Shown one piece after another: positions 1 through 64,000 of a stretch of 64,000 nt of DNA (the first letter of the stretch is position 1; each line of letters begins with the position of its first letter). A model generated the notes under the pieces. That model saw only the letters and a list, made by a program, of their open reading frames with translations. It was not told the origin of the DNA and did no database searches. The stretch is taken from assembly GCA_027574665.1 (NCBI GenBank), contig CM050656.1, positions 2,789,001 to 2,853,000 of the forward strand. The letters run 5' to 3'. The stretch is from Rhynochetos jubatus (taxonomy: Eukaryota > Chordata > Aves > Eurypygiformes > Rhynochetidae). Both the position numbers and the translations under genes were made by a program.

Positions 1-514
1 CTGACGTACAGAGGTGATGGTATCACAGAGACCATGGTTAGGTTACTTCCTGACGTACAGAGGTGATGGTATCACAGAGACCATGGTTCTTCCCTCTCCA
101 GACTGACAGCAACCACAGAGAAAAACTTTCTACCTTTTTCTACCTTCTGCGTGAAGGAATTATATCAAAAACTCAGTGAAAAGGGGAATCGTGCTGAAGT
201 AGTTTCACAGATAAAGTACCAACACCAGCTGCCCCTTCTCCATGTTCACAGTCTCAGTTTGGGTACAATAAATTGGTTTCACAAAAAAATACGAACTCCA
301 CCTCAGTTTTCAAAACACACGGGTGGTGTTGTGGAATTGCACGATGTACAGGGGGAATAAATCCCGTAGGAATGCTGTGTATGGAAGTTTCGGGTGTGTT
401 TGCTAGCGGAGACCTTCCCGGAGGCCGTTACAATGTGCGTGTGAACAGAGTGAAGCAGCAGCTTTGGCTTTTGTGGTTAATACTGAAACTCTTGTCTTTT
501 CCCTGAAATGCCAG
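1..514. other. Intron of the MCCC2-like gene with a 39-bp direct repeat
   Basis: This is the tail of an intron whose upstream exon lies before the window. No coding segment matching the MCCC2 N-domain is visible here. Bases 1-39 recur exactly at 50-88, a 49-bp period, and the window begins inside this duplication. A pyrimidine tract leads to the acceptor at 513-514. Confidence 0.7.
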
Positions 515-3500
515 TCGGAGCTGTTCCCTGACAAGTCACACGGTGGCAGAGTTTTCTACAATGAAGCCATAATGTCTGCCATGAGAATCCCTCAGGTACA
601 GTGGCATTTGGAGTACAAGTAAGTGTAGCAAATGCGAGGGTTGGGCTTGAGCTTCGGGGTCTCCCAACCCAAACGATTCGATGGTTCTGTGATCAATAGA
701 GCAATGAAAAAAGTTTTGTTCTAATACAGATTTTAGGAACAACTCTGAAATGTCCAAAAAAAAAAATTCCCAAAGCTCACCTTTTGTGTTTGTGGGGAAG
801 GGAGATTCGAACAGTATCTCCCGTAACAGCGTATTTCAGCCTTAAGGATCTTGTTTGCCGACTGTTGGCGACGGAAAAGCACCAAATCACTAGGTTGTTT
901 CAGAGTAAACACAGGAACTCTCTCAAAACCAGCACCGGTGTCCACGCTGGTATTTCTCTCTCCTCCGTTGTTCCCCTCCGTTGTTCTCCTCCGCTGTCAA
1001 GCTGCTATTTAGTCTCTTGAATGTGAAATAACTGTAATGGTGTTGCCTTTCCGTTCTCCTCTCTCCAGCACCTGGATTTGCTTTGGTTTCTTTGTCCTTC
1101 AGGTGGCCGTGGTGTGCGGCTCCTGCGTGGCTGGTGGTGCCTACGTGCCAACCATGGCAGAGGAAGCTGTGATTATAGATAAAATCGGTACGCTGTTCCT
1201 TGCTGGCCCACCTCTGGTAAAAGCTGCTACAGGAGAATATGTCTCTCCCGAGGACCTGGGAGGAGCTAAACTTCACTCCAAGTACGTGAAATAGGTCTCA
1301 AAAATAGTAGAGAATTCAGCATACTTCGCTTCAAAGAAACTGGTGTTCTGGCTTAAATTGGGGTGACTGAGCCGCAGTGACAGGACACAGCGTGGTCCTC
1401 AGGGACTGAACGCACGCAGTGAGAACGCAGCAGAAATGATGCTTGAATCGCCCGAGAGTTGGTGGTATGGGGTTACGTAGGTGGGAGCACCATGGGGCTG
1501 TTCCTTGAAATGACAAAAGGAACATGGCATTGGAATTTAGGCTCTACTGTTGTCCATGGGAACTTTTCACTTCCACTCTGTGTATACGCACACGCTGATA
1601 GAAAACTCAGAGGTCAGGCCCAACAGTAGAACCTATTATTACACCGTTTGCTTTCCTGCTCAGGTGTGGGGGGTTTTTTTGTTCGTTAGATGAGCCAAAT
1701 GGAAGCAAAATGAAGTGATGTTGTGGGGTGAAGCAGGGACTGGACAAATCCGGTTTTGATTTCCTGTTTTTCCACATACTTTCTGAGCAGCTTCAGGCAA
1801 GTCAGTTCCTCTGTGCCTCAGAGAGACCGGCTGCAGAAGAGGGATGGTGTCACTTCTATAAACGTTATCAGGACACATACATTAAAAAAAAATAAAGCAT
1901 GAGTGTGATGATGGAGAAAACGCATAAGAAATTATTTTTTCTGCCCTAAAGAGAGACGTCAAAATAGTAACTTCCTTCTAGACAGGGGAAAAGAGTGGCT
2001 TGGCTTTGGTATACCGTAACCAGATTGCATACCTTTCCCACAAAACCGAGCACCGGTGTGACAGCCAGCTCCCCGTGTTACGTGTGACACGTTGCTCTCT
2101 TTGTATCTGGGCCAGAAGTGCTTATTTTGAAATAATTTGTAAAGGTTGTTTTCCCTTTATGATACTGTTTGCAACAACATCATCATGAAAACAGATTCAA
2201 AGGTCTGTCTTCAATACAGGTCAACACAAGGCACAGGGAAGAGCTTCTTCCTACTGTGAATTTGGTTTGGGGTTGGACTACGCAGAAATTCCGCTGATTT
2301 ACTGCTTTCAGCTCATTCATACAAGAGCAAAATCACACAATGTTTACTGCGGGTTTGGAGAGCCACAGTACGGGTTAAGGCTTTTCCTTTAGCTTGTTTT
2401 TCTGTCAGAATTCAGATTTCATTAATTCCATGCTAATTGATGTTGCTCTCTCTCCTAGAGTCAGTGGCTGTAGTGACCATTTTGCATCTTCGGAAAAGGA
2501 AGCCTATGAGTGTATTCGAAACGTTATCTCAACGTTAAATTACGATCCCCTGCCGGAGGAGGCCCTGGAGCATGACAGTCCTCTCTATAGTTCTGACGAG
2601 CTCTTGGGACTGGCACCGCAAGATTATAGGTGTACTCTTCCTGTGAAACTGGTAAGGTGGCGGATACTGTATTCCTTCGTCCCGTCAGTCCCTCTGTCCG
2701 GTACCTCCAGATTAACAGCAACAGGCTGTTCTCTCTTGGAGAACAGTACCTGAGATACTCTGTATTACCTAATCAGTCTGCAACAAAGCAGAATGGCAAG
2801 AATTCTGTAGAATTATAGAAAACATTTCAGCTGAAAACCTGCTAGAGATCAGGTAATGACAGATGATGCCAGCTGATCCCCATTTGCTTCCCTCGTGCTG
2901 TTTGAGATGCTGTTATGGCAGTATGTCTTGTACTGTGTTGGCTGCCTTGAGGATGTGCACCCCTTCAGTGTCCTGTTTTCCCCTGCCTTTGGGTTTTTTC
3001 CCCTCTAGACTCTATCCTGTAACTTAAATGCCTCATGAAAACACTGACCAAAACCCAAGAAAGCTCAGATTAACCTTGTTTGAGGCTGGGATAGATGCTG
3101 ATACATAAGCAGAGACACGCAGAGCTGCCCACGCTATTTTCACTGTGTGGTTCTAGAAGAGAATTAGTCTCCAAAGAAGTGAATCCAGTATCTTTTCCAG
3201 GGGTAAATTCCTAAAGTTAAGGGGATTGGCTGTAGAAAGCAGCGTAGCTTTGAAGGCAGCTTTACACGGCGTTGGAAGAAAGCATTAGCAACATGCAACC
3301 GAGCGTTTCTCACGCACACAAACTGTGTCTGCACACGCTGGGTTGTGTACGCCACTTCTGTGCACACGAACGACTGTGCTCTGTAGCACTGAAGTAATTT
3401 TGGAGTTGAACTCGGGCTCAGACCACATGGTTCACAATCAAACATAACCTCAGATTTGGTATTTTGTGCATATTGAGTATTTAGCGGAGTGCAAGACATA

Positions 3501-6500
3501 AAAGGGCCTTCCGTGCTCGTTTGGGTTGACTTCTTGCATAGTACAGGTCTCCTTGCTGTTGGAACAGAGCGTATCTTTTAGCAGAACTACCCTATTTTCA
3601 CCTAAATTTCTGTAGTAACGATTACTTCTTTGCAGATTCTGAGCCGTCTGATGGATGGAAGCCGATTCCAGGAATTCAAGGCTAGTTATGGAACAACATT
3701 AGTAACAGGATTTGGCCATGTGGAAGGGTAAGGCTGTAAGGTTTCACTGTCAAAACCCATGGACACATTGGGCTGAAGAGCTTTCCCATCATTATCAGCC
3801 TTAACAGTATTCCAGTCACAATGGTGGCGGCGTTCCAAGTCAGTCAAAAATCGGTAATAACACGCTTCTAGAAAGCCTGATCTGTCTCGGAGCTCTGAAT
3901 TCACCGTGTCTCAGGACTGTAGCAGCAGAGGGTGATTATGAACGGCTGGTTTTCACGGCTTTGTGAAAGGATTTATTTGCTCACCAAAGTTAGTGGTCAG
4001 ACAGCTGGAACGTAGAAGTCTCAGGAGTTTCCTTAAGAAAGATCATCTTTAAGTGTTCCTTCCCAAACTGAGTTGTAAGCTATTATTCCTTCTCCCGCGT
4101 GATGGAGATGGGATAATACAATAAAACCTTGCGTAGTTCGGATCTGGCTGTATGATTAACACGTTCAGGAATATAAAACATCCTAGCCAAATCATATTAA
4201 AAAAAAAAAAAAGGCAGTAATATTTTCAGAGCCTCTTTGGGTTGAAAATATAAACTTTCCAGGTTGATTGTTGTGTTGTGTTGCGGGAGTTAGAGCCCAG
4301 GGTCCTGGCACCTTGTACGTGCCTTGCAGGGCACACTCTGACATCCGTAGCTCTACCTGCCCTCTGGGTATTAATCCACAGTAATACTTCCCTGCTTTAC
4401 AGCCAGGAGTGCTGTAGGACGTCCCGTTTGTCAGGCCGGTGAGGGTCCCGAATGCAATGACACGTGTCAGCGCCTCCTCTCACACCCCGAGTTGCTGTAA
4501 CAGGGCAGATCTCTGTGTGCACGGCTGTTTATGTTTCCATCCTTCAGAACACGGTGCACACCAGTGTCACCATTTCTGGGGTTCAGAAGTGAAGGTGTTC
4601 CCGTGTCCGTTTTGCAGGCACTTGGTGGGGGTGGTGGCTAACAACGGGGAGCTGTCCCACGACGCCTCTCTCAAGGGTAGCCATTTCGTACAGCTGTGCG
4701 GTCAGCGGAGCATCCCCATCCTCTTCTTCCAAAACACCGCTCCACACACAGCAGAGCCCACAAGCGTCTCGCAGGTACGGCGTTTTTAGCTCGGCGCGCT
4801 TCATTCAAGCAACTCCTACTTCTCGCTTTGTTTGTGATCACGTTTTGAAAGTTGTTGTTAGGAAATTTCTTCTTTTACAAGCCGCCTTTGATGGTTTAAA
4901 CCAAGAAGCTTCATAATTACTTTGTTCTTAAATCTTTCCATTAACATTGGCTGAGGTCAGTTGGATGAGATTCAACAAGGCCAAGTGCCGGGTCTTGCGT
5001 TTCGGTCACAACAACCCCCGGCAGCGCTACAGGGTCACGGAAGAGTGGCTGGAAAGCTGTCAGGCAGAAAAGGAGCTGGGGGTGTTGGTTGACGGTGGCT
5101 GAATATGAGCTGGCATGTGGCCAAGAAGGCCAAGGGCATGCTGGCCTGTCTCAGAACAGTGTGGTCAGCAGGAGCAGGGCAGGGATTGTGCCCCTGTACT
5201 CGGCACCTCGAGTACCGTGTTCAGTTTTGGGCCCCTCACGCCAAGAAGGACATGGAGATGCTGGAGCGTGTCCAGAGAAGGGCGACAGCTGGTGAGGGGT
5301 CTGGAGAACAAGTGTGCTGAGGAGCGGCTGAGGGAGCCAGGGGTGTTCAGCCTGAAGGAGGCTGAGGGGGAGACCTGAGCGCTCTACAGCCCCCTGGAAG
5401 GAGGGTGCAGGGAGGTGGGTGCTGGCCTGTTCTCCCAGGTACCTGGTGACAGGACAAGAGGAAACGGCCTCTAGTTGCATCAGGGGAGGTTTAGACTGGA
5501 TGGTAGGAAAGCTTCTTCGCTGAGAGAGTGGCCAGGCACTGGAACAGGCTGCCCAGGGACGTGGTGGAGTCACCGTCCCTGGAGGTGTTCAAGGAGCATG
5601 TACACGTGGTGTTTGAGGACATGGTGTTTGGGTACGGTAGTGTTGGGCTGGTGGTTGGACTGGGTGACCTGATGGGTCTTTTCCAACCTTAGTGATTCTG
5701 TGATTCTCACTTGATTCTAATTTTAAGCAGGCCCCTGTGCTAAACCAGCACTGTCCAGGTGGCATGCCAGCTGTAGAACTTGGCGTTGCTAGTGCTTTTT
5801 ACACCGAGGTACAGCCTATCGATTCTTCGGATACCGCAGTGTTGTAGGGTTTTGCACACTGATTATGTTTCTTCCGCTGAGTTACGCTGTAAAATGAGTG
5901 TGCAATGGGCTGTGGTAGTTCACCGTGCTCTCTGTTTTGGAAGAAACGATCGTATGGAACGGTAAAGAAATAAATGTTGTAGAAATGCATTGCGATTTTG
6001 GTGGGAGTGAAGGGAATTAAAGACTTCAACGATGTAAAAATCTTTACTTCCGTTTCAGGCAGAGGCTCACTCCAACAGATTAAAGGCCCAGGCCTCCATG
6101 ATGGCTGCTGTGGCCTGCGCTGCTGTTCCCAAAATAACCGTTGTAATCGGTGGCTGTTACGGGAGCGAAAGCTACGCTATGGTACGGGTAGCGTGAACAT
6201 TGACGGTTTGGTAACAGACTTGTGACACCTCACCAAGATTTCTCAGCACTTCCTTTTTAAAAGGGAGTCAGCTGTTGGTACAGACATTTAACTGGAGTTG
6301 TTCCTTTGCTTTTGAACTAAGCAATGCATGACAGGCTGTGATTGCAGAAAACGTGGTCTGCACCTAAGAACCTAGACCACTCGTAAAGGAACCCCAGGTT
6401 ATCCGACAACGTCCCCGCGCAGGAGCTACTCCTGCCTTTTTCTCAGCACGTGCTGTTTGGTGTCCGTGGTGGCGGAGCACGTCTCCTTTGGCCGTGCTGC

Positions 6501-9500
6501 TGCGCGTGCTGCTCACGCTGGTCGTACGCGCACTAGGGCTCCTTGCTCGCTCAGAATCAAACATGTGAGTGCTTGGGGGCAATATTGAGGGCGGTGGGGA
6601 TGGGGGCTACCGGAGGATGTCTGTGCTGACAGAGGGGCTGTAGCTGTGGTGGTAAAGGAGCCGTATCATTAACGCTTTGCAAATGAAACCGCATTACGTC
6701 CTGCCCTGATTCGACCGTCTCATCCTACAGACATATTTTTGTGACTCATTTCCATGAGTTTGCACTGCGCTTCTGTTTCTTGCAGTGTGGGAGATCGTTC
6801 AGCCCAAACTTTCTGTTCTTGTGGCCTAATGCAAGAGTTGCTCTTGTGGATTCAAGACATTTCTCCACAGTCCCACAAGCTGGCGACAGTGACTGTACAG
6901 GAGATGAGTCAGAGCTAAAACATCTGAAAGAAAAGTAAGGACATTAAATATAAACCCTTGCTGTGACACTGGGATTTAATTAGTTAAATTAACAACTTTA
7001 GTTCATCTTGCAGATCAACAAGAAATAAAGGGAACCTGAACCTACTGACATATATTTTAAATTTCCATGTAATTCCATATCTGTTCTCAGGATCTTCTTA
7101 AGGAAACACAAATTATTGACTTAAAAAATGCCCCAAAACCCAAAAACACCCCAACCCCAACTCCATACAATCCCAAATCAGGACACTGCTGTGTATTGAA
7201 GAGGGTGATCTGAATGCGGAGGATGCTCTGTGCTGCACTGACCAGATCTGTTACACGTTCTTTGCTGGATTCTTAGTAATTTTAACAGTAGCATTATTGC
7301 ACATTCACTTGAGACTGAAATATATACCTTTTTCATCTACGATTTTGGTCTACTGGCCTGACGGGTTTTATTACATTCGTTGTGCTTTTAAGCTTGTTTA
7401 ACACTGTGTCTTCTCCAGGCTAGAGGAAGAAAGCAGCGCGTTTTACTCCTCTGCCAGACTCTGGGATGATGGTGTAATTCTACCTCAAAACACTAGAAAG
7501 GTAGGGATTTTCCTTACGTGTCCTTTCCAGTACATTTATCCCCGGATCTCAAGGCGTATGCCTGTGACCCGCTCAAGGTCAGCGGCGTGCTGATTCCCAG
7601 AGCCGGGTCTCCCACTTCACACGGCGTTTTGTGTGGCATTGAGCTGTGCGATCCTCACCTCTCCTCTTCCCAGCCAAAATGTTTGAATTCTGGTTACTCA
7701 CCTACAGCATTTCCTCATCGAACCTCTTCATTGACTTTACCATTTGATTCTGTATCCAAATCCTTTCTTTTTCGGCCTTGCATGGTCACCTATCTCTTCG
7801 CTCTTCCCCATTCACATTGTTTCCATTCTTTTGTCCCAGGATGTTCTTTTTGCCACTCTCTGTGCCAGCGTGTAATCTGCTGTCTGTCTACATTTGGGAC
7901 GCCCCCCGTGCCTCTCGTGTGTTTTTTAAAGTTGGCAGACGTTTACTCCATTAGATTCTTAAGGAAAACCGCTGCCTTTGTTCCCATATTTTGCCTGCTC
8001 CTTGTTGAGTAGCAATACTTAAAAAGGTCTTTGCAATTCTGACGCTTGTTTCCTTAAAGCTCACAAATACAGCCTGCTACCTGTGAATCCTTCTAAAGAC
8101 TTCTAAAGTATTCGTGGTCCTACGTAGAGGGTAGATACTTTCTGTGGAGTTTATGGGAACTTTGGTAGTGGGAGAGCACTGAGAAGTATTTTCTAGTACC
8201 AGAGCCCCGGGACTAGCCCTCTGTAGAACTGCATGTGAAAAGAACATACGTGATAGCTGAAATGAATCACTGTCCCTCTTGGGTAATTTTCACCACCACG
8301 ACTCGAGAGCAGCCCTGAGGAGAAGAACCTCGGGGTGCTGGTGGACGAGAAGCTGAACATGAGCTGGCTGTGTGCGCTGGCAGCCCAGAAAGCCAACCGG
8401 ATCCTGGGCTGGATCAGGAGAAGTGTGGCCAGCAGGGTGAGGGAGGGGATTCTCCCCCTCTGCTCTGCTCTTGTGAGACCCCCCTGGAGTGCTGTGTCCA
8501 GCTGTGGAGCCCTCAGCGTAAGAAGGGTATCGGCCAGTTGGAGCGAGTCCAGAGGAGGCCACGGGGATGCTCCAAGGGCTGGAGCCCCTCTGCCATGGGG
8601 ACAGGCTGGGAGAGTTGGGCTTGTTCAGCCTGGAGAAGAGAAGGCTCCAGGGAGACCTTACAGCACCTTCCAGTGCCTGAAGGGGGCTACAAGGAAGCTG
8701 GGAGGACTTTGTACAAGGGCCTGTAGTGACAGGACAAGGGGTAATGGGTTTAAACTGAAAGTGGGGAGATTGAGATTGGACATCAGGAAGAAATTCTTCC
8801 TGGAGAGGGTGGGGAGGCCCTGGGACAGGTTGCCCAGAGAAGCTGTGGATGCCCCATCCCTGGCAGTGTCCAAGGCCAGGCTGGATGAGGCTTGGAGCAA
8901 CCTGGGCTAGTGGAGGGTGTCCCTGCCCATGGCAGGGGGGTTGGAACTAGATGATTTTTAAAGTCCCTTCCAACCCAAACCGTTCTGTGATTCTATGACT
9001 CCTGTCTGCATGTTTAGCTCTTTTTACAATCATGTTTTCTCCCAGTTGTGCTAGTAGGTTGAACTTAGGTTTGGCTTTGCCTGAACCGACAGCGTGTGCT
9101 TGCTCAGGTCCTTAACGTGCTTTCTTTCAAATAGGCTTTTAAAAGACAGCGTGTGCTCCGGTAGCAGTGAAATATGCACAGGGAAATGCTTATCACAACT
9201 CGATTTCCAACAAGACACACAAAAGGTTTTGGCAAAGACGACTGTTACACGCACCATATGAGAGTTAACGAAACCTTAATGGAGAATTATCTCATTTTTA
9301 AGAGCAGAAGCAGTTCTGTGTTTTCAGCCACTGTCATCACGAGACACCAGGACTTGTTAGAAGGAGATGGATGCAGAAGAGCAGGACTCTGTGCTGATTT
9401 TGCTAGGCAAATGGGACTCTCAGGATGCGACAACACAAATGGATTATCGCATAATATATTTTCACTGGAGTTTTACATCAGAACAGCTTCCTAGTGTTCC

Positions 9501-9872
9501 ACAAGTAATTCTCCTGTCACCACAGTGACTTTAAAATGGTTGAGTGGCCTTTATGCAGTGCAGACCTTGGGGATCCCAAGGCATTTCTTCCTTACCACCC
9601 CCCTTGCCCCAGTGATGCGCCACACCACCACCTCTCTCCACCCACGGTTTGGCCAACAACTGCTTGTTTTACATGTCCCTTCTTTTGCACAAAGACAAAC
9701 GCGTTACTGAACGTGTTACTAGCAAGGTTGCTAGTTATTTGCTTGTTTCAGAGGCTCATTGCTTAAACTGTCTCTCGTTTTTCATCAGGTAATCGCACAG
9801 TGCTTGGAGATCATCGAACAGCAGCAGGCCCGGGTCGTGTCTCCGTGGCAATATCCTGTCATCAGAATGTAA
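515..9872 (+). CDS. MCCC2-like carboxyltransferase paralogue, last nine exons (5' part outside window)
   Basis: Exons read at 515-595, 1103-1281, 2459-2651, 3636-3727, 4618-4774, 6059-6181, 6786-6934, 7419-7500 and 9789-9872 (TAA 9870-9872). Every junction is GT-AG and the phases join into one frame of 379 codons plus stop. The protein aligns with the second half of MCCC2, the mitochondrial biotin-dependent carboxyltransferase beta subunit of leucine breakdown. It shares [97 protein letters not shown] and [11 protein letters not shown]. It differs sharply at the C-domain active-site loop (exon ending 4774), at the start of exon 6786-6934 and in the last 28 residues, although it keeps a terminal Arg-Met. 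Identity to MCCC2 is only moderate, so I call a paralogue, not MCCC2 itself. A CR1 copy lies in the intron before the last exon and another in the intron after 4774. The mitochondrial targeting peptide, if any, is outside the window. Confidence 0.88.
4618..4774 (+). CDS. MCCC2-like exon with altered carboxyltransferase loop
   Basis: This exon encodes the segment that follows the GYPVGIVGNNG stretch in MCCC2. It starts [16 protein letters not shown], keeps [18 protein letters not shown] and then diverges to [13 protein letters not shown]. In MCCC2 the residues after QN are ITGFMVG; the Gly-Phe-x-x-Gly turn helps form the oxyanion site in this family. Neither glycine is present here. About five extra residues separate QN from the conserved AAVACA helix in the next exon. 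Both splice sites are good and the frame is open, so the change is not an artefact of a wrong exon edge that I can detect. Confidence 0.85.
4949..5708 (+). mobile_element. CR1 LINE, 5'-truncated, decayed
   Basis: The copy begins in the reverse transcriptase region (FNKAKCRVL-like, then pieces matching LVAKKAKG...[16 protein letters not shown]), with frames broken by indels. It runs to the CR1 3' end, 'ggtcttttccaacctt' followed by tandem GTGATTCT at 5,693-5,707. It sits in an intron of the MCCC2-like gene, same orientation. It is more diverged than the other copies in the window. Confidence 0.9.
8303..8998 (+). mobile_element. CR1 LINE, 5'-truncated, with long residual RT frame
   Basis: This is the 3' end of CR1 ORF2. 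A 191-codon open stretch (8335-8910) reads [20 protein letters not shown] and later [14 protein letters not shown], typical of the CR1 reverse transcriptase C-terminus, with internal frame changes. It ends with 'caacccaaaccgttctgtg' and ATTCTATG. It is sense-oriented in the penultimate intron of the MCCC2-like gene. Confidence 0.93.
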
Positions 9873-9963
9873 CCGCAGCCCTTTCCAAACAATCCGCCTT
9901 TCGGTTAGCACCGTGCACTAGGAACCTTGAATGTAAATGGTTTTCTAACTCTTTGATACCATT

Positions 9964-9969
9964 AATAAA
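9964..9969 (+). promoter_or_regulatory. Polyadenylation signal of the MCCC2-like gene
   Basis: A canonical AATAAA lies 92 bp after the TAA at 9870-9872. It implies a short 3' UTR ending near 9,985. Confidence 0.7.
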
Positions 9970-10065
9970 AACATTAAACCACTGCAGAGAGAGAATCCTG
10001 GACTTCAGGCTGTTAGCAATACGTTTGTATTTTGGGCCATAACCGCTCACTACGTTAGCTGAGCA

Positions 10066-10071
10066 TTTATT
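10066..10071 (-). promoter_or_regulatory. RPE65: Candidate RPE65 polyadenylation signal
   Basis: Plus-strand TTTATT is AATAAA on the RPE65 strand. It is the first such hexamer I found after the stop at 11,060. It would give a 3' UTR of about 1 kb and place the two convergent gene ends less than 100 bp apart. Confidence 0.5.
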
Positions 10072-10516
10072 GTGTGTAAAGGAAGGATTAAGCTGAGAGC
10101 CTGTAGCACACTAAGGAAGGAAATTCAGCCTGAGCAGTAACAATTCCTTGATTTTTTCATATTCCTGTTCTAGTACGGAATCCAGAACTCAAGGAACTGC
10201 ACTTGGACAAAGGAGATGGGAAAGAGAGTGCAGGTAAGCTCGCGTGTGCAGTTCCCAGCTTTAGTAAAGGGGAAGGTGCTGTCTGCCGCTCCGCCCTGGG
10301 CCTGCCAGTTCGGATTTCCAAAGCAGCTACACACAGGTTCCACTCAGATTGCTCCGAGGATACTAACGGAGTGATCAGGAGGCAATTTCAACCTGTAATA
10401 TTTCAGTATAGGCTAAAGACCTTGTCTGAAAGCGTGTAACAGGGCACAGCGACTGCTCTACCTAATGGTACCGCATGTGCAAGGACTGGGTTTGCACTGT
10501 GCCCTTCCATGCACTG

Positions 10517-10772
10517 AAACGGCCTCAAGTTGTGCCGGGGGGGAGGTTTAGATGGGATATCAGGGACAATGTCTTCCCAGAAAGGGCTGTTGGGCACTGG
10601 AAGGGGCTGCCCAGGGAGGGGGGAGTCACCAGCCCAGTGGGGGTTTCAGAGCCGTGTGGACGAGGCGCTGAGGGTCATGGGTCAGTGGCGGGCTGGTCAG
10701 TGCTGGGTTAACGGTTGGACTGGGTGGGCTTAAAGGGCTTTTCCAACCTAAACAATTCCATGATTCTGTGAT
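10517..10772 (+). mobile_element. CR1 LINE 3' fragment between the convergent genes
   Basis: A short CR1 3' end: 'gaggtttagatgggatatcagg', 'ggctgcccaggga', 'ttggactgggtgggctt' and the ATTCTGTG-type tail near 10,760-10,772. It lies 3' of both the MCCC2-like gene and RPE65. If RPE65 uses the poly(A) signal at 10,066-10,071, the copy lies antisense inside its 3' UTR. Confidence 0.85.
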
Positions 10773-11059
10773 CTTTAACTCTACCGCAACTGCAAGGATC
10801 CGTTTTGTGATAACAAAAACCTGCCCCTGCCCCCAAACTCATGTTGTTTGCGGTTCTCAGCACTGTACACCCTGAAATCCTGCCAAAGGGTGCATTTGAA
10901 AAATACCGGGTTAAGCCTTCTGAGGAACCATCGACAAAACCGAGAGGCTCGATCTTAGTGAAGTAGTGGTGCAAATAAGAGGAATCTGAGTGCTTGTAAA
11001 CGGAGACTGCACCTTTCCGGAGCTGGGAGGAACCAAACACGGCGCCTTGCAGGCAGCGG

Positions 11060-18940
<7,881 letters not shown>

Positions 18941-19004
18941 TTTCTCCCCAACGAGGGATCTGAGCCTCCAGCAGCCAAACACGCAGTGGGAGCCGTGCAC
19001 CGGG

Positions 19005-19012
19005 TATTTATG
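19005..19012 (-). promoter_or_regulatory. RPE65: RPE65 TATA-like box
   Basis: Plus-strand TATTTATG reads CATAAATA on the gene strand, 65-72 bp upstream of the ATG at 18,940. This predicts a start near 18,975-18,985 and a 5' UTR of roughly 40 nt. RPE65 is known as a tissue-restricted gene with a compact promoter; no CpG island surrounds this start. Confidence 0.55.
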
Positions 19013-22000
19013 GGGCCCCACACCCAACGCCGCCCCCGCCAGCGAGCGCTCCCCGGGAACAGAGCGGGCTTTCACCGCCAAAATCCTCCCTGGGCTTTGA
19101 GAGGTTTTGTCTTGCCGTTCACACAAAAAAGGGCTTTGAATGTTTTTCTGAGACCTAAATTCTTCCCAAGCAGAAGTGATTAGAAAGGAAAAAACCCGGA
19201 GTGAAACAGAGCGTGCTGGAGCTGTGCCGGGCGATGCGCCGGGAGCTTGGCACAGCTGCTCGGCTCTTCACCGATGGGCACAATGCTGGCCCAGTGCCAC
19301 CGAGAGACCTTCCCAGCTCCCACAAGGACAGAGGGCAGCAAGGAACGGCTCCTTCTGCTAAACCACCTGTGTAACAGAGAGCTCCTCTGCGCCTGCCAAG
19401 CCGGGATCAGTGCTTCACCTAGAAACGACGCAACGTTAGACAGGCTAAGAAATCGGATGTCAGACAGTATTGTTCCTAGCTCCCCTACACAGCGGTCACC
19501 AGCTTTTTCCTCCATCCTGGACTTCTGTGGAAGATTGTGCAAGCTTCGGCACATTGGTACGAGTACAGCAAGACCAAACCACTACCGGAGGGAGCTTCGT
19601 CACCCACGGCTGCTGCTCGTACTGCGGCAGCACATTACCGCCTGCTCCCGGCCATCGGTTCACCTTCCTCCCTCTTGCCGTACTGTGGTGTGCTTCTGTA
19701 GGGTGGCACATGCCAGCAGCTCCAGGGTCTGCATACAGCAAATTTCTTAAGTCTAATGTACATAAAGTAGTATTTTTACACGGGGTGTTAAGAGCCCCAC
19801 ATGCTCAGAAACCGGATCATCGTTTGTTTTACGCGCAGCACAGCAGTCACTGTCAGAACCGGCCCAGAGATCGCTTTAATAAACCACCTCTAGTAAGAGC
19901 AGACGCCCATGAGAGCAGCGGTGCTGTAAGGGGCAATTTTAGACTAACGAGATTAGAGATTCCTGCTCTCCACGCACAGGTAGCCCGTTGTGCAGGATGA
20001 GGACGTTTCATAATGCCACATACCTTCGGGCCTCTGTCTGTCCATCCTTGCTTTCCCTCTTCTCTTTGCAGGACAGAGTAATTTCCTTTTGGACTGAGGG
20101 TTCATCTAAGGCTTCTGACCGAAACCCCAGATACTGAGTGGAGCCTTCATAAGCTCTTTGAGGCCTCCCATTAACTCTTCATATTAAACAATCTTAATTC
20201 TACAGTAATTTGTCTGAGGGAGCATCCTAGTATTAAATATATTCAGTATAATCTTCAAGGCCTCTTAGCAGGGCAAATGACATGGAGATTTTTAATTAAC
20301 CTCAGGATAAGGACTCCAAACAGCATCTTCATCTTTGACATCATGAAAATTCAGTGTTTCCATGGTGACTTCCCAGGCCCCATCCTCCTCCAGCAGCTCA
20401 GGAGGCAGAGATCCCAATCTGTTGCTGGCCCCACATGTTTTCCTCTTGCATTGCACTGAGCACAACCCAGCCCTCTGGACTGGGTGGCCACCACCACAGC
20501 CTCCTTGGCTCCCCTCCTCCTTTTCCTGGGCAGCTTCCATCTGGCTGCCTTGGACTGGTAGGGGAGGATGAAATCCCAAGTGCACTCTGCTGCTACCCTG
20601 TGCCGCAGAGCGCGCAGGTGCTCAGCTCAACGCCGCCACTCCTACCTGCCTGCTGCCCACGCGCAGTTAAATCTGGAGTGTGCCGGTGAGCATGACTCAA
20701 CGCAGAGATGAGCGTTAACATCTCACCCACATAACCCCCGACTGCTTCCTACCAGGGGCTTTCTTAGAATCGCCATGTGCCCCCACGCACCAGACCAGGA
20801 AACTTCGGGCTTGACACTAACGCTAAGAGAAGTGCTAGACAGCACGTAACCTACCAACGCGTTACAAAACTGTTCTTCCTCACAACTAATACCACTGAAA
20901 AGAAGTTAGTGGCACTAATCAGCAAAAAAAGGTGCTGTAAGCGCAGGCAACAGCATCGGATCCTGCCTTTCTCCACGGGAAAGGGAGGCAACCAATTCAT
21001 TTACCACCAGAGCAGGTGGCACTGCAGATGGCAATGACAACTGACAACTCTAACACTTAACTTCGACTTAACTTCTCTTTTGGGGGTTTAAAGCAAAGAG
21101 CAGAGAGTTTGGGATCTGTGTGTGCAAAGCAGCGAGTCGATAGGGAAAACCCAAGGAGCCTCCCGTGACAGAGCACCGGCATCGCGGGCTGTGAGCAGTT
21201 GCCCATTTCCCAGAACCCCTGTTTATCAGAGCTGGAAATGACATCTCTGCAGAACGTGGTTTTAAACGAACATAGTCCATTTTAATTTTAAAAAAAGGGC
21301 TAAAGGGTTTATACGAGCTTGATTTTTTGCATAACAGAATTAAAGAGCCACAGCGCGTGTGGCTCTTTACACACAGTCTTTTAAGAGACTGAAAATTGAG
21401 CGCTGTCCCCAAGCCCTTGCCACCACCCCACCACATCGGGGCGGAGAGAGGGAGCAAAGCCCAGAATCCTCTCTAAGAGCTCCATGCTGGACCTCTCGAG
21501 TCTGTGCAGGACAACCACAGGCCAGTTTGCAGACCAAAAAGGTGCCTTGGGGTGCAGGCACTTCTGCTCCACCACGTTGTACGGCACCGACAGACTGCGG
21601 CCGACTGCGCTGTGGCTGAACTGCTCCCAAGGCACTGCTGCAGTTTTTGCAGTATGAAAAAATACAAAAAGCTTCCAACACAAAGTGTCACTCAAGAAAA
21701 TGACAGCTCAGAGATTTAGATTGAAATTAAATGTGTATCTGCCAGTCATTTGAATCATCCCACAGCTGGGTAATGTGGCTATTTACTCACTTTTTTGTGA
21801 AGTTCTGTCAAAACTGTAGAAGGGAACATTAAATAACACGGATCAAGAAGTGTGAATAACGAGGGCAGTCCTTTGAAAGCTAAATCCTAAGAAATGTGAG
21901 CTTCTCTCCTCTTAAGTTGCTTAACCGGAACACGTAAATAAGCATTTATGCAACACTTAACAGGTTGAGAATAATCAGAAGCAAGTCCAGGTAGGTATTG

Positions 22001-23826
22001 GATTTCTCAGAGAGGTTGCCTATGGGCGTTACAGAGGATGAACCTCTGCGACAGGCAGTGTAAGTTCACCCCAGGACATTCCCACGTTGCTAATTCTGGC
22101 TAAAACTGGGCTGATCCTGGTTTCTCGCCTCCCCACCTCGTAAGGAAGAGCAAAATGATATATTGTGGAACAGATATTCTGCCAGATACCCCAGGTGTTG
22201 GAAAGATTTCCACACCAAGCAGCACCCTGTAAAGGTGGGTACGCACGTTACCGTGTGTATCGTGTACAATTAAGTATCGGATGCAGAATAGCATAGTGGC
22301 TTCACCTCATTTTTTCAGGGAGAATGACTTGGCCGAACCGAAATGCAGCCCCATGGCTGCAGCTACGTACCCTGAGGTCAAATGGAAAAGCGATGATTCC
22401 CAACTAACACCCTCATTTGTAACACCAAGTGTCCAACCCAGCGTGTGAACTCGTACAAGACCGTTACAGAGCCTCCCCGTGACATGCCAAAAGTCTCCCC
22501 AAACCAGGCAAAGAGAGAGAAGCTGAGATTTGCTTTAGTTGTAGGGCCTGGTACGACAGCTACTGAAGCGCCTGCGGATACAATGACAGTTCACTTTCTC
22601 GCCCTAGGAATGGGCAAGACATGACAACATGTCATGGATATGCCTACAACCCGCAGCTCAGAACCCAGCAAGGCAACAACCAAACGGCGCACACGACGGA
22701 GCGGCACTCATCTCTCAAATACATGGGTCCATAAAGCACAAAACTGCTTAATGAAAACCCCTTAAAGTGAAAACAAAGCCAGACTCACATTTACCTTCAT
22801 ATGCAGCCCGGCGCTTGCGGTGCATCCCTGCCCTTTTCTGCAACGCCAGCCCCAACTCTGTGCCCATCACCGCTTGCAACATCACAAGCTTAAGAAGCCT
22901 TTAACTGAAGAGCATGAACAGAATCCTTAAAGGTTCACCCTTCGTTTTGCTGTACCATGCCATCTGTACCCTGTGGAGGGGAAAGGGAATTTTTTTCCAT
23001 TAAATCTTATTTAAAATTCCTGGGAATGCCCAGGTTTTACCCTTACACACTATCAGCATCTGCTTGGGACAGCATTCAGGCTCCTTTTTTGATAGATATA
23101 AACATGGGGGAAGGAAGGACCCGCTCCTCTCCGAGCCCAGCACTGAACACTAACATCACTCACCCCTGGGGACTTCGGCTTGTTGGCCAGAGCATATCTG
23201 TCCACAGCTGGAATCTCCATTATGAAAACAATTTGAATTGTTCTTTCTCAGATACACTCAGGGACATTTATGATCTTGTGGGGGACCCTTGGCCCCAGCA
23301 GAATTAACAAGCAAGTCCCAAACTTTGGAGGGGAAAAAAAAAAATAAAGGGAAGTTTAGTGTATTCTGATTGTCACTTCATGTATTATCCAACCCCTCTG
23401 TTATTTCGAGAAGCACACCAAGACATCCAAACTCTGTTTCCATGATGATGTCAGAAACATACTCCAGACTTTTAATATAAATAAATATACAAAACCTTAT
23501 GTGATTTTTACAGATGAGATGAATAAAAGTATTTTATGGAGTCAGATAATTGATTGTAGTGAGTTTCTGGCTCCCCTGGAAACAACAGAACCAACTTTTA
23601 AATTAGTCTCAAATTCAAAAGAACATTGTTTTGTTTAAAGACAAATATTTTGAGATTAGAAGGCACTTAATTCACCACATACAGACATTTAAAAACCTAT
23701 ATAAACTCTAATGAATGGCACAAATTCCTGAATAGACATTAGAAAGTTACAACAATATGCATAGTCATTAGTTTCCCATATGAAAACCATATAGAAGTTT
23801 TTGGTTAATTCATGCTTATTTTCACA
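19013..23826. other. Intergenic region between RPE65 and DEPDC1
   Basis: No exon with homology or splice logic was found on either strand. The RPE65 side is GC-moderate with many CpGs, and the half beyond about 23.3 kb is strongly AT-rich. Scattered open frames (the longest 207 codons, 18,560-19,183, plus strand) have no recognisable domain and overlap the RPE65 promoter region. No interspersed repeat was recognised. Confidence 0.6.
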
Positions 23827-23832
23827 TTTATT
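23827..23832 (-). promoter_or_regulatory. DEPDC1: Candidate DEPDC1 polyadenylation signal
   Basis: Plus-strand TTTATT is AATAAA on the gene strand, about 220 bp after the stop codon at 24,050. The AT-rich stretch continues to about 23.3 kb, so a longer 3' UTR using a later signal is possible. Confidence 0.5.
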
Positions 23833-24049
23833 TTACTGAGAACAATATATTGTGATAATTTGTAAACAGATAAATATTTGTCTCAGTCATTCAAAAGTTA
23901 CCTGCACAAAAAAATAACATATTTTGGCACCTTTCAACAGAGTGTCCATGTAAACATTTCTTCCTTCAACACCAGCATCAGATTTCTGTGGCAAGTGCCC
24001 TTTAAATCGTCCATCCATCCAATAAATAAGCAGGTAAAGTGTGGTTGAG

Positions 24050-27000
24050 TTAATATCTTAGGCTACGAAATCTTGGTTTTCCTAGGCTAAGCATAGGCTG
24101 TTTGATGGTAGGTTTGTTCTCAAATAGCATCGCCTCGTTTTCTGTAGTTGGAAATCTTTTCTGGTAGATGAGAGGGTACTCCTTCTGAAACTAGAGAAGG
24201 CAAAAGCAGTTCAAGTGTCAGACACCACCCAAAACTCCAGCTGTGCAGGATCTGAGCATGAATCCTTACAAGGGTGCAGATCAGCAGGAGCAAGGCTATT
24301 GGCCTGTAAAGCGACACCATTTGTAACACTCAGCATTGACACCAGTTGGACTTAACGCTCTAGGAAGGGCCATGTGTTTCGCTTTTCCCAGTTCAAAGTA
24401 TCCAAACTGACCCATTGCTCCGAAGAGCTGTGATTTGTGACACCACTGTCCCAGCACACACGGCAGGGCTGCAAAGATACTCCGCTGGGAGTTTTGAAGA
24501 TGAACTTTGCCAGCTTGTGGCAAGTACAAGCCGCTTGTGGCCTATGGTGGGAAAACATCAAATGTTTAAATATGTACTTCAAGTTTTTTCAAGAGGATTT
24601 ATTTCCTCTCTCCCCTCTTCACCTGCTTCAAGTGCTGCTGTGTATCAGTTCTTACTGCTTGCTCATTCCCAGTTTTAGCCGACTGCGATGAACTACTGTT
24701 CATTAAAACTTCCTGCGTGTAAAGAAGAGTCCAGCCTCACTCCTACGGGAGCAGAAAGCTTTCACAACACATGTGAAAGTCAGCGCTGCCGAAGCTGGAG
24801 GAGGGGCACCAAAGAGAAAGAAATGTGCTTGCTCTGAAAAGCTGCTTTTTGAAATTTGAGTCACAAGACTCGCTTAGGAGATTCTAGGCCAAGTACAATT
24901 GTATCCAATTGGTCAGAAATACTTGCCAAAGGTTTTCCGAAAGAGGAAAAACCTCCACAGCATTGAGCCTGCCAGAACGGCTGTATTTCAGTGTTCGTAT
25001 TAGGAGGCCGCAGAAGTACCAGATAATCTTGAGCAACGCACGTGTTACAAAACACAAAGCTAAGCTCATGGAAAAGAATGTTTCAGAACTCTGAAGAGAC
25101 AGAGCTTGACCTCTCAAAGCAAAAAAATCACAGCTTTTCATCGCCTGTCGATTTGAAGCCCATCTACAGCATTTTGTTGGTAATCATGTAGCCAGCACCC
25201 CACCCCACATGACATAAGGGAGAGCACTGTCTTAGTTTTATCTTGGTTTTAAATCGTTGTTTGAACACCCCTGCTGCCAGACAGTGTCAAATGCGGTGTT
25301 ATACACTGTCTTTAGAGAATCACAGCGGTTTGTGTTGGAAGGGACCTTAAAGCCCACCCAGTCCCACCCCCTCCCATGGGCAGGGACACCCTCCACTAGC
25401 CCAGGTTGCTCCAAGCCTCATCCAGCCTGGCCTTGAGCACTTCCAGAGATGGGGCATCCACAGAGCACGCAAAACACATTAGGCAGCTCTCTTCTACACA
25501 GCAAGCATTTCTCTACACAGCCTGCTTGTGTTTTGCACTGGAGTCTAGTGACTGAGATCCTTCCCTCAGAGGCATTTTCAGAAGTAGGTTAAATATCCGC
25601 CGAGGTTCTTACCTGCTTTAACTTTTTCTTTTTGTCTTTCACAGACAAGTTTTTATCTTTGATAATGTTCTCCAAGAGCTCTGCCACCGCAGCTTGAGAG
25701 GTAGAAACCTTTTGTTCTTCAAACTCCTGGGGAGTTATTTGTTTGCAGTATGAGTATGTTGGCAATATGGCACAAATTTCTTCCTTTGGATGTTTGCACT
25801 GAAACAAAAGTCAAAGAAGAGGTGTACGTAGAACTCAAACGATTAGGTGCTACCTCAGTAAGAAACATCCAAGTACACTAACTTACAGTGACACCACCTA
25901 TGTTATAACGTAGCTATGAGCGCGCCAACAGCTTAATAAAAGCTTGTGTTCAAACTGTAGCCGTTTTATTTGCAGCTTTCCCATCCCACCTTTCAGAAGT
26001 AGCAAGTACTCTGCAAGCAGTAAAGGAACTTCACCAACCTGCGCCACCTTCACGTGTTCTATGTGATCTCGCACCGCAACCTGCAGGTAAGTTGGTACTT
26101 TAAATATTTCTTGTTGATGGTCCATTAGAAACGAAACTAATCGGGTAGAAAGCAGCTCGTCAAGATCTACTTCTTCTGCACAGCACAGCACGCATCGAGA
26201 AAAAGTCTGTATCATCTAGAAGTGTTTAGCAGATCATTAGTACGCGCAGCGGAGGGATTTGCCTTCTTTCCCGTCTACACAGTGGCACAATGAGCCCTCC
26301 AAAGCCAACTTTCACGGCAACCGCTCTTGCCTGCGCCACTGGTCAAGAGAGGAAGAAAACTGCCTATTTTTTTTATCTCATCTGAAATAAAGTAGTTTTT
26401 TTTAATTGAACAGTACTTTCAATTAAGAAATACATATTTTAAAGAGCTAATAATAAGGAAAAAGTCTTCCCCTGTAGAAAAAAGCATACATCATCAATTA
26501 GCCATCTTCTCTCAAGTGAGATGATAAAACCCCCTTCACAGCCAGCCTAACCAAGACCTAAGCACACCAAGATCATTTAAAATAGTTTTATGAAGCATTT
26601 TTGTAGCTTTCCTATTTCCAGCTTTTAGTAGGCTTCTTCTCAATTGGCACGTGCATGAACTTTGGCTTTATCTAATCTTGTTTGACAAAAATCTTTAGCC
26701 ATTCCAAGGAAAGCTTAAATTCAGACCTTAAAGCTTGTCCTTAAACCCACTAGGCAGAAAAGGTACTTCTTTGGAACCGTTTTTGCCAAAACTTCACATG
26801 CACAGGTGTTTAACCCAAGAAAGGGTTTCAACACTTGCCAACACCTTTGGAGTTGAATGGCAGTTGGATAAGAAATCAGAGTAAACAATCATTTGCTTTC
26901 TTTTAAGAAATTGTTTCCTTTCCCCTCCCAAAGTAAACAAAAGCAACAGCAATATTTGAGGTACAGTAGGATGGAGACAAAGTGCTTGCTTCAAGTCAGG

Positions 27001-30000
27001 TTTCTGTAACTGTTCTGGAGATGAAAACTCTGCCCGCTAATCACTATTTAATTGCAATGGGACAAGAACCTCGAGTAGGGAACACGATGAGTATTCTCCG
27101 TGTTACTTCAGCCGCATTCTTAAAATGGGATACGCTGCATCCACGAGTCTCTTACCAAAGAACGCGTGCCCATCGCATCATGCAGCCGTGGCATATCAAC
27201 GTTTTCACTGATCCGAGAGATCATGCGCATTAGGAGCTGAATCTTCCTACGATTCGGTGGCGGAAGCAACAAACAACATATCTGTAGTGCTTCAACAGCA
27301 ATTCTTTCTAAATGAGGCTGAAGGAGATCTACAAGTTAATTGTGAAGACAGCTGCCATTAAAATTTGAACCAGGTTTGGGGATGGTTTTCTCTCAGTAGG
27401 AGAAATTCCATTTTTTTCAATGACAGTAATCTGTGTTTCACAGAATCAGCTCTAACACAGTATGTAACGCTATGCAGCCTTATTTTGTGTGGTCATCTTC
27501 CATTTGCTTCATTATGATAAACTGCTGGTACAATTAAGACCGTGATATAATTAAGAAACAATACTAATGTTATTCCCATAAGTGTTTCGAAGGCCAGACA
27601 TCTCCAAGGGGCAGGCCTGCACAAATTCCCTGCCTCACTCTCAGGCAGTGCCTAGGCAAGAATGACTTATCACTTACCTGACCAGAAAGCCAAGTTACCG
27701 ACACAGCAAGTTCAAGACTCCAAAGATACTACAGGCTACTATTTGTTAGCGGAGGTATGAAAGGCTACACAGAGCAACGCAGCAACCAGAATTTTTTCTT
27801 TCTAACCCCCCAGCTCATGTTATACGCATACCTAAACCCCTAGCAACAGCGCCAAAGATGAAGGAAGCAGAGATTAGTCAGACCACACAATAAGCTAATA
27901 CAACATGCCGTGGAAAGCCATCTTACTTTGCGTGCCAGTCAACATACAAGAAGGGTGAGTGAAAGAGCATTCTGAGAGTTCTGTGGTACTTTTGCAGAGT
28001 CTCTTTTTGATGGCGATATCAGAAACCTCGGTCCTGATGTCCACTGAAGCAGCCACACCAGAGGCATTTGGCTTTCCTTGTCCACAAAGCTGAGAACTTG
28101 GCTTTACTGTGATTTCAGCAACTGGTGCATTAATGCTGGCACAACTTCTGGAGTTCCTCTTGCCAAGTAAACTCAGAGACCTGCAGATTTGCTTCGACCC
28201 CTGATTTTCACTAAACAGCTCCTTGTCCTGAAGAGTTGAGGCAGACCCTCTCTTGGTGCCGGGGGTTTGTTTTGGACACGCGTTATCAAAGCCAAGCTCC
28301 CATACAGAATTAGTTTTATGCTTGTACGGCAGCAATTGTTTTCCCTTTCTTGGGCCCAGGACGGCGTTTGCATCACTTTGCCCAAGGGAATCAGATTCTC
28401 CTTCATCACATACACTCGAGGCAGTCTCTCCGATTCTTTCCAAAGAGTAACATCTTGTCCTAAATTTTAGAGGAGGATCTTGTTCATACCCAAAACCTAA
28501 AAGATTCTGACAACTTCCTCCTATGAGATTATCAGCCCTGCCTTGCCTACGTGTCAGTCTGCATCCCTGCAATTTCTTGGCACGCTGTTTTTGAACAGTC
28601 AGCTCTTCTGACGACTTCTTGGAAGCTTCGTGTCCTTTCTTTTTCCTGTCAGGCTCTTTGCGAAGCAGGCTTAGAAGAAGACATTCGGTTGACTTGAATG
28701 AGTTCAAGTGAAGAAATTTTGAAGGTTGTGGGTCACAGTTCTCATCTTGGACAGAATGTTTTCCACTGCATATATCTGGAATTGTGATGTAGCCACACAT
28801 AACTATCAGAAAATGAAATATAAATTAAGATGCAAGTGGTACGAAAACGAACAACTTCGGAAAGAAATGAAGTTGATAATCGAACAGAGAAGACAGCAAA
28901 TACGACATTAGTTCATAGTTGACTGTTAGTAAAATTAAGAGAAATATAGCTCAGTCCAAAAGCAATCTAACAAGATAATTGCAACCAACATGCAAAATAG
29001 AAAGAAAATTAAAACACCACAACAGTGAGGAACAGACAAGAACGAGCACATATTTATAAAATTATCGTTATTGAATATTTAGAGTGTTAGCTCAGCAATT
29101 CATACAGGAAATTATGAGACAGAACTGCATTTCTGTTACGTTTGTCATACAGAAGGATAGCGCTGATGATTTTCCTCAGATTCAAGCTGCCGTACAGGTT
29201 AGGGGGTCACGGTCTGCTCTGAATCACAGATTTGTTCCCCGGTTGCTATAAACTTACAGCTTGCACTGATTATTTCTAAATTCATACGTACCTAAAATAT
29301 TAACAAAAAGTTCATAGTATTCAAAAGTAAGTAAGGGCTCAGGGAGACCGAGAAAGTAATCGGCAACCGTTCTGAATACGTCCCGTTCAAACCCACTATA
29401 AGTTGGCTGGCTCATGTCATTATTTCTAGGCCCTAAAAAGAAGTGAAGAAAGAAAACTCACAAAAAAATTTTCACAACTCCATAATAGAAAAAATTAAAA
29501 AAAAAAAAAATCAATACAAGTTTATTCTTGCAGGAATGACTTTCACAATAAAAAAAAATCGTGACAGCAATACATGAATATTTTGTTCCGTTGAGCTACA
29601 CACAATGAATTTTCTTTGGAAGTGGATAGATGAGCAATCCAATAATCTATGAGGTCCGGTTAATAAACCTCACCCTTGTTGCTGCAGACAAGAAAAGGAA
29701 TGAATGAAAGCGGTCCTGGTACAAATAAAATTTGGCATTGTGTGGATCTTTTAACCCACACGTTGCCATACTCTACTGAACTCCTGCAAGTGAAATAAAC
29801 TGCCATCCCCTCATTCATTAGGACTGGCTTTGTAAGATAGCTTAAACTACACAGAGAACCAGGGAAAATTTAACTTGGGAGACAATCACATTGCCGTACA
29901 TTACACTGAAAATATAGTGCAGCAGTATTCCTCCTGCCAGCGTAAGTATTGTTTGGTTTCACTCTGCAGAGTGACCACCACCATCATCTGGTTACAGTAC

Positions 30001-33000
30001 AGATGGCAGGTGCAGAGATAAAATCTCCACTTGACCAAATCCATCCAAATTAGAAACTGAGAATTCAACAAACAAGAAAGCTTGCTTGCAGTTTTCAACC
30101 CACAGATACAAATACCTATTAGTTCTATATGCAGGACTGATGTCCTATAAATTTCATAGATTAAGGAACACTGAAGTCCCTCTTTCACTAATTTAACCTG
30201 TTCACCTTGCCAAAAATTCATATGCAGAATCAGACAATGCAGCCTAAAAGCAGGCTAACTAGCTAGGCTGCTAAAGGACCGGTATCTTGATTACCTGAAG
30301 TCTAACATCTTTAACATGCGTTAGCAACAATTAGATGTGGACTGCTTTCACTGCTTCTCAACACATCAAGGCACTCCAGATTATTTGAGTTTCTAAAATG
30401 AAACATCACAATTGATCTTAACTTGCAAGCATATTTCACTTTGAACACTCAAAACAGGTTTCTGGGACTTAAAAGCTACTCTATGACTTACAGTATGCGA
30501 GGCATTTCATAGCTGACAACACCCAGTGAGGCAGGTCGTCTAAAACAAACAAGCAAGCACATTATGTATACATGACACCAAACACTTCACTAATACAAAT
30601 AATGGTACACATGTATTAAATAACACCACAAATATAAGACCTTCTGAGCTGTACTCTAGTTTGGGAAAAAACACTAAAAGACAGACTATGAAACAGATTA
30701 CTATTTATTGTTTGCTCTAGTTGCACCATATGGAAAGTTTAAGCAAAACCAGAAAAAAAAAAAGAAGTCTCACCTGATTTATTCTGCAAAATAACAACGC
30801 CGTGTTTGCTGGTGTTGGTCATGTTGTATATGACATACTCGGGAACTATCTGTGTTGGCTGCAAAACTTCTTCCAAAGATGGGAGCCCTAAAATGGTTTG
30901 TAAACTGAGGGGAGGAAGAAAGCAGATATTGTCTAAAAGGTTTGCTAGGAACAAATGAAAACAAGTTTCTTCCATATGCATTCAAACAGTCAGACACTTG
31001 ATGAGCTCATCTGTGGTTTAATAAATTCTCACTTCCAGAAGGACAATTGAGGACAAACTTTTTCCTGGGACAAGCACCAAAGATCAATAAGGGAGAGCAT
31101 CTGTCGTGCTTAAAATACACTTCAACATCAGCAAAGATAAGTTTCAATGATTTTTTAAATGCAACAATACAATGTTAGTAAGTACATTAGCATATGCAAA
31201 CAATAGCCAGGAAAAACGTTCCTTTTAAAAATTTCAAAAAACTTTGCAAGCCAAAAGCTTGATTGGGCCATTACACAAAGCACATATAGGTAAAGATGCT
31301 TTTTGTACTGGATTACTTACTGTATTAGAATGATATTTCTCCAAGTCTCTTGCACATATTCCTGGCTTATTTCCTTCCTATGCGCTGTATCTTCATTTTC
31401 CTCCATTATAACCGGTTTGTTTTTTTCTAAATTTTCCTGAAAATGAGTGGTTTATACTGTCAGAGAAACAAGCCGCTTAAAATAATTCACAACTAAGTAA
31501 GAAATGTTCTTGGAAGCATAGGGCATTCTGTAGAACTGAATTAATTAAGTTTAAATGAAGTAATTAATTTAATTCCAAAACATGATCCAAGGAGTAACCT
31601 TAAGAGTCTCAGCATTGCAATGCTGGGCTAAACTGCTAAAAAACCAAAACCGACCAACCAAAAAAAAAAAATCAAAACCAAACAAAAAATCTGACCTGCT
31701 CAACTCAAGAGTCAGCAATTTAAAGAGAGAAACACATCAAATCCTAATGTGTTAGATGGGCAGGTATTCTTTAGGATCACAGTCTGCGTTCAGGAAGGAT
31801 GTGCACACACACACCAGTCTCAAAGGAATAAAGGGCTGAAACACATTCAGTCTCTTTCAAAAAGTAAGCAGAACCGTTTCTTTTTGTACACGTAAGAAGT
31901 GAAACAGCACACACCACTGAGACACTTCATGATAAAATACAGCTGCATCCTTCCATTATAAGATATGAATGTTTTAGTTTGCTGTCTAGGAGCTACCAAT
32001 TCACTCCTTCAGCTAGAAGAGAAGATGACACACCACAACAGCATCGCTAAAAGATGATTGCTTCTATTTTTTTTTTTTTTTTTTAAGAGTAATAGTTACA
32101 TGGCAACTATAATTATGTGAGAAACAAGTTATTACCAGAGACTGTAGTAACTCATGTTTTTTAAAAGTTCTCTTGGATAAATGGGGCAGTTTAAAAAGTC
32201 TTTCTTTATCTCTCGAGAAGTGTTCCAAACTCTCTTTCGGTGGACATGAACTTGGTAGAGGTTTAATGGGAGACGTCGAAGGAAATCTGTAATGAATGGG
32301 AGAGATGTAAAATACATTTAGAGTCGCTTAAAACTATAAGAAGTCGCTTAAAACTATAAGAAGTCGCTTAAAACTATAAGAAGTCGCTTAAAACTATAAG
32401 AAGTCGCTTAAAACTATAAGAAGTCGCTTAAAACTATAAGAAGTCGCTTAAAACTATAAGAAGTCGCTTAAAACTATAAGAAGTCGCTTAAAACTATAAG
32501 AAGTCGCTTAAAACTATAAGAAGTCGCTTAAAACTATAAGAAGTCGCTTAAAACTATAAGAAGTCGCTTAAAACTATAAGAAGTCGCTTAAAACTATAAG
32601 AAGTCGCTTAACCATCCCCTATCAATGCGATTCCATAAGATTCTGAAAAGGTTCAGAAAAGCAAACACTATTTAACATTATCATGTTGTATATTAGCTTA
32701 GGGCTACTTTTCTCAATTCCAAAGTCAAGCTGATGATTCTCAGATATTTATACAGCACAGCGAGCAGGATTTGAGAAGCGAGGGCCATGAATACTGCTTA
32801 TTTAAGAGCTTAGGAAAGACTGTTTCCCACTTGGAGTTTCTGTAATACACAAAAGAGAAGTAAACGCAAGGCTGGTGGCACAGCATGGAGCTACTACAAT
32901 AAATTCCCTTGGCACCCCTCAAGCGTGCTTGAGCGTAGCACACATGCCAGTGAAAAGCTTGATTAAACAAAAGCATAGCAGCAGCCCTCAGCATACAGAA

Positions 33001-34731
33001 GGTGCGGTCTACACTGCCAGTCAAAGTAAAACAGTGAGTGGAGTAAATGGTGCTAAGAATTCATTCTTGACTCAACTGCTCAACCCAAAGTAAGCTATTT
33101 TTGAGAATCTGAGCATTAATACTTTTCACTGGTCTTCATTTCAGTACCTGTATAGTGCACCATTGTCTTCTAGATTTTCAGATCCCCATCTCCCTTTTAT
33201 ATCTTCAATTACATGATTCTTCAGAAACTTTCTCAATAACTGAACAGTCTGCTGCCTTGTAACTTCAGGACCAAAATTACTGTTATTCTTTAGTACTTCA
33301 TGGAGCCACTCCACAGCTTCTGACGCAGTAAAGCAGCTTCCATGTTTTTTGAAATGTTGCCTGTGTTTCCTTAACGGCATGCCTGCTCGGAAATACTTTG
33401 TAATTTCATTCCACTGCACAGGGAACAATACAGCAAAGAATGCAAAATTAAAGCCTGAAGTTGATCATTGCAGGTGTCCATTACAATAACAGTATATTAA
33501 TAAGCATATAAATGAGATCACAAAGTTAATACTAATAAATCATAGAATGGTTTAGGTTGGAAGGGACCTTAAAGACCACCCAGTCCCACCCCCTGCCATG
33601 GGCAGGGACACCCTCCACTAGCCCAGGTTGCTCCAAGCCTCATCCAGCCTGGCCTTGGACACTGCCAGGGATGGGGCATCCACAGCTTCTCTGGGCAACC
33701 TGTCCCAGTGCTCCCCACCCTCTCCAGGAAGAATTCCTTCCTGATGTCCAATCTAAATGTCCCTCTTTCAGTTTAAACCTGTTACCCCTTGTCCTGTCAC
33801 TACAGGCCCTTGTAAAAAGTCCCTCTCAGCTTTCCTGTAGCCCTCCCCCAGCACTGCAAGGTGCTCTAAGGTCTCCCCGGTGCCTTCTCTTCTCCAAGCT
33901 GAACAAGGTCGATTCTTTCAGCCTGTCCCCATGGCAGAGGTTCTCCAGCCCTCACAGCATCTCTATGGCCTCCTCTGGACTCACTCCAATCGGTCGATAT
34001 CTTTCTGATGTTGGGGACCCCAGAGCTAACACTGACAGTTACACTAAGCAATGTAGTAGTATTAATGCAGAAATATTGACATTCAGATACATACATACAA
34101 TACACAAGCATTTAATTTATTCGTGTCTGTAACAGAAGAAAAGGTTAGAGGGTCACGAACAGAACACATCCAACTAACCCAGCACTGACACCAACCCCGT
34201 TTCATGTCCCTCTGCACATCCAGCCCCGAGCAGCTCTTACCCACGCACCGGCTCCAGCTGCCAGAGGACACAAACCCCAGATTTAAAGTATTTTCTCCCT
34301 TTCCCATGAACCCGCACAAAACTAGACGACACACGATCGTTACCAGGTGCCTCTGTCTACGCTGCGGCCCCATTTCCAAGGGGCAAGGCGCTGCCACCGC
34401 GGCAGGGCCTTTCCGGGGCCTTCAGTGACAGCGGTCACGAGTGGGGGCAGAGCCTCCTCTGCCCCACAGCACGCGGGTTCCCACACGCTGCGCTCAGGCG
34501 GCGGCAAGCGCTGCCATCCCCACAGCTCAAGGCCCGCACGCTGCTGCGGGCCCGGCAGCGGGGCCCGGGAGGGTTAACGCTAACTCGGGCGGCCAAGGAC
34601 TTCCCCCCCTCCCGCCCCAAGCTAGACCCGAGACGCGAGCACCGCCCCAGCCGGCTCCGTAGCCCCCAACCCGGCGTCCTCACCAGCTTGGTGGCGCGGT
34701 AGGGCCCCGGGGCGGCCGGCCGCCCCTCCAT
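24050..34731 (-). CDS. DEPDC1: DEPDC1 (DEPDC1A), DEP and RhoGAP-like domain protein (complete, 12 exons)
   Basis: DEPDC1 is a mitosis-associated protein, highly expressed in proliferating cells. Exons on the minus strand are 34684-34731, 33148-33413, 32136-32286, 31321-31436, 30774-30904, 30492-30539, 29292-29432, 27927-28802, 27156-27328, 26039-26215, 25613-25798 and 24050-24184. They total 2,448 nt, or 815 aa, against 811 in human. It begins [16 protein letters not shown]. The DEP domain occupies about residues 17-105 ([38 protein letters not shown]). The RhoGAP-like region begins near [16 protein letters not shown] and includes [20 protein letters not shown]. After the cassette exon come [51 protein letters not shown] and [15 protein letters not shown]. 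All junctions are GT-AG and phase-consistent. The conserved end is ...KPRFRSLRY. Introns contain a 20-bp tandem array (before exon 3), a CR1 copy (intron 1) and a CR1 fragment (last intron). Confidence 0.97.
25314..25467 (-). mobile_element. CR1 LINE 3' fragment (154 bp)
   Basis: On the plus strand it reads the reverse complement of a CR1 3' end: 'agaatcacagcggtttgtg', 'ttggaagggaccttaaag', and 'ccaggttgctccaagcctc' to 'ggggcatccacagag'. It lies in the last DEPDC1 intron, same orientation as the gene. Confidence 0.9.
27927..28802 (-). CDS. DEPDC1: DEPDC1 cassette exon 8 (876 nt, phase 1-1)
   Basis: This large exon encodes about residues 301-593, starting [12 protein letters not shown] and ending SCMLTGTQ. 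It is basic and serine-rich, with [37 protein letters not shown] and [14 protein letters not shown] conserved with human. It starts and ends in phase 1, so skipping it keeps the frame and yields a protein of 523 aa. Human DEPDC1 has the same two isoforms (811 and 527 aa). The acceptor is at 28,803-28,804 and the donor at 27,925-27,926. Confidence 0.93.
32067..32084. repeat. T18 homopolymer run
   Basis: Eighteen consecutive T on the plus strand (A18 on the DEPDC1 strand), about 50 bp beyond the exon 3 donor. It is a likely site of length error or polymorphism. Confidence 0.9.
32323..32611. repeat. Perfect 20-bp tandem array, 14.45 copies
   Basis: The unit GTCGCTTAAAACTATAAGAA repeats 14 times without a mismatch (32,323-32,602), followed by 9 bp of a further copy. 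It lies in DEPDC1 intron 2, ending 36 bp from the first base of exon 3 (32,286). On the gene strand each unit contains CTTCTTATAG, which resembles a 3' splice site. The perfect copies imply recent expansion or active homogenisation, so length is probably variable. Confidence 0.98.
33541..34024 (-). mobile_element. CR1 LINE, 5'-truncated (484 bp)
   Basis: It starts with 'catagaatggtttaggttgg', the reverse complement of the CR1 tail. It runs back through 'cctcatccagcctggccttgg', 'gaagaattccttcctgatg' and 'cccttgtcctgtcactacag' to 'ctcctctggactcactccaa'. It lies in DEPDC1 intron 1, sense with the gene, and begins 127 bp upstream of exon 2. Confidence 0.95.
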
Positions 34732-35230
34732 ATCCCTCAGCGCGGCCCCAACGGCCGCCCCGCGGTTTGAATTCGCTGCGCGAGCCGCCCGCGGGAGTGG
34801 ATTGGGCGAGCTAGGCGGGCACGTGCCTCCCGCGGAGCGCAGGCGCCTTGTGGCCCGGGGAAGCGGCTGGCAGCCGCCGCCTCAGCGAGGGGTTAGCGCC
34901 GTGTGGGGCTGGAGCAGTGGGTTGTCCCCTCCAAGTGAGGCGATAAGCGCCTCCGGAGCGGCCGCGGCGTTCGCCAGGCGGACGTTTTCACTCACCGCTT
35001 TCTCTCTGCGGCACCCGCCGAGCCAAGCCGTCCCCGAGGGCCCACCCACGGCCCCTCAGGCCGCGCGGCCCAGCCTTGCCCCGCGGCAGCGGTGTCCCAG
35101 CCTACGCGGGAGTCGCCCTGGCAGCGGCTGCACCCCTCGGTTGAGGGCCGAGATACCTGCCCTCCCTGCGGGCACAGAGGGTGGCAGAAGCCACTTACAA
35201 GCACACGCAGCAACGCCAGGTCAGTCCTGA
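34400..35230. promoter_or_regulatory. DEPDC1: CpG island promoter of DEPDC1
   Basis: A dense run of CpG and GC-rich sequence ('gcgcgagccgcccgcggg', 'gccgcccctccat') covers the DEPDC1 first exon (34,684-34,731). It extends about 500 bp on the far side of the ATG. There is no TATA box, as expected for a proliferation gene. A good donor-like CAG|GTCAGT at about 35,219 on the plus strand could serve a divergent noncoding transcript, but no transcript evidence exists here. Confidence 0.8.
34766..34805 (-). promoter_or_regulatory. DEPDC1: CCAAT box and CHR element of the DEPDC1 promoter
   Basis: Plus-strand ATTGG at 34,801-34,805 is CCAAT on the gene strand. TTTGAA at 34,766-34,771 matches the cell-cycle homology region (CHR) hexamer and is preceded by CGCGG. 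The two are 30 bp apart and the CHR lies 35-40 bp upstream of the ATG. NF-Y sites about this far upstream of a CHR are the usual layout of DREAM/MuvB-controlled G2/M genes. Confidence 0.5.
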
Positions 35231-38200
35231 ACAGAGGTTGGAAAGCCTGTGTCTTCCCAGAAACTGCCCTGGTGGGTTGTTAAGATGATGGGGAAAAGCC
35301 AACTTGTGTTGAGTGACTCGACGTATGTTTTCAGTGTTTGCACAGGCAGCACTTCAAAAGGCAGGTGTGTTTCACGCACACTTAATGGGTCCTGTGAGAC
35401 GAGGAAAGAGCTTACGTGCAACTGCCTGAACACACACAAACTGCTTTCAGAGGAGAGCACCTTCTTTTAACTACCCTGGTGCACCCTGTAGATTTCATAC
35501 AGATACAGGTATGACAGAGATGTTACCCTCCAAAAAACAAGCCCAAACAACCAATCTAACCAACATTGCAATAGCATAGCTGTTGCAGTTAGTTTTTTTC
35601 AAGGCATTCTCTTTTTCAGGTCCTGTAGACCAATTGCAGGTGTGATCTGGGAGCTCTAAGTACCCCAGGGGTGTTGTGTTGCATCTTAATACAACCATCC
35701 ATTGCTCAGACATTTTAGGCTTAGCACTCACAAACATCTTTTATAGCTAATAAAGATACACAAATACCTCAGACACTTTTACAAGAAGGGATAAACACAT
35801 CACTGCTGCAAGAAAACACACCAGCATAGTAAGTGGATTTAAGCAGTAAGACCCAAAGCACCAAAACATACAGTAGCCCGGGTCATGTCCTTCAGCAGAG
35901 CTAGAGCAGTACTAAGAGAACCAATTTCTCAACTATGCACCCTACCAAGGGAGGGGTGGCTATTCTGCTTTTATGTGCTTGAGAAATTGGTTGCAGGAGC
36001 CAGTCAAAGCTGTCTGCTGAAAACTTCTATCAGGTCTGGAGCTGTGGCACCTGCTGGGAAGCCAGTAGTTGTTCACTTAATGAGTCAATACAGCAAACAA
36101 TTCAAAATCCCATTCAGCTGTGTTATTTCACTGACATTTTGCACCTGATTAGAAGAAGAAAGATGCGGATTCTCTCCCTAGATTCAAAAACTTTAGCGAT
36201 ACACTTAATCACTTACATACTCCAACAACTCACCTCCTGTTTTCCTTTCTAACAAAATCACTGATGAGCAGTTGTCAAGGTAGAAAGTGGTATTGATTTT
36301 TCCAATGACCCAGGCTCTAAACCTGTTCGAGAGTATAAATCAATTTACTGATTATCTTAGGGAAATCTACACGAGTCAAACCTGCAGAAAGTGATGACTA
36401 CAACTCTTTTGCTATGGATTACTTCCCGTACTCCCTCTCTCAGGTCATTTAAAAAATAGAATGCTTGATATATTTGCATTCAACCTACTGCTTATAGTTG
36501 ATTTAATATGTTTTGTAAAACTTTGTGTCTTAGATCAAGTCCAGGGATTTTAGGGACATGCCTGGCAAATACAGTAAAAGTGATAATTGGAATAACTGGT
36601 TTTACAATTCAATTTCAAGTTTACTCTTGCTTGTAGGTTTCCCTGCTTAAAACCAAAACAACTACACAGAGCGGGTGTTCTGGATATTTTCACTGCACAA
36701 TCATGAATAGATGCAATCAACAGGAATTGTAATCTTTTAAAACGATTGGAGAGTACCTTCAAGACACTAACAATATTCTTAGGGCCAGTTTCATGGCTTT
36801 GCAATGAGGTTTCCTTAGCTTTCGGTGGTTTTCTTTCCTTTATTCTCATTAGAGAACACCACATACCCAGTGCAGACGTGTAGAAGTACCAGCCCAGCCT
36901 CGCTATAGGAGGGCATTGGTGCAGCTCTTCGCGTACAAAGCTCTGCAAACCACACGAAGGAAAGCGGTGGGACAAGTAAAGCGTTCTTTCTGCCTCCCCT
37001 TTGAAACTGATGCTGGTGTCTGCTACTAGTAACAGCAGATGGTAAAATAAATAAAGAGTAGTAGAGTTCATGTAAAGTATCCAGGTTATGGCTGTCCCTC
37101 TGGATTGTGTTTCACTGTGTGATGCTGAACAGAGGAGGTGTGCACTGTTTATGCTGCAGGGCTGTGTGTTCCTGGTTTTAGACATAGGAGTGAAGCTAAT
37201 TGGAAGTACTTAATATTGATCTGATGTTTAGTGGAGCTGAATTAACATTCATGCCCTTAAGTTCAAATAGAAAGTGATTTAAAAACATAAGGGAATAGGT
37301 TGCAGAGAGTGCTAGTGATAACATAAGCTTTCTGTACTGTCCTGAAGGAATACAAATTTACACATTCCACTTGGTTTGGGAGGATGATGCTGTACATGGG
37401 CTGTTCTTCCCCTTGGAAGTGTTGCCTCCAGAGCCCTGGACCAGTGGCAGGACTGGGCATGCTAACCCTGCACAGACTGCACTCCTTGAGCTCCCAGTGA
37501 TGGAAAATTCAGTTGCCTGTGTCCAAAACAACATAGATGCCAGACCCTCATCCCAAACAGAGACAACAGTTGACCCCGCAGGACTTTGTTGGGCCTTGTG
37601 TTTATGCCTTTACCACAGCCGAGTGTTGGTTTTGATCTCTGGTGAGAAACATACGTTTGCGAGAACAGTGACAGTACTGCTGCGGGGACAGTTGGGAGCG
37701 GCAATGATGAATTTCCTGGGGGAAGCACGGTTGGAAGGAAGGCTGAGAGCGGGCGTTTGTGAAGCACTGTGATTTCAGAAGCATGCTTCTGAACACACTG
37801 CTGCTATTCTTTCATGCACGTCTCTTTAAATTTTGATTTTAGGGGGGTAGCTTCTGTGCTTACAGTAGGCGAAACAAATTGCCAGGTACTTAGCGAAATG
37901 AAACAAGCAGCATAAAAATGCAGAACGGTTGAAAGATATGTGAGTCCTTAACGTGCAGTTCTCATTGTGTCACTGAGATAACAAGATGAGAACGAGGGAG
38001 TTTACATTTCCGGATGAAACATTTAAGCAGTTTTTTCCCCCCAAGAACATCATGCATCATTCTTTGAGGATATTAAACAGTGAAGGCTGGATTTTATTTA
38101 TTTATTTTTTACTGTGTAGTACAGACTTCATAAGAGCAACATTTTGTAGACAAAGAATCTAATCCAGGCAGGATGGGCCCGAGGGGAAAAAATCCACATT

Positions 38201-41200
38201 GAAGGCAAACTGCAGACATTACTGTCATTTCATTACAACAAACTTTTTTCTTAGAAAAGCAATTTTGTGGAATTTACCAGCTTTCAGATAACAACATTTC
38301 AGCTGATACGCTGCTTTCTGGATTTGGAATGATTGTACTTTTACAGTGACGGTGCAGACACTTTTTGAAAGGATTGCTGTGGGGAGAATAGAGGAGAATG
38401 CCTGTGAAGGTTATCATGGAATTGTGTTGTGAAAATCTGAGGGAAAAGAATCTTGGGTTAGAACTGCATCTTTTCCTACTCCTGCTGAACTTTACCCCAT
38501 GTAGAATCAGTAGCTTGTACAAAAAGCCACTTAGAGGGGAGGTTTTATGCTGTAGCATAGAAAAACCAAACCAAACAAGTAAGACAAATCTAGCTGTTGT
38601 TTGGCCTTGAACAATTACTTGAGATCCCCTGCTCTACCCATAACTCAGGATCCCCAAGCACTTTCCTCTCTCCCAAAAACACTGAGGAATTCTGATTACC
38701 ATCATCCCCTAACCTCAAACAACTTAAGCGCTGTGTTATTTTCTTTTTTCGGAATGACAATGGACCTCTTGTTCTGCTTGTACCTTAGATACTGAGAAAT
38801 ACCGTGCACATTTTCTCCCTCAATTTCTCCATCATCAGATACATTTACCCAGCCCCCTGTCTCCTCCCTTCTCAGGAAATTAATGAGAGCCACACAGCTG
38901 CTCAAAACTCTGCCTTCCATTCCCACCCTCTGCTAAATGCACTTTGGATCCCGGCTGGTGGGGGGTGGGGTGTCACTTCCCCGCTCATGTGTTGGTTATC
39001 AGAAGTAACGCGTGGCCTTTAAAGCATGCATCTGCCTAGTCCTATTCTTGGTGTTTCTTGGTAGAGCTTTCCTACCGGTTTGCTTAATGCTCATTGTTGA
39101 GGTAACAAGCTGCTGTGATTCCAGGTAGGAAAAGGTTACTCAGTTCCTTTCTTGATCTTAGTTCTGTTTTGGTGTAAGGCTCTAAGTAGCTCTTCTGTAG
39201 TGCTTTGTGAAAATGTGCTGATGTTTTGTGAAAGTCACAAAGAGCAACCTTCAAGTCTTTAGTAATATCAGTTCTTATGGTTATATAATTCTTTAACCTT
39301 GTAGGATTTTAAGTTGTGTTTATATTATTACTTCAAGAAGATAAACATCTCCTAGAACACAAATAGCTCAAAACTTTGAGCTGTATACAAGTGTGTTAAG
39401 GTGGCATATTTGGAACACTGTTGGTGCAGAAATAATAATCAATTAACAGCTATCCATTTGTTTTTATTAATCCTTATAAAAGGAAAAAAACTTAACAAGA
39501 AGATTGTCTACATCACCCTATAGCAGTGCAACACTCGCCTTACAACTCCTCCTGCTATAGCTACTCAGACTGTTAGGCACAAAGAGCCTTTTTGCAAGGG
39601 AAAAGTCATGTAATGTGGAATATGTGCAAACAATTACAGCACATCTGAAGCTGTGTGATCTCTGAATTCTCAGAGCTTGGAGCTCAGTTTATTTGGGTTA
39701 GTTTGAAGTACAGTTTCAAAGTCTTGCAGAAATGTTTAATCTATAATTAACAACTAGTGCTTGCAACCATCTTAGATGAAGGCTGCAGCTTTAATGAAAG
39801 TCTTTTATTTTTTTTATAGGATTCAAAGATGTTGCATACAAAAATGACATAGCAATATTGATTTCAGCTGCTACACCTGAGATTGTTAGCTATTGGTACT
39901 GTGTGTGTGAACCTCTCCATGCATTAGATGTGAGATGTCCTGGCTTCAAATGTGTTTAATTAATAGAGTCAGTGTGAGGCTTGAGGTGTTTTTGAACCAG
40001 TCCCAACTTAGAGCCCTTTTGCTTTGCCTTTCATATATTATTTACTATCCTGTCAAAGGGTTTTTATATACTGCATCATGATATCTTAATTAACTTATGC
40101 TTTTTCTCCCCTAGTCATTTGGCTTAAGACTTAATTAAATAGTGGGTGTTAAGTATAGTTTAGTGACGGGATTTAGCTGAGTTTGCCTCTGGTAGCTCAG
40201 GTGCCCAGCATGAGCCTGAAGCTGCTTGTTTGCTGTTCTGTGCTCCCTTGGTGTGGGATCCAGCCTGTCCACTAAAGCACCGATCTGTCTGGAGTGACTC
40301 TTCCCTCTAAGCAGGAGGAGATTCTTCAGAGTATTTATCTTCTCTCTGCAAAGTTATTTCCCAAATCACTTTGGTTACAGCTGTAATAATTCCCCCCCCC
40401 CTTGTTATTTGGTTGCTTTATGGAAATGTCAGTGTCTTTTGCTGCTCTTGCTTATGCTAATCTACTAGTTTTGGGGAAATATGCAATGAAGTTAAAAACT
40501 TGTAATGCCTCAAATTATCTAACAGCTTCATCCAAGAAGGCTGGACATCCTTTTACTTTCTGAGTAGAAGATGAAAATGGAGGGGAAATGGCTAACTACA
40601 TGTCTTTTTTAATACATATATCCCTTTTCCTGGAAGGGAGTAAAGATGAGTGGAGGATTATAGCTTACTGTAGGCTGAAGAAGGGAAGGACAAATGCTAA
40701 AACTCATTTTCTGACTCTGCTATAGACCTTTAAATAGCAGTTACTTCAGGTACAGACACTTTCTCCCTGGTTCCCTTGTCCACCAAATTATTTAATTAAA
40801 AACAACTCCAAAGCCAACTAAGTGCAGTTTTAGTGAAGTTGGTTGGAAAACCAATCCTTTCATGTGGTTGCTTACAACTTGTTTCTTCTTATTTGTGAGC
40901 TGTCACAGCTGCACCTAGTTTTTCCTCACAAATTAGTCCAGATCTGTTATTCTACAAATGTGTAGCTGCTCTTACTCAAATCTGGCCTGATTGCAGATGC
41001 CTGCGGCAGCTGAAGGCATGAGCTAGGATTCAGCGAACTCACTGAACTGACTTTCTCACACAATTCTTTCATAATGACAGGTAAGGATTGGACTATGCAG
41101 CCAAGAGGAATGCTCCATGTACACACACCACGTATCAGTCCCATGCATCCTCCAGAGCCCAGTGTTCTGGTCTCTATCATCATGCATTCCTTCCTATGAT

Positions 41201-44200
41201 TACTTGCTTGTACTTTTGGAAACATTCTGGAAGGCTGGTCCAAGATCCTATTTAATGTTTAATACATTCAACAACACATCAGAAACAGTAGCTACTTCAG
41301 ATGCCCTCTGCAGCTTTCCTCAGCTGAGTTACTCCAAACACTTTGTTACTAAATCATTTGTTTGATTGTAACTTGCTGTACAAAATATACCCTGAAATGC
41401 TTCATAGTGTGGCAGTTTGGAAGCTAGTTGCTCAAAAGAGGGAAGGATGGGATCATGTATGGAATATGGTCATCTTGGTATATGCATTCCCAACTCCTGA
41501 CTGTTGTAAACGGCAGGTGCTTGCATCAGAAGGGGAGAATGCTCAGGCTGGAGTTTTCATTGTGATGGTGTTTGGAAGCAGTGGGGAAACATGAATATTG
41601 TGTTTTCAGGCACTCATCTCTCTGATTCTTGGTGCTTGACTCATTCCCTGCAAATCTCTCAAATGCAGATGTTCCTCCAGTGAAGATGGCAGCTGTCAAG
41701 CTTGTTAAACAACAGTCGGGAAATGGGGATATTGGCAGGAACCAAGGAAGAAACTGTCTTTGTCACTAGGAAATAGAACTAAATATTTACAACGATTTTT
41801 TTCTTTCAGGGTTTTCCTAGATCTTCTGTAGTGTGTAAAAGACTCCAGCACAATGAGGAGCTTTGGTGTGCACACAGCCTTAAGGTTGTTACCGCTGGTG
41901 CTAGTTGTACTGCTTCTGTCATCTGAGGCCATGCTGTTTAATTAAAAATTTGAAATACCGTTATCTCTTGACCTAGTAAAAAGACTTGGAAGATCCAGCT
42001 TGAAAAAAGCAATAGGAGAAAGCACAAATAGTTTTTGGGAATAGTCCAGTTTTTCCAAATACTACAAACTTCTGTGGAGATGTTTGGGAAATTCATGCAT
42101 GAGATAGGAAGTCACCGGGATTTACTGCCAGGTTGGTCCCCTGGATGCAACAGGATGTTTCACACTGGTGAATAATCACTGCTGGGGTCTGAGATCAGTT
42201 AAATGTATGTTCTAGTGTGTGAGGGCTCATGAGTTGGGTGCAGGCAGCTTTGCTGTGGGCTCTGGCTGGAGGGGATACATGGCCAGGCAGACAACTGTGG
42301 GAGATGGGAGGGGAAACTGCACCCCTTGGGTACCCCGGTGTGGGTGGGACTCCTGGGGAGCTGACCTGGGCAAATGTTCTGTCTGGGGCTGCTGCGGATA
42401 GGAAAGGTTGTTCCCAAATTACTGGGCTTATTACCTGGGTGTGAGCTGGTTTTCCATCCTGTTCCCAGAACACTTGATTGTCATTTGAGGCAAAGATTTG
42501 GAAAGACCTGATTCCTACCTGACTGGAGGAACATGACTGATAGCAAAATGGGCTGGTGAGCTGCAGGGCTGGAGTCTGCCCCGTGTCAGCCTGATAACTC
42601 CATCGGTCCCCAGAGGCACGGGCATACCTTGGTATGATGCTCTTCCATCTGCTGATACTTGGAAAATGTATTGAGGATTGGGGATGACTCTTCTATTCTA
42701 GAAAGTAAAGCAGGCTAGTAATCCAGGTTGCTGAGTTTAAAATACGATGCCCTGAACTGCACAGGGAGAAAAGAGCAGAGGTCCATATATACCCATATAA
42801 AACCTGCGTTCTTCGCGTGTATTCAGGAACGTGCTGTAGCTTATCTGACTAATTACAAAGAAAATGGAGCAAGCCCTTGCTTCTGTCTCCCTTCCTTGTG
42901 ATGGGATGGGTTCCTGCCACACGGTGGCGGTGCCGCTTTTTCTAGCCCTGGGAAGAGCGGCTGGAGCAACGAAACCCGCTTTGGTAAACGCAACTTCATG
43001 ACAACATGTTGATTTAAAGAAACGTTCATGCAATCTTCATGTTACTCTTGAAACCAAGGTGTAACAGTGCTGTGTCATCAGTCCACAACGGATCTGTTGG
43101 ACAGCAGCGAAAGGCTGTTACTGCTTCAGTCCTTTGCATCTAATGTTTTCACTGCATTTAGTGGTCTGCCCCTACTTTGTCCCCAAAGGGAAAAAGAAAT
43201 GTGCCCTTTTTTCAAAGAGACTTTATGAACACTTTGAGTTATTAGACATCACTTTATGGGATTAAAGTTTTTGGTTGTAAAAAGGTGGTTGAGGCAGCAT
43301 GTTATGAGGAATGTATTAGTTGAAGTTCATGTTGGCACAGGCTGAAATCTGCAAATGTCCCTTTTTTGGCAGCCCAGTAACAGCCTTGTATGGAGAGAGT
43401 GATGCATGCAGTGATGCTCAGTAGCACAAAGAGGTAGTAGTAGCTGCTGTGTGTGGTCCTTGAGCTCCTCAAGCAGGCTGATATGGTCCAGATCTCCCTG
43501 GCCATCTCACAGGCCCTGTAAGAATAGGAAAGCCTTCCTGGAAGTCTGGGAAGTAGCCAAGAATGACTGTGAGGGGGAAAAGAGGTAATTGAAAAGTCCT
43601 TGAAATACAGAAGTCCTTAGTTGTCTGTGTTTACAGGCTGGGATTTAGAGCAGGAACTCAAGTAGGAATTCAGTTAAAAAACCCCACAAACACTTGATTG
43701 TAGTCAATGGGAAAAGCTGTACAAGTGGCACAGCACACCTCCTCCATCCCTTGTGTATCTTACTCCGAAAGCTGCTTCTGTGCAGTAGCTCAGTGGTAAG
43801 GGCAGGTCCCACTTCAGTTAGGGTTTCTTATGAGCGCTGTAAAACTGTTGCCCTTGAAATAGTCCTACCTGGAAACCCAGTACCTTGCTGGAGAGCAGGA
43901 AGTAGTGAAAGCCTTGCCTTGCTCCTGTCCCCTCCCTGGCTATGGAGCCTCCTGGCAAGGAGAAGGAGTGGCCAGACAGGTCCAGGCTATGTGGAGGGAG
44001 TCCCAGAGCATCTAGGCAAGGAGCTGCTGGACTGTCAGTGCTGGTGGGAGATAAAGGACAGCAGAGCTTGTTCTGTACTGTCCAGCTCCTTCCTCTGATT
44101 TTTTTTTTTTGGTGTCCCTATGACTCTTTCTTCCTGATGCATGTGCAGAAGGGTTTTTAGAAGGTAGACCTTAATTTATGCAAGTATTTTTTTGAAGGGC

Positions 44201-45263
44201 TAATGTGGAAAACATGAAATCTTCTAAACAGAAGGGAAACCACTTGAAAATTGCTATCATTTGATTAGAAACAACAGAGTCTAAGAAAAGTCCCAGAGGG
44301 AAGATGGAAGGCACGAACTGGCCATGTGAAACAAGGACAGTGTTCATACACTGAGGAAGCGAGAGGCTTGACAGACATCCACACAATTAATGGACCAGAA
44401 CCCCTACCTCTGACAGGAGAGGGGCCTGCTGCTGAGGTTTTTGCTGCCTCCCCTTCCTTGCCCTAAGGAGGCCATTCACTTGCACTTTATACTGCCTAAT
44501 GCTTCTGATCTTCATAGTGCATGTGCCAGTTCTTGCTGGGCTGAAGTAAAGCACTGTGCTGTTGACAGTACACAATGCTGTGTGCACTCTGCATTAATAT
44601 GGAAGTTCACTTCAATGTACATTAAAAAAAGGCATTTTTGTAAGTGTTCACTGTTTGTGGCAGGGACAGCGTTACCCTCCCTGTGCAGGCTCAGGCACTG
44701 ACAGTACTTTTCCATGAGCATTCTGTCAGTGCAACTCTGGCATATTTGCCACAGACTCGTAGCGATGCTACAGTGAAATTTACTGTGAGTTGGGTTTGAA
44801 TTAATTGTATGGAGTTAAACTTTTTCAAATTTTTGTACTTCACTTGCTTGTAAACTATGGACAAAAATGTCAGTCTTTTAAATGTTTTTCTAGGTCACTG
44901 TACACTATTATCAGCTCCTATCCTTTCTATCATATTACAACTATTCAGTTTCTAGCCAACAGGTTTTTAAAATAAATATTCATTCACTCAAAAAGAGGAG
45001 ATGCTATTCTAAAATTGTTAGAGCTTGTTGTTAAAAATGACCTTCATGCAATAGTAGGTTTTGTTTGAATAGAAGGCTAAATATAAGTTCTCCATTTCGG
45101 CAGAGCAGATTTCAGATAGACGGGAAGAATTGCTCGACCATTAACTGAGCTGATGAGCTTGAGAAAATTCTAGGAGTGTGCCAGATTTTGTGCCAGCTGT
45201 TGGGGCAGCTGAGAAGTGGTGAAGGGCTTGGCCCTATCTGTGTGAATAATTGGGCTAGGAAGA
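35231..45263. other. Intergenic, no gene recognised
   Basis: AT-rich, CpG-poor unique sequence. There is no exon with recognisable homology and no CR1 copy. The longest open frame is 211 codons on the minus strand (36,550-37,185) and has no recognised domain. A C11-type run occurs near 40,392. Confidence 0.6.
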
Positions 45264-45560
45264 ACCATAGAATGGTTTGTGTTGGAAGGGACCTTAAAGC
45301 CCATCCAGTCCCACCCCCTGCCATAGGCAGGGACACCCTCCACTAGACCAGGTTGCTCCAAGCCTCATCCAGCCTGGCCTTGGACACTTCCAGGGATGGG
45401 GCATCCACAGCTTCTCTGGGCAACCTGTCCCAGTGCTCCCCACCCTCTCCAGGAAGAATTCCTTCCTGATGTCCACCTTCCATCTCCCCTCTTTCAGTTT
45501 AAAGCTGTTACCCCTTGTCCTGTCACTACAGGCCCTTGGACAAAGTCCTCCTCCAGCATT
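45264..45560 (-). mobile_element. CR1 LINE 3' fragment
   Basis: It starts 'ccatagaatggtttgtg' and continues through 'ttggaagggaccttaaag', 'cctcatccagcctggcc', 'gaagaattccttcctgatg' and 'cccttgtcctgtcactaca'. It is truncated after 'acaaagtcctcctcc'. It lies in intergenic sequence and is nearly collinear with the copy at 33.5 kb. Confidence 0.95.
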
Positions 45561-48500
45561 CAGCAGCATCTTGTGAATAATCAGAGAGCCTAGGAATGAT
45601 GGAAGGAGAAGGCTAGATCAGCAGAGACCAGTGTGATGGAGCCAGGAACTGCTCCAAGGGATTTGTAGTCATCTTGTGTTGGACCCATTTGATGGTGTCT
45701 CCTAATAAATACCAACCTTTGTGTCCACCTCTGAAGTCTGGCTCCTCTCACTTTAGGCATATGCCTCAAGTGCATCTTTCCTTCAAAATTCTGTTATGCC
45801 AGTGTCTTTGTCCAGCCAGTCTGCAATATTCCTGCCCTGGCTTCTCTTCAGCTGCTGTTTCTGGCCTGGTGAATATTTATGAGCAGTAAAACAGTCCAAT
45901 AGGAATGACTTAGAGGCATCCTGTCCAGAATAGTTAGTAGCATAGAGATTATGGTAGATGGAGGTCATGTCCTTGGTCCACCTAGGAGCTCTCATCTGTC
46001 TCATCTCAGTGTCTGAACTCCAGGTTAAATGCTGCTTTAGGAAAGTGAAGTTTTCCCCTCTGGGCTTGTATTTAAAAATTATAGGCAATCTCTTTTCTAC
46101 CTGTGGTAGAATGGGAACAGTAATGAAATAAAAATGCTTTCTGATGAGACCTCTTTCTTAAAAAGACCCAGTCTGCAGCACTGAGCAATCACAGCAACAG
46201 GAAGTACAACTGGCCCCATCCGTAATTAGCTCAGTATCCATTCCTTTCAGCCAAAATTTTTTCCTCCTCTGGTAAGACTTCCAACAACTCTAATTTTAGA
46301 CTGGATATACATACGCAGATTCAGCAATGCCAGAAGTGGCGTAGTAATACACTGGAAGTTTATTTGATTTTAAACTTGAATGATGCTGATGGAAACGTGC
46401 CAAACCACCCACATTTATATAGCCAAAGAGCAAGCCGAAGGAGTCATGCTTGTGCGTTGCCAGTTACGTATATTTTCAGCTTGGTGTGTGCAGAACAAAT
46501 GTCTGCTTACCTGACTGTCGCAGATGTCTGTAGGCTACTCACCACACTGGGCTCTGCCTCTCACCCAGAGGGGCCTGTTTCTCCATTTGGGCAATAATTT
46601 TTCATTGGCGTTAGCATCACTTGCAGGGCATTAATGTTGCTGTTAAGGGGGGTTGTTCATAGGAGTTGACAGAAATTGTCCTTAAATCTGCAGTTTGAGT
46701 TCAGGCTGGATGGAAGCTACAGGATGTTGAACACTTTTCTGCTCGATCGGACAAAGCTGTGCAGCATCTGCATTAATTCTGCACTGCCAAAGGACACGGA
46801 AGGTTTTACCTTCACAGGACTCTTGATTTCAATGCAAGTTAAACACTGTGCAACATCTTGAATGTTGTCGTAGTGCCAGATTTGGGCAGTTCAGCTTGTG
46901 AAACCTTTAGGTCATGACACTTCTGTCCTCATATAAATGAAATTAAAATAATTAGGAAACCTATTCTGGGGATGCTTCCCCCAGAGGAGAGTGACAATGC
47001 CTAACTGTTTGCCTGCAATCCTGGAAGCACAGGGGAGCTGACTGCAGTTTAACTGTTGGTAGGGCTTGATTGCTTGGCTGAAAAAAGCTCTTCTGTTTGG
47101 GCCATAACTCATGGAAAATCAAACTCTTCCCTCAGCAGATAAGCATTTTAAAGGTAGTTGACTGTGTTTTAAAATACAGATAATGGTGTAATTTTCTTAA
47201 CAACTGTGGAGAATAAAGATGTATTATGAAATGATCGTGGCCATGCTTAGCTCTTGCTTTACTGAATTTAGACGCTTTTCAAATGTAATTGTTGTTTTTC
47301 AGAGGAAAGCGTGCAGGGACCAGATGTGGCTGGGGGTGGAAATCTCAGATGCCCAGCAGCAGGAACTCCCCTGTGCATGGGCTGGGGAGCATTGGTCAAT
47401 GGGCTGCCCAGAGCTAGAGCTTGTGCTGTTTGTACAGCTCCGTGGAAGCCTCACTTACCTAAACCCGTGTGTTTCTCTGGAGCACCTGTTGTAGAAAATT
47501 CAGGCCTGTTGTCTTTGGCTCACTAAAAGCAGGACTGTGAGGGTTCGGCAGTGCTTTGTTCCTGTCAGAGTGCCTTTTTGTTAATATATTTGTGCTGCTG
47601 TGCCATAGCATGAAAGGTGGAGTATTGTGAATGTAGGCAACCTCGGCTGTGTCCTGTGGTTAGTGGGGTCAGCAGCATCTGTAGGAGAGGGTCCTGCCTT
47701 CCCTGGATGGAGAGGTGGACACCATCCCCCCTCTGCTCTGTAGAGAGCTGCCTGGTGCCCTGGGAAACGGGGAGGGATTGGATGTACAATAGTCTATTTT
47801 CCCTAAAGGCTTTGTTTAAGAATGCTGTCCCTCACCGGCAGCAGAAGTGAGTCTGGGGTGTAGAGCTCAAAGCTGGATTTTGAACACTAGAAATGCGAGA
47901 TCCTCAGTAGTTCCCAACTTTACCACTGCATGTTTGAAAAAGGGCACAGTGTCAAAATTTGGTCTAAATCCAAATACAGAACTGGAATTGCGTGGGTTTT
48001 TGGAAAGGCCTCATTTTGAATCCATCTCATTAGGAAAAAAAACCAAAACCCCAAACCAGGAAAGTTTTGCTGGAAGTTTCTAGTGGCATATTATAGTAAT
48101 GATAAACTACATGAATATAACTTGGTTTCTTCTGTAAGCACACCTTGAGCTCTGGCAGAGAACATGAGGCAAATGAGCACAGTGGCCAAACTATCTTCCA
48201 GCTCTCAAACCTGCCCCTTTATCATGTACTCTGTTTCCCTGCTCTTAAACAGGCAGAGTGAATAAAAATCTCAGTCCTTTCCAGACTGTCTGTCACCTGC
48301 AGGCAGAGTTCAGTTTCTCCATATGTGAGCTGAGTAAAACCAGGGAAGTATTTTGAAAATACCCTAGAGCTTGCTATGTTGAAAGTGCCAAGAAAACTTT
48401 TGGGGAGCAGTGGATCCTTGAAACAGTATATGGGTACAGATTAGATTCAGAGTATGGCTTTAGACTGATATTTAATTTGGGGTTAAGACTCTGCCACAGA

Positions 48501-51500
48501 TTTGGTGATAAAACACTTAATGCTCTGCTCTTAGGAAATGGCAATAACTTTATGCAGTTTAGTAAAATTAATTACATGATTTCTGATGATTAAGGAATAT
48601 AACTTGCAGGTTACATGAGATTTCAGTGAAAATGAATTAAAACCAACCCAAGCCCAGTCATTCTTGTTCTGACAGAGACCACTCTAATGCCAAGAGCTGG
48701 CTGAACTGTCTAGTCCCAGCCCAGCCAAGCTGAAGCTGCGCACTTCAGGAACACGCCGCTGTGCTTGAGTGGAAGGTGCTTTGGGGAACTCCCTGTCCTG
48801 TGTCATCAGCCTTCAGTGCACTGTAGAGCACACCTATTCAGCTGTGCTAGTAGTAGGTATTTATTGTGGCATCCAAAAAGGATTGTTGCTGTGCTTAGTT
48901 GTGGTGCTATATGTCTTGTTTGCAGAATGCAGTTGCCTTTTGTTGGTATTGTTAGGCCTAATTACTACAATTTGTTATCCATCAAACAGTCACAGGACAT
49001 TGAGCAAACATACATGGGCTATTCAATACCCTGTAAAGCAGAGCGAGTGATGCAGAGGAGGTGTGTGAAGCAAACTTACATGGGCAGGTGAAGTATTTTT
49101 GCAGATACAATATTCATCCCGAGCTGTTACAGTAGGGTGAATCATAAAGCATCATTTGTGCTGTAAAAAAGGCACTCTGCAAAGCTGCTTCATTATATAA
49201 TAATGCTCCGTGATTTCTAGGGCTCTGTCCTACAAGACATTGAACAATGCTAACCTGAGAAATGCAAAAAGTTGGTTTATAGCCAGCTACTTGTATTTGC
49301 TGACAACAGTTTTGAATAATAGTGCTTAAACAGTACTATCTCAATTCTAAAACCAAGGGATTATTTAGAGAATTAGGCTTGCCATAAAACTACAAATTAA
49401 AAGGAAAATAAACATTTCATTAGAGTTTTTATCACTTGATATTTTTATTCTTTAACTGCAATTTTTCCTTAAGTTTAAAGGGTTTGCCTCTGTATGAATT
49501 GTAGTTGTGCTAATTACATCCTACCTGTCATACAGATATGTTACCTGCTGACATTAAGGCTTTCAGAAATGATCATGGACAAGAACAGATGTTGCCAGGT
49601 TTAAAAATAAAAACAACAGAAATGGTGGGGCAGCTCATCAGAATTCATCAGTGAGCAGAGCTTAATTCCATGGTACTGTACTGTTATCTGTCAACCATTC
49701 ATGCAATTAAGAGAAAATATCTCCCAATGTTTCCATGGTGCTAAAGCACTCCAGGAGAACAGCCAGCCCACACAGGGCCCGGGAGCGATAAAATATTAAT
49801 TCGGTATAAGCACATGTTCGATAATATCAACATTTAATACAGGCTATAGTAATTCAGTCCTAGCAAATTATTCAGTTGAGCAGAGTCAGATAGTATACTA
49901 CTTGGCAATGACTTTATTTGGGGGAAAAAAATGCCTATTTATTGTGGGATTAGGACTGTAGATGTGGAAGGGGTGCTTTTGTGCTAGCAATGCAGATATT
50001 GAGGATGATGAGTGCAGGCCCAGGCTGAACAGCTCCAGCTGCGGTGAGCACAGAAAGCTCCGTTCTCAAGGTGTGTATCTGCTTGCCAGATGAAGCTCAA
50101 GAGCAAAGGGAGTTTGAAATGCTGCATCAAGCAGAAAATCTGCTGCATGGCTCTGCAATGACAAATGAAACTGGTCTCTGTTGCAAGGAATTGCATGTCG
50201 CAGGGTGGATTTTGGGGGAGTTGTCTCTTCTATCAGCACCAGTGCTCATCCCGTACAGCACAGCCCTCTCCAGCTGGCTGTGTCCACCTTGGCGGGTGCT
50301 GAACCTGGGCATAAAATTAGCAAGAACGTTTCCTGACACTAGAAATGTGGGACAGACCTCTCTGAGGGCATGGGAGGAAGTTCAGTTTGGCAATAGCATC
50401 CTGTTTGGGTTTAGGAGCTGAGTTTGGAGCCAGGGGCATGGGAAGGGCTCCAGCCAGGCTTGTGCCTCTTCTGTTTGTGGGTCCCCGCCACCTTTGCCAT
50501 TTGCTTTCTGCAGGCAGCCTAAGGTGCAGGCATAGATAGGGTAAACTTGGATTAGCTGGAGATGGTTATGCCAGAGTTGCCATCTCTTGCTTTGAAAAGA
50601 AATCCTGTCCTGATGTAAACTTCTCCAAAGAAAACTTTCACTAAAGTTTCAAGTGAGATATAACATCTTCCAAACTCCAGCTGAGGTACGCCAGGTCTTT
50701 GCTGCTCTTCCAGCACAGGGCTGCTGCTGGGGCTGGCGTTGCTTCGGGGGGAATCAGAAGTGTTTGCCCTACAGGTATTTTTGAAGACCTGCAGATGAAG
50801 AGGCTGTTGCAGCCCCTTGATTTTCCTTTCCTTTGTCCTTTATAGCATGATGCTTTTTTTGTTTCAGGTAGTTACTGGAAAGGGAGAGCAAGCTGGGAGC
50901 TGTTCGGGTGAAGTCCTGCAAAGAGTCTTTTGACTAGGATTGTGCAGCTAGCTGAATAACTACTCCTTATCAATTGCCTTGATCTTAAATAGGACTGTCT
51001 CATAGCCTGTCTGGAAATATATTGGTCAAGGTAGTTTTCCCAGAATTTGATACACTTCCACCAAAAGCAAAAGTCCCTGTGAATGCATGTTTATAATGAC
51101 AAATCATAGGAAAATTGAGAATTATATTCTCTTGCTTATTTAATTTTTACATTCCTTGAAAATGGGACTCTTGGCTCCCTTAAGTTAGACCATGTAATGA
51201 ATTGATTTTGGTAGCTGGAGAAACCCTTTAAGGGGCTGAAAGCTATTTATTTCTAACTTTTTAGATGTCTGGTCTACAAAAAACTGAAAATATGTGAAGA
51301 TAAAGTTTCAAGAAGAAAGGAAGTGAAAACTGCGCTTAAAAGGGAAAGGTTGAGAGGGAAATATTGTGAATTTCTGCTTTTTTCCTAATTTTTCCACTTC
51401 AGTGGCTAATTAACATTTCAGAGAAAGGAAGGCTTTGCTAAAACTTCAGCATCTCTCCTTAAGGCTTGGCTTAAATGTGTCCTTGGGATCTTCAAGAACT

Positions 51501-54500
51501 ATTTAGAAAAACAAGCTAATATTGGCATTCCTAATATTTTAAGGATGAAATGAACAAATCTAGCAAAGCCATCTAGACAGTCTTTCAAGCCCACATAAAG
51601 AAACATTGAGGCAAAAGAGTGTTATTTTAAAATACTTTGCAGCTGATCTTTAATATTAATTCCAGTACTCTTACACTACTTGGAGAAATAAGGGATCCTG
51701 GGTGTTTAGTCCCTTCAGATGGTTTTAGACTGTCTTCCCCTGTGCTGTTCAGCCAGGCTAATATATTCAATGGTGGCAGCTAAAATGACTAATTTTTTTT
51801 AGTGCGACAATTCTATCCATCTCAAATCATCTCCGTTTATTACCCCAGGCACCGCAGTCTGTCCCTCTGGCACTGAGCTGGTGGAGCAAAGCACAGTGTG
51901 CATTCCTAGGAGGTGGGTGGGGGCAGGTCTAGGGGCAGAAGGGGCACTTAAATTGGTCTCAGAGCAGAATTGGGGTTTGGGTCTGGAAATGTCTTGGGAC
52001 AATGTGCCATTTCAAAAGTTGGACTAGGAAAAGAAAACAGCTTGCTGGTGCTTGGGCCCAATTGACTTAATAGGATGGATCTGTGGATGGACAAACCCAT
52101 CTGGAACCTGAACTGGAACACCTTTAAAATCAGAATTCTGCTTTACCAGCCACAGTTTCCCACTCTGTCCAACACAGATCAATATCCTGCTGTTTCTCCA
52201 GCGATCCCCTGAGGCATTAGTCATGGCATAACAGGCAGCGTTGGCTGGACACTGGCTGTTGGTGTGGGCTGTTGCACTGCAGATTTCTGCCAGTTATGTC
52301 TGGTAGCTGCAGCCATACCTGTAGAGGGGAGAAGGAAATACCTACCATCAGGTACATGTTTTTCAGTACAAAAATCAACTACTCCTTTGTCCAGGTTATC
52401 TTTTGCTGGATTTAGTTATGAGCAAAATCTTACTAGACAATTTATCAGTGTTTGTTTATATCCCTCTAGTATGACACAGAAGTAATTATCAGTAAGTAAA
52501 GGAACTGCCTTGAACAGGATTAACTAATACAATGTTCCTATTTTCCCCATCATGTCTTGCTGCTAAAACAAAGGAAAATTCAAATGAAAAAAGCCTCCAA
52601 AAGACAAATAGGATATTCATTGACGTAGTGTGGTGTGAGACTGACAGCACTGCTGACAAATTGCAACTCTAAGCTTATTTATGTGAAACTTCTCAGAAAC
52701 CATTTATCACCTGTTATCTGCAGAATATTTTTTTCTTGTGTTGCTAATAAGATATTTCACCCTTAAGACCTTTTAAGCCTTCAGCCATATGTTAATATGG
52801 CAGCTGGTTGTAAACTTCTAACATGATGCTCAATTAATTTAGCTTGTGACAGCAGAGAGATCCATAATGATGTTCTGGATTTCCATCTTCTGGACTTACT
52901 TCCCTCTACAAGACTGAAGTTGGTGCTCTTGCTTCATCCTCCCTGGGGAAAATGCCTGTCAGACCCTGAATACCCAGCTGTGGGCACTGGTCTGTCCTAC
53001 AGCATGTAACTGCTCAGACTGAGGAGGAGGCTACCAAGTTCTGCTATCCATATTGTTTTATGGATCCTTGTTTATGCTGTGGAGCTTGGATGCTGAGCTG
53101 CATAAGGTGTGATCCAGAATACTGGTGTTAGGTTGGATTGAAGCCCAAGGTGTTACTGGAGAACCGCATGACCCCACACATGCGGGGTCTGCACCAGCCC
53201 TGTATTTTGGGGGTTAGAGCCTGCAGGATGACAAGTAAATTTACTCTGCTTCTCTCTTCAAGCAGCATTCCCTCGTTGTGAGGCCATGGCACTGGTGATA
53301 TGGGAGCAGGATCATTGTGTTATCGGTGGCTCTCACCAGATCACACTGTATGAGACTTTTATGTTGTTTCTATAATTCTACAGTCAGTGTTGCCTTTTAT
53401 TTTATCTCCTGACTTTTGGTTCAGGTAGGGGCTAAAATGCATTTTGCTGCTGGAACAAAATGGGATTTCCTACCAGTTAGGGGGGAAAAACCCTCCTTCT
53501 TCTGGGAGGTGATAGTGAGCTAAACATTTAGGATTTTATGCTAGGATTTGGCCTGTTGTTCTTTATGTGGTCTGGGCTGTGCGGTTTCCTAGATACTGTC
53601 ACAGCACATGGTCTACTGAGTTTTTTTGGTCCCCTGTTTCTGGCTTCCAGCTTTCTTTATGGAGATGTTAATTTTGACATCCTGTTCTGCTAAGGGCAAA
53701 TGTCACTTTGGCTCTTGCTGTAGCTCAGTGCTGCTTGGCCAGGACTTCAGAGTGCACAGAGGACAACCTGGCTCTTTGAGGAGATGGCTGCTGTCACCAA
53801 GTCCATGGAGGCCACAGCAGAGCTGGAAGACCATGCAGATGAGGATTACAGTGAATGTGGTTGCTATGCTAAAGTCACTGGTTCGTAAAGGACTTTAAAT
53901 ATAAAACTGCATGCTGTCTTAGCCAGAAGAACTCATCTGTGGTGGTCTGATTTTGTTTTCCCCAACTAATCCACTCACAAGATCAGGTATCTGTTGGCTC
54001 TTTGCAGAGTTTCACTGATCCACAAGCAGTGCTGAGTCCTGGGGCTCACTCCTCACATGATGACCTCATTTAACCCAAATACTCCCTGGATTTCAACCAC
54101 TCAGCCCCTTTCATCCTATTTTTCGACTTTCCTTTTGCTCCCTCCATCTTCATTTTCTGCCTCACCTGGCCTTTGGTTGTGATGCATAGCTTCTCCCCAG
54201 TACCTACCTACTGAAGCTCTGTTTGGTGGGCTCTTTGTGCCTTCGGCTTGTACAAAGGCTGCAGTGCAGGGGCTCTGAGAGCCCTTGTTGGCCCACATTT
54301 CCTCGTGGGACCTGCTATGCTCTCAGGTGGGCTTTCCAAGCCATTAATATCAAAGCAGCATCCCCTGTCTTGCAGTGCAGTCTAAAGAGAAAAGAGGCCT
54401 TGGAGCTGCTTTGGATGTCTGTAGTTGCTAGAAAGTGAGGCTTCTCCTCTTTGTCACTGCACATATCTGGGACTGGTGTTGACTTTGAGGAAATACTAGT

Positions 54501-57500
54501 ATTACTGGACTTTATCTGAGAGAACCCAGTTTTTTGAGTGCCTGGCCAAGCCAGCTATTTACAGTGCTCACTGCAGCACAGTGGAGTCACCGAGTATGTG
54601 ACAATAGATGAGATTTCTGTTATTTGCTCCCTCTCCAAGTCTTTGTGGAGTGTTGTAGAAGAATGTGGGTGTAGGTAGCACTTGGTGACAGCCCCGTCTC
54701 TGAGAAGTCTTTGCCCATGCAGGTGTCTGCTGCTCCCTCTCGCATCACTTGCCTTCCCACACTGCCTGCATCTTTCTGCACCTTCCTGCTGGCTCCTCAA
54801 TATTACACTAAATGCTGTCAGTGACTCTGGGTAAACAGGGTTGGATCAAGGAAGCCCTTATTTAATGAATACGTATTTAACTTGTTATCTCCAGAGCATC
54901 TCCTATTTATTGTGAAGTTTGAGTGTACCTTGTCTTTGTATATTGTGGGGTTGGGGGCATGTTGCATCTCTGCATCTACACGGAACAGAGTGTTTATGTT
55001 TTAGCCTGTCTAACATCCTCTGCAGCAGTTTTTAGCATAGACTTGCCTCTGGCTTCTTGTCTGTAAACAGATACTTCTGATGGATCACCCAGTACTCCCT
55101 GTGATGGAGTTGGGGTCTGGAGTACCTCAGCAGTGCAGGTTCTGTGGTGGAGTAGGACTGCTGCAGAGCTGAGGCTGGCTGTGCCTGGGAGCTCTCACCC
55201 TGGAAGGGGCTGTTTGCCTGAGTAGCAGAGGATTTCCTTCCCTTTGTGCTGCTTGTAAGGTATGGCATGGGGCTGTACCTGTTGGCTTGGAAGGCTTCCA
55301 GCTCTTGTGCATCATGAGATTTTGGGGATAGCTTTAAAGATAATCTTGAGGAAGTAGATCCATCTTTAAAGGTGTTTGCAGTATGTCTAAGGGAGTGATG
55401 TAAAATCTCCCTCATGCTTGTTAACGCTGCTTACTGATGACTGACCTGTGAGAGTCTTCCCAGCCCACGTGTTCCTTTGCTGGATTCCTGCAGTGATGGG
55501 GGACGGTGGGTGCAAGCAGCCAGAACCTCTGTCCTTTTGCATCTTGTATTTTGGTGTTTGGTTTTATCTTCACTGCTTTTGTTGTGCCCAAGCTCATCCA
55601 TAAACATACCATCCTGGCTCTTAATTAGGTGTATTAATTCTATATTTATAGGTCACTTGAGTCTTACTCGGCTGTTTAAGATCACTTCATAATACTTAAG
55701 AGTTTGAATAAATAAAATGCATTTAAAGACCATGTATTTCTTTTTCCTGATGGCTTATTTTTGCTTGCACACACAGGCCACTGTCTCTCTGACCTCTTAT
55801 GTTCTATTCAATATTGTGTTGCAATCTGAAATGTCATATTAGAGCTGTATATTACAGTGTAAACATGACATAAGTGACGTTTTACAGATTAAATGGAGAA
55901 GAGACTGGCCACATGAGGACCTGGTGGCATAGGGTCTTAGCCCACCTCACTGATTTAATTGAGAAAAATGGATTATCAGGACTGTTAATTGCACTTTCAA
56001 TGGAAATTCCCTGTTGCATCTGTCTGCCTTCCTTCTTTCCTTTTCTCTCATCCTTCCCCATTTGGATCGCTTGTGCTTTTTGTCCCTCTGGGATCAGACC
56101 TTCTGGGCTCACTGGTTTAGGATGCTCTTGCCCTGAATCCCTGCTCCAAACCCCCAGCCTCCTGGCAAACCAGCCCTGAAGTCTGTGTCTCCAGCCCCAC
56201 AAAGAATCAACTCTTTAAATCATACTTTAGCAAAATCTAGCCTACCTGACCTTACCTCTGTGGTGACTTCCAGTGGGACTCAGCCCCCAGACTTACACAA
56301 ACCCTGTTCTGAGCATGGCTCTCGCATCTCCTAGATAAGAAGGGATGGGTGTGTGGCCTGGTGTCTTCAATGGGGATCACCCCTACCTAATCTACTGCTT
56401 TAAATTCTTGTTTGAAAAGCCCAGAAACTGTGAGGAGAGAACAAAGTGATGCTCAGGTTCCCACAGAATCACTATCAGAATGTCAGCGTTGTACTTTACA
56501 TGGTGTACATGCTGCTAAGGTACGGAGATGAGCACAAACTCTGCGATTTCCCTGCCTAGCAGCTCCATGATGCTCTTGATTTTGTAAATCTCTTTATTCT
56601 CTAATATGTGATTGGAAGGGACAACTGCACTGATGTGAAAAGCCACGGTAGGAAACAACAATGATGTGTGCTTACTGTCCAGCTTTGTATCTAAAGCTCT
56701 TTTGTGCCTGGATTAGAAAAAAAAAAAGCTGCTTTTATTAGTTTTATCTCTTCAGCTGGTCTGGAGACTGTATTAGTCAGATGTGTGGGTTGTGAATTAC
56801 CCAGGATGTCAAATGCTGTTGTCAATTAAAAATACATGTTTTTGACATAGGAAGCACCCATCGGAAGCGCTGGCCTTTGTCTGGAGGAGCACTGTGCATG
56901 GTGTTTCAGAAATGGCATGACAAGACATGAGGGCTAGCTTGCAGAGAGCAAAAATGGGTAGATTAACGTAAAGAATGGAACTGTTGCGCTGGATTATGCG
57001 CTTGCTTTTGCTTATCTCCCAAGGAATAAATCTGGAGGGCTTAGCTGGCTGGGTGAGAACTAGCCGGTGAAGTACTACTATTTTTTCAGTGGTAAAATGT
57101 GTTTGGTTTTTTTTTTATTTGCTCAGCATAGTGCAGCACAAGGTCTGTTGGTTAGTGTATCCTTACAGCTGGTGGGGGTTCAGGGAGATGAGAAATTGCT
57201 TTTTTTTTTTTTAAACCTTATGTGACACACTGCTAAAATGAACAATGCTTACGTTCCCACAGGCTGTTTCCAGAGGTGCATTTGTATGGAGACTTGCAGT
57301 GCTGTGGTATTGCCTTAGAACTGAGTGTTGGGTTCACTTATTTAGGAAGCAGGTATTAGGCATACCTTAACACATACAAAATATGTCAAGCTGTTATTCC
57401 TTAACACCGAAAGAGAAGTGATGGCAAGTCCTTGGCCTTGGTTCAGGACCATGGTGTGTGTCTGAAAGCCTGGCTTGGGTGCGATGGGTGCCTGGACAGG

Positions 57501-59048
57501 AGGAATCTGGATCCTGGGAGGGGATATCTCTGCTTTCCACATGGGTTTCAAGATGTTTGGTTTGTCTCCCTGCTGGATGTGCTGCGGTTGTGGTTCAGGG
57601 CCCCTGGCAGTGAGGATTTAGGGGCTGTGCCCTCCCTAGCAGGCTGTGCTCCTGGGGGCTGGACTGCCTGGGGTATCCAGGTTGGGCACAGCATATAATG
57701 GAGGTGTTGTCTACTTATTCTTCAGAGAAAAATCATGAAGTAAAAGGAAATAGAGACTGAATTGTAATTACACAGGAAGAGGGTTGGCTTGTTCCCCATC
57801 AGAGTTGAGCACAGATGAAAGGGGCTTCTCCATTCTGAGCAGTTATACTGAGAAAAATGGTGAAATTGTGAAGAGTGCTACAACAGGCTGGTGCTCTGCT
57901 ATGCAGCCGCCTTGTCCTGGGAGTGTTAGGGGTGACTCTAGATTCCTTTGGCTTTGAAACAGAATAGAAAATAGGCAAAAATTGTTCTTAATATGGGTAA
58001 ACTAGAATCAGCAGTGGAATTTCCTTTAAAAGTGGTTTTAGATTTAATGGGCACTTGAGGAATCTGGAGTCCTTTTTCAGTCCCGGAGGTAGTGCACCTC
58101 GAGCTTTACATTGGTATGTGGGAGGGAGCTGCGGGTCTGCATTTGTGATGGTCTGTTTAAAACCCTCAGGAGAAGGAGCCTCCTGAAACAAGGTTATACT
58201 CTGCATTTGCCATTCAAGTACTGAGCAGTTGTATCTGCCACCTCCAAAGAGTAAGGAGAAACCCTACCTTATTTTGAGTTTGCCTTAATGACACTGAACA
58301 AAACTTGTTGTTTCATTTTGATATTAAATTGATGTGGTGTTAAAATATGAAGATCAATGTGTAACTGATTTAATTAAAAATGGACTAATTATCTGCTAAA
58401 ACTGTGCAGATTTGTATAGATATGGCCATTGTGTGTTATAGTTAATGCTTAACGTACCTGGTGTGAATTTTGGGAAGAAAGGCTCTTTGAATTGCAAAAT
58501 TTTATATTACTTGAATGAATATATTTGTATGTGGGAGCTCAGAAAGTTTAGTTGCATCTCATTAAGTATATTGGAATGAGATGGATGCTATTTTTGTAGT
58601 TTTAAAGAGAGAAACTAACACACTTCGGGGCAGTAATGCTGGTAGTGGTGGGTTGGGTGTGGTGGCGTGCTGGATATGGGGATGCCTGACGTGTTGTGTT
58701 GTAGTCCCAGACTTCAGAGAGCTCTCAAAAATAGCATTAAAGTAGGGCAGCTCAGTGCCATCTCTTTCTCCATGCACTATCCTGCTCTTCCCAGCTTTGC
58801 TTTCCTCTCATACAGGCGTGATGCTGTTGCAATGTGAGAAGCAGGCTTTGCTGGAGCTTTGGGGAAGTTAGTATGTGCTGGTCAGGGTGGGCACAGTGAG
58901 CCTGGCTTTGGAGAGTGAGGGCAGCCCTGGGCTCCATGGAGACCTGCTCCAGCAGCCTGGGAGGAGAAAGCAGGCACGGCAAAGTCCTGCTGTCTTTTCA
59001 CTGCCTGAAACCAGATAAACCAGATCAGGCAATCGTTCTTTTCTGAGC
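45561..59048. other. Intergenic, no gene recognised
   Basis: AT-rich unique sequence with only short open frames on both strands, none over about 130 codons and none with a recognised motif. No exon of LRRC7, the next gene in the human order, could be identified. No interspersed repeat was recognised. Some stretches (for example 49,150-49,560) are free of simple repeats and could be regulatory, but conservation cannot be judged here. Confidence 0.55.
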
Positions 59049-59477
59049 CATGGAGATGCTCCAAGGGCTGGAGCCCCTCTGCTATGGGGACAGGCTGGGA
59101 GAGTTGGGCTTCTTCAGCCTGGAGAAGGGAAGGCTCCAGGGAGACCTTAGAGCACCTTGCAGTGCTGGGGCTGGGGGGGGAGGGGACACTTCTTTAACAA
59201 GGACTGTTAGTGACAGGACAAGGGGTAATGGGTTGAAACTGAAAGAGGGAGATTGAGATGGGCCATCAGGAAGGAATTCTTCCTGGAGAGGGTGGGGAGG
59301 CACTGGGACAGGTTGCCCAGAGAAGCTGTGGATGCCCCATCCCTGGCAGTGTCCAAGGCCAGGCTGGATGAGGCTTGGAGCAACCTGGTCTAGTGGAGGG
59401 TGTCCCTGCCCATGGCAGGGGGTGGGACTGGGTGGGCTTTGGGGTCCATTCCAACCCAAACCACTCTGAGATTCTTG
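59049..59477 (+). mobile_element. CR1 LINE 3' fragment
   Basis: It starts 'catggagatgctccaaggg', then 'gttcagcctggag'-like sequence, 'gtgacaggacaaggggtaatggg', 'ggaattcttcctggagaggg' and 'ccaggctggatgaggc'. It ends 'ccaacccaaaccactctgagattcttg'. Intergenic, plus orientation. Its G-rich tract near 59,170 is an internal difference from the other copies. Confidence 0.95.
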
Positions 59478-62400
59478 TTTCTATAGAGCGTTATAACTTC
59501 TGGTAATACTCACTGCATTCACTGACATCTCTTGCTGGAGGAATCCCTACAGGAACAGCCATTGTTAAAATGTACTGTGCAGGAATGCTTTCTTGTTGGT
59601 CACGGTGGAACATGAGCTCTCCTGTAGCATTTCAGGTTTCTGTGCATTTTTAAAAGTGCAGGTTCCTTGCAGCTCTGAGCTATTTCCTTCAGTATCTCTC
59701 TGGAAAGACTTGCTTGGTTGGAGCCTGAAGACTTGGATCTCAGGTGGTTTCACCTGGTTCTCGGTGTCTTGAAGCTCACCACAAACGCTGAAGCCTGAGA
59801 TGCTGTCCCCTTCCCTCCAGAGAAATATTTTCTGTCGTGTTTGTGCCGAGGCTGCACAGGGACATCCTGCCTGGTCCCCTATCCCATCCTTCACCCTACG
59901 TTTTGCCTGAGTCCACTACCATATTGCTGTAAATGCATAAACTGCATGTGGTGTGAACCAAAATGGTCTCCGGCATCTGTGTAGAAGGGCCAGGTATGAA
60001 AACCTTGTTGTACAAATACCACAGGTACTGGTGCAGTGTGAGGTGACACTTTTTATTAGGTGGAATTTAAGAAAGGAAGTTGGAGCAATATTAAACTTAT
60101 CAATGTACTGGAAGAATAAGAGCCCAAGGAAAAAAGCTGACATTTGGCTGCGGTGTTGGACATCGGTGAGTGCGAGCAGTGCCTGATAAGGGAGACAGCT
60201 CTGAAGTGCAATTCCGGTCTGAAAAATTGCTGTCTGATAGCGCAGGAGTGAGGCTTGAGGTGGTGTGTATCAATGGTTTCCAGCATAAATGTTTTTCTAA
60301 CTGCCATCCCTGGAAATGCAGCCTGAACTCTCTGAGCAAGCTCAAGCCCAAGCCATTAATAAAACCTGTGACACCTCTTAATTTCAGCAGTGGTGGCTTA
60401 GTGGTGACCTCTGGGGTAGAACAGACCTCCTCGCAGTCTCAGCTCTGTGGAAAGCACAGAGTTTGTGGAAATAAAACTCAGTAAAATGTTATTTTGTCAC
60501 TGATGTCAGCAGATAGTGCTTTGAATGTGTGCAGGGAGCAGAGCTGCTGAGTCAGGTGGAGCCCTTTTACAAAGATGCTTTTCAGAGGAAAAAAGGTGCA
60601 TTTTGAGAAGATGTAAGAATTCTGTGAAGATCCAAACTTCACTGTGCAGTTCAGCCAAAAGAAAGTAGTCAGTGAGAAGACAAATATGAAATGTAATGGG
60701 ACTCTCTCAGCATGACTAGAGGCGAAAAAGCAAGAGCTGGAATGATCTTGGAAGCTTGTTTGTTCGTACAGGGGAGACCTGCTACCATACAAATGGCTGT
60801 GATCCTTGTGTAGCTGTGCTGTGGGATAGAGGATGGATTCAGCTTAACAAAAACCAGACCACCCCTTCCCACCCCCCAGAGAAAACAAACCCCAAAAATG
60901 CCAGGCAGAGGCCAGCTCCAGGGGGTCCTCCAAGAGGAGGTCCCAGCTAGCTGGTGGGCCAGGAGGTGGTGGCTGGAGAAGGTGTGGTCTCTGCAGTGAG
61001 AAGGAAAACAGAGCTTGAGGTGAAACGGCAGCTTCCAAGGAGGCAGCACAGGAACAGAGAAGGAAAGTAGGTGCCAGTGCTTGCAGCATCAGTGTGGCTG
61101 AGCCACAAGGCAGGGTTGCTTAGCAATGAGACGAGGCCCACGTAGAACAGCAGAATAAATAACGTTCTCATAGCGACAACCTAAAAATCTTCCCTTCTTT
61201 CATATGCTTGTGCTTCATCTGAAGTTAGCATACTGCTCTTGGATTTGGAGGGCCACCCTGAAGGGCTCCTGTGCTGCTTGCTGCAGCAGAGCTGAGCTGG
61301 TGCAGCCCTTGGGCAGAGTGCCTGTGGGAGGCCCTGCCTGCACCCCTGTGCTCTGCCCCTTGCAAAGCCTGGGTTTGCACCTATCCCAGGGCCGCATTCT
61401 GGAGCGAGCTGCTCTTAAACTGAGCTTCTCTTGAGGTGCTGGTGGGCACCTGAGCTCCCCTGCTGCCATCTCTTTCAGGTTTTTGGTGTTTCTGCTGCAT
61501 GGGTGGCTGCAGCTGGATTTCTGCTTTTTTCCTGAATACACCTTGGGTGTCAGCAGCACCCATTTGAAGTGTCCTTTACACTTTTGTGTGGCAAAAAGCC
61601 TTTGCCTGGATGCTTGTATTCTCTGGCATTTCCATGGAGCTTTGGAGAATCTGAAATTGGGGCAATTTAGGAATACCAATATCCCTTCTGGCTTAACAGC
61701 CCATTTATCGGATGTGTCATGGCAGGGGCGGTATGAATTGTGTTTAGGTAAATTGCTGCTTTGTAAGCTGCTCCATTTATATTATTCAGATGTTGTAAGC
61801 ATGGAATTGCAAGCTTTGTTTTCTTGCGTCACAGCGGAGATTGTAATGGTCCCCCAGTGTCCTCTGAGCTGGAGAAAATCTAATTAAAGAAAAAATACTT
61901 TGTGCATGTACAAGACTTGCAGCAGAACTGCTTAATGCCTTTGGCTTTTGGATTTTTCTTTCCCGATGTATGACAGAGCTTGTGCCCCCTGGGGAGACCC
62001 TTCCCCACTGCCCTCCCCGGGGCAGGGCTGCTGCCTCCTCTGTGCAGGGTGGTCTGCAAGGCAGAGAGCCTCCCAGCAAAGAGCTGCTGCTCTTCCCGTA
62101 CCTAATCTCCATCAACTTCCTTGGGAGTGTTCCTTTGTGTGCTCTGGCGTAATATTTAGAAGGATGTAATTAAGAAAACATCTCAGCTGATAATGTACTT
62201 AAAGCCTATTATCCCCAGTACCACCTTCTCGTGGAGATGATCAGGGTGATAGGGGGTTATCTCTGCTGCCCTGGGTTCAGAGGGGGAGCTGAACTGTGTG
62301 CCGGTTTAGTTGCTTGGCCTCAGCTGCTGGCAGCCTTCACCCCAATGCTGTCTCACAGAAAGACCAGCTAGTGGGAAAATAGCTGGGGACAGGAAATTTT

Positions 62401-64000
62401 TGCTGGTAATTGCTTTGTGGGGCTTTGTCGGTCTGGAACAAGGTGGGGAGGGGGGAATCACTTAAACACACACATCACCACTACCCCGCCCCCAAACCTG
62501 GAGGCTATGAGAAAGTAAAAAGGAGGGTCTGGAGATTGTGAGCAGGGCCTGAAAGTGGGCCAGGGGAAAGGTTTTGGGCTGGATGTGGGCCGAGCCTGTG
62601 AGTCACGATGCATTCAGGAGAAATATGGGACTTGAGGACACCATTGAAGCTTCCTCTGCTCAGTGTCCAGCTCCAGCTGGAGACACAATTGTGAGACAAG
62701 TGTTTTGGTCCCAAGTCTGTTGTTCAGATACACTTGTGTGGAGACATGGATTATATTGGACACACCTGCCATCAGCTGGGCATGTTGTCACCTTGGCTGC
62801 AGGTTTGCAGTGTGCCCAGAACATCTTCTTGTATCCCCAGCAGAAGGACCAAGTCTTCTATAGGGACACAGGCACCAGTGCGAAGCCTGTGGCTTCCCAG
62901 TCCCAGAAAAGCAGCTAGCTCATCTTGGGAAGGGGTCTGGTAGTGGTGGTGTCCAAGACATCTTGCTTGTCAGTGGGAAGAGGTGGGTCAGGACAACTGG
63001 ATGCTTTCCACCCCTGATGAGGAAAGCATAGATGGGGGTTGTGGCTGTCAGCTGTCCCTTCCTGAGGTGCAGCAGGGTCATTGCTTCACTGCAGTGATGG
63101 GCCTCTTCCACCCAACTGTCAGGGCCTGTTTAGCTCAAATCTTCCATCTTTTTTCGATGAGAATGTCCATGAAATACTCACTTTGAGGGTAGCAAATAAA
63201 AATTTGAATTTATTAAGTTTGAACTTGTGGCTTAAACTGCATGAGCTGGATTTCGTACCTTATTAGGATTGTTACTACTGGCACATGAACAGTGCAGAAG
63301 CATAACCGTGGGTTGAGTAAGAGGAGTATGTCGGTGTAGATGAGGCTGGTGCTGCAACATGCTCCACAACTACTGCTCAGCCTGGTTTAATAGCTGACCG
63401 TTAAAGCTGTGATGCCACAGAGCAACCCTGTGGGCTGCGGTAGCTTCTCGTATCGTGACCTCATCCAGCCACAAAATGTTGAGAAGAATTTAAGTCATGG
63501 TGAATGCTGTGATGAACTTGGGGCTGTTTGTGAGGTGCCAGTAGAAAGAATCAAGGCTTCTCAGAAAGCCTGTCCTGGTGGCTCATGCAGATGTGACAGC
63601 TATAGGCTTTGGCTTGGGACACCCCTGGATCTCTAGAGACAAACCTATCCTCATAGAATGAGCAATGTAGAACTTGAAGAGTTCCTCTCTTATTTTGGGG
63701 TGCGCTGCTGCATGCTCTCTGTCCTCTGGGGCTGGGGCCAGGCCTGTGCCCTCCCCAGCATCAGCCTGGTGTTTTGGGCTCACTGTGTGTCTCAGGCAGA
63801 GTAAAATGTGTGTGATGGATAATTGCAGGGAAACAAAGAGCTGGAGTGAGGTTGGCTCTGGGAAGAGCTCTGTCACACACAGGGTTTCAAAATGAGCTAA
63901 ATTTAAGAATGAAGTGTGAAGCTAAACTTCTGCTCATGTGGTGCTCTGAAGATATGTTAAGCCCTGAGTAGTACTATGTCTCTGGAAAATGGATTTGGAT
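59478..64000. other. Intergenic to window end, no gene recognised
   Basis: No coding exon, RNA gene or repeat family could be supported. Open frames reach 154 codons (61,215-61,679, minus) but show no homology or splice logic. Base composition resembles the preceding intergenic block. Confidence 0.55.

Follow-up and report, generated by a model that had tools for sequence, protein, structure and literature searches.

The closest described relatives of the gene reported here are MCCC2 and bacterial MCC-beta, the methylcrotonoyl-CoA carboxylase (MCC) beta chains. Excerpts of PMC4347857, and for acetyl-CoA carboxylase also of PMC11735997, place the carboxyltransferase (CT) active site of such enzymes within a symmetric CT-CT interface. 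For Xanthomonas MCC-beta, an excerpt of PMC5991677 assigns Phe380, Gly421, Ala148 and Gly191 to two proposed oxyanions by comparison with Pseudomonas, roles that are proposals by homology. It also outlines a proposed pocket (Ala148, Phe163, Gly191) and CoA contacts at Ala46, Ala50, Lys113, Thr116, Leu455 and Val458. We located these residues in two Xanthomonas proteins (L033, L050): Phe380 is the Phe of GFMVG, Gly421 the Gly before Asn in FGAGN, Ala148 the Ala of SGGA, Gly191 the first Gly of TAGG and Phe163 the Phe of DHFGR.

Substrate choice in this family has been tied to a single residue, Phe191 in human-based numbering, which PMC4347857 in excerpt locates within the stretch RQDEVFPDREHFGRIF. 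According to an excerpt of PMC4673880, the substitution F191G all but abolishes the activity of bacterial MCC on 3-methylcrotonyl-CoA and confers activity on geranyl-CoA, and geranyl-CoA carboxylase beta (GCC-beta; 5ikl) naturally has Gly at that position.

A gene called MCCC2L, probably this paralogue, is already catalogued in chicken. PMC8469556 lists it, in the part used here, on chicken chromosome 8 at 28.6-30.1 Mb, together with RPE65 and DEPDC1. Turkey LOC104915350 and alligator XM_006273834.1 ("methylcrotonoyl-CoA carboxylase beta chain, mitochondrial-like"), each of which may be MCCC2L or MCCC2, occur in excerpts of PMC8424120 and PMC4727388, and the term "methylcrotonoyl-CoA carboxylase beta chain" occurs in PMC7835994. 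Our full-text literature search, with most subscription journals outside its scope, returned MCCC2L by name in a single paper, PMC8469556; neither its function nor the residues discussed below were the subject of any study it listed. Excerpts of PMC10148081, PMC13259823, PMC3199775 and PMC11077971 were not decisive.

We analysed a 64,000-nucleotide stretch of Rhynochetos jubatus DNA, referred to as the window, and found a complete paralogue of MCCC2 whose catalytic C-domain loops have been replaced. The neighbouring gene is RPE65, on the opposite strand, recognised by the similarity of its C-terminal open reading frame (ORF) to RPE65 chains (E = 7.6e-24); a further minus-strand ORF at about 15477-15950 resembles, we presume, the RPE65 N-terminal region. 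Because the chicken listing puts MCCC2L near RPE65, we take the gene to be most likely the bird MCCC2L locus, an identity drawn from name and neighbourhood, and call it MCCC2L below. The chicken gene, known here by name alone, would be the same kind of gene with RPE65 as a common neighbour. The paralogue is thus probably not new as a gene, and what is uncharacterised is probably its active-site variant. Its features, in window-relative coordinates, are as follows.

-3898..-3795, -3680..-3579, -1915..-1719 and -616..-438, plus strand: MCCC2L coding exons 1-4, upstream of the window (gene model)
515..595, plus strand: exon 5, residues 195-221 (gene model; homology to human MCCC2)
542..544, plus strand: codon for Gly204, which aligns with the selectivity residue Phe191 of MCC; SHGGR replaces DHFGR (alignment)
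1103..1281, plus strand: exon 6, which keeps the N-domain AGGAYVP and a further 12-residue loop; Gly232 at 1133-1135
2459..2651, plus strand: exon 7 (gene model)
3636..3727, plus strand: exon 8 (gene model)
4618..4774, plus strand: exon 9, whose tail (4736-4774) encodes 13 residues replacing MCCC2 ITGFMVGR (gene model, alignment)
4775..6058, plus strand: intron 9, 1,284 bp, GT-AG (gene model)
6059..6181, plus strand: exon 10, with the helix start minus its invariant glycines, then CYGSESYAM; Glu465 at 6167-6169
6786..6934, plus strand: exon 11, with the third altered loop LVDSRHFS at 6843-6866, followed by a 9-residue alignment deletion
7419..7500, plus strand: exon 12, containing a kept 12-residue stretch (gene model)
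9789..9872, plus strand: exon 13, with a TAA stop (gene model)
9964..9969, plus strand: AATAAA, about 90 bp past the stop, which may serve as polyadenylation signal (sequence reading)
11063-11212, minus strand: RPE65 C-terminal ORF (match to RPE65 structures)

Spliced together, the 13 exons encode 573 amino acids with no internal stop and one terminal stop. The start codon lies at -3898, 3.9 kb upstream of the window, and the stop codon ends at 9872. All 12 introns could be placed as GT-AG with the spliced frame open throughout; exon boundaries were picked at GT and AG, so the test of the model is the agreement of such sites with frame and homology. Exons 4618-4774 and 6059-6181 have CAG acceptors, GT donors and an open frame. 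An earlier note made from the window's sequence had described an MCCC2 paralogue with an open frame and intact splice sites, and the full model, with its MCC-beta homology, bears this out. It shows no pseudogene signs in the form of stops, frameshifts or broken splice sites, and it has 12 introns.

The least certain junction is the first. Its intron (L009 6206-6319) is only 114 bp long and stays open in frame, and its acceptor, ahead of exon 2, is weak, with pyrimidines at 5 of 19 bases of the tract, so a transcript retaining this short, readable intron is conceivable. Directly upstream of the first coding exon, at L009 about 5300-5900, lies a stretch that by eye is rich in GC and CpG and is likely a promoter island. 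The encoded N-terminus is Arg-rich, with six Arg or Lys and no Asp or Glu in its first 44 residues; it resembles a mitochondrial presequence, and the protein is probably mitochondrial.

MCCC2L and MCCC2 most likely descend from an intron-bearing ancestor and separated long ago. The best whole-length PDB match of MCCC2L is human MCC-beta (E = 4.3e-156), and Pfam Carboxyl_trans (PF01039) covers residues 94-560 (E = 1.5e-106; 357.4 bits against a cut-off of 22.3). With human (8j4z) and P. aeruginosa (3u9r) MCC-beta it has whole-length homology, the N-domain loops and a 10-residue stretch in common. In the region of the long N-terminal helix that PCC-beta lacks, MCCC2L aligns with the human protein from residue 41. 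The same 1.33-Gb genome also contains a true MCCC2 on contig C48, with 17 exons (16 introns), which keeps GFMVG, YGAGN, VMGGEQAA and HFGR. Bird and human MCCC2 are identical at 471 of 555 aligned residues, and MCCC2L matches them at 259 of 543 (bird) and 269 of 549 (human). Three of the 12 MCCC2L introns coincide with bird MCCC2 introns in exact position and phase and nine lie elsewhere, which points to a shared intron-bearing ancestor and an old split. The same pattern, three introns exactly common and nine not, is our reason for rejecting a recent duplication or a bacterial transfer.

The grouping of MCCC2L with MCCC2 does not rest on trees; the shared introns carry the argument. A quick tree of 83 rows (the best 80 of 593 relatives plus three) separated MCCC2L from MCCC2 and placed it on a solitary branch of 6.4, but the starred branches of that first tree forced the two apart. 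When MCCC2L was constrained to join the bird and human MCCC2 rows, lnL improved by 20.35 units over the first search, and the constrained tree was not rejected (p-AU 0.865). With the loops removed (43 of the 83 rows), the three grouped with a low support of 34. In that loop-free tree the MCCC2L tip measured 1.92, against about 0.33 for MCCC2. MCCC2L is thus fast-evolving even outside its loops, and relaxation of the whole gene is possible.

Against this background of general divergence, change is concentrated in the loops. We compared MCCC2L with 82 other MCC-beta rows: human and bird MCCC2 and 80 bacterial or archaeal loci, the best matches to the query alignment among 593 confirmed stretches, their proteins extracted by BLAST in 80 of 80 cases. 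The rows were not drawn at random, being MCC-beta-like throughout, and columns conserved in at least 97% of them were called near-invariant. Region counts start at human residue 62 and pass over positions inserted with respect to the human protein, yet they include all 185 near-invariant columns.

Loops 1 and 2 were the prior test; loop 3 and position 191 were picked out afterwards from the data or the literature. In loop 1, which spans the junction of exons 9 and 10, 13 new residues follow LFFQN, making the loop five residues longer than in human MCCC2, as the earlier note had reported. Its second observation, CYGSESYAM in loop 2 where human MCCC2 has SYGAGNYGM, likewise holds. The positions concerned are otherwise fixed: G406, F407, M408, G410, A447, G448 and N449 are each identical in 82 of 82 other rows (best 80 of 593 plus two MCCC2). 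Across loops 1 and 2 together (human 404-424 and 444-452), MCCC2L differs at 15 of 20 near-invariant columns; in the remainder it differs at 27 of 165 (Fisher p = 1.6e-7; best 80 of 593 plus two MCCC2). In loop 3, LVDSRHFS stands in place of VMGGEQAA (human 472-479), keeping none of eight consensus residues although six of these columns are near-invariant among the 82 rows (best 80 of 593 plus two MCCC2), and nine residues are missing from the alignment directly after it. In this fold the three altered loops of the C-domain would correspond to SGGA, TAGGA and an 11-residue loop of the N-domain, all of which MCCC2L keeps.

The loop change exceeds general drift. Of the fully invariant residues, the three loops retain only 5 of 22 and the rest of human 62-563 retains 109 of 120 (best 80 of 593 plus two MCCC2), so that the scaffold, with the N-domain AGGAYVP, is as well kept as first described. 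Six of 34 near-invariant glycines are lost (human 406, 410, 417, 422, 448 and 474), all of them within the three loops (same best 80 of 593 plus two MCCC2). Counted over all 185 near-invariant columns, MCCC2L deviates at 42; no other row does worse than 9 of 189, and the median is 0.5% of columns (best 80 of 593 plus two MCCC2). A local frameshift was considered and rejected as a simple cause: neither alternative frame of loop 1 or loop 3 yields the MCCC2 motif.

The replaced loops remove the C-domain half of the proposed catalytic machinery and leave the N-domain half in place. In related enzymes the C-domain oxyanion pair serves biotin. In MCCC2L its two positions are occupied by His, by the alignment used across a gapped loop, and by Glu465, at Gly448. 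The proposed N-domain pair is kept as Ala189 (SGGA) and Gly232 (TAGG). The acyl pocket is altered as well: the selectivity position Phe191, which is F in all 82 other rows (best 80 of 593 plus two MCCC2), is Gly204 in MCCC2L. The alignment here is ungapped, FPDKSHGGR against FPDRDHFGR, with the three-residue MCC insertion before position 191 present. Among the proposed CoA contacts, the Lys113 and Thr116 positions are kept; Ala46 and Ala50 are Leu and Gln, in columns that vary in the family; and Leu455 and Val458 fall in the stretch deleted after loop 3. Such partial change weakens the case that the protein still binds acyl-CoA.

Compared with MCCC2 and MCC-beta, then, MCCC2L lacks GFMVG, GAG and VMGGEQAA, has Gly for Phe191, and has a five-residue insertion in loop 1 and a nine-residue deletion after loop 3. 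The idea of a rebuilt active site stands for both loops originally named, but its extent was drawn too narrowly: three C-domain loops and the acyl pocket are affected, not two elements. Loop 3, the Phe191-to-Gly change, the deletion and the four exons upstream of the window were not part of that description. Its suggestion that the protein no longer performs standard biotin carboxyl transfer, or acts on another substrate, is a fair reading of the replaced C-domain loops and the changed Phe191. Judged from these residues, MCCC2L is probably no longer an ordinary carboxylase.

MCCC2L may be a functional pseudo-carboxyltransferase subunit. This is the best reading of an intact scaffold, N-terminus and set of splice sites, and we consider it moderately likely. 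The protein would fold as an MCC-beta-like subunit and assemble with itself or with MCCC2. Since the active site in the CT-CT interface needs its C-domain half, a homodimer should be silent: MCCC2L alone could not accept carboxybiotin, and a homomer would not be a working carboxylase. It might then act by binding, modulating or titrating MCC, or by holding an acyl-CoA. An intact vertebrate carboxyltransferase-beta paralogue that retains its scaffold and N-domain half, but not the half of the site serving biotin, would amount to a hitherto uncharacterised pseudo-carboxylase, probably mitochondrial, one that bears on leucine metabolism in birds and offers a natural test of how the N- and C-domains divide the work.

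The gene could instead supply half of a working site. In mixed beta-beta dimers, the MCCC2L N-domain, with its wider acyl pocket, would face the intact C-domain of MCCC2 and carboxylate larger unsaturated acyl-CoA; the reciprocal site, built on the MCCC2L C-domain, would be dead. The split between kept N-domain and lost C-domain oxyanion residues is what such a division of labour would leave, the position of the active site in the CT-CT interface (PMC4347857, in excerpt) would allow it, and the geranyl-CoA activity gained by F191G bacterial MCC (PMC4673880, in excerpt) fits the pocket change. Two different beta subunits, AccD4 and AccD5, interact in mycobacteria, as excerpted from PMC4347857, a precedent for pairing. 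Yet the excerpt of PMC4673880 reports that GCC and MCC form no hybrid, an identity to bird MCCC2 of only 259 of 543 may block mixed hexamers, and the CoA-contact positions are changed. We think this arrangement unlikely. If it were true, birds would have gained a carboxylase for larger unsaturated acyl-CoA, its substrate range altered through the union of an intact subunit with one that works on one side only.

Nor does MCCC2L look like a plain geranyl-CoA carboxylase. It has Gly at the Phe191 position as GCC-beta does, but GCC-beta keeps the C-domain SYGAGNYAMC where MCCC2L has YGSES, and GCC-beta lacks the three-residue insertion common to MCCC2L and MCC. The loss of YGAGN led us to reject this candidate.

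A new enzyme is a further alternative, in which a crotonase-type N-domain site and the rebuilt loops together would carry out biotin-independent hydrolysis, hydration or decarboxylation of an acyl-CoA. The N-domain SGGA, AGGA and a 12-residue loop are kept, pocket Phe191 is changed, and loop 1 has been swapped for a longer stretch, not merely deleted, all of which would suit a retooled site. Database searches argue the other way: whole-protein Pfam gave Carboxyl_trans and ACCA and no family of such function, NCBIfam on the C-terminal 198 residues gave only methylmalonyl-CoA decarboxylase alpha, far below the cut-off, and the PDB sequence matches are biotin-dependent carboxyltransferases. We hold this quite unlikely.

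A relaxed or dying paralogue, open yet without selection, would account for the long MCCC2L branch and the loss of invariant residues. To our knowledge humans lack MCCC2L, which fits this reading. Against relaxation stand the 573 open codons, the high retention of invariant residues outside the loops (109 of 120; best 80 of 593 plus two MCCC2) and the chicken MCCC2L listed in the RPE65 region in the excerpt of PMC8469556, which makes the copy probably an old one that would be expected to have decayed if unselected. We also simulated neutral decay, with substitution bias and indel rate set by assumption. The coding sequence stayed fully intact with a probability of 0.29, 0.078 and 0.0005 at 0.005, 0.01 and 0.03 substitutions per site, which argues that constraint lasted until recently. 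An intact gene of 573 codons argues for selection on the gene, while the loops themselves may simply be relaxed. That the gene is relaxed or dying strikes us as quite improbable.

That the model is an annotation artefact, with another, glycine-containing exon used between 4,774 and 6,059, is extremely improbable: cassette-like stretches that are in frame and carry G[hydrophobic]xxG are absent from the 1,284 bp of intron 9, although 100 single-base shuffles, which preserve base composition only, give 5.8 on average, the best ungapped match to the MCCC2 loop is weak (score 10, against 3 on the reverse complement), lacks that motif and lies near 5434 inside an apparent repeat, and loops 2 and 3 and Phe191 lie outside intron 9, beyond the reach of any single exon of this kind to rebuild the site. 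The case named in advance as refuting the altered loop thus has no candidate in the intron sequence.

Several introns contain repetitive sequence. A perfect 39-bp direct repeat occupies positions 1-39 and 50-88 of the window, within intron 4, and repeat-like elements lie in introns 9 (about 4960-5705) and 12 (8280-9000); the latter two resemble avian CR1 fragments.
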